A DNA stretch of 64,000 bases from Nitrospira sp. (lineage in GTDB: Bacteria; Nitrospirota; Nitrospiria; Nitrospirales; Nitrospiraceae). Below the pieces are notes generated by a model, which was not told the DNA's origin, did no database searches, and saw only the letters and a program-made list of their open reading frames with translations. Below are positions 1 to 64,000 of this stretch, in pieces (the stretch's first letter is position 1; every line of letters begins with the position of its first letter). Location: NCBI GenBank assembly GCA_030123605.1, contig CP126123.1, positions 2,026,001 through 2,090,000 of the forward strand. Direction: 5' to 3'. The position numbers and the translations under genes are program-made.

Positions 1-680
1 ACTTCGTATTCCGCATACCGCGAAGCCTGCACGTATACTCCCTTCGCAGTTTCACGAAGCCGACAGTAGAGTACGGCGTCCGGCACGAATTCCAATTTCG
101 CCCCCTGTTGCTGCACCCGCATACAATAATCGATGTCTTCACAGATGGGAATGGTTTCGTCAAATCCGCCGATCGCGTCATGGAGGGCTCGCTTGATGCC
201 GAGAGTCCCGGAGCCGGCGTGCATAAAGGGTAAAAATGTGAACCGCTGCAACCCGTCAACCTGTGTTTGGCCGCGGGCCGCGCGAATCGATGGCGGATTC
301 AATTTCTCAAACTCCAAGCGAGAAGCCACAAAGTCATGTCGTCTCAGCGCTGCTTCCATCGCGACGGCCCAGCCGGGAGCGGGAATATCGTCCGCATCAC
401 AAAACAGAATCACGTCGCCGGCCGCCGCTTTCACACCCACATTCCTGGCGTGGGAGGCGCCGAGTCGGGCATGTGCATCTATGATACGAACGGCGGGAAT
501 CTGCGCCCTGTACCGGTCAACGACTTGCGCCAATTCATCGGTCGAGCCGTTATCCGCCACGATCACTTCCCATTCAGTCGACCAAGACTGTTCCGCAAGG
601 GCATTGAGGGTGTGTCCGATGGTGTGCGCTGCGTTACGGCAAGGAACGACGATGCTGAGTTTCATGGAGGCATCCGACAT
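1..680 (-). CDS. Family 2 glycosyltransferase, 3' part beyond window
   Basis: This gene encodes a GT-A fold glycosyltransferase that would move a sugar from a nucleotide-sugar donor to a surface polysaccharide or glycolipid. About 226 residues are visible, and the C-terminus lies left of the window. Near the N-terminus the family signature SIVVPCRNAAHTIGHTLNAL is followed by a VIVADNGSTDE strand. The segment VILFCDADDIPAPGW carries the metal-binding acidic cluster. The start is the ATG at 680, and an in-frame ATG at 665 (MKLSIVV) is equally possible. It lies directly downstream of a second family 2 glycosyltransferase on the same strand, so the two are probably one transcription unit. Donor and acceptor cannot be told. 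Confidence 0.85.
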   Translation of the reverse strand, partial: MSDASMKLSIVVPCRNAAHTIGHTLNALAEQSWSTEWEVIVADNGSTDELAQVVDRYRAQIPAVRIIDAHARLGASHARNVGVKAAAGDVILFCDADDIPAPGWAVAMEAALRRHDFVASRLEFEKLNPPSIRAARGQTQVDGLQRFTFLPFMHAGSGTLGIKRALHDAIGGFDETIPICEDIDYCMRVQQQGAKLEFVPDAVLYCRLRETAKGVYVQASRYAEYE

Positions 681-713
681 AGAAACGACTTCTTCCGAAC
701 GACCCTCGCAGCG

Positions 714-2030
714 CTAAGGATGCCGGGGCTCGCCCGTATTTCCCTTCGTGGAAGCAGGGCGCTCGGCCAACAGGCGAGACAACCGGAACAGGCGACCGGG
801 TTGCATCCAGTAACCGGGATCATTGAGGACGGCACTGACGGCCACGAGCCGCGCCATTCTCGGGGAACCGTCTTTCATAGTGACGGCCGCCGCCTCCAGC
901 ATCTCCCCCAACAAGCGGCGCATCGGCGGAGCTTCTCCTGTCGGCGCACCGGCCGCCGGCTTGATCTCATTCCAGAACACCTTCACTGCCTGAACGGGTC
1001 GGTTCGAGGATGCCGCAAGGGAACCGGCGACCCGTTTCACCCATTCAACCACGGCAGCTTCCTGCAGGAGCCAGGGAGAGCGGTGCAATGACGTCAGGAG
1101 ATGTTGCCGAGTCGGCTCCAGACCGCCGCCGGCCCACCAGCGCTGGTGGGCAATGCTCGCACAGACGGCGGCTCTCGCTTTTCGTCGCACACGATCGGCC
1201 TCGGCTGTCGTCGGCAGCCCAGCCAAGGCCGCCTCGATGATCCCCGGCAATAGCTTTTCATTCGTCCCGTCGGCGATCGTACGGTACCAGAGCCCCTGCT
1301 GAGAGAAGCGGCCCCGGGCGACCGGTCCCCCGGAGAGGAACATCCACGGGGTGCGAGCGGCGATTCTGAGCGCCATATCGTAATGCTCCATTGTCGCCTT
1401 ACTCTCGTCGAAAAATCCTGCGCTCTCGAACAGCTCTCGCCGCACCAACCACGTGGGCGGATGGAGGAAGTCTTCGGTTCTCGTCACAAACTCCTCGAAG
1501 ACATTCCCCGAAGGTCCCCATTCCGGCCACAACAACAGGGGAACCTCCCCGCCGGTCACCACACTCTGCCCGTATAGAACACCGATCTCGGGGTGAGATT
1601 CCAAGAGAGGCACCTGCACCATCAGCTTGTGCGTCAGGAACTCGTCGTCGTCATCAAGCAGCGCCACATACTTGCCCTTCGCGCGCTTGATACCGGCATT
1701 GCGAGCCCCGGATGCGCCGCGGTTTTCAGGCAATCTGACGTACTGAATGTTCCGAAATTCGGCAGCCACCTGAGGGGTTTCATCCGGTGAACAGTCGTCC
1801 ACCACGATGATCTCCATGTCGAAGAGTTCTCCGGCCCGCTCTTGGGCCAAGACGGAGAGGATGGCTTTCCGGAGGAGCTCTGCGCGCTTGTAGGTGGGAA
1901 TCACCACGCTCACGAGCGGACGTGAAGCAGGTCGATTCCTGCCTGCTTCCGCATCCTTGCCCTGCTGCGTTCGTGAAACGTCGTGACTCATACAGGCAAC
2001 ATCTTCCTGCCCTGCGACACACTCCGACAT
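714..2030 (-). CDS. Family 2 glycosyltransferase
   Basis: This 438-residue protein has an N-terminal GT-A domain. VSVVIPTYKRAELLRKAILS lies near residue 40, then IIVVDDCSPDET, and the acidic metal-binding run LLDDDDEF follows. The rest is a helical C-terminal extension with no domain I recognise. No membrane segment is obvious, so it is probably cytoplasmic and peripheral to the membrane. The first 35 residues are hydrophilic and poorly conserved in appearance, so an internal Met near residue 14 may be the true start. It sits 33 bases before the next glycosyltransferase and downstream of a Gfo/Idh/MocA oxidoreductase, a grouping typical of sugar modification and surface glycan genes. Substrate unknown. 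Confidence 0.9.
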   Translation of the reverse strand: MSECVAGQEDVACMSHDVSRTQQGKDAEAGRNRPASRPLVSVVIPTYKRAELLRKAILSVLAQERAGELFDMEIIVVDDCSPDETPQVAAEFRNIQYVRLPENRGASGARNAGIKRAKGKYVALLDDDDEFLTHKLMVQVPLLESHPEIGVLYGQSVVTGGEVPLLLWPEWGPSGNVFEEFVTRTEDFLHPPTWLVRRELFESAGFFDESKATMEHYDMALRIAARTPWMFLSGGPVARGRFSQQGLWYRTIADGTNEKLLPGIIEAALAGLPTTAEADRVRRKARAAVCASIAHQRWWAGGGLEPTRQHLLTSLHRSPWLLQEAAVVEWVKRVAGSLAASSNRPVQAVKVFWNEIKPAAGAPTGEAPPMRRLLGEMLEAAAVTMKDGSPRMARLVAVSAVLNDPGYWMQPGRLFRLSRLLAERPASTKGNTGEPRHP

Positions 2031-2147
2031 TATCCGGGACTGAATGTACTGTCTAGTAAAATGATCGCGGCATCAGACCGAACGGCCGTTGCGGAATGGA
2101 CTTTCACGGCTGATTGAACCGAAATCGTACATCGAAAGGTTTCCGGC

Positions 2148-3263
2148 TCAGTCCCCTCTCTGCCTCTCTGCACCTTCCCCCCGCTTTTCGTCCGGCTTCA
2201 GAGGAGTCCACTCGCATCGGCACGAGGCTTCCTCCACGGCGGCAAGGGCTCGCTGCACGGCCAGTCCGTCATGGAAAGACGCGTCGATCTGCCCGTCCAG
2301 TTTGCCTCGGAAACAGGCATCGACAAAGCTCCGCATCATGATGAAAAGGCAGTGCGCCTTGCCGTCTGAAGCCTGTTCCGGCAACGGGACGATCTCCCAG
2401 GATTGCCGAGCGGGAAGAGAAAATTTCAGCACATCCACCGAACCTCTGCTCAATGACGCTTTCAAGGCACCCTGCGATCCCACCACTTCGAGATAGGCCC
2501 TTTCGCTCGAGCAAGGAGTTGCGCGGCTCGCAAACAATTGTCCTCGGACTCCATTTCCGCAGACGAACCAGGCCGAAGCGATATCGTCGGTTTCAACCCG
2601 TGCAACTTCTCCTGTACCGGTATCGACACGTTCACGCGGTATCAACATCGTGAAGCCGGTGACGGCCTGGATCGGCCCAAGCACATACCCGACGAGGTCA
2701 AACAGGTGGGAGGCCAAATCGTAGAGCACTCCGCCGCCGGCCAGATTCATTTTCTCGCGAAACCCGACCGTGGAATCTGAGCGAAGGCCGTCCCAAGACT
2801 CATATCGTATACGCACCAGATAGGGGTCGCCGATGTCACCGCGTCGGAGCCGGCGCTTCAATTCCTGCACGCCGTACAAATATCGATAGGTGAAGGCGAC
2901 CTGATGGATCTTGCGACTCCGCTCCGCCGCCCGAAGCATGTCGACGGCCTCGCCCACATTCATCCCCAACGGCTTTTCGCAGAAGACATGTTTCCCAGCA
3001 GCCAAGGCAGCCTGTGCCTGGACCGCGTGACACACGTTCGGAGTCGCAATAGTCACTGCATCGATGTCTTTCCGTGCACACAATTCTTGATAATCGATGG
3101 AAACCTCGGGCACCTCCAACCGTCGGGCCATCGCGCCTGTCCGATCAGAGTCCCTTCCGCAGAGCACAACGACTTCTGCTTGTGGATGGGATTGCAAACC
3201 AGGCACATGACAGGTTTCAGCAAAGGCCCCTGCCCCGATCACACCCAATCGTAACTTTGTCAT
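2148..3263 (-). CDS. Gfo/Idh/MocA family oxidoreductase
   Basis: This is an NAD(P)-dependent sugar or inositol dehydrogenase type protein. The Rossmann motif LGVIGAGAFAETCHVPGLQ opens the protein. ATPNVCHAVQAQAALAAGKH and VFCEKPLGMNV follow, the latter holding the catalytic Lys of the family EKP motif. The C-terminal half is the usual GFO_IDH_MocA alpha/beta domain. I chose the ATG that gives MTKLRLGVIG. A GTG 39 bases upstream (3302) has an AAGGGA only 3 bases before it and would add 13 unusual residues. It probably makes or modifies a nucleotide sugar used by the two glycosyltransferases that follow it. The exact substrate cannot be read from sequence. Confidence 0.87.
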   Translation of the reverse strand: MTKLRLGVIGAGAFAETCHVPGLQSHPQAEVVVLCGRDSDRTGAMARRLEVPEVSIDYQELCARKDIDAVTIATPNVCHAVQAQAALAAGKHVFCEKPLGMNVGEAVDMLRAAERSRKIHQVAFTYRYLYGVQELKRRLRRGDIGDPYLVRIRYESWDGLRSDSTVGFREKMNLAGGGVLYDLASHLFDLVGYVLGPIQAVTGFTMLIPRERVDTGTGEVARVETDDIASAWFVCGNGVRGQLFASRATPCSSERAYLEVVGSQGALKASLSRGSVDVLKFSLPARQSWEIVPLPEQASDGKAHCLFIMMRSFVDACFRGKLDGQIDASFHDGLAVQRALAAVEEASCRCEWTPLKPDEKRGEGAERQRGD

Positions 3264-3380
3264 GCGAAATCCGACTGAATGAATGTGGATGACCGGTCGC
3301 ACGAGTCCCTTCGAAAAGGATCGCAGGTCGTGAAACCGGACTCGAAGGTGATACGACAGGAGCTCCTCAGAAACACATTA

Positions 3381-3386
3381 ATTATA
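3381..3386 (-). promoter_or_regulatory. Possible -10 box for the oxidoreductase/glycosyltransferase unit
   Basis: On the minus strand TATAAT lies about 120 bases before the oxidoreductase start. The hexamer is a perfect match, but no good -35 hexamer is visible 16-18 bases upstream. The remaining 3303-3499 stretch shows nothing else. Confidence 0.3.
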
Positions 3387-3499
3387 CCTGAACATCGTGA
3401 GAAGGTTGAGTCGGAGGTACGGCGGGCCGCAGTCATTTCATTTCATTGAGAAAGCCGGCAATGGCTTTAGATCGAACCGGCCCGGGGGCCGCGGGGCTG

Positions 3500-4411
3500 T
3501 CACTCTGTTTGTTTGAGGCGGGCCGACTGCCATCCGACCAACCAGACCCCGACGAGGATCAGGATAATGCCGACAATCTCCCGCATCCCGATGGTCTCGC
3601 CTAGAATGACGGCGGACAACAGCAACGCCGACACCGGAATGAGGTTGACGAACACCCCCGCTCGGGAAGGTCCCACACCCTTGACCCCATACAACCAAGC
3701 CTGCTGTCCCAAGGCAGTGGCGAACACGATGAGGTACAACAGCGCCAGCCAGCCGGAAACCGGCACCACGTCGATTCCGGTGACCAGCAGTTTTCGGTCG
3801 GTCCAGAGCAGCGGAATCTGCAGTAGGAGCGAAATCAACAAGGTCGTCCAATTGACGGTCAACGGAGACAGGCGCTCCATGACCTCTCGGCCGCCGATGG
3901 AGTACAGAGCCCAACTGATGAGCCCCAAAAGAACCAATAGGCCGCCCAGCCAGGGACTCTCCCCGCTCGACGCATCCCCTCCCAGGCCGGACACAAGGGC
4001 GACCCCGGCGAAAGACAGGGCGCAGCCGCCCGCCACCGTCTTGAAGGGAATATCCCGCACCAGCAGGGATGACAGTAGCGCGGTAATGGCCGGACTGGCG
4101 CCGATAATGACTCCGGCGGTAGAGGCACCGATGTAGCGGAGACCGAACAGGGTCAAGAGATGGTTACCCAACACTCCGAGGCCGAGGAGCGACAGAAATT
4201 TCAGATCGCGCATGGTCAACGCCGTACGGGCGCTTTCGGTCCACCACCAAAGGGGAATCAAGATCGCGAGCGCCCCGACTCCGCGTAGAATCGACGTCTC
4301 TACGGCCGAGAAGGCTCCGAGCGCCACCTTCTGCCCCACGATGGAACCACCCCACACCAGTGCCGATGTGGTGAGGGCGGTATAGGCTGCGAACGCCGTC
4401 GGCTTTTCCAT
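3500..4411 (-). CDS. EamA/DMT family membrane exporter
   Basis: This 303-residue integral membrane protein has about ten hydrophobic helices arranged as two EamA repeats, roughly residues 8-140 and 150-296. The repeat hallmarks are visible: SALVWGGSIVGQKVAL near the N-terminus and GASTAGVIIGASPAITALLS at the end of repeat one. GPSRAGVFVNLIPVSALLLS sits at the matching place in repeat two. Members of the drug/metabolite transporter superfamily export small metabolites or take up nucleotide precursors. The substrate cannot be assigned. It lies 48 bases before the O-methyltransferase stop and on the same strand, so the two are likely cotranscribed. Confidence 0.9.
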   Translation of the reverse strand: MEKPTAFAAYTALTTSALVWGGSIVGQKVALGAFSAVETSILRGVGALAILIPLWWWTESARTALTMRDLKFLSLLGLGVLGNHLLTLFGLRYIGASTAGVIIGASPAITALLSSLLVRDIPFKTVAGGCALSFAGVALVSGLGGDASSGESPWLGGLLVLLGLISWALYSIGGREVMERLSPLTVNWTTLLISLLLQIPLLWTDRKLLVTGIDVVPVSGWLALLYLIVFATALGQQAWLYGVKGVGPSRAGVFVNLIPVSALLLSAVILGETIGMREIVGIILILVGVWLVGWQSARLKQTE

Positions 4412-4459
4412 TGATTCACGCCCTCGAACGAACGTACCGCTCCCCTGTCGGCAGACCGC

Positions 4460-5119
4460 TCATGACATTGCCTGCGACGGCTTCGGCGTGATGACCCAAA
4501 TACCGTCTCGAATCGTCGTCAACACGGCGGTTACCCGAGGATCGCCCGCCACGACTCGGTTGAGATCCTGAATCGCTGCGGTACGGTCGTCCGGCGGCGG
4601 ATCGTGCAGCACCTCTCCGTCCCATAGAACGTTGTCGATGAGAATCACGCCGTGCAGGGACAACAACTCCATCGCACGACGATAATAATTCACGTAGTTC
4701 TGCTTGTCGGCATCGATAAAGATCAGGTCGAAGGGCCCCTTTAGCCCGGCCATCGTCTCCAACGCGGCCCCCATGCGGATCTCGACCTTGCGGCCGTGCG
4801 GAGATTGCGCGAAGAATCGCCGGGCGACGGCCGCAGACTCTTCGTCCACTTCGCAAGTTACCACGCAGCCCTGTTCGGGCAATGCCTCGGCAAAACAGAG
4901 GGCGCTGTATCCCGTGAACATGCCGATCTCCAACACCCGCGTAGCCTGCACCAGGCGAGTCATCGAATGCAGAAACGCTCCTTCCAGCGGGCCGACAAGC
5001 ATGCGGGCGAATTCCATCGTCCGTTCCGTTTCCTCGCGCAACGCCCGGCGAACGGGGGATTCCGGCAAGGAATGGGCGGCAGCATAGGCATCAATCTGCG
5101 GCAGAACCAGATCGGTCAT
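4460..5119 (-). CDS. SAM-dependent O-methyltransferase (caffeoyl-CoA OMT type)
   Basis: This 219-residue cytoplasmic class I methyltransferase belongs to the cation-dependent catechol/caffeoyl-CoA family. The SAM-binding motif I is VLEIGMFTGYSALCFAEALP at residues 62-81. The strand DLIFIDADKQNYVNYY carries the Asp that binds the divalent metal, and ILIDNVLWDGEV follows. The start is the ATG at 5119, with GGAG nine bases upstream. A longer reading frame to 5224 lacks a ribosome site and overlaps the promoter region of the divergent peptidase gene. Bacterial members methylate small catechols. The natural substrate here is unknown. Confidence 0.88.
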   Translation of the reverse strand: MTDLVLPQIDAYAAAHSLPESPVRRALREETERTMEFARMLVGPLEGAFLHSMTRLVQATRVLEIGMFTGYSALCFAEALPEQGCVVTCEVDEESAAVARRFFAQSPHGRKVEIRMGAALETMAGLKGPFDLIFIDADKQNYVNYYRRAMELLSLHGVILIDNVLWDGEVLHDPPPDDRTAAIQDLNRVVAGDPRVTAVLTTIRDGIWVITPKPSQAMS

Positions 5120-5205
5120 CGGTTTCACTCCGTAAGAAAGGTATGCGACAATCCGCACCGACCGCGGGATCTTACCACGGACGCAACCGGAGAAGGAGCG
5201 CGAAG

Positions 5206-6738
5206 GTGAAGACATTGACGACATTGGAACCGCTGACGACCAGGCTGCTGGAAATTCGGCGTATCAACAGTGCCGCGTCGGTGCTGTCGTGGGATCAGGA
5301 AACCTTCATGCCCACGGGCGGCGGTGCGGCCCGCGCCGAACAAATCGCCGTTCTCGAAGGCCTCGCACATCAGAAGTTCGTTTCCGCCGAGGTCGAAACC
5401 CTGCTTACCGGTTGGATCGATCCTGCCACGGGACAGGCCGCCGAGACGGCGAACGAGGGTTGGGATGAACCGTCGCGAGCACTCCTCCGGGAAACCTGGC
5501 GCGATTTCAGCCGTGCCAAGAAGCTTCCGTCGGACTTCGTGACCCGGCTGAGCCGTGAATGTTCCTTGGCTCAGCAGGCCTGGGTGACGGCACGGGAAGA
5601 GAACCGCTTCTCGACGTTCCTACCGCACCTCAAGACGGTACTCGGTCTCAAACGCGACGAAGCGCAGTATTTGGGATACAAGGACTCGCCCTACGACGCG
5701 CTGCTGGATACCTACGAGCCGGGAACCACCGTGGCCCAACTCATCCCGCTGTTCACCGGGCTGCGGGAACGCCTCGTTCCGCTGTTGCAACGCGTCCAGG
5801 GGAGTACGGTCACCATCGACGACCGTTGCCTGCACCAGAGCTTCGACCAGGCCCGGCAACTCGAATTCGGGCGGCTCGTCCTGGTGGCGATGGGTTATGA
5901 TTTCGAGCGAGGCCGGCTCGACCAGTCGGCCCATCCGTTCACGACCTCGTTTCACCCCACCGATGTCCGTGTGACGACACGAGTCTTCGAAAAGGACCTG
6001 CCGTCCTGCCTCTTCAGTTGCATCCACGAAGGCGGTCACGGGCTGTATGATCAGGGACTGGCCCCACATTACTACGGCACCCCGCTGGGCGAGTCCGTTT
6101 CTCTCGGCTTCCACGAAAGCCAGTCGCGGCTGTGGGAGAATTGTGTGGGCCGGTCCCTCGCCTTCTGGCGCTGTTTCTATCCGATGCTGCAGCAGACCTT
6201 CCCCCAGCAACTGGCGGAAGTGCCGCTCGATCGGTTCTACGCCGCCATCAACCGCGCCGCCCCCTCCCTGATCCGCGTCGAAGCGGACGAGCTGACCTAC
6301 AATCTCCACATCATGCTGCGCGTCGAAATCGAACAGGCCCTTATCGAAGGGCGCGCCCAGCCCGACGATTTGCCCGGTCTGTGGAACGAAAAGATGCATG
6401 CCTACCTCGGTATCGCGCCGGAACGGGACGCCGAAGGCGTGCTGCAGGACGTACATTGGTCGATGGGAGCCTTCGGGTACTTCCCGACCTATACGTTGGG
6501 GAATCTCTATTCCGTGCAATTCTTCGAGCAGGCGAAACAGGAACTGCCGCAATTGGACGAGGACCTGGCGACGGGACACCTTCTGCCGCTCCGGCGGTGG
6601 CTTGAACAGAAAATCCATCGTTGGGGACGTATGTTCACCCCCGATCACCTGGCCCGGCGCGTGACCGGCACTGGGGTGAACCCGGAACCGTTTCTCCGGT
6701 ACCTTGAACAGAAGTACGGAGCACTCTACCGGCTCTGA
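5206..6738 (+). CDS. M32 family metallocarboxypeptidase (Taq type)
   Basis: This 510-residue cytoplasmic zinc carboxypeptidase removes C-terminal residues from peptides. The zinc motif HEGGH is at residues 274-278, and the third ligand Glu lies in HESQSRLWEN about 26 residues later, as in the thermostable carboxypeptidase 1 family. Length is normal for the family (about 500). The start is the GTG at 5206, preceded by AAGGAG with a 7-base gap. An upstream ATG at 5143 would add an Arg-rich stretch with no family similarity. The gene is divergent from the O-methyltransferase and is followed by hairpins and a T-tract. Confidence 0.93.
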   Translation: MKTLTTLEPLTTRLLEIRRINSAASVLSWDQETFMPTGGGAARAEQIAVLEGLAHQKFVSAEVETLLTGWIDPATGQAAETANEGWDEPSRALLRETWRDFSRAKKLPSDFVTRLSRECSLAQQAWVTAREENRFSTFLPHLKTVLGLKRDEAQYLGYKDSPYDALLDTYEPGTTVAQLIPLFTGLRERLVPLLQRVQGSTVTIDDRCLHQSFDQARQLEFGRLVLVAMGYDFERGRLDQSAHPFTTSFHPTDVRVTTRVFEKDLPSCLFSCIHEGGHGLYDQGLAPHYYGTPLGESVSLGFHESQSRLWENCVGRSLAFWRCFYPMLQQTFPQQLAEVPLDRFYAAINRAAPSLIRVEADELTYNLHIMLRVEIEQALIEGRAQPDDLPGLWNEKMHAYLGIAPERDAEGVLQDVHWSMGAFGYFPTYTLGNLYSVQFFEQAKQELPQLDEDLATGHLLPLRRWLEQKIHRWGRMFTPDHLARRVTGTGVNPEPFLRYLEQKYGALYRL

Positions 6739-6832
6739 CTGTGCCGACGCATCGGCAACAACTCTCACCCGTTCCTGCAAAGCCCACCATCTCCCTACCT
6801 CCCTACGAGTCAGTCATACCTGCTGTCGCCTA

Positions 6833-6876
6833 GGTGAATCACCTGGTCATACCAGGGCCGATCAGCCCTTTTTTTT
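6833..6876 (+). terminator. Hairpin cluster with T-tract after the M32 peptidase
   Basis: Three small inverted repeats lie in a row. AGGTG/CACCT spans 6833-6845 and CCTGG/CCAGG spans 6842-6856. AGGGC/GCCCT spans 6854-6869 with a six-base loop and runs into eight T residues. The last is a short but plausible intrinsic terminator, and the earlier hairpins are mutually exclusive with it. Confidence 0.55.
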
Positions 6877-7212
6877 CCTTCCAACACCTGATAACATACG
6901 AGTGATCACGTAGGCACCTCACCTGATTGCAAAGCAGGTAGGCGACCGTCCCGGATCACCGGGCCGGAGCAGGGGTTCGCTGACGCTTCTTGGCCGGAAA
7001 CGATACCGGGAACGAGGGGGCCGTGAGGCAGGGTGCAGGGAAGAAGATGTTGAACGTCCATTCAGGCCGGGATGGGGGTCCGTTTTCAATCCGAACTCAG
7101 AATCCAGCTCGCCGGATCTTACAGAGAAGTCACCTGGCCAACAAACCCGCCGAATACTTCGACGATGAACCGGGGTGCAGGAACCCCCTGAACACCACCA
7201 TCCTCTCAACCG
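6877..7212. other. Gene-poor stretch, nothing recognised
   Basis: Between the terminator and the decayed helix-turn-helix no reading frame shows family resemblance or a ribosome site. The frame opening at 6990 has Arg/Gly-rich, non-protein-like composition until it reaches the LuxR-like remnant. I see no RNA gene here. Confidence 0.4.
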
Positions 7213-7360
7213 CACTCTCGGACCGAGAAATGGAGATTCTCCGCCTGAACCTGAGCATCAAAACCGTCAGTACCTGCCGCACCAGGCTGCTCACCAAGCT
7301 GGGCACATGAGGATCACCGCGGAGTTGATTCGATATGCTCTGGCTCAGCAACCGATCTGA
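7213..7360 (+). pseudogene. Decayed LuxR/NarL-type helix-turn-helix
   Basis: The frame ending at 7310 reads LSDREMEILRLN directly joined to LSIKTVSTCRTRLLTKLG. The shift to the next frame gives RITAELIRYALAQQPI up to 7360. These are the start, recognition helix and C-terminal end of the LuxR_C_like domain of two-component response regulators. About a dozen residues around the second helix are missing, and a two-base insertion breaks the frame before the last helix. No intact receiver domain precedes it. I call it a remnant of a NarL/FixJ-type regulator. Confidence 0.6.
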
Positions 7361-7452
7361 CGTTGATCGTGATCGATCCGGCCCATTGTCGTCGCTTAGC
7401 CGTTGTTCATCATCAACACTATAAAGAGTCGCGAGCCTTGCTCGGGAGGATT

Positions 7453-7836
7453 ATGTCCAACGTACTCGTCGTCAATGCAGACCTTGATCTGAACCGACTC
7501 ATCAAATCGGCATTGCCGGAGAACGAACACTTCATACGCCACAGTACCAGTTTGAAGGCGGCCTGCGTCGAGCCCTTGTCGTCGCTCGACCTGGTCATCG
7601 CCCGTCTCGTGGCGGACGACGATCAGGGACCGGAGGACTTGGTGGAACTCCGCCAGGCCTTTCCGGCCGCTCGTGTGATCGTCACGGCGGCACTCCACGA
7701 TCCCATCCTGGAAGGAGAAAAATTTCAGCGCGTCGTGCGGGAGCTGCACATCGAATACTGCTTGATCGATCCCCTTGAGAGCGGTGCGGTCGTACAGGCG
7801 ATCCAGTCGGCGCTGGCTCTCCCGAGACGCTCATAA
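7453..7836 (+). CDS. Degenerate response-regulator receiver protein
   Basis: This 127-residue stand-alone protein has a receiver-like fold. NVLVVNADLDLNRLIKSALP is a typical first strand and helix, VIVTAALHD resembles strand four with its Ser/Thr, and LIDPLESGAVVQAIQSAL resembles the last strand and helix. The phospho-acceptor Asp expected after DLVI is absent (the sequence is DLVIARLV). The conserved Lys before Pro is replaced by Asp (LIDP). It therefore probably cannot be phosphorylated in the usual way and may act as a protein-binding module. The start is the ATG at 7453, with GGGAGGA just upstream at a short spacing. A longer frame from 7363 has no ribosome site. It could also be non-functional. 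Confidence 0.6.
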   Translation: MSNVLVVNADLDLNRLIKSALPENEHFIRHSTSLKAACVEPLSSLDLVIARLVADDDQGPEDLVELRQAFPAARVIVTAALHDPILEGEKFQRVVRELHIEYCLIDPLESGAVVQAIQSALALPRRS

Positions 7837-7927
7837 CCACGCGCGAACCGGCGCCGCACCAGCACCCTCACTCTTTCAGACGCCCTTGTCGGGCGGCTTA
7901 CTTGAAAGCCGATCGTCCCGCCGGGCG

Positions 7928-8491
7928 TCAGTATCCCATCGCAGTATTCAACTTTGTCGAAAGGCTTGCGGACAAGGTGAATTCGGCCGCTACTTCGATG
8001 CGGGCGGGAACCAGTAAGGTCGTATGAAACACGATGTCGCGGATCGGAATTTTGAATTCCGGCTGCTGGGGCGTACTCAGCTCGACCGACTCGACGGACT
8101 GGGTGATGGCGGTGACATCCTGCGGCCCGTAGGTGACGATCACCGCCTGCATGAGATCGCGCACCTTCTCGTTGATGTCGTTCCCTTCGGTAGCTTTCAT
8201 CAACAGCGGGATGACTTCGTCACGAGCCTGATCGGAAAGGCTGAAATTTTCGATTCGTTCCTTGCGCCGCAACGAGGTCAAATCGTTGTCGAGATCCTTG
8301 CTGAACGCACCGTAGGCAAAACGGAAAAACTCGAAATGAAACCCCTTGAAGCCCTTGCCGAACATTTGAAGTTCGCAAAGGAAACAGAGCTGTTGGAGCT
8401 TGACGTCGCTCAGCAGCCCGTAGGGCTCGGCCAGCGACAGCACGTACAGGAGCAATGCTCGATCGACCGTCATTTCGTGTGGTTTTCGCAC
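7928..8491 (-). CDS. Panacea/SocA-like (DUF4065-type) protein
   Basis: This 187-residue soluble protein has an N-terminal region LLLYVLSLAEPYGLLSDVKL followed by QQLCFLCELQ and FHFEFFRFAYGAFSKDL. That layout resembles the Panacea (DUF4065, SocA-like) fold: a helix with KLQ, then a Tyr/Phe-rich strand with an F..FRFA(Y)G.FS motif. Panacea proteins are often antitoxin modules or phage-associated chaperone adaptors. The C-terminal 80 residues are not recognised. The start is a GTG at 8491 preceded by AAGGAGAGG. ATG 8473 is an alternative. It has no adjacent small toxin-like gene and is divergent from fur. The family assignment is tentative. Confidence 0.5.
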   Translation of the reverse strand: MRKPHEMTVDRALLLYVLSLAEPYGLLSDVKLQQLCFLCELQMFGKGFKGFHFEFFRFAYGAFSKDLDNDLTSLRRKERIENFSLSDQARDEVIPLLMKATEGNDINEKVRDLMQAVIVTYGPQDVTAITQSVESVELSTPQQPEFKIPIRDIVFHTTLLVPARIEVAAEFTLSASLSTKLNTAMGY

Positions 8492-8589
8492 GCTCCGCCT
8501 CTCCTTCGATAGTCTTCAGCCGGGTAGGACTATAGACGGGGGCATTTCTCCTCGTCAATCGACGGTCGTCCGCATTTTCTTCGCACCCC

Positions 8590-8619
8590 TTGACCCATCG
8601 AGGGACTTTCGTCTTTAAT
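8590..8619 (+). promoter_or_regulatory. Probable promoter of fur
   Basis: TTGACC at 8590-8595 and TTTAAT at 8614-8619 are separated by 18 bases and match sigma-70 hexamers 5/6 and 5/6. Transcription would begin near 8626. That excludes the ATG at 8618 and supports the ATG at 8648 as the fur start. Confidence 0.45.
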
Positions 8620-8647
8620 GAGCGTCTTGCACACCGATCCATACACC

Positions 8648-9079
8648 ATGAATAAAGCTCTCAAAGAAATGGATGTGCTCCGCGAGCATCTGGCGAAGCA
8701 TCAACTCAAGTTGACCCGTCAGCGTGAACTGATTCTGACGGCCTTCTTACGGCAGGAACATGTCACGGCCGAGACCATGTACCACCAACTCGCCAAGAAG
8801 GATCCACACCTGGGATTGGCTACCATTTACCGCACGTTAAACCTATTTTGCGAAGCGGGAATCGCCCAAGCCCGGCACTTCGGTTCCCAGACTCAATATG
8901 ACAACGTGTCTCACAAGGGTCATCACGATCACCTCATCTGTACCGGCTGCGGAACGATCGTGGAGTTCGAGAATTGCGAGATCGAACGGTTGCAAGAGGA
9001 GGTGGCGACCAAGAACGGCTTTGTGATTCAAACTCACCGACTTGAGCTGTACGGCCTCTGTTCCCGCTGCCGTCATTGA
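8648..9079 (+). CDS. fur: Ferric uptake regulator family repressor (Fur)
   Basis: This 143-residue cytoplasmic metal-dependent DNA-binding repressor has an N-terminal winged helix: LKLTRQRELILTAFLRQEHV, then LGLATIYRTLNLFCEAGIAQ as the recognition part. The dimerisation domain has the metal-site run HKGHHDHLICTGCGTIVEFE, and a C-terminal SRCRH completes a second Cys pair for structural zinc. Length and motif order match Fur rather than Zur or PerR, though PerR-like peroxide sensing cannot be excluded by eye. I chose the ATG at 8648 because a promoter-like -10 overlaps the upstream ATG 8618. It is followed at once by a ferric-iron ABC importer, which fits Fur. Confidence 0.88.
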   Translation: MNKALKEMDVLREHLAKHQLKLTRQRELILTAFLRQEHVTAETMYHQLAKKDPHLGLATIYRTLNLFCEAGIAQARHFGSQTQYDNVSHKGHHDHLICTGCGTIVEFENCEIERLQEEVATKNGFVIQTHRLELYGLCSRCRH

Positions 9080-9110
9080 CGAACCGCTTCCTTCTCCAGT
9101 ATTTTGTTGA

Positions 9111-9130
9111 GACAGTCTATCATTTTCAAC
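9111..9130 (+). promoter_or_regulatory. Weak candidate Fur box before the iron ABC operon
   Basis: The right half ATCATTTTC at 9119-9127 matches the Fur consensus half ATCATTATC 8/9, but the left half is poor (about 12/19 overall). The position, just upstream of the iron-binding protein gene, makes it worth noting. Confidence 0.35.
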
Positions 9131-9132
9131 TA

Positions 9133-9151
9133 GGACGATCCTCGATTGTCC
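9133..9151 (+). promoter_or_regulatory. Near-perfect palindrome in the fbpA leader
   Basis: GGACGATC and GATTGTCC flank a 3-base centre (CTC). The arms pair over 8 bases with one G-T wobble. It lies 22 bases before the fbpA ATG, just upstream of the ribosome site. It could be an operator for a dimeric regulator or an mRNA hairpin. Confidence 0.4.
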
Positions 9152-9172
9152 TAAGACGTGGAGGCACGCCGC

Positions 9173-10204
9173 ATGGCTTCATCCCCTCGCGCACTGTTGG
9201 CCCTGGCTCTTGTTCTCGGAACACTGATCCTAGGGAATGCCTCCTCGACTCCCGCAATCGCCGCCGACAAGTTGATTGTGTATTCCGGCCGCGCGGAACG
9301 GCTCATCAAACCGGTCTTGGACGAATTCCAATCGAAAAGCGGTGTTCAGGTCGAACTCCTGTCTTCCGGAACAACGGAGTTGGTCAACCGGTTACAGGCC
9401 GAAGGCGACCACACCCCCGCCGACGTGTTCCTGACGAACGACGCCGGCAGCCTTGAACATGCGCGAGAACTCAAGCTACTCAGGCCCATGAACATGCGGG
9501 AGGTCGAACGGGCCATTCCATCGCAATTCCGCGCACCCGACAACAGCTGGATCGGCCTCTCCGGCCGGTTCTGGATTGTCGTCTACAATACGAACCTGGT
9601 GAAGCCCGATCAAATCACCTCGCTGCTCGACCTGGCCCAGCCTCAATGGAAGAACAAGCTCGCCATTCCCAACTCCGGCAGTGAGTATCTGCAGGCAGGC
9701 GTGTCGGTCATCAAGGCGACGTTCGGAGACGAGCGTACGAAACAATTTCTTCAGGGTCTCAAGTCCAACGCAGGTACGCAGGTGTATCAAAAAAGCTCCC
9801 AGATCGTGGAGGCCGTAGCCAAAGGACAGGTCGCGGTGGGGCTCGTGAACCACTACTACATCTATCGGCACCTCGCGGCGCAGCCGACGGCTCCGATCGC
9901 AGCCCTCATGACCGATCAACAGGAAGGCGGCATGGGTGCGATCATGAACGTGGCGGGGATCGGTGTCACCCGTGCCTCCAAACATGTGGAGAACGCGAAA
10001 CTCCTCATCGAATTCCTGGTGGCTCAAGCCGGCCAGAAATTATTTGCCGACCTTGATAAGGAGTATCCGCTGCATCCGGACGTGAAGGCCGATCCGGCAC
10101 TCATCGACCGACAAAGCTTCCGCGCTGCGCTTGTGCCGTTGGCCCGACTCGCCGAATTACGCGAGCCGACTCTGACGCTCATCGAACAAGTCGGCTTGCG
10201 CTAA
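9173..10204 (+). CDS. fbpA: Periplasmic ferric-iron-binding protein of ABC importer
   Basis: This 343-residue extracytoplasmic solute-binding protein has a signal peptide of about 30 residues ending near AIAA, followed by DKLIVYSGRAERLIKPVLDE. That opening is typical of FbpA/FutA/AfuA Fe3+-binding proteins. The paired tyrosines of VNHYYIYRHL near residue 220 are at the place of the iron-coordinating Tyr pair. The start is ATG 9173 with GGAGG eight bases upstream, and an upstream GTG at 9158 lies inside that site. It is the first gene of an fbpABC unit placed directly after fur. It likely delivers free Fe3+ to the permease. Confidence 0.92.
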   Translation: MASSPRALLALALVLGTLILGNASSTPAIAADKLIVYSGRAERLIKPVLDEFQSKSGVQVELLSSGTTELVNRLQAEGDHTPADVFLTNDAGSLEHARELKLLRPMNMREVERAIPSQFRAPDNSWIGLSGRFWIVVYNTNLVKPDQITSLLDLAQPQWKNKLAIPNSGSEYLQAGVSVIKATFGDERTKQFLQGLKSNAGTQVYQKSSQIVEAVAKGQVAVGLVNHYYIYRHLAAQPTAPIAALMTDQQEGGMGAIMNVAGIGVTRASKHVENAKLLIEFLVAQAGQKLFADLDKEYPLHPDVKADPALIDRQSFRAALVPLARLAELREPTLTLIEQVGLR

Positions 10205-10218
10205 ATTCTTCAGCTCCT

Positions 10219-11823
10219 ATGGTCACAGCCACGAGGTTCAACGCGCCTTCTCCGTTGCAGTGGGTCAGCGTGATCACCGCTGTGTTCCTGTTGTTACCCA
10301 CTTGCTACATCGTCTATATGGCCCTCACCGCGGCGCCGACCTCATGGAGCCGCCTCTGGTCTACCCGCATCCCGGAGCTGCTGTGGAACACCCTTTCACT
10401 CGCCGCCAGCGTGGCCTTCATCACGTTGATCCTCGGTCTGTCCTTGGCTTGGATCATGGTTCGTTACGACTTTCCCGGTCGTCGAATCTGGGAATGGGCT
10501 CTGGTCCTCCCCCTTGCCATGCCGACATACGTGCTGGCCTACGTCTATGCCCACCTGTTCGGCATGGGAGGCCCGGCGGAGCAATGGTGGCAGGCCCTCA
10601 TGGGTCCGGAAGCGCGATTGGTCTCTCCCCAAAGTTTTACCGGCGTGACGCTGATCATGACCCTCGACACCTTTCCCTTCGTCTACCTGCTGGCACGAAG
10701 CGCGTTGCTGAATCTCAATGTTTCCTTTGAAGAGGTGGCCCGTGCCTGCGGCGTGTCTCCCTGGACCACACTCCGGCGAATCACCCTGCCGCTCATTCGT
10801 CCTGCGATTGCCGCAGGGCTCGCGCTCGTGATCCTCTATGTCATCTCGGACTTCGGCGCCGTGTCCCTGCTGCGTTACCAAACCCTCACTTATGCGGTCT
10901 ATCAGCAAATGACCGGCCGTTACGACCAGACGGCCGCCGGCATCCTGAGTCTGTTGCTGGTCGTGATGGCGACCGTCTTTCTCGTGACGGAACGGTGGTT
11001 CCGCCGGCGGAGTCGCTTCCATCAAACCTCCGGGCGATACCGGACATCAACGAGGCATCGCAGAGGAGTTCTGAGAACGACGCTCATCATGACCTACGTC
11101 GTACCGGTCTTCGGCGCCGCCTTCGGTATTCCGGCCGCAATATTGATCTATTGGAGCATCGCAGCCATTTCCCAAGGAGCACTGGATGCGCGTTTTTTCG
11201 GTTTCGTCTGGAACAGCAGTGTTCTCTCCGCGCTGGCGGCCGGCGGTGCCGTGCTGATCGGCCTGCCGCTGGCCTACCTCGCCAGCCGCCGCCCCTCACG
11301 CCTCAACATCGCCTGTCTCCAAGCCGCCTATGCCGGCTACGCCCTGCCAGGTCCGGTTGCCGCCCTCGCGGTTCTTGTGCTCTTCACCCAGTTCGTGCCG
11401 GTCTTGTACGGCTCAATCGTCGTGTTGCTCGTGGCCTATGTCCTGCACTTCCTCCCCCTGGGACTGCAATCCATGGAGCCGGCCCTGCAGCAAGTCACCC
11501 CTAATGTAGAGGAGGTGGCGAGAACCCTGGGCTGTACGACGCGGCACATCCTCCGGCGAGTGACCCTCCCGCTCATTCAAAACGGCTTCATTGCCGCATG
11601 GGTCTTGATGTTTCTTCAGATCATGAAGGAACTTCCGGCCACCTTGCTGTTGCGGCCTGTGGGATTTGATACACTGGCGATTCGCGTCTGGCTGGAGGCC
11701 AGTGAGGAGTATTACCAGTTGGCGGCGCCTTCCGCTCTGCTGATCGTCTTCCTGAGTCTTCCGGCACTGATGCTGCTGGTGTCGAAAGATTGGCGAGGGC
11801 GTCATCAAGAGGTCGTCACGTGA
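10219..11823 (+). CDS. fbpB: Ferric-iron ABC transporter permease
   Basis: This 534-residue inner-membrane protein is formed by two fused permease halves with about twelve helices. Each half carries an EAA loop that docks on the ATPase: EVARACGVSPWTTLRRITLP near residue 175 and EVARTLGCTTRHILRRVTLP near residue 432. This duplicated layout is characteristic of FbpB/FutB iron permeases. The gene starts 15 bases after fbpA and its stop overlaps the ATPase start, so the three are translationally linked. Confidence 0.92.
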   Translation: MVTATRFNAPSPLQWVSVITAVFLLLPTCYIVYMALTAAPTSWSRLWSTRIPELLWNTLSLAASVAFITLILGLSLAWIMVRYDFPGRRIWEWALVLPLAMPTYVLAYVYAHLFGMGGPAEQWWQALMGPEARLVSPQSFTGVTLIMTLDTFPFVYLLARSALLNLNVSFEEVARACGVSPWTTLRRITLPLIRPAIAAGLALVILYVISDFGAVSLLRYQTLTYAVYQQMTGRYDQTAAGILSLLLVVMATVFLVTERWFRRRSRFHQTSGRYRTSTRHRRGVLRTTLIMTYVVPVFGAAFGIPAAILIYWSIAAISQGALDARFFGFVWNSSVLSALAAGGAVLIGLPLAYLASRRPSRLNIACLQAAYAGYALPGPVAALAVLVLFTQFVPVLYGSIVVLLVAYVLHFLPLGLQSMEPALQQVTPNVEEVARTLGCTTRHILRRVTLPLIQNGFIAAWVLMFLQIMKELPATLLLRPVGFDTLAIRVWLEASEEYYQLAAPSALLIVFLSLPALMLLVSKDWRGRHQEVVT

Positions 11824-12956
11824 ATGCCATGAATCGCCTGGAAATCGACGAACAGCAGTCCCGGGCTGCCTCCACGACGCGCGACACCGTCGATCTCGCC
11901 GCTGCGCGATCGCCCGTCCTCGAACTACGCGAGGTCTCCTGTGCCTACGAACTGAATAAACCTGCTGTCGAACAGATCACGCTTACGGTCCAACAGGGGG
12001 AAATCCTCTGCCTCCTTGGCCCGTCCGGATGCGGAAAGACCACCATCCTTCGAGCGATCGCAGGATTCGAGCAGGTCATCGCCGGCAGCATCGCGCTCTC
12101 CGGACAACTTGTCTCTTCCAGGGAGACGACGATTCCGACGGAACAGCGGCACATCGGTATGGTCTTTCAGGAATACGCCTTGTTTCCGCATTTGCGGGTC
12201 GAGAGAAACATCGCGTTCGGCCTCGGCCATTTGCCACGAGCTCAACAGAAGGTGATCGTCGATGATCTCCTCACGCTCACCGGGTTACGTGGCCTGGAAC
12301 AACGCTACCCCCACGAATTGTCCGGCGGCCAACAGCAACGTGTTGCGCTTGCCCGAGCGCTTGCCCCGCGTCCGGTGCTACTGCTGCTCGATGAACCCTT
12401 CAGCAACCTCGATCCCGACATGGCTTGTCGTATGCGCCAAGATCTCCACGAGTTGCTCCGACAAACCAAAACGACAGCGATTCTCGTCACCCATGACCAC
12501 GATGAAGCCTTCGCCATGGCAGACCGTGTCGCGGTCTTGAACCGCGGCAGGCTCGAACAATTCGACACGCCCGAAGCCATCTACCACCTGCCGACCACGC
12601 CCTTCGTCGCCGATTTCGTCGGGCAGGCGGACTTCATCTCCGGCGTCGTGACGAATGACCTCGTCGTCACCGAAATCGGTGAATTCCCGAATCCGCAACA
12701 TGTTCCCTCAGGCACGAAGGTGGTCGTGATGATTCGCCCCGACGACCTCCACATCACACCGACCAAGGGATCCGCCACCCACATTTTAAGCAGGCAATTT
12801 AAGGGGTCCGAGAATGTCTATACGATTCAACTCCCCTCCGGACAAATCCTGCACAGCAGCGAATCGTCCTCCAGCATCTATCAAGTGGGAACGGCGATTG
12901 CCCTGCGAGTGGTGGCGACCCATACGGTGCTGTTCCCTCAACAGCCAGGGCCATGA
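11820..12956 (+). CDS. fbpC: Ferric-iron ABC transporter ATPase
   Basis: This 378-residue cytoplasmic ATPase powers the iron importer. Walker A GPSGCGKTT, Q-loop MVFQEYALFPH, signature LSGGQQQRVALARAL, Walker B VLLLLDEPFSNLD and switch His in VTHDHDEAF are all intact. A C-terminal TOBE-like domain (from about residue 290) is present, as in the CysA/MalK-type group. The start is GTG 11820, overlapping the fbpB stop, with AAGAGG seven bases upstream. ATG 11829 is an alternative. The first 35 residues before the ABC domain are unusual and hydrophilic. Confidence 0.92.
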   Translation: MNAMNRLEIDEQQSRAASTTRDTVDLAAARSPVLELREVSCAYELNKPAVEQITLTVQQGEILCLLGPSGCGKTTILRAIAGFEQVIAGSIALSGQLVSSRETTIPTEQRHIGMVFQEYALFPHLRVERNIAFGLGHLPRAQQKVIVDDLLTLTGLRGLEQRYPHELSGGQQQRVALARALAPRPVLLLLDEPFSNLDPDMACRMRQDLHELLRQTKTTAILVTHDHDEAFAMADRVAVLNRGRLEQFDTPEAIYHLPTTPFVADFVGQADFISGVVTNDLVVTEIGEFPNPQHVPSGTKVVVMIRPDDLHITPTKGSATHILSRQFKGSENVYTIQLPSGQILHSSESSSSIYQVGTAIALRVVATHTVLFPQQPGP

Positions 12957-13084
12957 ACAGGTGCAGAGGCGGCCCGTGACGATGCTCAGGCCTCATGACC
13001 GTAGGGGCAGACCTCGACGACATGACGAGACCTATGGAGTGGCTTCATGCAAGGAACCAACAGTGAAAGGTGGAGGATCGACGA

Positions 13085-13510
13085 ATGGACGCGCTGAAAA
13101 ATGCGGTTGAATATGGAATCATCGGTTTGCTGGTCGCATTGAGCGTGTGGTCGGTGGCGGTCGCGGTCGAACGGTGGCTCTACTATCGGCGTGTGGATCT
13201 CGCGCAATTCACCGACGCGCAAACCTTTGAAATGGCCTTAACGAAACGACTGGTCATCATCGGCACGGTCGCAGCCAATGCGCCCTATATCGGTCTCCTG
13301 GGCACCGTCCTGGGGATCATGATGACCTTTCACACGATGGGAACCTCCGGCACCATGGCCGTCAATACCATCATGATCGGCTTGAGCTTGGCGTTGAAGG
13401 CGACCGCCGTGGGTTTGCTCGTCGCCATTCCCTGCGTCGTCATGAACAACGTGTTACGCCGCCGCGTGGCGGAACTCCTGACCACGTACAGGACCCAACA
13501 TGGAACGTGA
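13085..13510 (+). CDS. exbB: ExbB/TolQ-like proton channel subunit (short form)
   Basis: This 141-residue inner-membrane protein has three hydrophobic helices: about residues 8-28, 57-78 and 98-122. The conserved MotA/TolQ/ExbB segment NAPYIGLLGTVLGIMMTF is followed by GLSLALKATAVGLLVAIPCV. This is the short, Helicobacter-like ExbB type without a long N-terminal extension. With ExbD it would use proton flow to energise an outer-membrane receptor through TonB. The start is the ATG 13085, nine bases after GGAGG. No TonB gene lies next to it, so TonB must be elsewhere. Confidence 0.88.
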   Translation: MDALKNAVEYGIIGLLVALSVWSVAVAVERWLYYRRVDLAQFTDAQTFEMALTKRLVIIGTVAANAPYIGLLGTVLGIMMTFHTMGTSGTMAVNTIMIGLSLALKATAVGLLVAIPCVVMNNVLRRRVAELLTTYRTQHGT

Positions 13511-13874
13511 AGTCAATCAAATCAATGTGATTCCGTTGGTGGACGTGATGCTGGTGCTGCTGGTCATCGTCCTCACCACCGCGACCTTCATCAGTACCGG
13601 CCAGATTCCCGTGAATCTCGCGAAGGCGAAGGAGGCCGGCGATCGCAAAGATGTGCCGGTGGTCGTCACCCTGACGGCAAACGGCGACCTGTTCCTGAAT
13701 GATAAGCCTGTTCCGGCGGACGGACTCAAGACCGTCCTGCTGGCGCACCCGCGCGAATCATTAGTCGTCGTGCGCGCCGACAAAGTCACCTTGCTGGAAC
13801 GGTTCGTCTCAGTCGTGGATGAAATCCGCGGCTTGGGATTTCAGTCCGTCAGCCTGGAGGTCGTCCGGCTCTGA
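13500..13874 (+). CDS. exbD: ExbD/TolR-like energy-transducing protein
   Basis: This 124-residue protein has a short cytoplasmic N-terminus, one membrane helix VIPLVDVMLVLLVIVLTTAT with the essential Asp, and a periplasmic domain ending IRGLGFQSVSLEVV. It overlaps exbB by 11 bases, so the pair is coupled. It follows the iron ABC genes in the same direction after a 128-base gap, which suggests use in iron acquisition. Confidence 0.9.
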   Translation: MEREVNQINVIPLVDVMLVLLVIVLTTATFISTGQIPVNLAKAKEAGDRKDVPVVVTLTANGDLFLNDKPVPADGLKTVLLAHPRESLVVVRADKVTLLERFVSVVDEIRGLGFQSVSLEVVRL

Positions 13875-14160
13875 CCCCCTGCCTGCCGGCCCGCTCGGCG
13901 AATTTCTCCGCCCGGGCACAAATAGGATGAATCGCCTTACCAACCACGCTGACTTCGTGCTTCGCCCAGCCAGTCATAGTCTCAACCGCCCGTCGAGCCC
14001 ACCCTTCAGGATCCTATTCCTGAACAGCGGGGATCAATGAGCGAACAACAGTCCCGCTCAACCATCACTCGGCTCGACAGAGCCGATGCCGTTACCCTTG
14101 ACAAGGTTGCTGTTGCCAATTCCGCCAAATCGTCTGCTCGTCGAAGGTTAACACATAGGC

Positions 14161-14457
14161 TCAGCAGCCACCTCCCCGCACCTGTCCGCTGAAGCTGGTC
14201 GCCCCGCTGCCCCGTTCGAAGTAGGTCCAGGTTTCTCCGTCGTCCGCAGATGCCTGAACTTTATGTGGCACTCCATATCGTTTACCGACCGGATCTTGCA
14301 TGGATTCGTTCACACCATCGTAAAAGTATTTGGAATCGGCACCGCAAGCCGTCAGTACGAGAAGGGTGAGCGACAGCGCACTGAACGTGATGGTTCTTTG
14401 CTTAAACTCGGACCACAGGTCTGCGGCAAACCCAAGGCGCGGACACCGGCGGTCCAT
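14161..14457 (-). CDS. Small lipoprotein, last gene of the ApbE arm
   Basis: This 98-residue protein starts within eight bases of the ApbE stop. A hydrophobic segment ending LTLLVLTAC forms a lipobox, so it should be lipid-anchored. The mature part (about 60 residues) reads DGVNESMQDPVGKRYGVPHK, ends in a Gly-rich tail with GGGC, and matches nothing I know. The 21 or so residues before the signal are polar and Arg-rich, which is atypical but tolerable for a lipoprotein signal. It is probably cotranscribed with apbE. Role unknown. Confidence 0.6.
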   Translation of the reverse strand: MDRRCPRLGFAADLWSEFKQRTITFSALSLTLLVLTACGADSKYFYDGVNESMQDPVGKRYGVPHKVQASADDGETWTYFERGSGATSFSGQVRGGGC

Positions 14458-14461
14458 TGAA

Positions 14462-15517
14462 TTACTCGCTGCTCTCATTGATTCTGACCCTTCCCTTGAG
14501 AGAGGAGGATATCCACACCTTGCCGTCACGATCCACGATGACGGCTCCCACTCCCGGTAACCGTTCGATCAACGCCAGTCCTCGCTCTGGACCCATCACG
14601 AAGATCCCCGTATCCAACCCATCTGCAGTCACCCCATCGCGAGCCACCACCGTAACGCTTTGGCAGTCACGCGCCGGCTGCAACGTCAAAGGGTCAAGGA
14701 TGTGGTGATATCGCACCCCGTTACGCTCGAAATACCGTTCGTAGTCTCCCGCAGTCGAGATCGCCTCATCCTGAAGATCGACATAGGCCAGCACCGCCTC
14801 ATCCCGCCGTGGGTGCCGAATGCCGAAGGGAAATTTCGTACCGCCAGGCAATTGACCGAACGTCTTTATATCTCCCGATAGGGCCACGACCCCTGCGGTT
14901 GCTCCGGCCCTTTGCATCGCCGCTACGGCCTTGTCCGCGGCAAACCCCTTGCCGATGCCCCCGACATCCACCCGCATGCCCGGCTTGGCCAAGTAGGCCG
15001 TCCCCTGCGATTTATTCAGATGGAGCGCCGTCAGGTCCGTCAAGGAACGAGCCGCCTGCAAGTCGCCGTCCGATGGGATTTGTTGCCGGTCCAAGACGCT
15101 CCAGGCCTCAACCGCCGGCCCCACGAGGATATTGAAGCCTCCCTCCGTCAGCCGGGCCACCTCGATCGAGGCCTCCAAGACGCCCATCGTCTCGGGACTG
15201 ATGGCGACGGCTTCCCTGCCGGCCGCTGCGTTGACGAGTGAAAGTTCGCTGGATGCGATCCACGTGCTAAGTAATGTTTCCAGCCGACGGATTTCCTGAA
15301 ATCCCGCCGAGGCCGCTGCTTGGGCCACCTTTCGATCCGGCGCGACGGACGTGATGGTCACCAGCGTCCCCATCTGCATCTGAGTCCGCTTTACAGCGGC
15401 GGGAGCAAGCCGAGGACCTCCTCCCACACAACCCACCCCAAACAGCAGAAGAATGAAGCACCCCCCTAAGATGGACGCTTGACACCGCATCCGCACGAGA
15501 CGGACGCTACCAGACAT
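14462..15517 (-). CDS. apbE: ApbE-type FAD:protein FMN transferase, lipoprotein
   Basis: This 351-residue periplasmic enzyme covalently attaches FMN from FAD to a Thr in target flavoproteins. A lipoprotein signal ILLLFGVGC lies near the N-terminus. The family landmarks are VDVGGIGKGFAADKAVAAMQ (flavin binding), VALSGDIKTFG, HHILDPLTLQPA and GVTADGLDTGIFVMG (metal site). The start at 15517 overlaps the upstream lipoprotein stop by 11 bases; ATG 15490 is an alternative. An FMN-binding protein with the accepted target motif lies in the facing plus-strand arm at 18594, so the partner is probably in the same locus. Confidence 0.9.
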   Translation of the reverse strand: MSGSVRLVRMRCQASILGGCFILLLFGVGCVGGGPRLAPAAVKRTQMQMGTLVTITSVAPDRKVAQAAASAGFQEIRRLETLLSTWIASSELSLVNAAAGREAVAISPETMGVLEASIEVARLTEGGFNILVGPAVEAWSVLDRQQIPSDGDLQAARSLTDLTALHLNKSQGTAYLAKPGMRVDVGGIGKGFAADKAVAAMQRAGATAGVVALSGDIKTFGQLPGGTKFPFGIRHPRRDEAVLAYVDLQDEAISTAGDYERYFERNGVRYHHILDPLTLQPARDCQSVTVVARDGVTADGLDTGIFVMGPERGLALIERLPGVGAVIVDRDGKVWISSSLKGRVRINESSE

Positions 15518-16130
15518 GGCGCTGAAAATACTTTGGGTATCGAGGATAAGGCAGGACTTCATAGAGTCGAGTTACGGTTTCTGCCGGGAGCGGAACGACT
15601 GTCGTCAGGGATTCCGACGCAAACGCAGGATACTGTGCTCTGATCATCTCTTCGATCAACGGTCTCAATTCATCATCGGCAACCATCGAGATGAGCACCA
15701 TACGCCCATAACGCGGTGAATCGACACCGAATCGCCATGTCCCCACATAGGCAATGGACTCATCTCCGATTGAAAACGAAGACGCCAGTTGGGCGATCGA
15801 CAGAAACGGCCCTTCGCTGATCTGCACTCGTGTGACTTCGTACTCTCCGGCGGGAAGAAAGAAGGCAAAGGCCTTGTCGTTTGCCTCGACCATCACGCTG
15901 TATCGCCGATCGGTATGACGTTGCATCAATTCCACTTGACGCACCTCAGGCGCATATTTCCGAGCCCGCTCCCCGGTGATCACGGCAATCGCGCGGCCGG
16001 TGACGAGAACCATCCGGCCGTCTTCCGGCTGAACGACCGTCGGCGCTTCCGTGAGGCATCCCGACAAACCACTGCACAATGTCAATGCCATCGCTAAGAA
16101 GCAGAGCGGCTTCGGAATACGTTGCCCCAT
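15507..16130 (-). CDS. Uncharacterised lipoprotein, first gene of the ApbE arm
   Basis: This 207-residue protein has a signal ending LCSGLSGC, a classical lipobox. The mature part contains a domain around residues 40-140 with FFLPAGEYEVTRVQISEGPF, which suggests a small beta-sandwich of the kind found in carboxypeptidase-regulatory-like or DUF2846-type lipoproteins. No catalytic motif is visible. The C-terminus ends PYPRYPKYFQ. The start is ATG 16130; a TATAAT only 7-12 bases upstream leaves little room for a ribosome site. It faces away from the Fur-box at 16223-16241 and overlaps apbE. Confidence 0.7.
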   Translation of the reverse strand: MGQRIPKPLCFLAMALTLCSGLSGCLTEAPTVVQPEDGRMVLVTGRAIAVITGERARKYAPEVRQVELMQRHTDRRYSVMVEANDKAFAFFLPAGEYEVTRVQISEGPFLSIAQLASSFSIGDESIAYVGTWRFGVDSPRYGRMVLISMVADDELRPLIEEMIRAQYPAFASESLTTVVPLPAETVTRLYEVLPYPRYPKYFQRHVW

Positions 16131-16200
16131 GAACAAATTATAGGGAAGCGGGGACGGGAATGCATCTCCGTAGTGGCTGAAATTTTGGTCAACATCAGAC

Positions 16201-16206
16201 TTGACA
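16201..16206 (+). promoter_or_regulatory. Perfect -35 hexamer beside the Fur box
   Basis: TTGACA lies 17-18 bases before an AT-rich stretch at 16224-16230 that would serve as -10 and sits inside the Fur-box match. Repressor binding would therefore cover the plus-strand promoter. Confidence 0.45.
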
Positions 16207-16222
16207 TTCCGGTTGCTATCGA

Positions 16223-16241
16223 GATACTAATAATCGTTCTC
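16223..16241. promoter_or_regulatory. Fur box between divergent arms
   Basis: GATACTAATAATCGTTCTC matches the classical 19-base Fur consensus GATAATGATAATCATTATC at 15 positions. It is the best match I found in the window. It lies between the minus-strand lipoprotein-apbE genes and the plus-strand Com-like/porin genes, so one bound repressor could control both. Confidence 0.65.
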
Positions 16242-16278
16242 AATTTCACAAAACTATATCCGCTTCCATCCGGCCATT

Positions 16279-16458
16279 ATGATCGCCAGCAAGACTCCGA
16301 TGTCCCCTTCTAGTCAGAGTAGTGAAACTCGCTGCGAATGTGGGCAACTCATTGCCAAGGTCCGAGGACAAGGCCTTGAGCTGAAATGCAAACGGTGCAA
16401 ACGCATCGTCGTGATCCCCTTCACATCAATCGAAGGCTGGGGCACCGTCACGACCTGA
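16279..16458 (+). CDS. Small Com-like zinc-finger protein (59 aa)
   Basis: This protein has a Ser/Thr-rich N-terminus followed by RCECGQLIAKVRGQGLELKC and KRCKRIVVIPF. The CxC...CxxC spacing (Cys 19, 21, 37, 40) is that of the Mu Com family of small zinc-binding translational regulators. The start is ATG 16279; ATG 16300 (residue 8) is possible and no strong ribosome site precedes either. It is the first plus-strand gene after the Fur box and lies 134 bases before the porin start. In other genomes such domains are found in phages and as stand-alone small proteins. What it regulates here is unknown. Confidence 0.65.
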   Translation: MIASKTPMSPSSQSSETRCECGQLIAKVRGQGLELKCKRCKRIVVIPFTSIEGWGTVTT

Positions 16459-16592
16459 TTCTTTTTGTGAAAGGAGGCTTCGTCGTCGGCAACAATCCAG
16501 GGTTTTGATTTCCTATACGTACGTTTCCAATAGACCAGAGACCCTTGAGTCCCGAGTCAAACCTTAACCTTACTCGTGGAGGGAGGATACCC

Positions 16593-18074
16593 ATGAAGAT
16601 GCGGGCACTCCTCGGGGCTCTGGTCCTAGTCAGCCTACCGGCCATGCCGGCGTTGGCGGAAAACATGACCCCGGAGGATATCAAAAAGCTGGTCGACGAA
16701 GCGGTGGAGAAACGATTGCAAGAACGCGAACGACGCGAGGCAGGTAGCGAACGAGGGGAGGAACCGCCTCCCGCAGGAGTTCAGTATCCCACGGCCACTG
16801 GGCCGATGACCGACATCCGTGTCGAGCGGCCCGGCGAGGAAAAGGTTCCGTTATCCTTCGGTGCCACAGGATCAGGGCGTTTAGTGTATGCCAAACCCTT
16901 CGTCGCGGCTCCGAAGGCCATCGTCGGCGGTTATATGGATATCCAATACCGATCTCAGCGGCAATCCAGCATTGAGAATGGATACGGCGGAGGAACCAAC
17001 GGGTTCGATCAGCAACGCTTTATCCCTTTCATTTACGCGGACATTACCGAGCATGTGAAGTTTGCTTCCGAACTTGAAATCGAGCATGGGATTCGAGAAA
17101 CCAGCGACAACGAAATCAGCTTGGAGTTTGCCACCATCGACTACCTCGTAAACGAACCGTTCAACATTCGGGCAGGAATTATCCTTATGCCTCTGGGCAA
17201 ATTCAACTTGCTGCACGATTCGCCGTTGAACGACTTGACCGACCGACCACTTGTGAGCCAATTCATCATCCCTTCAACAATGGCCGAAACCGGGGCAGGG
17301 TTCTATGGCACCCTCTATCCTGGCCGTACGAGCAAACTGGATTATGAATTTTACGTGACGACCGGTCCTTGTGGGTACAATTCAAACGGCTCTCCCCGGA
17401 TCAACGAGGAAAAAGGCACCAAGAACTCCCGTCAGCGGAAATGCGCGTCCGATGACGGCCTCGACATCAACAACGGAAAAGCCGTGATAGGTCGTATGGC
17501 CTTCAGCCCAATGCTTGGACTAGAAGTAGCAGGATCAAGTTATTATGGAAATTCAGCCCCCAACGGAAATTACAATTCGCTTAGTATCACGGCTATAGAC
17601 TGGACGTTCCAACGTGGTCCATTTGAACTCATCGGCGAAGCCGCCTGGGCCTATGCACGCGGGAACTCCCGAGCAATCCAAACGAATACTCTAGGATTTG
17701 CTCCAGGATCTCTTTTGACAGGAATCTCTGGAAATAGTGGCTTAGGAATTCCTCCGCAGCGCATGAATGGCTACTATATTCAGGGGAACTACCATTTCAT
17801 GCCGGCATTCCTGGCAAAATGGTCGCCGAAACGATTCGGTGAAGGTTCGACATTTACCGCTGTCATTCGGTATGACCGAGTCAACACGAACGAAGATAAC
17901 AAGAGTGGAGGATTCGGCGATCTAGAGCAGATATCCTTCGGCCTCAATTATCGACCGATTGAGGATGCCGTTTTCAAAATCAGTTATCAATACCAACCCA
18001 TGGCTTTTAATCCCAATACAGGACAGAGAATTCACGACAGTGCGTTGGTGGTCTCAGCCGCCACATATTTTTAA
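16593..18074 (+). CDS. Outer-membrane porin (phosphate-selective O/P-like)
   Basis: This 493-residue protein has a signal peptide MRALLGALVLVSLPAMPALA. A short coiled-coil follows (about residues 24-50, EDIKKLVDEAVEKRLQERE), then a Gly/Pro linker, and then a beta-barrel rich in alternating aromatic strands. The barrel ends in VVSAATYF, whose terminal Phe is the usual outer-membrane insertion signal. The N-terminal coiled-coil plus barrel resembles the OprO/OprP and DcaP-like group. The start is ATG 16593 behind a strong GGAGGGAGG. It is the main product of the plus arm of the Fur-box locus. The solute is not predictable. Confidence 0.82.
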   Translation: MKMRALLGALVLVSLPAMPALAENMTPEDIKKLVDEAVEKRLQERERREAGSERGEEPPPAGVQYPTATGPMTDIRVERPGEEKVPLSFGATGSGRLVYAKPFVAAPKAIVGGYMDIQYRSQRQSSIENGYGGGTNGFDQQRFIPFIYADITEHVKFASELEIEHGIRETSDNEISLEFATIDYLVNEPFNIRAGIILMPLGKFNLLHDSPLNDLTDRPLVSQFIIPSTMAETGAGFYGTLYPGRTSKLDYEFYVTTGPCGYNSNGSPRINEEKGTKNSRQRKCASDDGLDINNGKAVIGRMAFSPMLGLEVAGSSYYGNSAPNGNYNSLSITAIDWTFQRGPFELIGEAAWAYARGNSRAIQTNTLGFAPGSLLTGISGNSGLGIPPQRMNGYYIQGNYHFMPAFLAKWSPKRFGEGSTFTAVIRYDRVNTNEDNKSGGFGDLEQISFGLNYRPIEDAVFKISYQYQPMAFNPNTGQRIHDSALVVSAATYF

Positions 18075-18135
18075 CTTGAACCGGGACGATCCCTCTCAGA
18101 CGGAGAGGGATCGTCATGAACAAGAAAGGGTAATC

Positions 18136-18609
18136 TTGGTCGCGCGATCTTCACGTTCAACAATGATGGCCCTCGTCCTGCTTTTTTCCACAAGCTGTGC
18201 GGCCTTGAGCGGCAGCCAAGAGCAATATTATGTTTGTCCCTATGACACCGTGTGGAATGCCGCCCTCGATACCATGAAAGGTCAAACCATCACTGCCTCG
18301 GACAAGGGGTCGGGTTTGATCGAGACTGCCTGGATGGATGTCCCCCCCCTCACGGAACGATCTTTCGGGGTCTTTGGACGCGAAGGCTTCGGCAACAAAG
18401 AGCGGGCGCGCATGAGCGTAGCCGTCAAACGAATGAACGATGTGGCCTCTGTGAGTGTTTTGGAAACCAGGCAACGATGGCACGCACGAGGCGGTGTGAC
18501 ACAACAAGCCACCAAATGGTGGCCCGCAGAACCATCGCAAGACGCGACTAATGAGGTAGTTGATCGCATCAATGCAAGGTTAAAGGAACAAGGATGCTTG
18601 CCGACATGA
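18136..18609 (+). CDS. Lipoprotein of unknown function
   Basis: This 157-residue protein has a lipobox in LVLLFSTSC. The mature part contains YVCPYDTVWNAALDTMKGQT and ends in NARLKEQGC. This resembles small BamC-like or DUF3568-type lipoproteins with an alpha/beta domain, but I cannot assign a family firmly. The likely start is TTG 18136 with AAAGGG five bases upstream. ATG 18163 or 18166 would still keep the signal. The stop overlaps the next gene by 16 bases, so it is coupled to the FMN-binding protein. Confidence 0.7.
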   Translation: MVARSSRSTMMALVLLFSTSCAALSGSQEQYYVCPYDTVWNAALDTMKGQTITASDKGSGLIETAWMDVPPLTERSFGVFGREGFGNKERARMSVAVKRMNDVASVSVLETRQRWHARGGVTQQATKWWPAEPSQDATNEVVDRINARLKEQGCLPT

Positions 18610-19283
18610 TCGCTCGATCGTTTCTCCTCCTGTTGCTGTTCGCCTTCACCATATCTCCTGTCACAGCTTGGGCTGAACGTATATGGGATAACGATCTCAA
18701 GCGCTACCTGACGGAACAAGAAATGACCATGGCCGAGGTCTTTTTGACCGAAGAGGAAGCGATCAAATTGATGTTCCCAAAGTCCGAGCACATCAGGAAG
18801 GAACTGCTTCGAGTCCCGATGGACAAAAAGGCCGTCGTCGAGAGCCGTATCGGTTGGAAATTTCCCGAGGACGCCTTTGAAGTTTATATCGGAGAAACCG
18901 GTTCAAAGATCGACGGTTACGCCTTCATACAAAATACCATCGGCAAACACAAGCCCATGACGTATATGGTTGGCGTGGATGCTCAGGGGCTTGTCTCAAA
19001 CGTGGAACTCCTCGTTTTTCGAGAAGCGCGTGGCAGCGAGGTGCGAACCAAACGATTCAATGTCCAATATGAAGGCAAATCCGTCTTGGATCCAGTGCGT
19101 ATCAATAAGGACATCATCAACATCAGCGGAGCCACGATGTCGGTCCGGTCGATGAGTGCCGGGATCAAACGTGTTCTGGTGCTTGTCGATGAATTTTACT
19201 TGAAGCCGATCGGACTCGGCAGCGATTCTGCAGCCGTCCCCAAATCAGAGAAGGGATTCTTCAGCTCGCTGTTTGGGAATTGA
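18594..19283 (+). CDS. Periplasmic FMN-binding protein, ApbE substrate
   Basis: This 229-residue exported protein has a signal peptide near residues 6-27 (ending AWA) and an FMN_bind domain at about residues 105-200. The flavinylation motif is DIINISGATMS, with Thr181 as the expected site for covalent FMN attached by ApbE. The same motif marks NqrC, RnfG and related extracytoplasmic flavoproteins. The N-terminal 100 residues resemble the extra domain of NosR/FMN_bind-like redox proteins but have no known cofactor motif. It overlaps the lipoprotein upstream and is followed after 12 bases by a four-helix membrane protein. Together they could move electrons across the membrane. Confidence 0.85.
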   Translation: MLADMIARSFLLLLLFAFTISPVTAWAERIWDNDLKRYLTEQEMTMAEVFLTEEEAIKLMFPKSEHIRKELLRVPMDKKAVVESRIGWKFPEDAFEVYIGETGSKIDGYAFIQNTIGKHKPMTYMVGVDAQGLVSNVELLVFREARGSEVRTKRFNVQYEGKSVLDPVRINKDIINISGATMSVRSMSAGIKRVLVLVDEFYLKPIGLGSDSAAVPKSEKGFFSSLFGN

Positions 19284-19295
19284 ACCCCGCCGGAC

Positions 19296-19814
19296 ATGCG
19301 CAACTTCAATACTCGCTTCCGCCTCCGCGACTCGGATCGTCATATCCGGCTGGTCTACACGTTTTTTCTTTTTTTGATGCTGGCAGGTTTTACCTTCTCC
19401 TTCTTTTGGGCTCACAGCATGACGGGCCTTTCCCCGCAAGGAATCGCCGATCACTACCGAGGTTCCAATGCGACATTCGGGGAGCCGATGTCCTTCCGTG
19501 AACTCGCCGAAATCACCCACTTCCACCTGTTTACGATGCCCGTCGTATTCATCATCCTGGTACACGTGCTCTATCTCACCAATGTCAGTAACCGACTGAA
19601 GGTGGTCACGACCTGGATCTCGTTCGGCGGGGTCATTCTGGACCTGCTATCGCCATGGCTGATCAGCTACGTCTCTCCCATTTTCGTCTTGACCATGCTC
19701 ACGGGTGACACCTTCATGACGATAGGCTTCCTCATCATGATGGCGATTCCACTCTATGAAATGTGGGTATTGAAACAACCGCTGATGGCGGGGAAACGCG
19801 GAGAGCACGGATGA
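19296..19814 (+). CDS. Four-helix membrane protein with paired histidines
   Basis: This 172-residue integral membrane protein has helices at about residues 18-38, 76-97, 104-127 and 133-158. Helix two carries ITHFHLFTMPVVFIILVH with His75, His77 and His90, spaced so that they could bind a b-type heme. A further His40 ends helix one. I do not recognise a named family. It directly follows the FMN-binding protein gene and precedes a strong terminator, so it is the last gene of the plus arm. A role in passing electrons between the quinone pool and the periplasmic flavoprotein is a reasonable guess only. Confidence 0.7.
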   Translation: MRNFNTRFRLRDSDRHIRLVYTFFLFLMLAGFTFSFFWAHSMTGLSPQGIADHYRGSNATFGEPMSFRELAEITHFHLFTMPVVFIILVHVLYLTNVSNRLKVVTTWISFGGVILDLLSPWLISYVSPIFVLTMLTGDTFMTIGFLIMMAIPLYEMWVLKQPLMAGKRGEHG

Positions 19815-19868
19815 GCTAGGCTCTATCGATTTTTACTCCAAATTGCGGCCGAACGGTCATGAACCCAG

Positions 19869-19909
19869 AACCCAGGATCGTTGAATACGGTCTTGGGTTT
19901 TGCTTTTTT
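19869..19909 (+). terminator. Intrinsic terminator closing the plus arm
   Basis: A 12-base stem (AACCCAGGATCG with CGGTCTTGGGTT, two wobble pairs) has a seven-base loop and is followed by TTGC and six T residues. It lies 55 bases after the membrane protein stop. Confidence 0.85.
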
Positions 19910-20026
19910 AAGGGAAGGGATTTCATGCATCCATCGATGGTGTAGACCAACAGTAGGTCACAGATCATCCCAGAAGTTGCCCGGCAATTTGCCGTACTGG
20001 ATTCACTGCAGTTCCCGGAAAGGTCG

Positions 20027-20328
20027 TTGCACACCGTCCGTCTGATTCAACCTCGGCGACTGAGGCGACGAATCGAATCCTCGCTCCCGGAGCACTGGAG
20101 ACACGTTCAGCGCACGGCGCATTATGCACTGTCGTTGGCTCAGATCCTTGGATTCCCCAAAGAACAGTTGCTCGACTTGCACTATGCAGCGCTACTGCAC
20201 GACATCGGACTTCTGACTCTTCCCGGCAGGCTTCTCGGCGACGCCGCCCCCCTGACATTGGACGACTATGTATTGGTCCAGGGTCATCCTCGAACGGGAA
20301 CGGAACTCCTGAGCTCTCCTCCGCCCCA
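20027..20328 (+). pseudogene. 5' fragment of an HD-GYP domain gene
   Basis: From a TTG at 20027 the frame reads a typical HD-GYP start: HWRHVQRTAHYALSLAQILG, then YAALLHDIGLLTLPGRLL with the catalytic HD. YVLVQGHPRTGTELLSSPP follows, with the QGHP equivalent of the family's HP motif. HD-GYP proteins hydrolyse cyclic-di-GMP. The frame continues only into an IS3-family element whose inverted repeat begins at about 20329. The second half, with the GYP part, lies beyond that element. The gene is therefore broken. Confidence 0.7.
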
Positions 20329-20385
20329 CGATTTCCTTGGACACATCATTGGGGCATACTGTCCCCATCATTGTTGGAGGTGTTC

Positions 20386-20709
20386 ATGGCGAGATCGAAA
20401 GCAGAGCGAGGCTGGTGTTCCTCGCGGAAGAAGCTGGACGTGGTGCTGCGTGTATTGCGTGGCGACGATCTGGATCTGGTCTCGCGAGAAGCAGGGATCA
20501 CCGCCGCGAAGGTGTCAGCGTGGCGGGACCAGTTCGTGGCGAGTGGCCAGGCCGGGTTGAAGAGCCGGGCCGCCGATGGCCGTGACGACGAACTCGCGCG
20601 GCTGAAGGCCTTGGTCGGAGATTTGACGATGCGCTTGGCACTATCGCGAGAAGCGGTCCAGCGTCTCCGAGGTGGCGCCCCTTTGGCCACCGGGAGGTCG
20701 ACGCGATGA
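20386..20709 (+). CDS. IS3-family transposase OrfA (helix-turn-helix)
   Basis: This 107-residue protein has a helix-turn-helix around VVLRVLRGDDLDLVSREAGI and a C-terminal leucine-rich coiled-coil (DDELARLKALVGDLTMRLAL), as in IS3/IS2-type OrfA. The start is ATG 20386 with GGAGG five bases upstream; the frame opens 15 bases earlier. The stop overlaps the orfB start as ATGA, which suggests translational coupling rather than a -1 frameshift fusion. Confidence 0.85.
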   Translation: MARSKAERGWCSSRKKLDVVLRVLRGDDLDLVSREAGITAAKVSAWRDQFVASGQAGLKSRAADGRDDELARLKALVGDLTMRLALSREAVQRLRGGAPLATGRSTR

Positions 20710-21602
20710 GCCACACCCCGTCGCCTTCCACGCAGCGTCCGTATGGTGTGGTCCGGGTCTGTCAGGAATGGGGCCTGAGCCGGTCAACGTGCGATCAGCA
20801 GTGCCCCCGTGCCAAGACGCCTCCAGCCACGCCCAGCAAGCGTGGCCCCAAGACCTTGTCCCCCGACACAGTCTTGACCGAGTATATCCGGCAGGTGCTG
20901 GTCACCTCACCGTTTCTCGGGGAAGGCCATCGCAAAGTCTGGGCACGGCTGCGGGCACAGGGGATTCGCACGTCCAAACCCCGCGTGCTACGACTCAGGC
21001 GGCAAGCCAACCTCGTGGCTCCCAGCCGGGTGCCGCGCGTCGTGGGGCCGCGGGGCCACGATGGCACGATCACCACCGAGCGCCCGAATCAGATGTGGGG
21101 CACCGATGCGACCAGCACGGTGACGGTAGAGGCCGGGGCCGTCACGGTCTTCGTCGGGGTGGAGCATTGTACGCTCGAAGGGAGCGGCATCCATGCGGCG
21201 AAGCGGGCCACGCGGTTCGAGGCCTTGGAGCCGATTCGCCAAGGGGTGCGCCAGCAGTTCGGGGCCGTCGCTGCGGGCATCGCCACGGGCGTGCAGGTGC
21301 GGCATGATCATGGCCGTCAGTATATGAGCGACGAGTTCCAGACGGAACTTCGATTTCTGGGCATTACGTCGAGTCCGGCGTTTGTGCGCGCCCCAGAAGG
21401 CAACGGCGGGGCGGAGCGGTTTATTCGGACGCTCAAAGAGCAGCTCTTGTGGGTGCGCACGTTTCAGACCGTGGAGGAGCTCCGCCAGGCGCTCCTCCAC
21501 TGGTTGCGTCTCTATAATGAGCAGTGGTTGGTCGAACGGCAGGGGTTCCGCTCACCGGCACAAGTCCGTCGAGACCTGCTCGCCACGCCGGAGGCCGCAT
21601 GA
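20706..21602 (+). CDS. IS3-family transposase OrfB (DDE integrase)
   Basis: This 298-residue catalytic subunit has an HTH_21-like segment near residue 65 (FLGEGHRKVWARLRAQGIR) and an rve core. The catalytic triad is visible: MWGTDATST for the first Asp, VRHDHGRQYMSDEF for the second, and GNGGAERFIRTLKEQL for the Glu. It appears full length, so the element may still be active. Confidence 0.88.
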   Translation: MSHTPSPSTQRPYGVVRVCQEWGLSRSTCDQQCPRAKTPPATPSKRGPKTLSPDTVLTEYIRQVLVTSPFLGEGHRKVWARLRAQGIRTSKPRVLRLRRQANLVAPSRVPRVVGPRGHDGTITTERPNQMWGTDATSTVTVEAGAVTVFVGVEHCTLEGSGIHAAKRATRFEALEPIRQGVRQQFGAVAAGIATGVQVRHDHGRQYMSDEFQTELRFLGITSSPAFVRAPEGNGGAERFIRTLKEQLLWVRTFQTVEELRQALLHWLRLYNEQWLVERQGFRSPAQVRRDLLATPEAA

Positions 21603-21746
21603 CGAGGTCGATCGTCGAGGAGTGGGGGCTTCTGGTGAAGTGGCCCTCCAAAACCGACGCACACCGTTGGCTCAGGAACGACGATCGCCGAACATTGCGC
21701 CCCACAGGTCGGGGCCAATATAGCTACAACCGTGTCCAAGAAATCG

Positions 21747-21997
21747 GGAGCGGTACAGTCCCTATCAATTCCCCTCCAATCCGGCATGCCTGATCGCCCA
21801 GCCTCACGAACGATGGGATGGAGCAGGCTATCCCTATGGTCTACGCGGAAGACTATATCTCCCTTTGGCCGCCAGAGTTCTCGGCATCGCGGACGTATTC
21901 GACGCATTACTCACCCGATCGAACTCGCTTCATTCGGCACTGTGCACCATTCGTGCTTCATCCGGCAACAGCGCCTCTGCGTCGACCATCGCAGTAC
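21747..21997 (+). pseudogene. 3' fragment of an HD-GYP domain gene
   Basis: One frame gives [19 protein letters not shown], then [20 protein letters not shown]. These are the HHE(K/R)WDGxGYP and ADVFDAL motifs of the HD-GYP domain. Just before them, in another frame, [14 protein letters not shown] resembles the stretch that ends the 5' fragment (TGTELLSSPP), so at least one frameshift is present. The fragment may be a diverged second copy rather than the direct continuation. The right end runs into IS21 terminal repeats. Confidence 0.65.
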
Positions 21998-22009
21998 TGC
22001 ATATTCCGC

Positions 22010-22046
22010 TGAATCCGGCCACCGATTCCGAGTGAATCCGGCCACC
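22010..22046. repeat. IS21 terminal direct repeats
   Basis: Two copies of a 14-base unit lie 23 bases apart, a spacing typical of multiple transposase-binding sites at IS21-family ends. Confidence 0.6.
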
Positions 22047-22071
22047 CGTCGGAGCCCCGCGACGCAGGGCC

Positions 22072-22785
22072 TCAGCTGTCTATCCGAGGTGGCCGACTTC
22101 CGTCCACTTTCGCCAGCCGTTTGCGCATGGACTCTCCTTTGAGCGTGATCTTATAGGCGTTGTGCACGAGCCGGTCAAGAATGGCATCCGCCAGCGTCGG
22201 TTCGCCGATGGCGGAGTGCAAGTGGTCGATCGGCAGTTGACTGGCCACGATGGTGGCCCGACGCCCGTGCCGATCATCGAGCAGTTCCAACAGATCACGG
22301 CGGTGCTCGTCGGTCAAGGGAGCCAGCCCCCAATCATCCAGGGCCACGAGGTCGGTCTTGGCGAGACTCCGGAGGAGGCGCCCATAGCGGCCATCGCCTT
22401 TGGCCACCGCCAGATCCCGGAAGAATCGCGGGAGTCGGAGGTACAGCGTGGAGAAGCCCAGCCGACAGGCCATCTGGGCCAGCGCACAGGTCAGGTAGGT
22501 CTTGCTGGCGCCCGTGGGTCCCACGATCAACACATTGTCATGACTGCGAATCCACTGGCCGGTGGCCCGCGACGCGATCACGCCTTTGTCGAGGCCCCGC
22601 GGGTGGCGATCATCGAGATCTTCCAACGTCGTGCTCAGCTGAAGGCGAGCCATAGCCAGGCGCCGAGCCAGCCGCCGGTTTTCCTGCAGGGTCCGCTCCC
22701 GATCGACTAAGAGCCCCAAGCGTTCTTCGAAGCTCAGGCGCTGGATCTCAGGCATCTCCAGTTGTTCGGTCAGGGCAGTCGCCAT
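22072..22785 (-). CDS. istB: IS21-family helper ATPase IstB
   Basis: This 237-residue AAA+ ATPase assists the IstA transposase in target selection. It has an N-terminal helical domain (PEIQRLSFEERLGLLVDRE), Walker A VGPTGASKT near residue 88, Walker B LVALDDWGL near residue 145, and the sensor region IVASQLPIDHLH. Length is slightly shorter than typical (about 250) but all motifs are present. The IstA partner upstream is truncated and has a stop codon, so this copy cannot move unless helped by another element. Confidence 0.9.
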   Translation of the reverse strand: MATALTEQLEMPEIQRLSFEERLGLLVDRERTLQENRRLARRLAMARLQLSTTLEDLDDRHPRGLDKGVIASRATGQWIRSHDNVLIVGPTGASKTYLTCALAQMACRLGFSTLYLRLPRFFRDLAVAKGDGRYGRLLRSLAKTDLVALDDWGLAPLTDEHRRDLLELLDDRHGRRATIVASQLPIDHLHSAIGEPTLADAILDRLVHNAYKITLKGESMRKRLAKVDGSRPPRIDS

Positions 22786-22835
22786 GCCCGTGAGCTTCAG
22801 GGCTTCCAGCGTTGCGAGTGTGGGATGGCGTCACA

Positions 22836-23341
22836 TCAGAAACCTCCTTCGTGGTGGTAATAGGTGGTGCCGCGCAGATGTTCGTGCTCGCGCGGGAGTG
22901 GGACGCTCGGGGCGAGTTCCGCAAGAGGCTGCTGGTCGAGCCCGGTCTTGAGGATCGACTGGACACTCCGGTAGGCGACAGCGTCGATCGCCTGGGCCCG
23001 GCGACACGCCGCCTCCACCCGCGCCGGGCCGTAAAGGCGTTCGAGCCGCAACACCCCGAGACACGAACGATAGCCTTATTCGGGATGCCGGCGGCGGGTC
23101 AAGAGCGTGCCGACCACCGCCGCCGTGGCGGGTCCGATGGTCTCGGCCCACCGCAGGAGCCGCGACGGCGACCACGCCAGATACCGTTGATGCGCCGACG
23201 GGAGATGCGCGGTGACGGTCGTATGGCGGCCGCGCTCCGCACTTCGCAGATGGCTGGCCACGCGCTGACTCTTGTGGAAGCACTCGACAGTCGTCGCCGT
23301 GAGCCGCACATCCAGCGCCCGGTGCACCAAGTGAAATATCT
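22836..23341 (-). pseudogene. istA: Truncated IstA transposase with in-frame stop
   Basis: The frame reads ALDVRLTATTVECFHKSQRV, then LPSAHQRYLAWSPSRLLRWA, both typical of the C-terminal half of IstA. A TAA at 23076-23078 interrupts it, probably from a Gln codon. The same frame continues GYRSCLGVLRLERLYGPARV and ends LRGTTYYHHEGGF. The N-terminal HTH and the catalytic DDE core are missing because the IS481-type element abuts at 23342. Confidence 0.75.
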
Positions 23342-24372
23342 TGTTGAGAGTTGGCCCCCCGCATGGGCTACAGTCACGCGCCAGTACAAGGGGGGGAATC
23401 AATGCGATTGATCATGACGAAGGAACTGAGAAACTTGCACATTGCCACACGACATCACCACACCATCAACAGCCGACTCGCGATCCTGCAGTATGCGGAG
23501 ACGTGTGGGTTCAAAGGCGCCGCCCGGCGATTCGGACTGGACCGCAAGACCGTCCGGACCTGGCACCGCCGGTGGGTGACCGGTGGGCCCGCCGGATTGG
23601 TGCCGCGCCATCCGCTGAAGCGCCGCCGGCGGCTGTCCGACGAGACCGTACGACTGATCGAGCAAGCCCGCCGCGATCTGCAGTTTGGGGCGATGCGGAC
23701 GCGCATCTGGCTTGATCGGGTGCATCGCATCCGCGTCGCGGCCGCGACGATCCGCCGGATCTGCCGGGACCTCGGCTATCCCCCAATCAGACGCACGGAC
23801 CCGCGGCGACCACGGCACCCGATCCTCTTCAGCAAGGAGCAGCCAGGCGACTGTGTACAGGTTGATGTCAAAGAGGTGAAGGTTGCCGGGCAGAAATGTG
23901 TTCAGTACACGGCGCTCGACGACTGTACGCGCTCTCGAGTCTTGCGTCTCTATCCCCGCACGTATCACGGCACCAGTCTCGAATTCTTTGCCACCGTCCG
24001 TCAGGTGCTCCCGTTTCCCATTCGCAAAGTACAAGTGGACAATGGGACTGAATTCTCGCTGATCTTTGCGCTTGCGGTACAAGAAGCGGGCGTTCGGCTC
24101 CGGCACATCAAGCCGCGTCGGCCCGAACAGAATGGGAAGGTGGAGCGCAGTCATCGCATCGACGAGGAAGAATTTTGGAGTCGCTCGACGTTTGACGAGT
24201 TCACATCCGCGGCTCAGGCCCTGCGCGTCTGGGAACATCGGTACAACCACGACCGATTTTCCATGGCCCTCCACGGCCTGACGCCCGCGGAGAAATTGGC
24301 GACGTTTCTCTCGCCACCGGCACCAGCATCACCAACCACGCCATGCACACATACAGGGGCCGCTGCTTGACA
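23342..24372 (+). mobile_element. IS481-type insertion sequence
   Basis: The element spans about 1.03 kb and carries one DDE transposase. The left tip TGTTGAGAGTTGGCC and the complement of the right tip TGTCAAGCAGCGGCC agree at 9 of 15 positions. It interrupts istA. No obvious target duplication is visible. Boundaries rest on this imperfect repeat. Confidence 0.6.
23402..24370 (+). CDS. IS481-like DDE transposase
   Basis: This 322-residue protein has an N-terminal helix-turn-helix (CGFKGAARRFGLDRKTVRTW), a second HTH-like region near residue 95, and an rve catalytic core. DCVQVDVKEV has the first Asp, RKVQVDNGTEF the second, and QNGKVERSHRIDEEEF the Glu. It appears full length. The start is ATG 23402 behind a G-run ribosome site; an upstream frame start at 23351 is less likely. 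Confidence 0.85.
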   Translation: MRLIMTKELRNLHIATRHHHTINSRLAILQYAETCGFKGAARRFGLDRKTVRTWHRRWVTGGPAGLVPRHPLKRRRRLSDETVRLIEQARRDLQFGAMRTRIWLDRVHRIRVAAATIRRICRDLGYPPIRRTDPRRPRHPILFSKEQPGDCVQVDVKEVKVAGQKCVQYTALDDCTRSRVLRLYPRTYHGTSLEFFATVRQVLPFPIRKVQVDNGTEFSLIFALAVQEAGVRLRHIKPRRPEQNGKVERSHRIDEEEFWSRSTFDEFTSAAQALRVWEHRYNHDRFSMALHGLTPAEKLATFLSPPAPASPTTPCTHTGAAA

Positions 24373-24415
24373 AGCCATTACAGAGCAACCGAGATTTCGA
24401 ATTGGATACACGATA

Positions 24416-24997
24416 ATGAACACCCTACCCGCTTCAGTCATTCTGTCCGATCGACTGCGGTTCCTCTCATCCGAAATCCGCGTACACGCGTCGCAATGGA
24501 CCGATTGCCTGGCGCAGGTAACAACAAAACAGGACTTGATCGACTTCGCATGCCGGCTCTTCAACCTCTCGCATTGGATACCATCGGAACAGCGCACCCC
24601 GTTCAGGGCCAAACCGCTGTCCTCGTGAATCAGGTACTATATCAGGAGCAACCTTCATCGAGGTGTTACGCTCAACGTATTGGCACATTTCTTCGGTTAC
24701 TCGAAGGGGTATTGCGCTCACCTGATCCAGAATCTCATAGGAGAATCGGTTTCCAGCTATGTCAAACGATGCAAAGTCGAACGCGCCTGTCCACTATTGA
24801 TGACGACCGACAAGAAACCTTCTGAAATCGCGACGGCGGGGGAATTTGGCGATCAATTCGCCTTCAGCCATTGTTTCAAACGTGTCACCGGACATTCTCC
24901 CATGGCATTCCGAATTCAGCGGAGGCGCCGGTTGTCAGCAATGTCGGAGCAAGTGATCATCGCGATAGGAGTAAAGGAACATGATACGGGGAGATGA
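24416..24997 (+). pseudogene. AraC-family regulator interrupted by a single stop
   Basis: One continuous frame of 193 codons is broken only by TGA at 24626-24628. The C-terminal part carries the two helix-turn-helix units of the AraC family: LNVLAHFFGYSKGYCAHLIQ and EIATAGEFGDQFAFSHCFKR, followed by VTGHSPMAFR. The N-terminal 70 residues have no known sensor domain. A reinitiating TTG at 24680 could make a DNA-binding-only protein of 105 residues. The region is next to the IS cluster, and the gene is probably inactivated. Confidence 0.7.
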
Positions 24998-25066
24998 CGA
25001 CAGGCTGATAAATACCTTCCTCACATACCGCAGTGAGGAGCGGAGGACCGCCGAATCGAATGGGAT

Positions 25067-25108
25067 AAGGCCAGCCGCCCCCTCGTGATGAGCATGCCGG
25101 CTGGCCTT
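25067..25108 (-). terminator. Strong hairpin after the bacterioferritin genes
   Basis: An 11-base perfect stem (AAGGCCAGCCG with CGGCTGGCCTT) encloses a 20-base loop, 16 bases past the bacterioferritin stop. There is no long T-tract, so termination strength is uncertain. Confidence 0.55.
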
Positions 25109-25123
25109 CTATGGATCAGGCGG

Positions 25124-25603
25124 CTAGGACTTCCCCTCCTGAATGTGCTCCGCCAGGTATACCGGCAATCCGACCTGCTTGATCGTGCGCAACTGCGTTT
25201 CAAACCAATCGATGTGCTCTTCGGTGTCGATGATCATATGTTCCAGCAAATGTCGGGTCGTAAAATCACTCACCTGAGAACAGTGCGCAATCGCTTCACG
25301 CAACAGCTCCGCATCCTCAAGTTCGAAACGAAGATCCGCCGCTAACAACTCTGCGACCGACTGACCTCCGGCTGCCGCATCCACGCGGTCAACCTGCGGC
25401 GTTCCGTCCAGATAGAGAATGTGATCGATCAAACCAGAAGAATGCCCGACCTCCTCCTGCGCCAAATGACTGAAGTGTTCGTGCAGACGATGATAGCCCC
25501 AATTCTTGCACAGGGCCGCATGCAACAAATACTGATGAACTGCCGTCAGTTCAGCGGTAAGGACCTTCCCCAGGTATCCGAGTACTCCTTCTTTGGCTTT
25601 CAT
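25124..25603 (-). CDS. bfr: Bacterioferritin, ferroxidase-type subunit
   Basis: This 159-residue four-helix protein stores iron in a 24-subunit shell. By E. coli Bfr numbering, Glu18, Glu51, His54, Glu94 and His130 of the di-iron centre are present (EEVGH at 50-54, EEHIDW near 130). Position 127 is Thr instead of Glu. The heme-ligand Met52 is replaced by Val. It therefore looks like the non-heme, iron-oxidising subunit of a mixed bacterioferritin. It lies 43 bases after the second bfr gene on the same strand. A start at MKAKEGV matches the family. Confidence 0.9.
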   Translation of the reverse strand: MKAKEGVLGYLGKVLTAELTAVHQYLLHAALCKNWGYHRLHEHFSHLAQEEVGHSSGLIDHILYLDGTPQVDRVDAAAGGQSVAELLAADLRFELEDAELLREAIAHCSQVSDFTTRHLLEHMIIDTEEHIDWFETQLRTIKQVGLPVYLAEHIQEGKS

Positions 25604-25646
25604 GGTATCTCCGTTGAATCAACAAAAACACCCGGCTCAAATTCGA

Positions 25647-26123
25647 CTAACTGTCTTTCTTGATTTGTTCGGCCAGATAATTTTCCAACCCCACCTGCTT
25701 GATCGTCTCCATCTGCGTTTCGATCCAATCGATGTGTTCGTCCACGTCCTTGACCATATCTTCAAGCATGTGGCGCGTCGTAAAGTCGCCGGCTTTCGTG
25801 CAATGCACCACCCCCTCGCTCAGGAGGCTCAGCATTTCCTGTTCGGCCTTCAGGTCCGCCTTGAACTGCTCCGGAACGGTTTCCCCCACATGTACCGTAT
25901 TCATACGCTGCACGTTCGGCACACCTTCCAGATAAAGGATATGTTCGATCAATTCCTCGGCATCCTTCATTTCATCGAATGACCGCTGTCTGACATGATG
26001 ATGTAACCGGCCATATCCCCAGTTTTCGCACATTTTCGAATGGACGAAATATTGATTGATAGCGGTCAGATCCGCCGTGAGAATTTTGTTCAGCAGCTCG
26101 ATCACGCCTTGTTTGGCTTTCAT
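25647..26123 (-). CDS. bfr: Bacterioferritin, heme-binding-type subunit
   Basis: This 158-residue ferritin-like protein retains the heme ligand Met52 (FDEMKD, residues 49-54). Several di-iron ligands have changed: Asp18 for Glu, Asp54 for His and Val127 for Glu, while Glu51, Glu94 and His130 stay. It is therefore probably poor at iron oxidation and specialised in binding heme between subunits for iron release. With the downstream partner it would form a two-type shell as described for Pseudomonas and Neisseria bacterioferritins. It is the promoter-proximal gene of the pair. Confidence 0.9.
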   Translation of the reverse strand: MKAKQGVIELLNKILTADLTAINQYFVHSKMCENWGYGRLHHHVRQRSFDEMKDAEELIEHILYLEGVPNVQRMNTVHVGETVPEQFKADLKAEQEMLSLLSEGVVHCTKAGDFTTRHMLEDMVKDVDEHIDWIETQMETIKQVGLENYLAEQIKKDS

Positions 26124-26450
26124 CTTTCCCTCCTTCCGACCTGAAAGTTATCGCTCGCGATCAACCTCTTCGGTCGACCGGCCTCACTCGACGAACTTGT
26201 CAAACGTTCAACCATGTATAGATGTATGAGGATTCGATGGTCGTTGTCAAGACCTAATTTACGTATATTTGACTACTATTCTCAATTCCGCTGAAAACGG
26301 ATCTCATTGTCGATCATTGCGCCACGGTCCGACCTACTGAGACACCGATCAACAGCGGCGGTTCGTCATGAGTGTGCAGAAGCGGCAATGACGTGCCCAA
26401 CGACGAATGTACGAGGAATGGAAGAATCGGTCCTGCGGAAAGGAAAGGGA
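26124..26450. other. Intergenic region between bfr and topA
   Basis: This 327-base stretch has no gene. It includes the bfr promoter side (a minus-strand TTGACA at about 26246-26251) and a weak Fur-like site. The rest lies downstream of the topA stop and shows no clear terminator. Confidence 0.4.
26269..26285 (-). promoter_or_regulatory. Weak candidate Fur site upstream of bfr
   Basis: The minus strand reads TTGAGAATAGTAGTCAA. The left half TGAGAAT fits the Fur half-site well and the other half poorly. It lies about 145 bases before the first bfr start. Direct Fur activation or repression is speculative. Confidence 0.25.
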
Positions 26451-28787
26451 TCACCCGGCTTCACGATAGCCGCATTCTTCATTGCGGCATTGCACGGTAC
26501 GGCCGGTCTGCTTGTTGACCCTTTCGATCAGAAACGGAGCCTGACACATGGGGCAAGGCTTGTTGATGGGTCGATCCCAAAGGGCATATTCGCACTGAGG
26601 ATAGCGGCTGCAGGAGTAGAAGTTCCGCCCCTTTTTGGTGCGCTTCTGAACCAGATCGCCGCCGCATCCAGGCTGAGGACACTTCACGCCCAAGGCAATG
26701 GCTTTGGTGGTCTTGCAGTCCGGATAGGCGGAACAGGCGAGAAACTTTCCGAAACGCCCCGTTTTAACCACCATGGGGCTCGAGCACTTCTCACACTTCT
26801 CATCAGTCGTCTCTTCCAATTTTGGAACGATCTTGATCGTTCCGTCCGACAGCTTTTCAAAGTTCTGTGTATTTTTACAGGGCGGATCGTCTTTGTACCC
26901 TGGACAGGCGAGAAACTTTCCGTTTCGTCCCCACTTGATTTCCAACATACGGCCGCATTTTTCACAGGGAATGTTCGTGGGCGGCTCGACGACGTCCTTG
27001 GGGCCCGGAATACCCTGCGCTAATTCCATGTCTTTGGTAAAAGGCGCATAAAATTCCCTGACTGCCGCCACCCACGGCTTGGTCCCCTCCTCGACCTCAT
27101 CCAATTGCTCTTCCATGTGCGAGGTGAATTCCGTATCCAGAAGATCGGGGAATCCTTTCAACAGAAACTCGTTGACCGTCCGCCCGGTTTCCGTCGGGAG
27201 GAATCGCCCCTCGACCTTCTCGACATACTTGCGATCTTGAATCGTCGAAATGATCGACGCATAGGTGGAAGGACGACCGATGCCCTTTTCTTCCAATTCT
27301 CGAATGAGCAAGGCTTCGTTGTAACGGGGCGGCGGCTGGGTGAAATGCTGTTTAGAGGTAAACCCGGGCACAGTCTGGCCTTCTTGACTCACAAGACGTA
27401 ACGCGTCGCCCTCGCCGAGCGACGGGAGGCGCCGCTCCGCATCGTCATCGCTCTCCTGCTCGCTCTTGGGTTTCTGCGACGGTAATTCTTTGTCGGTCCC
27501 CTCAAGGTACACAGCCGTATGCCCGGCAAACTTGACCACGGTGCCGGTCGTACGAAACACATACCGGTCAGTCGTTCCTAGCGGGATGGAATCCACACGC
27601 GTGACATCCAGGATCGCCGGCACCATTTGCGAAGCGATGAATCGATTCCAGATCAGCTTATACAACTGGTATTGGTCCGGTTCGAGATACTGCCGGATGG
27701 ACTCGGGATCTCGACCGGCCGACGTCGGCCGGATGGCTTCATGCGCTTCCTGTGCGGCCTTTTGCGTCTTGTATACATTGGGCACAGCAGGCAAATACTC
27801 CATCCCGAATCGCTCGCGAATCACACCCCTGGCATCCTCCGTCGCCTCCTGCGAAACGCGGGGAGAGTCGGTTCTCATGTAGGTAATAAGTCCCGTGGCA
27901 CCTTCCGACCCGATCTCGATCCCTTCGTACAGTTGCTGTGCGAGGGTCATGGTCTTCTTGGGAGTAAAATGCAATTTTCTGGCGGCTTCCTGCTGGAGGC
28001 GACTGGTAATAAACGGGGCGACGGGATTTCGTTTCTTCTCCTTGCGCTCGATCGATTGGACGACGAACGCCTTCTCCTGTACAGCGCTGAGGATCTGCTG
28101 CGCCTGTTCACCCGTTCCGATCTCGGCATCCTGCCCGTTGACGGAATGCAATTTGGCTTCGAAGGTCGGCGGATTGTCTCCGGACAACAGAGCCACGATG
28201 GACCAATATTCTTCCGCCCGGAACGCCTCCCGTTCTTTTTCCCTGTCACAAATCAACCGCACTGCAACGGATTGGACACGACCCATGCTGAGGCCGCGGC
28301 GCACCTTTTTCCACAGCAGCTGACTGCCCTGGTACCCCACGATGCGATCAAGCACCCGCCTGGCTTGCTGAGCCTGCACGAGCTTCATGTCGATTTCGCC
28401 CGGTGCCTGCAACGCGCGCTTGATCGCCGATTCCGTGATCTCGTTGAAGAGCACGCGAAAAATCCTGCCATCCTTCTTTTTTCCCTTGCCGTGCAGTTCC
28501 TGTGCGATATGCCAGGCAATCGCCTCACCTTCGCGATCAGGGTCGGGAGCCAGGAAGACTTTATCGACTTCTTGAGCCTTCTTTTTGATATCTGCGAGGA
28601 CTTTGGATTTGCCTTTGATCGTGACGTACTGCGGCTCAAAGTCGTGATCGAGATCGACGCCCAACTTGCTGGTTGGCAGATCTTTGACATGACCGACCGA
28701 CGCGATGACGGAATAGCCGCGACCAAGATACTTGGTGATCGTCCGCGCCTTGGTCGGCGACTCCACGATGATGAGAGATTTAGCCAT
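26451..28787 (-). CDS. topA: DNA topoisomerase I
   Basis: This 778-residue type IA topoisomerase relaxes negative supercoils. The TOPRIM domain holds LIIVESPTKARTITKYLGRG at the N-terminus and FLAPDPDREGEAIAWHIAQE near residue 105. The active-site Tyr is in GLITYMRTDSPRVS near residue 300. The C-terminus carries several zinc-finger units: CEKCGRMLEIKWG, CEKCSSPMVVKTG, CPQPGCGGDL and CPMCQAPFLIE. The gene follows dprA on the same strand with an 82-base gap, a common bacterial pairing. Confidence 0.97.
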   Translation of the reverse strand: MAKSLIIVESPTKARTITKYLGRGYSVIASVGHVKDLPTSKLGVDLDHDFEPQYVTIKGKSKVLADIKKKAQEVDKVFLAPDPDREGEAIAWHIAQELHGKGKKKDGRIFRVLFNEITESAIKRALQAPGEIDMKLVQAQQARRVLDRIVGYQGSQLLWKKVRRGLSMGRVQSVAVRLICDREKEREAFRAEEYWSIVALLSGDNPPTFEAKLHSVNGQDAEIGTGEQAQQILSAVQEKAFVVQSIERKEKKRNPVAPFITSRLQQEAARKLHFTPKKTMTLAQQLYEGIEIGSEGATGLITYMRTDSPRVSQEATEDARGVIRERFGMEYLPAVPNVYKTQKAAQEAHEAIRPTSAGRDPESIRQYLEPDQYQLYKLIWNRFIASQMVPAILDVTRVDSIPLGTTDRYVFRTTGTVVKFAGHTAVYLEGTDKELPSQKPKSEQESDDDAERRLPSLGEGDALRLVSQEGQTVPGFTSKQHFTQPPPRYNEALLIRELEEKGIGRPSTYASIISTIQDRKYVEKVEGRFLPTETGRTVNEFLLKGFPDLLDTEFTSHMEEQLDEVEEGTKPWVAAVREFYAPFTKDMELAQGIPGPKDVVEPPTNIPCEKCGRMLEIKWGRNGKFLACPGYKDDPPCKNTQNFEKLSDGTIKIVPKLEETTDEKCEKCSSPMVVKTGRFGKFLACSAYPDCKTTKAIALGVKCPQPGCGGDLVQKRTKKGRNFYSCSRYPQCEYALWDRPINKPCPMCQAPFLIERVNKQTGRTVQCRNEECGYREAG

Positions 28788-28869
28788 GCGGCTCCCTGTT
28801 CACAAGCACTTACATCCAGACTACCACACCCACTATAACAAAAATCGAGACCCTGTCAGCTTGAATCTC

Positions 28870-30009
28870 TCAATGCGTCCCGCGCATGAGACGCACATAC
28901 TCATTACCCGGCAACTGACGAATACAATTCTTCAATTCCAGAGAGAGGAGAATCGCAGTCACGTGAGAGGCCGCGAGCCCGCTGCATTGAATCACCTCAT
29001 CCACCGGCCGCGGCACGTCAGTGAGGGCATCATACACCAGCCTCTCCTCTTTTCCCAAATGAACACCCACTTGCGCATCGGCGGGCGATCGAGTCGCAAG
29101 CCGCCCGCGGAAATCTGCGTCGAGTTGCGGCAACAGTTCGTCGAGCACATCTTGCGCGGATTCCACCAGTCTGGCGCCGTCCTTGATCAAACTGTTCGGT
29201 CCGCGGCTGTATTCGGCCTTCACAAATCCGGGCACCGCGAACACCTCTCTCCCCTGCTCGGCCGCCAATCGTGCCGTGATGAGGGATCCGCTTTCGATGG
29301 TGGCCTCCGTGACGACGACTCCCAGGGCCAATCCGCTGATGATGCGATTCCGTCGAGGGAAATGAAAGCTGTGCGGTACCGAGCCCAGCGGCAGTTCGGA
29401 GAGCACGGCTCCTTGCCGTTCGATCGCGCCGCGAAGGTGACGATGATCCGACGGATAGGTGCGGTCCAGTCCGCACCCCATCACCGCGAGCGTCCGCCCG
29501 TTCCCCGCGAGTGCGCCGCGATGCGCCGCCGCATCGACCCCGCGGGCCAAACCGCTGACGATCGTGAATCCCATCGCCGCCAAGTCGCAGGCCAACTCCT
29601 CGGCAAAGATCCGTCCCGCTGCGCTGACTTTCCTGGTGCCCACGACAGCCACGGCGTGACGATCGCTCTCCAACAACGTGCCCTGCAGATACAAGAAAGG
29701 AGGCGGATCGGGGATCGTTCGCAGGATCGCGGGGTATCGCTCGTCGAAATACGTCAACACCGTCACCTGCCGACGCTCCAATTGCGTCAATTCATCATCG
29801 AGTTGCCGGATCGCAGCGGGATCAGGTCCGCGCCGAATGGCCTCGATCAAGGGCGGTCGACATCCGACTCCTTCCAATTCCGCCTGCGTCGCAGCAAATA
29901 CAGCGTCCGGCGCAGGGAACGCCTGCACGAGTTTGAGCAGAACGGCATCCCCCACACCGGAGACGGCGCGCAGCATGAACCAGGACCTGAGAGATCGATC
30001 GTTGGCCAT
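28870..30009 (-). CDS. dprA: DNA-processing protein DprA
   Basis: This 379-residue cytoplasmic protein binds incoming single-stranded DNA and loads RecA during natural transformation. An N-terminal SAM-like helical part (about residues 1-70) precedes a Rossmann-like DprA core with VVGTRKVSAAGRIFAEEL, SGLARGVDAAAHRGAL, FPRRNRIISGLALGVVVTEA and SGSLITARLAAEQGR. A C-terminal winged-helix DprA_WH domain ends the protein (YDALTDVPRPVDEVIQCSGL). The full family layout is present. Its presence hints that the organism, or an ancestor, takes up DNA, but DprA is also kept in non-competent bacteria. Confidence 0.95.
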   Translation of the reverse strand: MANDRSLRSWFMLRAVSGVGDAVLLKLVQAFPAPDAVFAATQAELEGVGCRPPLIEAIRRGPDPAAIRQLDDELTQLERRQVTVLTYFDERYPAILRTIPDPPPFLYLQGTLLESDRHAVAVVGTRKVSAAGRIFAEELACDLAAMGFTIVSGLARGVDAAAHRGALAGNGRTLAVMGCGLDRTYPSDHRHLRGAIERQGAVLSELPLGSVPHSFHFPRRNRIISGLALGVVVTEATIESGSLITARLAAEQGREVFAVPGFVKAEYSRGPNSLIKDGARLVESAQDVLDELLPQLDADFRGRLATRSPADAQVGVHLGKEERLVYDALTDVPRPVDEVIQCSGLAASHVTAILLSLELKNCIRQLPGNEYVRLMRGTH

Positions 30010-30179
30010 CGTCTCAGCTCATCACCCGTCGTCGGTGCGACGAGTTCGACCGTTGTGTCAGGAAAAGACCGATTTCAACCGCAGGCATCCGCGCAGGACA
30101 GATCGACTCAACAATCGTCAACATTCACGGCCACACCGTCATGAGTGGCAGAGGAACACCGCAAGCCCTCGCCACCACG

Positions 30180-31691
30180 CTACATCACCACTAAATCGAA
30201 TTGCTCCAGATGCAACCGATCGTCCGAGGTGACCAGGATCTTGGCACCGTACCGCCGCTCGAGTTCGTCGATTCCGGATTGCTCTTGCTCTTGCAGAAGT
30301 TGAGCGACGGCCGGATGCGCCCCCACCACGACCCTCTGTTGTTCGACTTCATGTCCGAGCCGCCGCACTTCCCGGAAAATTTCATAGGCCACCGTCATCG
30401 GGGATTTGGTGTATCCGCGCCCATCGCAATAGTGGCAGGGTTCGGACAGCGACCGTAACAGATCCTCGCGCACACGCTCCCGAGAAATTTCGATCAAGCC
30501 GAGATCCGACACCCTTGAAATCCTGGTGCGAGCCTTATCAGACGACATGGCGTCCACCAACGCGTGATAGACCTTATCGCGATTCTTCTCCCGTTCCATA
30601 TCGATGAAGTCCACGATGATGATGCCGCCGATCCCTCGCAGCTTGACCTGATAGGCGATCTCCCGCGCCGCCTCCAGATTGTTCCGTAAGATGGTCTCTT
30701 CCTGATCGCGTTTGCCGACGAAGCGGCCCGTGTTGACGTCGATCACCGTCATTGCCTCGGTGTGATCGATCACGAGATACCCGCCAGATTTGAGCCAGAC
30801 CTTCCGGCTCATGGCGCGGGTGATTTCCTGCTCCACGCCCAGGTAGTCGAAGAGACTTTCCTCCTTGTCGTAAAAATGGATCCGGGAGGTTTGCTCCGGC
30901 GAAAACCGCTGGACGAAATTCTTGATCGCGTTGTACTCCTCGCGGTTGTCGATCCAGAGTCGATCGACCCGTCGGCCGAACAGGTCCCGCACCACGCGAA
31001 AACTCAAACTCAGGTCGCTGTGCAACAGGCTGGGCGCCGGCTGCTGATCCCGCTTTGTCAGGACGTCCTGCCACAAGACGTGAAGAAACTCGACGTCGGA
31101 CCGCAATTCCTCTTCCTTTACCCCTTCACTGACGGTCCGGACGATGTAGCCGAACCCCGGTCTGCGCGCCCGCTTCATGATTTCTTTCAATCGGGCCCGC
31201 TCCTCATCCCGAGGGATACGACGTGACACCCCGATGTGCTCGACCGTCGGCATGAACACCAAGTACCGCCCCGGCAACGACACATAGGTGGTCACCCGCG
31301 ACCCTTTGGTGCCGATCGGGCCTTTGGAGATTTGCACCATGACTTCCTGTCCTTCGGACAGCAACTCTTCAATCGGTTTCGAGCTTTGCCGCTTGGGCTT
31401 AGGAACCTCCGAGTCTTTGTTGTCGTCGTCGTCACCCTCCACGAGGGTATCTCCGGGCTCCACATCCATCGAGAGGTCGGACACGTGCATGAATGCAGCC
31501 TTTTCCAGCCCAATATCGATGAACGCGGCCTGCATGCCCGGCAACACCTTGGCCACACGCCCCTTGTAAATATTACCGACAAAGTCTTGGTCCTTGGCGC
31601 GGTCCCCATAGAGATCCGTCACGACCCCGTTATCAAGCACCGCCACGCGGGTTTCTTCCCGCGCGCTACTGATCGCTATCTCCACACCCAT
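30180..31691 (-). CDS. rng: Ribonuclease G/E family
   Basis: This 503-residue endoribonuclease takes part in rRNA maturation and mRNA decay. The N-terminal S1-like domain contains IYKGRVAKVLPGMQAAFIDI and a long acidic insert (about residues 75-95). The catalytic Asp residues are in VIDVNTGRFVG and IIVDFIDMEREKNR. The inter-subunit zinc link is present as CHYCDGRGYT. The absence of a long C-terminal tail favours RNase G over RNase E. It is transcribed away from dprA toward the window left, and an unused-looking 170-base gap follows it. Confidence 0.94.
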   Translation of the reverse strand: MGVEIAISSAREETRVAVLDNGVVTDLYGDRAKDQDFVGNIYKGRVAKVLPGMQAAFIDIGLEKAAFMHVSDLSMDVEPGDTLVEGDDDDNKDSEVPKPKRQSSKPIEELLSEGQEVMVQISKGPIGTKGSRVTTYVSLPGRYLVFMPTVEHIGVSRRIPRDEERARLKEIMKRARRPGFGYIVRTVSEGVKEEELRSDVEFLHVLWQDVLTKRDQQPAPSLLHSDLSLSFRVVRDLFGRRVDRLWIDNREEYNAIKNFVQRFSPEQTSRIHFYDKEESLFDYLGVEQEITRAMSRKVWLKSGGYLVIDHTEAMTVIDVNTGRFVGKRDQEETILRNNLEAAREIAYQVKLRGIGGIIIVDFIDMEREKNRDKVYHALVDAMSSDKARTRISRVSDLGLIEISRERVREDLLRSLSEPCHYCDGRGYTKSPMTVAYEIFREVRRLGHEVEQQRVVVGAHPAVAQLLQEQEQSGIDELERRYGAKILVTSDDRLHLEQFDLVVM

Positions 31692-31836
31692 ACAGACTCC
31701 TTTACGCTCAGATCGGGCGGACAGGCAGACGAACGCGGACGCACCGCCCGGGTTCTTTCTCGTCTCGCCGTCGGTCCGGTGCCGATCTGATTCACATGGT
31801 TATTCCATATCACGTCGGCTCCTGTCCAGGCATCGC

Positions 31837-32955
31837 CTAGTAGAACAGGCTCAGCCGACGTCGCTTGACGTTCAACAACAGCCCTAACGAAGCCATGGTC
31901 ATGATGGTCGCACTACCTCCGTAACTGACTAACGGAAGCGGGATTCCGACGATGGGAAACATCCCCGCCGTCATCCCGATGTTGACCACCACGCAAAAAC
32001 ACAACATTGCCACAATACCTGCCGCGAGCAACGCGCCTAACGTATCTTTCGCGCGCGCGGCAATTTCCAGCGAGACCCATATCAACGCCATAAAGAGGGC
32101 CAACAACACCAGCACCCCGACAAACCCCCACTCCTCGGCATAGACCGCGAACACAAAGTCGGTGTGACCTTCCGGCAAAAACTTCAGCTGACTTTGCGTG
32201 CCACCATAGAGGCCCTTTCCAGACAATTCGCCGGAGCCGATGGCGATCTTGGATTGCAGCGCGTGATACCCCTTCCCACCCGGATCGTAGTCCGGATCGA
32301 CGAAAGCCATGACGCGCTGCCGTTGATAGTCATGCAGCGAGGCCCAGACCATCTCCCACACGAACGGAAACAGCATGACGGAGAGCAGCAGGATGATTCC
32401 CAAGGCCTTCGACCGCACACCGACCATGAGCAACATGGCTGCGTAGACCGCCAGAAAGCTCAACCCGCTGCCCAGATCCGGCTGTTTGAGGATGAGCAAC
32501 AACCCAGGCAACACGATCAGCCCCGGCAACACCACCCGCTGCAGCCATCCCACGCGGGGCACTCTGGAATAGTAATTCGCCAAGACCAACACCAGCACCA
32601 GCTTGGCAAATTCGGAAGGCTGAAAGGCAAAGGGGCCGATCGGGATCCATCGCTGCGCTCCGCGACTGGACTTGCCCATGACCAGCACGACCGCCAGCAA
32701 GATCAGGATCACCGCGTAGGTCGGATAGGCCAGCCTGGCGATCTTGTGATAGTCCGAGAGATACATCACCAGGAACGCCGCCGTGCCCAAGAGAATCCAG
32801 ACGAGCTGTTTGAGATAAAAGGGAAAGGCTGTGTCCTGGGAGTGGGTAACACTGTAGATCGACAGCACCCCGACCGACAGGATGACGGCGATCAACCCGA
32901 TGAAACGGAGATCAAAACTATCCAACCCCCGGCTGTCGATCACGCGGTCGATCAT
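31837..32955 (-). CDS. rodA: Peptidoglycan glycosyltransferase RodA (SEDS)
   Basis: This 372-residue membrane enzyme polymerises lipid II for lateral wall growth in the elongasome. About ten hydrophobic helices are present. The SEDS hallmarks are GAQRWIPIGPFAFQPSEFAK near residue 105, GSGELSGKGLYGGTQSQLKF and EGHTDFVFAVYAEEWGF. The C-terminal part reads GIPLPLVSYGGSATIMTMAS. The start is ATG 32955, overlapping the mrdA stop as TAATG. A longer open frame upstream is only a shadow of mrdA. Its partner is PBP2 encoded immediately upstream. Confidence 0.96.
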   Translation of the reverse strand: MIDRVIDSRGLDSFDLRFIGLIAVILSVGVLSIYSVTHSQDTAFPFYLKQLVWILLGTAAFLVMYLSDYHKIARLAYPTYAVILILLAVVLVMGKSSRGAQRWIPIGPFAFQPSEFAKLVLVLVLANYYSRVPRVGWLQRVVLPGLIVLPGLLLILKQPDLGSGLSFLAVYAAMLLMVGVRSKALGIILLLSVMLFPFVWEMVWASLHDYQRQRVMAFVDPDYDPGGKGYHALQSKIAIGSGELSGKGLYGGTQSQLKFLPEGHTDFVFAVYAEEWGFVGVLVLLALFMALIWVSLEIAARAKDTLGALLAAGIVAMLCFCVVVNIGMTAGMFPIVGIPLPLVSYGGSATIMTMASLGLLLNVKRRRLSLFY

Positions 32956-34838
32956 TATGCCCTCGGCCGCGCCTCGACTGCAGGGGCAGGCACCTTCGTT
33001 CGATTGCCGGCAGGCGCGCCGCCGACCGCCTGGGGATAGGCTTTCACATAGGCCTCGATGACGTCCTTCGCCAAGGGCGCGGCAGCCGATCCCCCATGTC
33101 CCATGTGTTCGGCCAAAACGGCCACCGCGATGCGCGGCGCCTCCACCGGAGCAAAGGCGACGAACCACGCATGATCCCGGAGCTTCTTCGGGATATCTTT
33201 CTCCGGACCGGTGCGCAGGGCCGCCGTCTGAGCCGTTCCGGTCTTTCCCGCAATCGTGACCAAGGGCGATTTGGCCCTCGTCGCGGTGCCCTTCGTCACC
33301 ACGTCGGCCAGCGCCGATTTGATCAAGGCGAGCGTCGCAGGCTTGACCGCCACTTTCCCGCGAACCGTGGGGGGGAATTCAACACGCTCCCCGGCCGCGC
33401 GGTTCATCACAGCCTGCACCAAGCGCGGCCGCACCGCCACTCCGTCGTTCGCCACCGTCCCGATCACGCTCGCCATCTGCAAGGGCGTCACGGTGACATA
33501 CCCTTGGCCGATCGCGGCCGAAATGGTCTCGCCGGGGTACCACGGCTGATTTCTAGCCTTCTGCTTCCAGGCCGTGGACGGCACGATCCCGACACGCTCC
33601 GACGGCAGTTCAATCCCAGTCTCCTGCCCGAGGCCGAACTGTTTCGCATACTCCGCAATCGTGTCGATCCCCATCCGCTGGCCGACCGTATAAAAATAGA
33701 CGTCGCAAGAGTGGATCAACGCCTCGTTCATATCGACCGATCCATGTCCGCCCGCCTTCCAATCGCGGAACAAACGATTGCCGAATTGATACCCGCCGTT
33801 GCACCGGACCGTCGTCGAGGGCGCGACCGTGTTGGATTCGAGGGCCGCAGCGGCCATGACGACTTTGAAGGTCGAGCCCGGAGGATACTGACCTTGCATT
33901 GCGCGGTTGTTCAGCGGACGCCCCTCGTTCTGGACGATTTCCACCCACTGTTTGTTGGTCAATTCTTTCGACAAGACGTTCGGATCGAACCCCGGGCGGC
34001 TCGCCATCGCCAGAATGTCGCCGGTGGTCGGATCCAAGGCCACGATCGCGCCGGATTCCTCACCCAAGAGATCCTCGGAGATCTTTTGTAGGCGGATGTC
34101 GATGGTGAGATAGAGATCGTCGCCCGCCACCGGCCTCTCCGCCACCACGGCGCGTTTTTCGTGGCCGAGCGCATCGACTTCGACGCTCTTTTGTCCCGCA
34201 CGTCCTCGCACCTGGCGGTCGAACGTTTTTTCAACCCCATACTGCCCCACGATGCTGCCTTGATGGAGATCCGCAAATTCCGCCTTCTCGAGCTGGTCCG
34301 CCGACACTTCGCCGACGTATCCCAACAGATGTGCGGCCACCGCACCGCCGGGATAGTTTCGTTGCGACTCCACCTGAATCATCACCCCGGGCAAATCCAA
34401 CCGATGGGACTCGATCAGGGTCGCCTCCCGCAACGTCAGCCGGTCCTTGATTTTGCGAGGCTGCAGCTTGCTCCCCTTTCCGATCGACAATTTCTTCTGA
34501 ATGACGTCCGAGTCCAAATTGAGCAAGGAGGCCAACTGCGCGACCAGTGCCTGGCTGTCCTTCACGTCTTCCAGCGTCACGTACAGGGTAAAACTCGGTA
34601 CGTTGTTCGCCAGCAAGACGCCGTTTCGGTCGAAAATGAGGCCGCGGGCCGGTTCGAGCACCACCGAACGGGTGCGGTTGTTTTCCGAAAGATCCCGATA
34701 GTACGGCCCTTCTCGAATCTGCAAATGCCACAATCGCAGGGCGAGCAACGCCACCACGAGCAAGAGGCCCACACGCAGGATGACCAGTCGCCGCTGGAGA
34801 TCAAGGAGATCGGAATCGTTGAATCCGGCGGATGCCAT
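32955..34838 (-). CDS. mrdA: Penicillin-binding protein 2 (transpeptidase)
   Basis: This 627-residue inner-membrane class B PBP has one N-terminal helix (about residues 18-37), a dimerisation/pedestal domain, and a transpeptidase domain. The catalytic SxxK is STFK at about 322-325, the SxN-type motif is SCDVYF, and the KTGT motif is in VTIAGKTGTAQ. The start is ATG 34838, with AAGGAG eight bases upstream; a GTG nine bases further up lies within that site. It crosslinks the glycan strands made by RodA and follows mreD in the cell-shape operon. Confidence 0.96.
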   Translation of the reverse strand: MASAGFNDSDLLDLQRRLVILRVGLLLVVALLALRLWHLQIREGPYYRDLSENNRTRSVVLEPARGLIFDRNGVLLANNVPSFTLYVTLEDVKDSQALVAQLASLLNLDSDVIQKKLSIGKGSKLQPRKIKDRLTLREATLIESHRLDLPGVMIQVESQRNYPGGAVAAHLLGYVGEVSADQLEKAEFADLHQGSIVGQYGVEKTFDRQVRGRAGQKSVEVDALGHEKRAVVAERPVAGDDLYLTIDIRLQKISEDLLGEESGAIVALDPTTGDILAMASRPGFDPNVLSKELTNKQWVEIVQNEGRPLNNRAMQGQYPPGSTFKVVMAAAALESNTVAPSTTVRCNGGYQFGNRLFRDWKAGGHGSVDMNEALIHSCDVYFYTVGQRMGIDTIAEYAKQFGLGQETGIELPSERVGIVPSTAWKQKARNQPWYPGETISAAIGQGYVTVTPLQMASVIGTVANDGVAVRPRLVQAVMNRAAGERVEFPPTVRGKVAVKPATLALIKSALADVVTKGTATRAKSPLVTIAGKTGTAQTAALRTGPEKDIPKKLRDHAWFVAFAPVEAPRIAVAVLAEHMGHGGSAAAPLAKDVIEAYVKAYPQAVGGAPAGNRTKVPAPAVEARPRA

Positions 34839-34882
34839 GCCCGTCACTCCTTCGCCAAGTCTCGTCGCGGGATGTGCATGGG

Positions 34883-35383
34883 TTAGAGCGCCCCCTCCGT
34901 CACCATTCGATCATCCGACCACCGCCGGCGAAATACCATGTACAGGCCGGCTCCGATGGCGGCATCGAACGCAGCCTGCAGCAGGACGGTCGAGCGCACT
35001 CCCATCCAAATCTCCTCAAGGCTTGCCGGACCCATGGAATAGAGGAACACGCCGCTCGACAGGCAGGAGATGATCGCCAAGCCGACGGTCAGCACGGCCG
35101 GGGTGATATGAGCCATATGGCGTCCGGCCAGACCGGCGAGAAACCCGGCCCCTCCCTTCGTCACCACGTTGACCCAGAGATCCTCGGCGGACAGCATATC
35201 TTGCGAATAGCCCAACAGCAGCCCGAGGATGAGCCCATCGAGCTCTCCTCCGAGAAACCCCACGAGACACGCCGCCACCAAACCGAGGTCGGGGCGGATG
35301 CCTAAGATATCGACGTAGTGCAACAGCGTCGTTTGGAGAGGCACCACCACGAGCGCCAGCAGGACATACAACAGAAACTTCAT
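34883..35383 (-). CDS. mreD: Rod shape-determining protein MreD
   Basis: This 166-residue inner-membrane protein has five or six hydrophobic helices, beginning LLYVLLALVVVPLQTTLLHY. It contains the family segment RPDLGLVAACLVGFLGGELD followed by GLILGLLLGYSQDMLSAEDL. It links MreC and the elongasome. Its ATG overlaps the mreC stop by four bases (ATGA), and mrdA follows. Confidence 0.92.
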   Translation of the reverse strand: MKFLLYVLLALVVVPLQTTLLHYVDILGIRPDLGLVAACLVGFLGGELDGLILGLLLGYSQDMLSAEDLWVNVVTKGGAGFLAGLAGRHMAHITPAVLTVGLAIISCLSSGVFLYSMGPASLEEIWMGVRSTVLLQAAFDAAIGAGLYMVFRRRWSDDRMVTEGAL

Positions 35384-36261
35384 GGCTTCTTTCGATCTCC
35401 GTGAATCTCCTGAAGCAGTTTCTGCGCGGCATCGGCATCCTCATAGGGCGCCGTAATGACCAACACTTCGTCCAGCTTCGACAGATCGACCTCCGGTTCG
35501 ATTTCAGCCGACTGAAACAGGTCCCCCTCGGACTTTTCGACCTGCGTCAACCGCCCGATCGCCAAACCGCGCGGAAAGGCGCCCGTCAATCCCGAGGTTA
35601 CGACGTGGTCACCCGCCTGGACCCGTGACAACAATGGAATATACTTGAGCCGCGCGCGCCCATGGCTGGTCCCTTCGACGATACCTTCGTCGCGGGTGCG
35701 CTGCACCAGGCCCGCGACCGCATTGTTCGGATCGGTGACCAGCAGAACCACCGAGGAGGTGGAATTGGCCTTCACGATTCGGCCCACGACACCGGCAGGC
35801 GTCACCACACCCATTTCAGGGCGCACCCCATCGCTTTCTCCTTTGTTGAGGATCACCCCTCGGTACCAATTCGTGGCGTCCCGTCCGATCACGTGCGCCG
35901 CCACGGTCTGAAAAGACGCTTGTTCCTTGAAATTCAACAAAGCCTCGTAACGTTGCGTCGCCGAAACGGATTCGCGCAGTTGATTGTTTTGCCCTTTGAG
36001 CAACTCGATCTCGCGGCGCAGCTGGCGGTTTTCTTCCCGAACCCCCTGAAGGGCGACGTAGCCGTCCCAGGTTTCGGAAATGCCGTGATCGAGAGAGGAG
36101 AACGCGGCGAGCGGAAGGCTGAGGATCTGTCCGAGCGGTCCCCCGACATACTGCAACAGCCTCTGGCTTTGACTAGGAAGAAGGAAGAGGGTCGCGAGCA
36201 AGAGGGCGAACAGAACGACGGCAAGACGCCTGGTGCCGTATGTTGAGCGCGAGATAGCCAT
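35380..36261 (-). CDS. mreC: Rod shape-determining protein MreC
   Basis: This periplasmic protein of about 293 residues has one N-terminal membrane anchor (AVVLFALLLATLFLLPSQ). A coiled-coil follows (about residues 68-105, GVREENRQLRREIELLKGQN), then the MreC beta-barrel pair with VIGRDATNWYRGVILNKGES and VTSGLTGAFPRGLAIGRL. It scaffolds PBP2 and RodA. The start may be ATG 36261 or GTG 36267; neither has a clear ribosome site. It lies 18 bases after mreB. Confidence 0.94.
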   Translation of the reverse strand: MAISRSTYGTRRLAVVLFALLLATLFLLPSQSQRLLQYVGGPLGQILSLPLAAFSSLDHGISETWDGYVALQGVREENRQLRREIELLKGQNNQLRESVSATQRYEALLNFKEQASFQTVAAHVIGRDATNWYRGVILNKGESDGVRPEMGVVTPAGVVGRIVKANSTSSVVLLVTDPNNAVAGLVQRTRDEGIVEGTSHGRARLKYIPLLSRVQAGDHVVTSGLTGAFPRGLAIGRLTQVEKSEGDLFQSAEIEPEVDLSKLDEVLVITAPYEDADAAQKLLQEIHGDRKKP

Positions 36262-36279
36262 CCACACTCAGGAGGGAGC

Positions 36280-37359
<1,080 letters not shown>

Positions 37360-37379
37360 TCAGCAGAGACCTGGTCGGT

Positions 37380-37838
37380 TCAATCCGGCACATCCAGCTG
37401 CCCGCTCTCGATAACTTGAGTCTTGGCGATCTCATCGCCCAACCGACGACCCTGTTCATTGCCGATCACCAAGAGGGCTTCAAGAGACAGCACCGCCCCC
37501 CACCCGATCCATCCCACATAGGGGATCTCGAACGCCAGTTGGGCCAGACCACAGGGCAAATTACGGATGATCGACTCCCTGAATCCCGCCGGGTCACGCG
37601 TGCGTGGCACGATGGTCTGCAGCCCGATCAGCCGCTTCCCGACACTTCGGCCGCCTCCGAACCCATCGGCCAGCAATATGTAGGCAAGTCCGGCAAGGAC
37701 ACCGACCGGAGGGACCACTCTACTCGCCGCAGCCACGATCAGGAGGTCGATCACCTTGGCAATGAACCGGTTCAGTACCTGGGGTTTCGGATAGACACCC
37801 AGTTCGAACGGGCCTGGCCCGGCTTCCTCCTCCGTCAA
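37380..37838 (-). CDS. RDD-family membrane protein
   Basis: This protein of about 152 residues has an RDD-like domain with three hydrophobic segments. PQVLNRFIAKVIDLLIVAAA has the Arg..Asp pair that names the family, and VGKRLIGLQTIVPRT has the third conserved basic residue. The start is uncertain. TTG 37838 has GGGGAG seven bases upstream, while the frame stays open to a TTG at 37895. Function of the family is poorly known (some act in ion homeostasis). It lies just upstream of mreB on the same strand. Confidence 0.75.
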   Translation of the reverse strand: MTEEEAGPGPFELGVYPKPQVLNRFIAKVIDLLIVAAASRVVPPVGVLAGLAYILLADGFGGGRSVGKRLIGLQTIVPRTRDPAGFRESIIRNLPCGLAQLAFEIPYVGWIGWGAVLSLEALLVIGNEQGRRLGDEIAKTQVIESGQLDVPD

Positions 37839-38000
37839 TGGAGATCTCCCCAATTCATCGACACTATAACAAATCTCTCCGACCTGCACAAACAAAGTCG
37901 CAATCTTCCCTCACGTCTTGCGAGGCACGTCTTCCGCTTGCCTTTGTCGTCGTCGCCTGAGTAGAATTCGGAGAATCCGTTCAGAGAAGAGGCGAAGCAG

Positions 38001-38699
38001 ATGATCAAACTGTTACGCGAAGCCGCGCACGACTATCCCTGGTTCCTTAAGACCATCATGGGCCTACTCGCCCTCGCCTTCGTCATCACCATGGGGTGGT
38101 GGGGATTCGGCGAGCAAACCGGCAACGTCGTCGCGTCCGTCGGCGACCAGACGATCCCGCTGGATGAGTTTCGCCGCGCCTATGAGAATACGTATCGCTT
38201 CTACAAGGATAAGGGGCAAAACGACATCAAGGATGAATTCCTCAAGCAGTTCGTGCTGGAGCAACTCATCGACAACCGCATGTGGCTGCACGCCGCGAAG
38301 GAAATGGGGCTTACCGTCTCCGACGAGGATTTACGGAAGGCGATCATGCAGCGAACGGAGTTTCAGCGGAACGGCAGTTTCGACCCCGAAGCCTATCGGC
38401 GGCTGCTCGCGGCGAATCGTTTGACGCCCGCGTCCTTCGAAGCCATGGAAACCAAGGATATTCTCACCAACAAAGCGCGATTGGTCATCATGGATGCGGT
38501 CGCCCTCACACCGTCCGAATATTCGGAGGCACAGGCCCTCGTCACACGCGAGGGCGAAAAGGATCCCGCCAAGGCTGAAGCCGCGAAGGAACGGATTTTT
38601 CAGAGCTTCCTGTTTCAGAAGCAGCAACGGGCCCTTATGGCCTATAGTGAATCGATGAAGAGCAAGATCCCCATCAAGGTTCACAAGGAGCTCATGTAG
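38001..38699 (+). CDS. SurA/PpiD N-terminal-like membrane chaperone without PPIase domain
   Basis: This 232-residue protein has one N-terminal membrane helix (about residues 17-36, TIMGLLALAFVITMGWW). A SurA_N-type helical domain follows: VASVGDQTIPLDEFRRAYEN, FVLEQLIDNRMWLHAAKEMG and FDPEAYRRLLAANRLTPASF. This is the layout of the first third of PpiD, but the parvulin domain and the C-terminal lobe are absent. It is probably a periplasm-facing chaperone anchored in the inner membrane. The stop overlaps the convergent queA by eight bases. Confidence 0.82.
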   Translation: MIKLLREAAHDYPWFLKTIMGLLALAFVITMGWWGFGEQTGNVVASVGDQTIPLDEFRRAYENTYRFYKDKGQNDIKDEFLKQFVLEQLIDNRMWLHAAKEMGLTVSDEDLRKAIMQRTEFQRNGSFDPEAYRRLLAANRLTPASFEAMETKDILTNKARLVIMDAVALTPSEYSEAQALVTREGEKDPAKAEAAKERIFQSFLFQKQQRALMAYSESMKSKIPIKVHKELM

Positions 38700-39732
38700 C
38701 TTCCGCCCAGCCCGTCTCGATCAGCATCGCATCGCCGTAACTATAGAACCGATACCGTTCCGCCACCGCCTCCTCGTAAGCTGATCGAAGCGGTGCCACG
38801 CCCACAAAGGCCGAGACCAGCATCAGCAATGTGGTTCGCGGCAGGTGAAAATTGGTCATCAGCGCATCGATGACCTGGAAACGAAACCCCGGCGTGATGA
38901 AGATCTCGGCAGCCCCTTGAAACGGCTGAATGCCAGCCCCCTCTCGCGCAGCGGTCTCCAGCGCCCGCACCACGGTCGTGCCGATCGCCACCACACGATT
39001 TCCACGTTCCTTCGCCCGACGAATCTGCTCCACCGCGTGAAGCGACACCTCCACTCGTTCAGCCGACATCCGATGATCTTCGACCTGTTCGCTCTTCACG
39101 CTTCGAAATGTACCGGGACCGACATGCAAGGTCACCCGGGCCAACTCAATTCCCTTCTCGGTCAAGCCCCTGACCAACTCGCCTGTAAAATGCAGCCCGG
39201 CGGTGGGCGCGGCGATCGCCCCTTCGTGCTGCGCGAACATGGTCTGGTACCACTGTCGATCATCCTGCGTCGGAAGGCGTTTGATGTAGGGAGGAAGCGG
39301 CATCGTACCGGCCGCCTGCATGAGATCATAGACGCTCGCGACGCCCGTGACCTTCAATGTGGTTCGTGCCTGGCTGCGTTCCACGATCTCTCCGCACCCT
39401 CCATCGGGAAACGCGATCATGGCCCCTGGTCGAAACCGTCCCTTGATGAGCACTTCCCACAAACCCTGCCCGAGATCCTGAACAAACAATAGATCGATCT
39501 GTTTTCCCGTCGAACGAACCTGCGCCGACACCCGTGCCTGCATGACTTTCGTATCATTGACCACCACCAAGTCGCCCCGTCGCAGAAGGACGGGAAGATC
39601 GGCGACCTGCCGATGCGTTCGCGTCCCGTTCACGCGATCAACCACCAGCAACCGCGCGTGATGACGGGGAATCACCGGTTGATCGGCCACCAGGGTCGGA
39701 TCGAAGGGGAAATCGAATTCGCTGAGCAGCAT
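38692..39732 (-). CDS. queA: tRNA preQ1(34) SAM ribosyltransferase-isomerase
   Basis: This 346-residue cytoplasmic enzyme transfers and isomerises the ribosyl group of SAM onto 7-aminomethyl-7-deazaguanine in tRNA anticodons, giving epoxyqueuosine. The family segments are LLVVDRVNGTRTHRQVADLP, GDLVVVNDTKVMQARV, AAPTAGLHFTGELVRGL, LHVGPGTFRSVKSEQVEDH and NFHLPRTTLLMLVSAFVG. Its ATG overlaps the spoIID-type gene stop (TGATG). It ends the long minus-strand operon that starts at ilvB. Confidence 0.96.
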   Translation of the reverse strand: MLLSEFDFPFDPTLVADQPVIPRHHARLLVVDRVNGTRTHRQVADLPVLLRRGDLVVVNDTKVMQARVSAQVRSTGKQIDLLFVQDLGQGLWEVLIKGRFRPGAMIAFPDGGCGEIVERSQARTTLKVTGVASVYDLMQAAGTMPLPPYIKRLPTQDDRQWYQTMFAQHEGAIAAPTAGLHFTGELVRGLTEKGIELARVTLHVGPGTFRSVKSEQVEDHRMSAERVEVSLHAVEQIRRAKERGNRVVAIGTTVVRALETAAREGAGIQPFQGAAEIFITPGFRFQVIDALMTNFHLPRTTLLMLVSAFVGVAPLRSAYEEAVAERYRFYSYGDAMLIETGWAEAT

Positions 39733-40991
39733 CAGGGGGTCGGCGGGATCGGCGTCATCAACCGCGACAGGGTCGCGTCATGCAGCTCGGTTCCCGGATA
39801 ATAGTATTGCAAAATGCTGCGGTACGAATAACCGAGTTCGGCCAGTTCTTTCGCACCCCATTGGCAAAGCCCCACGGCATGGCCGGCTCCATAGCCGGCA
39901 AACAACACCTCGGCGCCGATCGATTCGACCTCGAACTGGGTGCTTGGAATGACGGTATAGCCCACCGCCTTGCGCAGGTCTTCACCTCTCAGCACCGTCT
40001 CGCCGCCCGAGTGCAAGATCCGCAGGCGCGCTACCCGTCCGGCGCGGCTATAGGCAATCGGCGTGATGGTGGCGATCGTCCCGACAGAAAATCCCTGGCG
40101 TCGCAAATTCTGCTCCAGTTGATCGATCTTGACACTGGCCTTCCATTGATAGTACGGCGATTCGAGATCAAACGGACATTCGACCCCCTTGAGATAGGGC
40201 AGGTCTTTGTTCGCCCACACATTGACGGCATCCTCGGTCGGGCCGGCCGCGGTGGAGGAAAAGGCGGCATAAATGGGCGCCTGTTGGTGCGTGACGACGA
40301 TCCCCCTGGTCGATTCCACGGCCTCTTCCACTCGATGGTCGACACCGGAGCGGCCACGATAAACTTGGTCTTGAGTGGTGGCCACTACATCATAGTCCCG
40401 CGCGGCACTGAGCATCTTGTTATAGAGCGCATAGGTTCGCGCCGCCACCGCCTGCACCTTCAACATTTCCGGATGCCAGGCGGAACTGACCTCCGAAGGC
40501 ACCACACCCTTCACATACTCCTCCAAATCAACCTGGTTCACGACGAAGAGCGTGCGCCCCTTCCGCACGATCAACAGAGTCCCGCTGACCGGTAACTCAA
40601 CGTCCCTGGCGGTCCCGGTGGCACTCTGCCCGGCCGATCCAAGCCGGCTCCCCGCAACGGTCCCGCCGTCTTTTCCTATCACCAGCGAAAGCGTATTCCG
40701 GAGCGGCCGAATGACCACCTGCCCGCCCACCATCCGCCGGCCGTTGACATGCAACCCGTCTCCCCGTGATGCGATATGGATCGGGGAACGCAGTAGTTTC
40801 ATTTCACCCACCTCAGTCGTCAGATCCAGGTCTCCGTCCGAACGCACCTCTACGAACGGAGCCTCTTGGACCAACAATACGCGAATGGATTCGGCAAAGG
40901 CGGGATAAGGATGGACAACGAACGACAGCAACGCGCCCCCCACAGCGGCCAGACTGTACAGGATGCGTCGAGTCAGCGGCGAAAGAGCCAT
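39732..40991 (-). CDS. SpoIID/LytB domain exported protein
   Basis: This 419-residue protein has an N-terminal signal (about residues 8-32, ending AFA). The SpoIID/LytB domain contains VDLEEYVKGVVPSEVSSAWH, LKVQAVAARTYALYNKML and YAAFSSTAAGPTEDAVNVWA. A typical C-terminal end reads GYGAGHAVGLCQWGAKELAE with YRSILQYYYPGTEL. The conserved Glu in PSEV and the C-terminal GHGVGMSQWGA-like motif are those of peptidoglycan lytic transglycosylases of this family. In non-sporulating bacteria it probably remodels peptidoglycan. It lies between a DUF2905 membrane protein and queA. Confidence 0.9.
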   Translation of the reverse strand: MALSPLTRRILYSLAAVGGALLSFVVHPYPAFAESIRVLLVQEAPFVEVRSDGDLDLTTEVGEMKLLRSPIHIASRGDGLHVNGRRMVGGQVVIRPLRNTLSLVIGKDGGTVAGSRLGSAGQSATGTARDVELPVSGTLLIVRKGRTLFVVNQVDLEEYVKGVVPSEVSSAWHPEMLKVQAVAARTYALYNKMLSAARDYDVVATTQDQVYRGRSGVDHRVEEAVESTRGIVVTHQQAPIYAAFSSTAAGPTEDAVNVWANKDLPYLKGVECPFDLESPYYQWKASVKIDQLEQNLRRQGFSVGTIATITPIAYSRAGRVARLRILHSGGETVLRGEDLRKAVGYTVIPSTQFEVESIGAEVLFAGYGAGHAVGLCQWGAKELAELGYSYRSILQYYYPGTELHDATLSRLMTPIPPTP

Positions 40992-41224
40992 GAGAGGACG
41001 TAGAGGGCCACGCTCAACAGAATGCTGAGAACCAGACTGGTCGCGATCGGGATATAGACACTGAACTGCTCACGCTTGAACGAGAGGTCCCCCGGCAGCT
41101 TCCCCATCCACCCGAACAGGGAACCGAAACCGGGCCATTTTTCTGCCAGGATCAGCAGGACTCCCACGGCGGCAAGGGCCACTCCCACGACAATCAACCA
41201 ACGGCCGATCCCGCTCCCTGCCAT
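40973..41224 (-). CDS. DUF2905-type small membrane protein
   Basis: This 83-residue protein has two hydrophobic helices (about residues 8-26 and 57-79) linked by GWMGKLPGDLSFKREQFSVY. The LPGD...FYxP pattern is characteristic of DUF2905. Function unknown. Its end overlaps the SpoIID-domain gene by 19 bases and it starts three bases after asd, so it is tightly packed in the operon. Confidence 0.85.
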   Translation of the reverse strand: MAGSGIGRWLIVVGVALAAVGVLLILAEKWPGFGSLFGWMGKLPGDLSFKREQFSVYIPIATSLVLSILLSVALYVLSWLFRR

Positions 41225-41227
41225 CGC

Positions 41228-42247
41228 TCATTGTATCAGACATTCGGCGATTTGAACGGCATTGAGGGCGGCGCCCTTCCGGAGGTTGTCGCTCACGACC
41301 CAAAGGTTCAAGCCGTTCGTGATCGACTCATCTTCGCGGACCCGCCCGATATAGACTTCATCCTTGCCGGATACGTCGAACGGCATCGGGTACAGTTTCT
41401 TCAGGGGGTCGTCATAGACGATCACGCCCGGCATTTCCGCAAGAGCCGCCCGCGCCTCATTCGCCTTCAACGGCCGTTCGAGTTCGACGTTGATGGCCTC
41501 GGAGTGGCAGCGCAAGACCGGCACTCGCACCGTCGTCGCCGTAACCCGCAGCGAAGGCATCTCGAGAATTTTTCTAGTCTCGCGGACGATCTTGACCTCT
41601 TCCGAACAGTCGCCGCCTTCGCCGAACGATCCGACCTGCGGCAAGAGGTTGAAGGCGATTTGATAGGGATAGACCTGTACCTTCACGTCTTGAAAGGAAA
41701 TCAAGGCCTTCGTCTGATCCACCAATTCATCCATGGCCGCAGCCCCGGTCCCGGACACCGATTGAAAGGTCGTCACGACGACCCGCTTGATTCCGGCGGC
41801 ATCGCGAAGCGGTTTGAGCGCCATGACAAGCGGAGTAGTCGTACAGTTGGGAATCGCCACGATCCCGCGCGTCATGGCCCGCAGAGCAGCAGCGTTGACC
41901 TCCGGCACCACCAACGGCACGTCAGGGTCCATTCGAAAAACCGCGCTGTCGTCGATCACGACGACACCCGCAGCTCCCAATCGCACTCCGTAGTCTCGAC
42001 TGATGGCATCCGTGGCGGACACAAAGGCGATGTCCACACCCGCGAAGGAGGAGGCTTCCGTGAGTTCCTCAACCTTATAGTCCTTCTCCTGACAAGACAA
42101 CACTTCGCCGGCCGACCGCTTCGATGAGAAGAGGCGCAGCTGCTCGATCGGAAATTTTCGCTCTTCCAGAATCTCAAGACTTTCCTTCCCGACGGCCCCG
42201 GTCGCGCCGAGTATCGCGACCGTATAAGCTTGTTTCTTCTTCAGCAT
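41228..42247 (-). CDS. asd: Aspartate-semialdehyde dehydrogenase
   Basis: This 339-residue NADPH-dependent enzyme converts aspartyl phosphate to aspartate semialdehyde for lysine, diaminopimelate, threonine and methionine synthesis. The nucleotide motif VAILGATGAVGKESLEILEE starts the protein. The catalytic Cys is in AIPNCTTTPLVM near residue 134, and the general-base His is in VLRCHSEAINVE. Full length. It lies ten bases downstream of the NHL-repeat gene in the operon. Confidence 0.96.
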   Translation of the reverse strand: MLKKKQAYTVAILGATGAVGKESLEILEERKFPIEQLRLFSSKRSAGEVLSCQEKDYKVEELTEASSFAGVDIAFVSATDAISRDYGVRLGAAGVVVIDDSAVFRMDPDVPLVVPEVNAAALRAMTRGIVAIPNCTTTPLVMALKPLRDAAGIKRVVVTTFQSVSGTGAAAMDELVDQTKALISFQDVKVQVYPYQIAFNLLPQVGSFGEGGDCSEEVKIVRETRKILEMPSLRVTATTVRVPVLRCHSEAINVELERPLKANEARAALAEMPGVIVYDDPLKKLYPMPFDVSGKDEVYIGRVREDESITNGLNLWVVSDNLRKGAALNAVQIAECLIQ

Positions 42248-42257
42248 GATGCTGTCC

Positions 42258-43469
42258 TTACGCGGTGAGGGTCAGAACCCTGATGCGGTGGTTGAACGTA
42301 TCCGCAATATAGACGGTCCCGCTCGCATCGACCGCCACTCCGAATGGATAACTGAGACTTCCCGCCAGGGCATCGCCGCCGTCGCCGCCGAACTGCGCGA
42401 CGCCTGTCCCGGAAAGGCGTGTAATGGTCTTCGATGTCCTCTCCCAGACCCGGATCAAGTGACTGTCCGAATCCGTGATGAACAGATTCCCCTTCGGACC
42501 GACGGCGATTCCTGTAGGCCTGGAAAGACTCTGTGAGTGAGGCTCATCCGGTCCCTGGTAACGGTACGTACCGCCGTCGCCCACTGCCGTCTCGATCCGC
42601 CCTGTTGCCGGATCGACCGCCCGTATCCGGCTGCTGAACGTATCGGCCACATACAACAGGCCGTCTTTTCCTAGAGCTACGCCGCTGGGTCCCGCCAGAC
42701 TGGCTTGATCGGCGGAAATCTGATCCCCGTTGTAGGAAGCCTGGCCGTCTCCGGCCACCGTTGTGATCACCCCGGTGGCCAATTGCACCCTGCGCACGCG
42801 ATTGTTGCTCTGGTCGGCGATATAGAGCGCATCGTCGTTGACGGCCACGCCGGTCGGCTCATTGAGTGCGGCGAGGACCGCGGGACCGCCGTCTCCGGAA
42901 AACCTCGCCTGTCCGGTCCCGGCCAGGGTCGTGATCACACCCGACGCACCATCGACCTTCCTCACGCGATGATGCATCGTATCGGCGATGTACAAATTCC
43001 CCGACCGATCGACCGCCACGGCGCTGGGAAAGTTCAGTTTGGCCTGGCAGGCATAGCCGCCGTCTCCCAACTCACGCTCGACGGCGAGTCGTTCTCCGGT
43101 GACGTAGCGCACGGTCCCGCTGAGATCGGTGACCTGCTTGTAGACATTGGCCTTATCCGCGGATGCGTCGGCAAAGAGATCCTCTTCTCCGTCAGTCGGC
43201 AGGTGCGCCGCTGCTTGCACCGGAGCCGATCCGGTTGCACCGCCAGGACAGATCCCGGCCACAGTCGTGATGACCCCCGTCGCCCGGTCGACGCGGCGCA
43301 CGACGTGATTTTCAGAATCCGCAATGTAGAGGTTCCCCTCTCGATCGAGGCAGAGGCCTTTCGGTTCACACAACGAAGCCGCTTGAGCAGGTCCGCCGTC
43401 TCCGGCATACCTCGGCTCGCCGTTGCCTGCCACGGTCTCAATGATCCCGGTTTTCGCCGCGCTGGTCAT
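42258..43469 (-). CDS. NHL-repeat beta-propeller protein
   Basis: This 403-residue protein is made of about seven NHL repeats. The recurring motif is a short strand such as GNLYIADSENHVVRRVD, followed by GVITTVAG and G..GDGGPA.xA.LxxPxGVAV. I count units near residues 20, 120, 175, 230, 285 and 350. An insert of about 60 residues (about 85-145) separates the first unit from the others. No signal peptide or catalytic domain is visible, so it seems to be a cytoplasmic binding scaffold. It sits between leuB and asd with gaps of six and ten bases, an unusual place for such a protein. Confidence 0.85.
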   Translation of the reverse strand: MTSAAKTGIIETVAGNGEPRYAGDGGPAQAASLCEPKGLCLDREGNLYIADSENHVVRRVDRATGVITTVAGICPGGATGSAPVQAAAHLPTDGEEDLFADASADKANVYKQVTDLSGTVRYVTGERLAVERELGDGGYACQAKLNFPSAVAVDRSGNLYIADTMHHRVRKVDGASGVITTLAGTGQARFSGDGGPAVLAALNEPTGVAVNDDALYIADQSNNRVRRVQLATGVITTVAGDGQASYNGDQISADQASLAGPSGVALGKDGLLYVADTFSSRIRAVDPATGRIETAVGDGGTYRYQGPDEPHSQSLSRPTGIAVGPKGNLFITDSDSHLIRVWERTSKTITRLSGTGVAQFGGDGGDALAGSLSYPFGVAVDASGTVYIADTFNHRIRVLTLTA

Positions 43470-43475
43470 CGTAGC

Positions 43476-44552
43476 TCACGAGGCGAGATTGCGCACAATG
43501 ACATCGCCCATCTCGGTGGTGCCGACCGACTTCATGCCCTCGGCATGAATGTCCTTGGTGCGGAACCCCTGATCGAGGGTCTTGACGATCGCCTGTTCGA
43601 TGGCCTCCGCCTCCTTCTCAAGCCTGAAGGCGTAGGACAACATCATCGCCGCTGAGGCAATGGTCGCGATCGGATTGGCGATGTTTTTCCCCGCGATGTC
43701 CGGGGCGCTGCCGTGGATCGGCTCGAAGAGGCTCACCTTGGCCCCGACACTGGCAGAGGGCAACATGCCGATCGAACCGGTCAGCATCGCCGCCTCATCG
43801 CTGAGGATATCGCCGAAAATGTTATTGCAGAGCAACACGTCGAATTGCCGGGGATTTCGCACCAACTGCATCGCACAGTTATCGACGTAGATATGGCTCA
43901 ACGCCACATCGGCATAGTCCTTCTGAACGTCCGTCACCACCCGCCGCCACAATTCCGAAGACTCCAGCACGTTGGCCTTGTCCACCGAGGTGACCTTCTT
44001 GCGACGTTTGCGGGCCATCTCGAACGCCACCACGGCGATGCGTCGAATTTCGTCGGTCGTATAGACTTCCGTGTTGAACCCGCGCTCTCCGCCGCCGGGC
44101 AACGGTTCGATGCCCTTCGGCTTGCCGAAATAAATGCCGCCGGTCAGCTCGCGGATGACCAGCAGGTCGATCCCCTCGATGACCTCCCTCCGTAACGTGG
44201 AGGCATCGGCAAGAACCGGGTACAGTTTGGCCGGACGCAAATTGGCATAGAGCCCGAGTTGTTCCCGCAAGCCGAGCAACGCCCGTTCTGGACGAAGGCT
44301 GTACTCCAGCCCTTCCCATTTCGGACCACCGACCGCCCCGAGCAACACCGCGTCGCTTTGTTTCGCAATCGACAGGGTTTCCTGCGGCAACGGCACCCCG
44401 ACTTTATCGATGGCATGGCCGCCGACATCACCGGAGACAAATTCAAAATGATGGCCGTACCGCTCGGCCACGGACCTCAAGACCTTGATCGCTTCCGGGA
44501 CGATTTCACGGCCGACTCCGTCGCCGGCCAAGACTGCAATTCTTCCTTTCAC
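43476..44552 (-). CDS. leuB: 3-isopropylmalate dehydrogenase
   Basis: This 358-residue NAD-dependent enzyme oxidises and decarboxylates 3-isopropylmalate in leucine synthesis. The start [20 protein letters not shown], the substrate-binding [32 protein letters not shown], the metal site [20 protein letters not shown] and [20 protein letters not shown] are all present. The start is GTG 44552, nine bases after GGAG. It is downstream of leuA with a small cupin gene between. leuC and leuD are not in the window. Confidence 0.97.
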
Positions 44553-44570
44553 CTGTGCGTCTCCTCTCGA

Positions 44571-44936
44571 CTATTCGACGACCGCTTCGCATTCCGGCGT
44601 CCAGGCGGGATCGACCAGGCAGAGAAACTCAATCGGGTCCTGCCCGTTGTTCAACAGCGACTGCTTGACCCCCGGCGGCACATAAATTACCGAACCGGCC
44701 TCCACCCTCAAGGATTCTTCTTCGACCAGCATCACGCCGCGACCGGCAATGAAGTAATAGACCTCCGATGACTGCAATCGATGCCAGAGAGACTGCCTGC
44801 CTGGGTCCAGAAATCCGTGTGCAAGGCTGTATCCCAATTTGAGGGGCGCCTTTCCTGGATGGAGCAGTTCCCGCAGCCTGGTATGGTCTCCCGCTAAAAA
44901 TTCAGGACAACGCCGAAGATGCGTACTCCACATCAT
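44571..44936 (-). CDS. Single-domain cupin protein
   Basis: This 121-residue soluble protein has a cupin barrel. YSLAHGFLDPGRQSLWHRLQ and SSEVYYFIAGRGVMLVEEES are the first motif, with a His and a Glu as metal ligands. VEAGSVIYVPPGVKQSLLN is the second motif. Small cupins are isomerases, dioxygenases or ligand sensors, and the substrate cannot be assigned. It lies between leuA and leuB in the same direction, 18 bases before leuB. Confidence 0.82.
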   Translation of the reverse strand: MMWSTHLRRCPEFLAGDHTRLRELLHPGKAPLKLGYSLAHGFLDPGRQSLWHRLQSSEVYYFIAGRGVMLVEEESLRVEAGSVIYVPPGVKQSLLNNGQDPIEFLCLVDPAWTPECEAVVE

Positions 44937-45036
44937 GCGTCAATGCTCGCGATGGCGACCAAGAGACCCCCCTTTGAACGCCAGACCTCCGCCCAGGCGC
45001 CGGCCGAGACCGAGAAATCTACCGTGCAGCTGCAGA

Positions 45037-46584
45037 TCAAATCAAGCTGACCTTCTGAATTCCTTCCGCCTGCTTGACGGCGAAATAGGCCAGCTTATTG
45101 AGGGCGTTCAGATAGGCCCGTGCGGCGGCGGTAATGATATCCGTATCGACTCCATGCCCGGACACAGTCCGCCCGGCTTCTTCAAGCCGCACGGACACCT
45201 CCCCTTGCGCATCAGTACCACCGGTAATGGCGTTGACCCCGAACATCAGCAACGTGCTCTTCGTCTTGGTCATGGCGGCGATCGTCCGGTAGACCGCGTC
45301 GACCGGCCCGTCCCCGGTCCCGCTGTGGGTCACCGGTTGTCCGTCGATCTCCAACTCAACCGTGGCCTTCGGCACCCTATTGGTCCCGCTTTCGACATGA
45401 AACGATTTCAGGACCACCCGCTCCGACATCTTGGCGACTTCTTCGGACACGATCACTTCGATGTCTTCCTCGTAAATTTCCCTCTTCTGGTCCGCCAACC
45501 GTTTGAACCGTTCGAACGCATGGTTGACTTCGTCTTCCGTCAGCTTGTAACCCAACTCCTCCAGCCGCTGACGGAACGCATGGCGCCCGGACAACTTGCC
45601 CATCACCAGCTTGTTCCGCTCAAGCCCGATGGATTCCGGCCGCATGATCTCATAGGTCGTCTTATCCTTCAGCAACCCATCCTGGTGGATCCCGGATGTG
45701 TGGGCAAAGGCATTGGCCCCGACGATGGCCTTGTTCGGTTGGATGACCATACCGGTGATCTTACTCACGAGGCGGCTGGTCTTTGCAATTTCTTCGGTGA
45801 CGACCTTCGTATCGGCCCCATACCAGTCTTTGCGCGTCCGCAAACCCATGACGACTTCTTCCAACGAGGTGTTGCCGGCCCGTTCGCCGATCCCGTTGAT
45901 CGTGCACTCGACCTGCCCGGCCCCCGCCATCACCGCGGAAAGGCTGTTGGCCACGGCCAACCCCAAATCATTGTGGCAATGAACGGAGATCACGGCCTGT
46001 CCGCTGTTCGATACGCTGTCCTTGATCCTCTTGATCAACCCGCCGAACTCCTGAGGGTTGGCATACCCCACCGTGTCGGGAATATTGACCGTCCCGGCGC
46101 CGGCCGCAATGACGGCCTCGATGACTTCACAGAGGTAGGTCGGATCAGCTCGGCTCGCATCCATCGGCGAAAATTCCACATCCTCGACATAGGTGCGGGC
46201 CAGTTGCACCATCTCCACGGCACGCCGCTTCGCTTCGTCCCGTGTCATTCTGAATTGGTACTTGAGGTGGATGTCCGACGCGGAGAGAAAGGTATGGATG
46301 CGGACCTTCGGCGCCCCCTTCAAGGCTTCATGGGCTCGCGCAATGTCTTCCGGTCTCGCCCTGGCGAGACTGCAGACCACCGGTCCCTCGACTTCCTGGG
46401 CGATCCGTCGCACCGCCTCGAAATCACCGGGTGAACTATAGGCAAAGCCGGCTTCGATGACATCCACGCCGAGGCGCGCCAACTGCTTGGCGATCATGAG
46501 CTTCTCTTCGACGTTCATGCTCGCTCCAGGCGATTGTTCGCCGTCCCGCAACGTCGTATCGAATATCCTGATCATCCTGGTCAT
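45037..46584 (-). CDS. leuA: 2-isopropylmalate synthase
   Basis: This 515-residue enzyme condenses acetyl-CoA with 2-ketoisovalerate, the first step of leucine synthesis. The N-terminal TIM barrel opens IRIFDTTLRDGEQSPGASMN with the metal Asp. Other marks are VEFSPMDASRADPTYL, VISVHCHNDLGLAVANSLSA (HxH metal ligands) and INGIGERAGNTSLEEVVM. The C-terminal LeuA dimer domain that senses leucine is present (about residues 390-510). The start is ATG 46584, six bases after GAGGAGGT. A longer frame to 46704 is not supported. A T-box leader precedes the gene. Confidence 0.97.
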   Translation of the reverse strand: MTRMIRIFDTTLRDGEQSPGASMNVEEKLMIAKQLARLGVDVIEAGFAYSSPGDFEAVRRIAQEVEGPVVCSLARARPEDIARAHEALKGAPKVRIHTFLSASDIHLKYQFRMTRDEAKRRAVEMVQLARTYVEDVEFSPMDASRADPTYLCEVIEAVIAAGAGTVNIPDTVGYANPQEFGGLIKRIKDSVSNSGQAVISVHCHNDLGLAVANSLSAVMAGAGQVECTINGIGERAGNTSLEEVVMGLRTRKDWYGADTKVVTEEIAKTSRLVSKITGMVIQPNKAIVGANAFAHTSGIHQDGLLKDKTTYEIMRPESIGLERNKLVMGKLSGRHAFRQRLEELGYKLTEDEVNHAFERFKRLADQKREIYEEDIEVIVSEEVAKMSERVVLKSFHVESGTNRVPKATVELEIDGQPVTHSGTGDGPVDAVYRTIAAMTKTKSTLLMFGVNAITGGTDAQGEVSVRLEEAGRTVSGHGVDTDIITAAARAYLNALNKLAYFAVKQAEGIQKVSLI

Positions 46585-46610
46585 GGCGCACCTCCTCTGT
46601 TCCGCAGGTT

Positions 46611-46724
46611 GCTCAAACAGGTTTTCCAACGCGGCCGCAGGCGGAGAGAACACCGGAGACGTACCCTCTGGGGTACGTTGAGGATGTTTTCGAGCCGAGA
46701 ACAAAGTTGGAGACCTGTTTCAGC
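46611..46724 (-). repeat. Large imperfect stem-loop between T-box and leuA
   Basis: Arms 46611-46630 (GCTCAAACAGGTTTTCCAAC) and 46706-46724 are complementary over about 19 bases with two or three mismatches. Inside is an 8-base perfect hairpin, ACGTACCC/GGGTACGT, at 46659-46678. It looks like an intergenic REP- or MITE-type unit inserted in the leader. I did not find a second copy in this window. Confidence 0.55.
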
Positions 46725-46734
46725 ATCCTGCCAA

Positions 46735-46770
46735 TAAAAAAGCCTCCGCCCCGAGACAGGGACGAAGGCC
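46735..46770 (-). terminator. Regulated terminator of the leuA T-box
   Basis: AGGCCTTCGTCCC and GGGGCGGAGGCTT form an imperfect GC-rich stem followed by TTTTTTATT. Its 5' strand lies next to the T-box motif, as expected for a mutually exclusive antiterminator. Confidence 0.75.
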
Positions 46771-46990
46771 TTTCGGAACTTCGTGGTACCACCCTGATTC
46801 AGCAGTAGATGAGGATGATTCCCCATCCCACCGCCCTTAATTCGATCCGTGACGTGGATGACTCGGGACTCACTACCACCGTAGAGGCTTCACGAGTCCG
46901 GCTCAGAGGCGAGTTCGGCAAATGACCGGCTGGCTTGCACCACCCACCAGCTCTCTCGGTTCGGTCGGTTCCGCCTACTACTCCTCATCA
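46735..46990 (-). promoter_or_regulatory. Leucine T-box riboswitch before leuA
   Basis: The minus strand has the T-box motif AGGGTGGTACCACG at 46795-46782, which pairs with the tRNA acceptor end. A typical Stem I start (GAGGAGTAGTAGG) lies just after the pssA stop, and an AGAGAGCTGG...GGTGCAAGCCAGC distal part follows. A specifier stretch GAACTCGCC puts the Leu codon CTC at 46913-46911, followed by a purine. The leader ends in a GC-rich hairpin and six T residues at 46740-46735. Uncharged tRNA-Leu should stabilise the antiterminator and switch on leuA and genes behind it. Confidence 0.88.
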
Positions 46991-46999
46991 CAGCCATTC

Positions 47000-47800
47000 C
47001 TATTCTCTCGAATCCAACACCGGCACATCAGTCTTCGCAGCCTGCTTCCCTGCGCCTTTGGCCACCATCGTCCAGAGCCGTGCAATCGGACCGGACAGGG
47101 CATAGCCGGCAAAGATGACGAATACCATAACCTGTGGCCAGGCCGCAATCAACATCAGGGCGAGAATGCCCCACACCAGATAAGTAAAGTGATCGCCTCG
47201 CCGGAACTTCAGGTCCTTGAAACTGCGGTACTTGATCGTGCTCACCATGAGAAACGCCAGGGCAAACGTGATCACTAAGATCGGCAGTGGCTTCACTTCG
47301 GCACCCATCTGGGTGAAGTGGAGATCGAAGATCACCAACGAGGCGATGACGCCGGCGGCCGCCGGAATGGCCAGCCCCGTGAAGTATTTGCTGTCGGACG
47401 TGCTCACCGTGGCGTTGAACCGCGCCAACCGGACCGCCCCCATCGCGACATAGGCAAACATGACCGCCACCCCGAACATCCCCTGCCCGCTCAAGGCATA
47501 GGAATAAATGAGAACGCCCGGCGCGACACCAAACGATACGACATCAGACAGGGAATCGTATTCGATACCGAACTGGCCGGTGCTGTTCGTCAACCGAGCC
47601 AACTTGCCGTCCAGCATATCGAAGATCATCCCGACCAGGATCGCGATGGCCGCGGTCAGATGGTGACCGTTGAACACCGACAAAATGGCAAAGACGCCGC
47701 AAAACAAATTCCCTGTCGTGCACAGATTAGGAATCAAGTACATGGCCTGTCGTTTTCGATTACCCTTGGCAAACGGAGCCCGCATGGCCGGTGATTTCAT
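47000..47800 (-). CDS. pssA: CDP-diacylglycerol-serine O-phosphatidyltransferase
   Basis: This 266-residue inner-membrane enzyme makes phosphatidylserine. The CDP-alcohol phosphotransferase motif is GMIFDMLDGKLARLTNSTGQ continuing to IEYDSLSDVVSFG, with the DG..AR....G..D...D pattern. About seven hydrophobic helices are present, and the soluble N-terminus has the basic FAKGNRKRQAMYLIPNLCTT. Its start overlaps the psd stop by four bases. It works directly before phosphatidylserine decarboxylase to yield phosphatidylethanolamine. Confidence 0.95.
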   Translation of the reverse strand: MKSPAMRAPFAKGNRKRQAMYLIPNLCTTGNLFCGVFAILSVFNGHHLTAAIAILVGMIFDMLDGKLARLTNSTGQFGIEYDSLSDVVSFGVAPGVLIYSYALSGQGMFGVAVMFAYVAMGAVRLARFNATVSTSDSKYFTGLAIPAAAGVIASLVIFDLHFTQMGAEVKPLPILVITFALAFLMVSTIKYRSFKDLKFRRGDHFTYLVWGILALMLIAAWPQVMVFVIFAGYALSGPIARLWTMVAKGAGKQAAKTDVPVLDSRE

Positions 47801-48447
47801 CGGAGTTCCCCCACGATGGTTTCTCCCCCCTTGACCCGATCACCCACCGCAACGCAAATCTTGGAACCAAGCGGCACAAAGGTATCCATCCGTGATCCGA
47901 ACCTGATCAATCCGTATCGCTCACCCCGCTGCACCAGGTCCCCCTGTCCCACCCAACAGACGATCCGGCGGGCGATCAATCCCGCAACCTGTACACAGAG
48001 CACTTTCGCTCCTGAGGCCGTCTGCAACATGACGGCATTTTGTTCATTGTGGAGCGTCGCCTCCGGCTTGCTGGCCACGAGAAACTGGCCCGGTTGATAA
48101 CTGATGCCTTCCACCGTCCCGTCACAGGGCATTCGATTCACATGTACATCGAACACGTTCAAGAAGATCGTGACCCTGATGCTCTTCTCCTTCAGGTAAC
48201 GCGGCTCGAACTCTTCTTCGATGGCGATCACTTTGCCATCGCCCGGCGACACCACCACGTTGGGCTGCTGGGGGACGGTCCGGCTGGGGTTCCGGAAGAA
48301 CCAAGCGGTGAAGAGCGTGAACCCTCCCGCCAGCGCCGTCGGAATGGTCCAGCCGACCAGGCCGAAAAACAACGCCGCGCCTCCCAGACCACCGACGAAC
48401 GGCCACCCTTCCTTTACGATCGGTATTCCAGCGGCTCGATCAGCCAT
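47797..48447 (-). CDS. psd: Phosphatidylserine decarboxylase (short type)
   Basis: This proenzyme of about 216 residues is membrane-associated through helices at about residues 15-45. Motifs are VVSPGDGKVIAIEEEFE, IFLNVFDVHVNRMPCDG (catalytic His region) and RFGSRMDTFVP. In the last, self-cleavage between Gly and Ser would create the pyruvoyl group. This is the short archaeal-type family, with GS in place of LGST. The start is ATG 48447 (MADRAAG); an upstream ATG at 48468 is possible. It is followed at once by pssA, giving a two-step phosphatidylethanolamine path. Confidence 0.93.
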   Translation of the reverse strand: MADRAAGIPIVKEGWPFVGGLGGAALFFGLVGWTIPTALAGGFTLFTAWFFRNPSRTVPQQPNVVVSPGDGKVIAIEEEFEPRYLKEKSIRVTIFLNVFDVHVNRMPCDGTVEGISYQPGQFLVASKPEATLHNEQNAVMLQTASGAKVLCVQVAGLIARRIVCWVGQGDLVQRGERYGLIRFGSRMDTFVPLGSKICVAVGDRVKGGETIVGELR

Positions 48448-48497
48448 AGACCTCCAGGCCCTCTTCAAATGGTACCATGCAGAGCCCGGTTGAAGGG

Positions 48498-49514
<1,017 letters not shown>

Positions 49515-49575
49515 TCACTCCTGAGGGTTCATAGGATACATGGACGGAAACGACTGCTGCACAGAGAGGCGAGCG

Positions 49576-50094
49576 TTATTCTCGCGCGACTTTCTTGGGT
49601 TGGCTGACGGCCGGCCTGATCGCTTCTCGCGCAATCGCCACCCGCCCGGTTCGAATCAGTTCCTTGATGCCGAGCGGCTGCAACAAATTGATGATGGCCT
49701 CGATCTTCTTCGGGTCGCCCGTTACTTCGATGGTATAGGTCGAGGGCGTCGAATCGACGACGTTCGCTCGAAAAATATCCGCGATCCGGAGGGCCTCAGC
49801 CCGATCTTCCGCCTTGGTGTGGACCTTGATCAAGGCCGTCTCCCGCGAGACGAACTCGCTCTCATTGAGATCCACAACCTTGATGACATCGATCAGTTTG
49901 TTCAATTGCTTGACGATTTGCTCCACGATCCGGTCATCGCCTGAGGTCACGATGGTCATCTGTGACATCGAGGGATCGAGTGTCGGCGCGACGGACAGGC
50001 TTTCGATGTTGAAGCCGCGACCGCTGAACAACCCGGCCACGCGAGACAACACGCCGAACTTATTTTCTACGGTGACTGCAATGATGTGTTCCAT
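49576..50094 (-). CDS. ilvH: Acetolactate synthase small subunit
   Basis: This 172-residue regulatory subunit has an N-terminal ACT domain (HIIAVTVENKFGVLSRVAGL followed by FSGRGFNIESLSVAPT), which binds valine for feedback inhibition. The C-terminal ALS_ss_C domain (SEFVSRETALIKVHTKAEDR) activates the large subunit. It starts 41 bases after ilvB and ends 64 bases before ilvC. Confidence 0.97.
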   Translation of the reverse strand: MEHIIAVTVENKFGVLSRVAGLFSGRGFNIESLSVAPTLDPSMSQMTIVTSGDDRIVEQIVKQLNKLIDVIKVVDLNESEFVSRETALIKVHTKAEDRAEALRIADIFRANVVDSTPSTYTIEVTGDPKKIEAIINLLQPLGIKELIRTGRVAIAREAIRPAVSQPKKVARE

Positions 50095-50135
50095 CAGAAC
50101 GCTCTGATCTAATAGCCGTCGGCTGACGGCGTGAG

Positions 50136-51914
50136 TTATGCTGTTAAGATCGTATCCTTATCTTCAGTCGATCCGGTGCCGGGCACGCCGGACTGCTTCT
50201 TCTTCAGTTCCGGCGGATCTTCAAGAATCATCTCGTGATTGCATCCGCCGGCCGGAATCATCGGGTAACAATTCTCGTAAGGATAGGTCGGCACGTCCAC
50301 GACAACCGGTTTGTCGGTTTCGATCGCCGCCTTCAACACCGCGTCCAACTCCCCGACATTGTTCGCACGCAACCCGACGGCCCCGTAAGCCTCGGCCAAC
50401 TTCACGAAATCCGGCGTCGTGTCGAGATAGCTGGACGCATAGCGGCCTTCATAGAACAGATCCTGCCACTGGCGAACCATGCCGTGGAAGCGATTGTTCA
50501 AGATGATGACCTTCACCGGCAACTTCGACACAACGGCGGTGGCCATCTCCTGCATATTCATCTGCACGCTGCCGTCGCCGGCGACGCAGAGCACCAGCCG
50601 GTTCCTGAACGCAGCCTGCGCCCCCATGGCGGCCGGGAATCCGAACCCCATCGTGCCCAGGCCGCCCGAGGTCAACCAACGGTTCGGTTTGGCAAGTTTG
50701 AAATACTGGGCCGTCCACATCTGATGTTGGCCCACGTCCGTCGAGACGATCGGGTCCCGGTCCTTCGTGAGTTCATACAGGCGCTTGATGACATGTTGCG
50801 GCTTGATCGCCCCTTCAGGCTCCTGCTGATAGGCCAACGGATGCGCCTGCTGCCATTCGCGGATTTGATCCCACCAGGGCTTGCGGAGTTCTCGCTGATC
50901 CCCGTTGACGGTGGCCTTGAGGATCTGAATCAACTCCCGCAAGACGGCCTTGCAGTCGCCCACGATCGGGATATCCACATGCACGTTCTTGCGGATCGAC
51001 GTCGGGTCGATATCAATATGAATCACCTTGGCGTAAGGGCAGAATTCCGAGACCTTGCCTGTCACACGGTCGTCGAATCGCGCCCCGACGGCAATCACCA
51101 AGTCGGAGTAATGGACCGCCATGTTGGCACAATAGGTGCCGTGCATCCCCAACATGCCCATCGACTGGGGATGTTCGCCCGGAAACGCGCCGAGCCCCAT
51201 CAAGGTCATGTCTACGGGAATCTGAGTCATCTCGGCCAATTCGAGTAATTCTTTGGAGGCTCCTGAAAACACGACGCCCCCGCCGACGTACAAAATCGGC
51301 TTCTTCGCCTTCATGATGGCTTCGGCGGCCTGCTTGATCTGCCACTTGTTGCCCTCATAGGTCGGATTGTAACCGCGAATCGCCACGGAACTCGGATAGG
51401 TAAACTCGGTCTTGGCCATGGACACATCTTTGGGAATGTCCACGAGCACCGGACCGGGTCGTCCCGTCGTGGCGATGTAGAAGGCTTCCTTGATGGTCGT
51501 GGCCAGGTCGTTGACGTCTTTCACGAGAAAATTGTATTTCGTGCAGGGCCGGCTCAATCCGATATTGTCGGCTTCCTGAAAGGCATCGTTGCCGATCAAA
51601 CTCGTCGGCACCTGGCCGCTGAAACAGACCAGTGGCACCGAATCCATATAGGCATCGGCCAGAGCGGTAATGACGTTGGTCATGCCAGGCCCGGACGTCA
51701 CCAAACAAACACCGGCCTTTCCGGTGGCCTTGGCGTAGCCCTCGGCCATATGGCCCGCGCCCTGTTCATGGCGGGTCAGAATGACTTCGAGATCCTTTTG
51801 TTGATGGAGCATATCGAAGATCTTCAGCACGACGCCGCCCGGCAGCGCGAAAATCGTCTTCACGCCCTCACGTTTCAGGCATTCGATAAAAATTTCCGAC
51901 CCTGTGAGCTTCAT
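50136..51914 (-). CDS. ilvB: Acetolactate synthase large subunit
   Basis: This 592-residue thiamine-diphosphate enzyme condenses pyruvate to acetolactate. The N-terminal part KREGVKTIFALPGGVVLKIF and the catalytic Glu region ILTRHEQGAGHMAEGYAKAT are followed by VTSGPGMTNVITALADAYMD. The C-terminal ThDP motif is GDGSVQMNMQEMATAV ending near NNRFHGMVRQW. The start is ATG 51914 behind GGGAGGGTG. It is the first gene of the long minus-strand operon. The 240 bases upstream contain no T-box or other leader I can identify. Confidence 0.98.
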   Translation of the reverse strand: MKLTGSEIFIECLKREGVKTIFALPGGVVLKIFDMLHQQKDLEVILTRHEQGAGHMAEGYAKATGKAGVCLVTSGPGMTNVITALADAYMDSVPLVCFSGQVPTSLIGNDAFQEADNIGLSRPCTKYNFLVKDVNDLATTIKEAFYIATTGRPGPVLVDIPKDVSMAKTEFTYPSSVAIRGYNPTYEGNKWQIKQAAEAIMKAKKPILYVGGGVVFSGASKELLELAEMTQIPVDMTLMGLGAFPGEHPQSMGMLGMHGTYCANMAVHYSDLVIAVGARFDDRVTGKVSEFCPYAKVIHIDIDPTSIRKNVHVDIPIVGDCKAVLRELIQILKATVNGDQRELRKPWWDQIREWQQAHPLAYQQEPEGAIKPQHVIKRLYELTKDRDPIVSTDVGQHQMWTAQYFKLAKPNRWLTSGGLGTMGFGFPAAMGAQAAFRNRLVLCVAGDGSVQMNMQEMATAVVSKLPVKVIILNNRFHGMVRQWQDLFYEGRYASSYLDTTPDFVKLAEAYGAVGLRANNVGELDAVLKAAIETDKPVVVDVPTYPYENCYPMIPAGGCNHEMILEDPPELKKKQSGVPGTGSTEDKDTILTA

Positions 51915-52165
51915 ATCACCCTCCCCTTCGCAGACGACGGCGAAGGACGCTAGGCCTCGATCGAGAACAAACCCTCTCCCTGCACCGCATGCGTGGCACA
52001 GGTTGATACATTCTTATTGAAAAAACAATGGGTAAGATGGCGGATGGTATCACCAGCCTTCAAAGAAGGTCAAGAGAGTGAAGGTCCTGCTTCCACCAGG
52101 AGACGTTGGTGCGCACTCACGGTCTGTGATATAGGAACCCTGCCGACCCATCGATTGTGCAGCCC

Positions 52166-52471
52166 ATGAATTCCGTCCACGTCACGATCATCTCCCGCCG
52201 CGATTGCCATCTCTGCCGAGTGATCTCCCGTGTGGCCGCACAGGTACGAGAGGACCTCTCATTCACCTTGGAGAGGCTGGACGTTGACAATGATCAGGAT
52301 CTCCTTGCACGATACGGCAACCGTGTGCCGGTCGTCCTGATCGATCAACAGGAAGCCCTATCCGGGAAGATCACAGCCGGAGAGTTACGCGAAGCGATTA
52401 AAAGAGCGCGTTGGAAGAACCCTATAAGCCGGATTCTGTCCCGCGTGATGCTTGCGCTCACACGGGGGTGA
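52166..52471 (+). CDS. Glutaredoxin-like thioredoxin-fold protein
   Basis: This protein of about 101 residues has the DUF836/glutaredoxin-like fold. VTIISRRDCHLCRVISRVAA has the redox CxxC motif at about residues 14-17, and NRVPVVLIDQQEALSGKI has the cis-Pro. A short basic C-terminal tail (RILSRVMLALTRG) is encoded over the 3' end of the RNase P RNA gene on the other strand, about 50 bases of overlap. ATG 52166 or GTG 52157 could be the start. The substrate is unknown. Confidence 0.82.
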   Translation: MNSVHVTIISRRDCHLCRVISRVAAQVREDLSFTLERLDVDNDQDLLARYGNRVPVVLIDQQEALSGKITAGELREAIKRARWKNPISRILSRVMLALTRG

Positions 52472-52844
52472 TCATTTCTCTGGGACTCAAGTTACCTCGA
52501 GCCTCAAGCGACCTACCCGAGGACCTCGGCCGGGCCGGCCTTTCTGCCTGGCTCTTGCGAGCACCGCAGGCGTCCCCCTATTTGGTCTTGCTCCGGACGA
52601 CGCTTACCGTGCCGTTGATGTCGCCATCACCGCGGTGGGCTCTTACCCCACCGTTTCACCCTTACCTGAGCCGCTGCGACCGGACAACATCCTATCGCCT
52701 CAGCCATCGGCGGTCTGTTCTCTGTGGTGCCGGTGTCGGATCGCTCCGCCTGGACGTTATCCAGCGTCCTTGCCCTTGGAGTCCGGACTTTCCTCTCGTC
52801 GAGCAAGCTCGACGAGCGAGCACCCGTGTCCCCCCAGCGCGCAG
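52420..52844 (-). ncRNA. rnpB: RNase P RNA (bacterial type A)
   Basis: The minus strand has the 5' core GAGGAAAGTCCGGACTCC. AGGGTGAAACGGTGGGGTAA and GAGCCCACCGCG follow, then the P-stem stretch GGTCCTCGGGTAGGTCGCTT. The 3' signature ACAGAATCCGGCTTATAG comes just before the end. Together these are the universal RNase P RNA core. With its protein it removes 5' leaders from tRNA precursors. Ends are estimated within about ten bases, the 5' end from a good promoter at 52849-52878. Confidence 0.95.
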
Positions 52845-52848
52845 CTCC

Positions 52849-52878
52849 AGTATAGGGTCCGGTTCAGACGCGGTTCAA
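52849..52878 (-). promoter_or_regulatory. Promoter of RNase P RNA
   Basis: On the minus strand TTGAAC (52878-52873) and TATACT (52854-52849) are separated by 18 bases. They match 5/6 and 5/6 to sigma-70 hexamers, with the RNA start expected near 52843. Confidence 0.65.
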
Positions 52879-52912
52879 GTCTGCAGGAGACAACGGAACA
52901 GAAAGACACACG

Positions 52913-53773
52913 TTACCGGAGCACGGGCAATTCGCTGTTCGGCGCTGGGGGTTTTGATCGGTAGATCGGCAGGGCTTCGGCCATCCATTCTTCAAGCTGC
53001 TGAATTCTGGTTTCGTGGCTCGGGTGGGTGGACATGAATTCCGACGGCTCCTTGCCTCCGGACGACTCCTCCATCCGTTTCCACAGCGCGATCGATTCCC
53101 GCGGGTCATATCCTGCCTCGGCTGCGAGCAATACTCCGACATAATCGGCCTCAGATTCGTGCTTGCGACTGAAGGGAAGCAACACACCGACCTGAGCCCC
53201 GACTCCCAACGCCGCCATTCCCGCTTGCGAGAGGACCGGATTGGCCCCGCTGACCCCGAGCGCGACTCCGACGGCTTTGAGGGTCGTCTGCGCCAACGTA
53301 TTTTGACTCATCCGCTCTCCGCCATGACGAGCCAACGCATGCACGACCTCATGGCCCATCACGGCAGCGAGTCCTGCCTCCGTCTTGGCGACAGGAAATA
53401 TCCCGGTATAGACGGCGATCTTTCCCCCCGGTAAGGCGAAGGCGTTCATAGTCTTGTCATCCTTGATGACCGTCACTTCCCATTCAAACTGATTGGCGAT
53501 CTCGCTGTATTTCGATCGTTTGGCCGCCTCGATCACTCGCGCCGCCACGCGCTTCACCGGCTCGATCTCCCGCGGATCGGTCGACGGCTTCATCTTAGGA
53601 TCATCCTTCACCTGCGCATAGGCCTGTGCGCCCATCTGCGTTTCCTGGGACATCGGCATCATCATCAACTGCCACCGTCCGGTGTAGGGATTGGTCTGAC
53701 AGCCTGTGACCGTCATCAGCATGGCCGTCACCCCGCAGACCAGCCGGACGATGTTTGGAAGCGTCATGGCCAT
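52913..53773 (-). CDS. M48-family zinc metalloprotease, lipoprotein
   Basis: This peptidase of about 286 residues has a lipoprotein signal LVCGVTAMLMTVTGC. The zinc motif HEVVH near residue 145 is in VMGHEVVHALARHGGERMSQ, and the third ligand Glu is in RKHESEADYVGVLLAAEAGY. This is the LoiP/YcaL type of periplasmic M48 peptidase that degrades misfolded outer-membrane proteins. The C-terminal FMSTHPSHETRIQQLEEWM is also typical. The start is ATG 53773, downstream of GGGAGG and GAAGGGG. The frame open to 53905 overlaps the divergent RNase HIII gene and is not needed. Confidence 0.92.
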   Translation of the reverse strand: MAMTLPNIVRLVCGVTAMLMTVTGCQTNPYTGRWQLMMMPMSQETQMGAQAYAQVKDDPKMKPSTDPREIEPVKRVAARVIEAAKRSKYSEIANQFEWEVTVIKDDKTMNAFALPGGKIAVYTGIFPVAKTEAGLAAVMGHEVVHALARHGGERMSQNTLAQTTLKAVGVALGVSGANPVLSQAGMAALGVGAQVGVLLPFSRKHESEADYVGVLLAAEAGYDPRESIALWKRMEESSGGKEPSEFMSTHPSHETRIQQLEEWMAEALPIYRSKPPAPNSELPVLR

Positions 53774-53892
53774 CCCCTTCGTGCCTCCCTTGCCGTGAGT
53801 CGTCATCCCAAACCTCCGCAAATTGACCAGCCTTCCGAGCTTTGCTAGATTACCGCGCCGCTCCATCGGTTTCCAACCGGGAGTTTCACCGA

Positions 53893-54552
53893 ATGCCTGC
53901 CGCACCGGACCTGTCTTCTCTTGATCGCATCGGCATCGACGAATCCGGCAAGGGAGACTATTTCGGCCCGTTGGTCATCGCCGCCGTGTTTGTGACGCCT
54001 TCCACACAGCAGGATCTCAGCCTCATGCAGGTCCGTGACAGCAAAAAGATCTCCGATGGGCGCATTGCGGAAATGGCTCCCGATATCCGCCTGGTCTGCC
54101 CACACAGCATCGTCGCCATCGGTCCGCAGCGGTACAATGAACTGTATGCCAAGATCAAGAATTTGAATCGATTGTTGGCGTGGGGCCATGCCCGCGCGCT
54201 GGAAAATCTGCTCCAGCAGGTGGAGTGCTGCCTGGCCGTCGCAGACCAGTTCGGTGATGAGCGCTTGATTCTGAGCGCGCTCCAAGAAAAGGGAAAACAG
54301 ATTCGATTGCTGCAACGACCGAAGGCGGAATCCGATCTGGCAGTGGCGGCCGCCTCGATCCTCGCCCGCGCCGAATTTCTTCAGCGCTTGCACAAACTGT
54401 CTGAAGGTCTGAACACCACCTTGCCCAAGGGCGCCTCTCCCGCCGTGGAACTCGCCGGGAAGATGGTGATCAAGAAGTACGGGCGTGAACAACTGGGGAC
54501 GGTCGCGAAACTGCACTTCAAGACGACGAAACAGATCTTGGATGACGGCTAA
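53893..54552 (+). CDS. rnhC: Ribonuclease HIII
   Basis: This 219-residue enzyme cuts RNA in RNA-DNA hybrids. The catalytic opening motif is IGIDESGKGDYFGPLVIAAV, with the Asp-Glu-Gly pattern written DES. The further acidic residues are in VRDSKKISD and PKAESDLAVAAASILARAEF. It is shorter than Gram-positive RNase HIII (about 300 residues) because the N-terminal TBP-like substrate-binding domain is missing. ATG 53893 has GGGAG nine bases upstream. It is convergent with the zinc-ribbon gene and overlaps its stop by four bases. Confidence 0.85.
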   Translation: MPAAPDLSSLDRIGIDESGKGDYFGPLVIAAVFVTPSTQQDLSLMQVRDSKKISDGRIAEMAPDIRLVCPHSIVAIGPQRYNELYAKIKNLNRLLAWGHARALENLLQQVECCLAVADQFGDERLILSALQEKGKQIRLLQRPKAESDLAVAAASILARAEFLQRLHKLSEGLNTTLPKGASPAVELAGKMVIKKYGREQLGTVAKLHFKTTKQILDDG

Positions 54553-55325
54553 ACCGATTCGCCGACTTCGAGATTCTGCGCCTGCTCGTGGTCGGTGGAT
54601 ACCTTCGCTTCGGTCGCAGGATCCCCCTCCCAATAGAGCATCCTATAGCAGTAGGGGCAGGTGTGTACTTCTTCCGCCCGTTTGACCTGAGAAACCAACT
54701 GCGGCGGCAATTGCAGACGGCACCCTAAGCAGATCCCGTCCTTGAGCAGGGCGAGGGCCTGATCCTTCCTGGTCGCTTTCAGCTTGTCGTACCGGGCCAG
54801 CAGCGACTTCTCGACCTGCCCCGACAACTCCTTCTGCTTGACGTTCAAATCCGTCAGCTCAATCGCAAGGGTTCGATCCAACTCGTCCAAAGTCGCCTTT
54901 TCCTTCGTGAAGACCGACTCTGATTCTTTGAGTGTCGCCTGCGCCTCCGAGATGGTCCGCTGGATCTGTTCGATCTGCTCCATCGCCAACAGGATTTTTT
55001 CCTCGATCTCGCCCTTCTTTTTGTTGGCCAGCTCCACTTCGAAGAGATGGGCCTGATATTCTTGGTTGGTCTTCAACTGGGCGGCGCGGTCCTTCATCTT
55101 GCCGATACGGTCTTCGTGCGCGTCGAGATCCTTCTCATGGCTGCGGCGCTCCTTGTTGAGCGATTCGGCGGAAGTCGACGCCTCCTGCAACAGCCGCTTC
55201 GCCTGCCGGAGCGGGGCTTCGCTCGCTTCAAGACGTTCTGGAATTTTTCGCCGCTGTTCCTTGAGATCGGCGATACGGAGGTCGAGTTTCTGCAATGCAA
55301 TCAGGGGAGAAAGCTGTGGGTTCAA
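54549..55325 (-). CDS. Coiled-coil protein with C4 zinc ribbon
   Basis: This 258-residue cytoplasmic protein is a long helical coiled-coil (about residues 5-185, starting LSPLIALQKLDLRIADLKEQ). A C4-type zinc-ribbon follows with GICLGCRLQLPP and EEVHTCPYCYRMLYWEGD. The family is widespread (formerly DUF164/zf-RING_7) and has been linked to nucleic-acid or pilus-related processes, but the exact function is not established. A glycine-poor tail of about 20 residues follows the zinc-ribbon. Confidence 0.88.
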   Translation of the reverse strand: MNPQLSPLIALQKLDLRIADLKEQRRKIPERLEASEAPLRQAKRLLQEASTSAESLNKERRSHEKDLDAHEDRIGKMKDRAAQLKTNQEYQAHLFEVELANKKKGEIEEKILLAMEQIEQIQRTISEAQATLKESESVFTKEKATLDELDRTLAIELTDLNVKQKELSGQVEKSLLARYDKLKATRKDQALALLKDGICLGCRLQLPPQLVSQVKRAEEVHTCPYCYRMLYWEGDPATEAKVSTDHEQAQNLEVGESV

Positions 55326-55399
55326 CTGGCTCCTTATGAGTTGTGCGACGACGGCGTCGGCTCGACACCCCTCGCACCGGAATCGTGAGATGCTCAGGC

Positions 55400-55476
55400 T
55401 GGTGGGCCCACTAGGACTTGAACCTAGGACCAGCTGATTATGAGTCAGCCGCTCTAACCACCTGAGCTATGGGCCC
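55400..55476 (-). tRNA. tRNA with CAU anticodon (Ile2 or Met)
   Basis: The 77-base minus-strand gene includes an encoded CCA. The acceptor stem GGGCCCA/TGGGCCC is perfect, the D-arm is TAGCTCAGGTGGTTAGAGC, the anticodon loop is CTCATAA in GACTCATAATC, and the T-arm is CCTAGGTTCAAGTCCTAGT. The acceptor stem, the anticodon arm and the A73 discriminator look more like tRNA-Ile2 (whose C34 is changed to lysidine by TilS) than elongator tRNA-Met. The two cannot be separated with certainty by eye. Confidence 0.93.
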
Positions 55477-55576
55477 AGTCTTGCGAGCCGTCGACAAGCT
55501 CTGAGACCTTTGATTCGAACGGAGTGATTCTAGGCCGCCGGTCCGACAGAGTCAAACATTCCGCGTCAACAATCGC

Positions 55577-57382
55577 CTAGAGGCTTTCCACGAAACTGCG
55601 CAACTTCTTGCTGCGGCTCGGATGCCGAAGCTTCCGCAACGCCTTCGCCTCGATTTGCCGGATGCGCTCGCGCGTGACCTCAAAGTCCTGTCCGACTTCC
55701 TCCAGCGTATGGTCGGTGGCCTCGCCGATGCCGAATCGTTTGCGCAAGACCTTTTCTTCCCGAGGAGTCAGCGTTTCCAGCGCTCCGTTGATCTGACGCT
55801 GCAAGTCGTACCGGATGGCCGCTTCCAACGGCGAGACCGCCTTTTTGTCCTCGATAAAATCCCCCAAGTGGCTGTCTTCCTCCTCGCCGATCGGGGTTTC
55901 GAGCGAAATCGGTTCGCGTGCGATCTTGAGAATCTTTCGGACCTTGTCGAGCGGCAGATCCATGCGCTCCGCGATCTCCTCCGGCGTCGGTTCGCGCCCG
56001 AGCTTTTGCACCAAATGGCGCGAGGTCCGGATCAGTTTGTTGATCGTCTCGATCATATGCACCGGTATGCGGATCGTCCTGGCTTGGTCGGCGATCGCGC
56101 GGGTGATCGCCTGCCGGATCCACCAGGTCGCATAGGTACTGAATTTATATCCGCGCTTGTACTCGAACTTGTCGACCGCCTTCATGAGGCCGATATTGCC
56201 CTCCTGGATCAAATCCAGGAACTGTAGTCCGCGGTTCGTGTATTTTTTCGCGATACTGACCACCAGACGCAAGTTGGCCTCGACGAGCTCGGCCTTGCCG
56301 CGCTTGACCTTTTCTTCGGCCACGTCGAGATGTTTGACCGCGTCCTTGATCTCCTCACCCGATACCAGGGCCTCTTCCGCCTCCAGCTGACGAATCTTGC
56401 CCTTGGCCGCTTGATAGTGCTTCTTGATGTCTTGCAGCACCTCTTCGGACAGCCCGGTCCTCCGCTTGACGGCCAGAAAATCCTTGTGCGTGCGGCATAA
56501 CTTTCTCAATAGCTCCGCACCCGCCTCCCCTCCGACGCCCAGACGCCGCTGGCAGCTCGTCACTTCCCGTTCCGCCTGGCGGAAGAGCAGATTGAGGTCA
56601 CGGACCCGCTGCGTCATCCGATCCTTCAAGACACCGTGCAGATTCACCGATTCCATCTTGTCGACGACCTGCCCCCGCACCGTATCGATCTGTTTGCGCA
56701 GGCGTTTCTGCTTCTCGAGATCGGCGCCAACGTGGCGGGCCTTGTCGTACAGATCTTTGAGCGAGGCGGACACCTTGCGGACCGTGTTCAGGGAGTCCAA
56801 CGTCTTGAGCCGCAACTCTTCATAGTCCTTTTCGACGGCTTCTTCCTCGAAATCCTCTTCCGTCTCGACTACCGGTACGATCTCCCGCACATCGATCTTG
56901 CCGTTCTTCAGTTGGTCGCGCAGGTTCAGGACGAACTCCAACGTCATCGGCAACCCGTAGACGACCGTGGCGATATCTTTTTTCCCCTCTTCGATACGCT
57001 TGGCGATTTCGATTTCGCCTTCACGGCTCAACAACGCCACACTCCCCATTTCTTTCAGATAGAGCCTGACGGGGTCGTCGGTTCGACTGAGCGCACCAGG
57101 TGTGAGGTCGATCTCTTTTTCGTTCTCCTCCAACGCCTCGCCTTCCTCGGTTTCTTCGATGGCTTCTTCGCCTTCGGCGGCCTTCGGGGCACGTTCGGTC
57201 TCGGCGGACTCCACGATCTCGATGTCCATTTCGCCGAACATCGTCATGATCGTACTGAACTGGTCCGACGAGACGACATCCGCCGGCAAGGTACTGTTGA
57301 GGTCGTCGTACGTGAGAAAGCCCTTCTCTTTTCCGAGATTGATGAGCTTCTTCACCTCGCCGAGTAATTCTTGTTTCGGCAT
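55577..57382 (-). CDS. rpoD: RNA polymerase primary sigma factor
   Basis: This 601-residue vegetative sigma-70 has region 1.1 (about residues 1-60, [20 protein letters not shown]) and an acidic linker. Region 1.2 is [21 protein letters not shown] non-conserved insert of about 200 residues follows. Region 2 reads [20 protein letters not shown] and [20 protein letters not shown], which melts the -10. Region 3 follows, and region 4.2 is [20 protein letters not shown] (-35 recognition). It ends 100 bases before the tRNA and follows dnaG two bases after its stop, a conserved macromolecular-synthesis arrangement without rpsU. Confidence 0.98.
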
Positions 57383-57384
57383 AC

Positions 57385-59229
57385 CTACTCCTTCACCGCA
57401 GACGTCAGCGCAGCCGGCCCCACGCCAGCCTTCCGAATCCGCATCTCGTTGATCTGTCTGTTCAGACGATGGACATCGTCCTCCCGCCGCTCACGTTCGG
57501 CGACTTTCAATTCCTGAATCAGCGCACCCAGGATCCTCTCGCGGCCTCTCCGCTCCAGCATGTCCAAACATCCGGCAATGTGCGTCGGAGCGTCGTCATA
57601 GTGTTGTTCCAACATCGACAATTCGGTCACCAGCGGACCGCATTCCTGATCGTCGATCAGGTCGTCCAGCAGGTCGCGCAAGGACAGTCGTCCGTCCCGT
57701 TCGAGGTGGCGAAGCGCGCACTCGATAAGACGTCGATAGGCCGGCACCGAGAAGGCCTCCGGCGATAGTTTACGAAGATCTGTCGACGACAGGCTCCCTT
57801 GCACCAACAGATGCGCCAAATCACGTTCTTCCGGATAACATTTCAATTTCGACTGAGCCGCGGGAACCTGAGCCGGCGTACGCACCGGATTCCGCCGCTG
57901 TTCTTCAGCGGCAAGCGCCGGGTAACGATCAATCAGCCTCTGCTGGCTGAGCCCCAATCGTTCCGCCACAAGGCGAATCCGTTCCTCGCGCTCGATAGGA
58001 TGGGCACCCTTCTGCAGAATGCGCAACACCGCGTCCACGGCCCGAACACGATCTTCGACCGTGCCGGACCCGGCCGTGCGCAAGCTGTGTTCCATCGCGA
58101 AATCCAAGAGGCTCGGCGCCGCCCTGTGCAAGGCGGTGAATCCATCGGCTCCGTATTTTCTGACGTATGTGTCGGGATCTTCGCCTTCAGGCAACGAGAC
58201 CACCCTGACGGCGATGCCGCTGTTGACGAACAGATCCAGCGTCCGTAGCGCGGCTCGTACGCCGGCCTGGTCGGGATCGAACAGCAACACGACATTCGAA
58301 GCAAATCGCCTGATCACCGTGATGTGCTCGGCGGTCAAAGCAGTGCCCAGCGTGGCAACCGTATGCGTGACTCCCGCCTGATGCAATGCGATGGCATCGA
58401 AATACCCTTCGACAATGATCAGAGTCTGTTCTCGGCCGGCCGCTTCGCGTGCCGCATCCAACGCAAACACGGTTTGTCCCTTCTTAAACAAGGGAGTCTC
58501 AGGAGAGTTCAAATATTTCGGCATCCCTTCTCCGAGCATCCGCCCGCCGAACCCCACGATCCGCTTGCGCAAATCCAGAATCGGAAACATCACGCGGGAA
58601 CGGAACCGATCGTGGGGCCCGGACAGGGAACGTTGTGGCGGTCCGCTGTGGTCTCGCGGAAGGGCCAACCCAGCCGCAACGAGATCCGTAGGAGCGAAAC
58701 CCTCCTTCAGCATGGCTTTGCTGAGCCCATCCCCGTGGGGCGGCGCATAGCCCAGTTGGAACTGTTCGACGATATTGGGTTGCAGGCCGCGGCTTTCGAG
58801 GTAGGCTCGAGCCTGAGCCCCTCCCGCGCCTTCAGTCAACATCCGCCGGTACCAGATTCCGGCTGCAACATTGAGCCGTTCCAGGCGATTCAGTTGCGTA
58901 CGCTCCTGACTGGAATAGCCGCCGATCGATTCGGGAACATCCACCCCCACCTTACGCCCCAAGTCCCGAACAACCTCAGGAAACCCAGCCCCCGTCAATT
59001 TCATGAGAAACGTATACACATTGCCGCCGGCCCCGCAGCCAAAACAGTGGAAGATCTGTCGCGAGGAACTGACCGTGAAGGAAGGGGACTTTTCTTGGTG
59101 GAACGGACACAAGCCTTTGAGGTTTTGCCCGGCTCTGGTCAACGCCACATGTTGGCCCACAACCTCCGCGATGTCCACCCGGTCTCTGATTTGGTTGATC
59201 ACGTCGTCCGAAATCAGGCCTCGGCCCAC
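57385..59229 (-). CDS. dnaG: DNA primase
   Basis: This enzyme of about 614 residues makes RNA primers at the replication fork. The N-terminal zinc-binding domain (about residues 25-80) has [11 protein letters not shown] and [16 protein letters not shown]. The TOPRIM core has [16 protein letters not shown] and [20 protein letters not shown]. The C-terminal helical part would bind DnaB. The start is uncertain: GTG 59229 has GCGAGGA just upstream, and the frame extends to a GTG at 59265. rpoD follows directly. Confidence 0.96.
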
Positions 59230-59361
59230 GGCGGTCCTCGCTTGTATCCGCAGGGATCCAACCACCGGATGCTTGGTCGGAATGCGATGAATACGATTGA
59301 AAATCGACCGTGTAGCCTAACAAACGATCGATGTGAGTGTCAATCGACGAAGGACAGACAC

Positions 59362-59706
59362 CTACCCAGGCGGCCAAGCCATGTGTCGCCCGCCGAGCAC
59401 ATGGAAATGGAGATGGAACACGGTCTGCCCACCGTCCGCCCCGGTATTCGTCACGATACGATAGCCGGATTCGGCCAGATTCTTCATCCGCGCGACTTTC
59501 GAACAGATCAACAGGAGATGGCCCAACAAGGGCTGGTCCTGTTCGTGGCAATCCTGGACAGAGCCCACATGGCGCTTCGGAATCACCAGGGTATGCATGG
59601 GGGCCTGAGCGTTGATGTCTTCGAAAGCCAGTGCCTGCTCATCCTGATACAGAATCTTGGCTGGAATACCGCCTTCGACGATACGGCAGAACAGGCAACT
59701 GCTCAT
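59362..59706 (-). CDS. hinT: HIT-family nucleotide hydrolase (HinT-like)
   Basis: This 114-residue cytoplasmic histidine-triad protein starts CLFCRIVEGGIPAKILYQDE. The HIT motif is QTVFHLHFHVLGGR, with the three catalytic His. Such proteins hydrolyse AMP- or lysyl-AMP-type phosphoramidates. Its ATG overlaps the hisIE stop by four bases, so it is translated with the histidine operon although it has no known role in histidine synthesis. Confidence 0.94.
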   Translation of the reverse strand: MSSCLFCRIVEGGIPAKILYQDEQALAFEDINAQAPMHTLVIPKRHVGSVQDCHEQDQPLLGHLLLICSKVARMKNLAESGYRIVTNTGADGGQTVFHLHFHVLGGRHMAWPPG

Positions 59707-60383
59707 TGCGATCCTCCCTTCGGCGCCGACCGTAATCCGGACTTTCCAAAGCGCGTTCCGAGTTCGCGATACACTTCCCCGAGCGTCACATCGTGATACC
59801 CCAACACCAGCAAGGTGTGGAAGAGCAGATCGGCCGTCTCATAGATGATCTCCTCCTGCTTCCGGTTCTTCGCAGCGATGATCACCTCACCGGCTTCTTC
59901 GGCGATCTTCTTCAAAATACGATCAGGTCCGCCTTGCAACAACTTCGAAACATAGGAATCGGGCTGCGGCATGGCCTTACGTGCGAGGATAGTCTCATAG
60001 ATACGCTCCAGGATACCGCCGGCTGCGTCCTGAGTCTTGTCCTCCCCGGCTTGCCCTTCCTCCGTCAGCCGGGCAAAAAAACAGGTGCGCTCACCGGTGT
60101 GGCAGGTCGGCCCGACCGGCTCGGCCTTCACAAGAATCGTATCGCGATCGCAATCGACAAACAGGTCTTTCACCAGCAGGAAATGTCCGGAGGTCTCGCC
60201 CTTCTCCCACAGTTTTCCGCGCGACCGGCTCCAAAAGTGGACGGATCTCGTCGCAAGGGTTTTGGTGATGGCCTCTTGATTCATGTACCCCAGCATCAAG
60301 ACCGTCCCATCGAGCCAATCCTGGATCACAGCGGGAATCAAGCCCTGTCCGTCGACCGCCATGCTACGACTATCCTTCGACAT
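59703..60383 (-). CDS. hisIE: Bifunctional HisIE (cyclohydrolase/pyrophosphatase)
   Basis: This 226-residue enzyme performs the second and third steps of histidine synthesis. The N-terminal HisI domain (about residues 1-110) has QDWLDGTVLMLGYMNQEAIT, LWEKGETSGHFLLVKDLFVD, CDRDTILVK and GPTCHTGERTCFF, with the zinc and magnesium ligands. The C-terminal HisE domain (about residues 120-215) has PDSYVSKLLQGGPDRILKKI and EAGEVIIAAKN. It overlaps hinT and follows hisF after 15 bases. Confidence 0.97.
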   Translation of the reverse strand: MSKDSRSMAVDGQGLIPAVIQDWLDGTVLMLGYMNQEAITKTLATRSVHFWSRSRGKLWEKGETSGHFLLVKDLFVDCDRDTILVKAEPVGPTCHTGERTCFFARLTEEGQAGEDKTQDAAGGILERIYETILARKAMPQPDSYVSKLLQGGPDRILKKIAEEAGEVIIAAKNRKQEEIIYETADLLFHTLLVLGYHDVTLGEVYRELGTRFGKSGLRSAPKGGSQ

Positions 60384-60398
60384 CGCACTCCTGCCTGT

Positions 60399-61169
60399 CT
60401 ACACCGGAATCAAACGAATCGGCACGCCCCGGTCGTACAAATAGGCCTTGGCATCCTGAATGGTGTGGGTCCGATAGTGAAAGATCGAGGCAGCCAGCAC
60501 CGCATCGGCCTTGCCCTTCACCAATCCATCATACAAATGTTCCAAAGTGCCCACCCCACCGGAGGCGATCACCGGAATCGACAGACGTTCCGACACCGCT
60601 GCGGTCAGTGCCAGATCATACCCGTTCTGCCGACCGTCCTGATCCATGCTGGTCAGGAGGATCTCTCCGGCTCCGTACCGTTCCATGTGTGACGCCCATT
60701 CGATCGCATCAAGGCCGGTCGGCTTCCTGCCGCCATGGGTAAACACTTCCCAACGATTGGCTTGCTCCGACCGCTTGGCATCGATCGCCACCACGATGCA
60801 TTGCGTGCCGAATCGCTGCGCGGCGTCCCGCACGAACTCCGGTTGCTGCACAGCCGTGGTGTTGATGCTGACCTTGTCGGCGCCGGCATTGAGCAACGCC
60901 CGAATGTCATCGAGTGTTCGCACTCCACCGCCGACCGTAAGGGGCATGAACACCCGGGCTGCGGTTCGCTCCACCACATCGATGATGGTGGTACGGTTTT
61001 CATGCGAGGCGGTGATGTCCAGGAAACACAACTCGTCCGCCCCCTCGCGATCGTAGACGGCGGCCACCTCGACCGGATCCCCGGCGTCGCGCAGGTTGAC
61101 GAAACTCACCCCCTTGACGACGCGACCGTCTTTCACGTCCAGACAGGGAATGATGCGCTTGGTCAGCAT
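60399..61169 (-). CDS. hisF: Imidazole glycerol phosphate synthase cyclase subunit
   Basis: This 256-residue TIM-barrel lyase uses ammonia from HisH to make IGP and [25 protein letters not shown] has the catalytic Asp11. The phosphate-binding loops are [20 protein letters not shown] and [20 protein letters not shown], and [19 protein letters not shown] has the second catalytic Asp. It follows hisA by 51 bases. Confidence 0.98.
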
Positions 61170-61220
61170 GCGGGCCTGTGAATCGTGCGGTGCCTTAAGA
61201 ATCTCTTCACGCCTTCCCCT

Positions 61221-61952
61221 TCACCTCTGCCGTTTGCCGAAGGCTATAAGAGCGGCGTGATAATCCAATTTGCCGTCATACAGTGCTTTGCCGACGATGG
61301 CGCCTTCAACCCGTGGACCAAGCGAGTGTACCGCCTGCAGGTCCTCCACACGCGTAATGCCGCCGGAGGCGATGACAGGAACCGATGACAATTCGACGAT
61401 TTCCCGCAAGGCCGTCAGATTGGGCCCGCTCAACATGCCGTCCCGTGCGATGTCCGTATAGACGACGGCGCCCAGCTCATGATCGGCGAGTTCCTTGAGG
61501 AGGTCGATGGCCCTCGTCTCGGAAACGCTGGTCCACCCCTTCACCGCCACCTTGCCATCCCGCGCATCGAGACCCAACAGGATGCGCCTTGGAAATTCTT
61601 TACAAGCCTGCGCCAGGAACCCTCGATCCGTAAGAGCGGCCGTCCCCAGCACCACCCGCGCAACCCCGGTTTCCAGATAACGCCGTACCGTATCGATGGT
61701 ACGAATACCGCCCCCGACTTGCACCTTCACGCTGACCGTCTTCATTACCGCTTCGATCTGGGGAAGATTTTTCGGTTCGCCATCGACGGCCCCGTTGAGA
61801 TCCACGATATGGATCAGACCGGCTCCCTCTTGCTGCCAGCGTCGCGCGACCGATGGCACATCGTCGGAGTAGACGGTTTCAGCGGTCATATCACCCTGTC
61901 GGAGCCGCACACAACGGCCGTCTTTCAAGTCGATCGCAGGAATCACCAGCAT
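61221..61952 (-). CDS. hisA: ProFAR isomerase HisA
   Basis: This 243-residue TIM-barrel isomerase catalyses step four of histidine synthesis. MLVIPAIDLKDGRCVRLRQG holds catalytic Asp8, VQVGGGIRTIDTVRRYLETG is a phosphate loop, and TDIARDGMLSGPNLTALREI has the second Asp. The start is ATG 61952, at MLVIPAID. The open frame upstream overlaps the end of the lipoprotein gene and is not needed. Confidence 0.97.
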   Translation of the reverse strand: MLVIPAIDLKDGRCVRLRQGDMTAETVYSDDVPSVARRWQQEGAGLIHIVDLNGAVDGEPKNLPQIEAVMKTVSVKVQVGGGIRTIDTVRRYLETGVARVVLGTAALTDRGFLAQACKEFPRRILLGLDARDGKVAVKGWTSVSETRAIDLLKELADHELGAVVYTDIARDGMLSGPNLTALREIVELSSVPVIASGGITRVEDLQAVHSLGPRVEGAIVGKALYDGKLDYHAALIAFGKRQR

Positions 61953-61983
61953 GGACACACCCTGTACAAGAACGCCGTTGGAA

Positions 61984-62709
61984 TCAATCTGTTGCAGTGC
62001 CGAAAGGAAACGCGTCAGCCAATTCAGCGGCTCCATAGGCCGCCAACTCCTCGGCCGTCACAAACACCCCGTGACGCCGGATAAAGCCCCATACATCTTC
62101 GATCATGGGCCGTTGCTTTTCGTAGTAGTTGCCTTCCCAGAGCACCATGCCGTCCGACGCCACCAATGTCACCTCGAACCCCACGGCAGCGGGAGGATCC
62201 GCCCCTAATCGGCTGCCAACACGTTCCTGATAGACGAGCACCTTGCCGCTCAGCGCCGCATCGACCCTGAGACGTTGGGCAATCTTGTGCGCCGGCACCC
62301 GATCCGATGAAGGTCCTTCGGCAGCCCCCTGCACCATCCCTTCGGCACCCTTGGGAGAGAACAGTTGCAGTCCGGATCGGTTCTTGAGTTTCGCCCACAC
62401 CAGGTCCGTGATTTTTTCGCCTGCGACCGGCGGGACAACAGTGGGTCGCCGAGCATATTGGCCGGTCAACGGCTGGACCGCCACAGACATATCGGACCGG
62501 CGAGCGCCGGAAGGGACGGAAAAGGACGATCCGGTCGTTTCCACCAGCTGAGGAGTGGTCATGGTTTCAAAGGGAATGACCGCGATCTTCTGGACGTGAT
62601 ACTTGCCGATCTGCGAAGACGCCTTGGTCGTGACCGTGGCCCCACTGCAGCCCGACAACAGCAACAACGCCATTGAAACCGACAGCAACCGTGGGTGGTA
62701 GGTGCTCAC
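61984..62709 (-). CDS. CsgG/LpoB-like lipoprotein inside the his operon
   Basis: This lipoprotein of about 241 residues has the signal SMALLLLSGC. The mature part begins IGKYHVQKIAVIPFETMTTP and has ITDLVWAKLKNRSGLQLFSP and LRVDAALSGKVLVYQERVGS, followed by EVTLVASDGMVLWEGNYYEK. This layout resembles CsgG/LpoB/DUF799-type lipoproteins that polymerise or activate envelope machines. The start is GTG 62709, overlapping the hisH stop (GTGA), with GGAG eight bases upstream. Its tight coupling to hisH and hisA is unexpected. No link with histidine is known to me. Confidence 0.75.
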   Translation of the reverse strand: MSTYHPRLLSVSMALLLLSGCSGATVTTKASSQIGKYHVQKIAVIPFETMTTPQLVETTGSSFSVPSGARRSDMSVAVQPLTGQYARRPTVVPPVAGEKITDLVWAKLKNRSGLQLFSPKGAEGMVQGAAEGPSSDRVPAHKIAQRLRVDAALSGKVLVYQERVGSRLGADPPAAVGFEVTLVASDGMVLWEGNYYEKQRPMIEDVWGFIRRHGVFVTAEELAAYGAAELADAFPFGTATD

Positions 62710-63314
62710 CGCCAAGCTCCGAAATTCTTGATGATCTGAAGCCCGACTCTTTGACTTTTTTCGGGATGGAACTGGCAAGCGACGACATTGTCTTTCCACA
62801 CAGCAGCGGCAAAGGGCTTTCCGTACTCGGTCACTGCGGCAACCACCGCGGAGTCAACAGGTTCGACATAATAGGAGTGCACGAAGTAACAACGACTGCC
62901 GGTCGCCACTCCTTCGAAGGGTGGTGCAAGTCGCACGATCGCAATGTCGTTCCACCCCATATGCGGCACCTTCAACGCCGGATCGCGGACAAACTTTTTG
63001 ACGCGACCGGGAATGATCCCGAACCCCTTGTGGGTACCGAACTCTTCGCTCTCCGTAAACAGCAGTTGCAACCCCAGACAGATACCCATGAACGGTTTAC
63101 CGGATTGAATGGCGGCCTGAACCGGCCCAATCAGCTCATACCGTTCCAGATTCGCCATGCAATCGCCGAAGGCCCCCACACCGGGCAACACGACATGGCT
63201 GGCGTCGGCGATCACGCGAGCATCGCGCGTCACCACCGCCCGATGTCCTACCGCCTCGAAGGCCTTATGGACACTCCGAAGGTTGCCCATGCCGTAATCG
63301 ATGATGGCGATCAT
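62706..63314 (-). CDS. hisH: Imidazole glycerol phosphate synthase glutaminase subunit
   Basis: This 202-residue glutamine amidotransferase feeds ammonia to HisF. MIAIIDYGMGNLRSVHKAFE opens the protein. The nucleophile Cys is in KPFMGICLGLQLLFTESEEF, and the His-Glu pair is in VACQFHPEKSQRVGL. The start is ATG 63314; the frame upstream is a shadow of the hisB gap. It overlaps the lipoprotein gene by four bases. Confidence 0.97.
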   Translation of the reverse strand: MIAIIDYGMGNLRSVHKAFEAVGHRAVVTRDARVIADASHVVLPGVGAFGDCMANLERYELIGPVQAAIQSGKPFMGICLGLQLLFTESEEFGTHKGFGIIPGRVKKFVRDPALKVPHMGWNDIAIVRLAPPFEGVATGSRCYFVHSYYVEPVDSAVVAAVTEYGKPFAAAVWKDNVVACQFHPEKSQRVGLQIIKNFGAWR

Positions 63315-63396
63315 GATAGCGCTGAGACGTGATCCGAGACTATCGAACGACGAGACGACCGGCCCCCCACGCCCGCCCCGCACACCCGAATTCCGT

Positions 63397-64000
63397 TTAT
63401 AGACTTCCTTTGGTCGACAGGACTGCCCCTGACAGCCGCTCTTCCAACATCGTGGCCTGATCCAGCGCCTTGGCCAACGCCTTGAAGATGGCTTCCATGA
63501 TGTGGTGTGGATTGCGTCCATACATGAGATTCACGTGCAGATTCAGCCCGCCGTGCGTCACAAAGGCTTGGAAAAAATCCTCGAACAGGCCCAGATCGAA
63601 ATGTTTGATCTTCCGATCCGGCAAATTCACGTTGTAGACCAGGTACGGACGCCCGCTGAGATCAACCGTCACCTGCGCAAGGGTTTCATCCAACGGCACC
63701 GACGCCCACCCGAATCGTTTGACTCCTGCCTTCTCGCCCAGCGCTTGATGCAAGACCTTACCCATGACGATGCCGACATCCTCCACCGTGTGGTGTTCAT
63801 CGATATCGATATCGCCCTTGGCCTGCACGGTCAGGTCGAAGAATCCATGTTTGGCCAAGAGATCCAACATGTGGTCGAAAAAGCGGATGGAGGTATCGAT
63901 TTTCCCCTGCCCGGTGCCGTCCAGGGTCCATTCGACGCGGATATCCGTCTCCTTCGTGGCCCGGTGGAGCGAGGCCTGCCTCGGGGCGCCATTCTTTTTC
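63397..64000 (-). CDS. hisB: Imidazoleglycerol-phosphate dehydratase, 5' end beyond window
   Basis: About 200 residues are visible and the N-terminus lies right of the window. [59 protein letters not shown] and [20 protein letters not shown] carry the metal-binding His and Glu of the dehydratase. It is the monofunctional form, without a phosphatase domain in the visible part. An 82-base gap separates it from hisH. Confidence 0.97.

Follow-up and report, generated by a model that had tools for sequence, protein, structure and literature searches.

A leucine T-box between pssA and leuA of Nitrospira as a probable internal gate of one operon

Introduction

A T-box is usually portrayed as a leader, placed where a transcript begins. 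In a 64,000-nucleotide stretch of the Nitrospira sp. genome (assembly GCA_030123605.1, contig CP126123.1, positions 2,026,001 to 2,090,000), here called the window, a preliminary description made from the sequence alone had placed a leucine T-box in the middle of a long operon, where almost no room is left for a promoter. This raises the question whether the element starts a transcript of its own or controls the transcription that arrives from the genes upstream. If it is an internal gate, the shared ilv and phospholipid enzymes would always be made and only the leucine branch would be switched, all from one promoter.

Results

The element between pssA and leuA is a leucine T-box

The element was matched to the T-box family by cmscan with an E-value of 6.5e-20, model positions 1-219 being complete, and the score of 96.4 bits exceeded the gathering score of 93. 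A T-box search of the whole 4.32 Mb genome found the one between pssA and leuA as the sole T-box. With the terminator and the U run it spans about 47000-46735 on the minus strand; the location proposed earlier was correct, and the extent of 46735-46990 given with it had to be enlarged. The T-box motif, the start of Stem I, the AG-type distal loop, the CTC specifier and the terminator that had been noticed by eye were all located (Table 1).

Table 1. Features of the ilv-leu locus in the window, in the order of transcription
Feature	Position	Strand	Basis or remark
Putative cluster promoter TTGACC-18-TACCAT	52044..52073	-	about 130 bases before ilvB; like site in f1 relatives
ilvB	50136-51914	-	ORF and synteny
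ilvN	49576-50094	-	ORF and synteny
ilvC	48498-49511	-	ORF and synteny
psd	47797-48468	-	after ilvC; ORF and synteny
pssA (phosphatidylserine synthase-like)	47000..47800	-	stop TAG 47002-47000; ORF and synteny
Weak promoter-like site TTGATT-17-TATGGT	47124..47152	-	inside pssA; matrix score 10.7
T-box leader RF00230	46755..47000	-	Rfam cmscan, 96.4 bits
Stem I	46901..46995	-	GGC directly 3' of pssA stop through to GAGC
Specifier codon CUC (Leu)	46911..46913	-	within GAACUC
Stem III	46802..46834	-	family pair conservation and fold
Antiterminator	46758..46795	-	includes T-box sequence AGGGUGGUACCACG at 46795-46782
Intrinsic terminator	46742..46769	-	11 pairs, -20.6 kcal/mol, then TTTTTT
Interspersed repeat copy	46600..46735	-	between T-box terminator and leuA
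leuA (2-isopropylmalate synthase)	45037..46584	-	ATG 46584; Shine-Dalgarno-like GGAGG at 46595
Small cupin gene	44571-44936	-	between leuA and leuB
leuB	43476..44552	-	downstream of leuA and cupin gene; ORF and synteny
NHL-repeat gene	42258-43469	-	between leuB and asd
asd	41228..42247	-	after NHL-repeat gene; ORF and synteny

Stem I begins 4 bases past the pssA stop codon, just as the leader had been described, and contains an AGAGAG element (46957-46947) and a GGUG distal loop. The base 3' of the specifier is a G, where the pattern quoted in PMC5794164 has an A. In the antiterminator, the bulge UGGU is the complement of the ACCA end of a tRNA. Since the single arm CUUCGUCCC is common to the terminator and the antiterminator, the two structures are mutually exclusive.

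The tRNA genes were identified with RF00005 and ARAGORN. The same genome encodes a tRNA-Leu(GAG) with the discriminator A, and its ACCA end therefore fits the UGGU bulge. The covariance match, the CUC specifier and this tRNA bore out the assignment as a leucine T-box. With a full-length match above the cut-off, the T-box sequence and UGGU, the Stem I parts and specifier, a terminator and antiterminator that share an arm, and a cognate tRNA with fitting anticodon and discriminator, the element is a member of the known T-box family. In the leucine T-boxes of three genomes (G032, G034 and G051; loci L053, L054 and L036) the specifier CTG replaces CTC, which points to tRNA-Leu(CAG).

The T-box and its place in the operon are conserved in the Nitrospira-like family

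The T-box was found in 56 of the 61 genomes of the Nitrospira-like family f1, and the 5 genomes without a match are all at most 89% complete. The sister families f2, f3 and f4 (39 genomes) had none. It was also present in some genomes of the families f6, f9, f14, f15 and f18, and in 8 of 13 genomes reached via a Geobacter-type 16S pattern. Base pairing was counted over 54 aligned f1 sequences, the three CTG-specifier genomes being left out. The pairs of Stem I, Stem II, the antiterminator and the terminator were kept in 93 to 100% of the cells (antiterminator 485 of 486, terminator 98%), and compensatory changes were found in Stem I and Stem II. Pairing of Stem III was kept in just 70% of the cells, in a region that is poorly aligned.

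Some T-boxes had an unusual architecture. In those of family f9 (L141, L142), Stem I is very short and its distal part with the AG-bulge and loop is missing, yet the specifier, antiterminator and terminator are retained; those of family f15 (L143, L144) lack most of the Stem II/III region between specifier and antiterminator. A second T-box of the isoleucine type (specifier ATC) was observed in genome G045 on contig C132 (L066), apparently before the start of ileS. A promoter-like site is present there; the contig carries no ilv-leu genes and is possibly a foreign contig in the assembly.

The gene order ilvB-ilvN-ilvC-psd-pssA-T-box-leuA is nearly always kept in the f1 loci with enough flanking sequence, and in most of them leuA is followed by the cupin gene, leuB, the NHL gene and asd. 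In the window, pssA and psd overlap by 4 bases, and in f1 mostly 6-23 bases separate the pssA stop from the Stem I core. An exception is the f1 genome G054, where the 372 bases upstream of the T-box on the contig contain no pssA. The terminator is followed after about 150 bases by the start of leuA. With this copy counted, the genome has 20 matches to the interspersed repeat in the interval, at 68 to 100% identity.

The stretch before the f1 T-box scores like coding DNA

To look for a T-box promoter, a sigma-70-type matrix was run over the positions 14-40 bases upstream of the Stem I core. The matrix, of the E. coli type, was set up from general knowledge and would miss promoters that other sigma factors recognise. 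In f1 the median best score was 2.3 (n=57 loci), the same as the median of 2.3 in the control of 1,620 random f1 coding windows. The only f1 locus to score above 10 was G054 (TTGACT-17-TATCGT, 11.8, at the usual distance); this T-box away from pssA with a promoter present was counted for a gate in the other loci. A consensus promoter scan reported one site, inside leuA, and none before the T-box. A promoter between the terminator and leuA, which would bypass the T-box, was rejected, the best matrix score being 4.7.

The same position gave high scores elsewhere. All 8 loci of the Geobacter-type genomes scored at least 11.3 (median 12.6), both f9 loci 14.4 and 4 of the 5 f15 loci 14.2. In f15 and f9, two other families of the phylum to which f1 belongs, the promoter lies within the end of pssA or straddles it. 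At the head of the f1 cluster, the ilvB promoter TTGAC-N17/18-TA..AT was found with scores of 10.0-11.7 in the f1 loci tested, which indicates that the matrix functions in this family. In three f15 loci (L135, L143, L144) the best scores before ilvB were 5.9-6.2 and no good promoter was seen, in a family whose T-box has a strong promoter; f1 shows the reverse.

Because f1 lacks a recognisable promoter where the Geobacter-type, f9 and f15 loci have a strong one, and because the ilvB promoter is detectable, the earlier idea of an internal gate gains support. Judged from the sequences compared, the T-box is apparently promoterless and probably gates transcription from the upstream genes rather than starting a new transcript.

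A promoter-like site inside pssA and the alternative readings

According to the preliminary description, a promoter between pssA and leuA would make the T-box a stand-alone leader. None was seen at the usual position, and a weak site was found further upstream, inside pssA (Table 1), at a distance of 143 bases from the Stem I core. A like site is present in 14 of the 24 loci of the same genus (this genome included) and also turns up in two further f1 genera. The terminal 300 bases of pssA contain a site of at least 9.5 in 32% of the f1 loci vs 6% of the control windows. This excess is above the chance expectation and is mostly due to the site at 47152-47124. It counts against a pure gate, as does the somewhat low synonymous variation of the last 8 pssA codons (3rd percentile). 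For the site at 47152-47124, codon constraint may be the explanation, and a weak promoter may be as well.

If the site is a hidden promoter, the T-box would be a stand-alone leader on a transcript that begins with about 120 bases of pssA. The score of 10.7 falls within the range of the ilvB promoters, the site recurs in more than half of the same-genus loci, and T-box promoters do lie in or across the pssA end in f15 and f9. However, it has only 8 of the 12 consensus bases, went unreported in the consensus scan, and is absent from 10 of the 24 loci of the genus as well as from nearly every other f1 genus. It also falls within the protein-conserved motif LIxAWPQxM, so codon constraint may account for it, and we consider a stand-alone leader unlikely. 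In a mixed supply, read-through from ilvB or a weak internal promoter would dominate depending on the condition, and the T-box would gate both. Long operons often contain internal promoters and the pssA site could be one; this reading is likewise considered unlikely. A decayed T-box without function could be suspected from a match that is barely above the gathering score. It was rejected as extremely improbable on the grounds of its conservation in f1 and the compensatory changes, and the T-box sequence, specifier, terminator and antiterminator are all intact.

An internal gate of one operon, formed by a leucine-specific, transcription-terminating T-box, is thus the best-supported reading and in our judgement a probable one; given the excess of pssA sites and its two possible causes, the main rival is a hidden promoter that acts by itself or together with read-through.

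The same junction in the sister families

In family f2, where no T-box was matched, only 0-82 bases separate pssA from leuA, an arrangement in favour of co-transcription across the junction. In many genomes of family f3, the gap between pssA and leuA measures 167 to 381 bases and contains a terminator ahead of leuA. A short ORF with a run of three Leu codons was found in 11 of 19 such gaps (L159, L162, L163, L165, L178, L185, L186, L191, L192, L194, L196), compared to 0 to 3% of the trials with shuffled gaps. The ORF often follows directly after the pssA stop and is itself followed by the terminator. As the 11 cases come from three genera only, g24 (eight genomes), g28 and g30, they are not independent. 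When examples of g24 and g30 were folded, the stretch past the ORF could pair with a part of the terminator to give an alternative hairpin. No promoter stands out at the f3 junction in the matrix scan. A leucine leader-peptide attenuator is thus the candidate for f3 at the junction that holds the T-box in f1.

We give about an even chance to the wider reading that the pssA-leuA junction is an intra-operon leucine checkpoint whose sensor was exchanged in evolution, with a promoterless T-box in f1, a Leu leader peptide in f3, nothing in f2, and a T-box with its own promoter in distant relatives.

Discussion

From the features described above we infer tRNA binding, termination, read-through and the source of the transcript. 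Transcription would start before ilvB and pass through ilvB-ilvN-ilvC-psd-pssA, and the RNA would fold into the T-box after the pssA stop. When tRNA-Leu(GAG) is charged, the 11-pair terminator would form and the transcripts would end, so that the upstream genes are made and leuA, leuB and perhaps asd are not. An uncharged tRNA-Leu(GAG) would instead pair at two places, through its anticodon at the CUC specifier and through its free ACCA end at the UGGU bulge. This would let the antiterminator form, and the RNA polymerase would continue into leuA. This logic fits the gene roles: ilvBNC are needed for every branched-chain amino acid, psd and pssA for phospholipids, whereas leuA and leuB act in the leucine branch only. 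It leaves asd at the end of the operon unaccounted for.

No relevant open-access paper on T-boxes in Nitrospira was found, and an earlier mention in subscription papers or T-box databases is possible. What appears to be new is the family-wide position inside an operon without a recognisable promoter, together with the apparent exchange of the sensor at the same junction. A single junction offers a natural series: a T-box with promoter, one apparently without, a predicted leader peptide, and a junction that has no regulator. How internal gates arose and how amino-acid sensors were exchanged can therefore be tested in cultured Nitrospira and Geobacter.

Leucine T-boxes before leuA were reported in 2008 for Geobacter and Pelobacter (PMC2494555), and the Geobacter leuA T-box was tied to tRNA-Leu(GAG) in 2009 (PMC2700814). 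The use of a T-box in a diderm, which the preliminary description had called notable, is therefore less so than claimed; the apparently promoterless intra-operon form is the new part. The element resembles the leuA T-box of Geobacter sulfurreducens, G. metallireducens and Pelobacter, likewise a leucine T-box before leuA, for which the published annotation names tRNA-Leu(GAG) (PMC2494555, PMC2700814). In 4 of the 8 Geobacter-type loci examined, psd and pssA are likewise found upstream. Unlike in f1, a strong promoter is seen in all 8 at about 26-38 bases from the Stem I core, and 3 of the 8 have no pssA within 1.2 kb upstream.

In Bacillus subtilis, the ilv-leu T-box heads the operon and controls the ilv and leu parts jointly, whereas the Nitrospira T-box lies in the middle of the operon and is proposed to gate leuA onward only. 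The B. subtilis element, too, is a tRNA-Leu T-box over leu genes, in an operon that combines ilv and leu (PMC12452182). The leader-peptide attenuators of E. coli (leuL) and of the S. aureus ilv-leu operon (PMC5794164) share with the T-box that leucine shortage leads to antitermination. In contrast to the T-box, they sense it by the stalling of the ribosome at Leu codons and do not bind the tRNA directly. The f3 candidate, predicted from its sequence, resembles the attenuator of S. aureus ilv-leu (PMC5794164).
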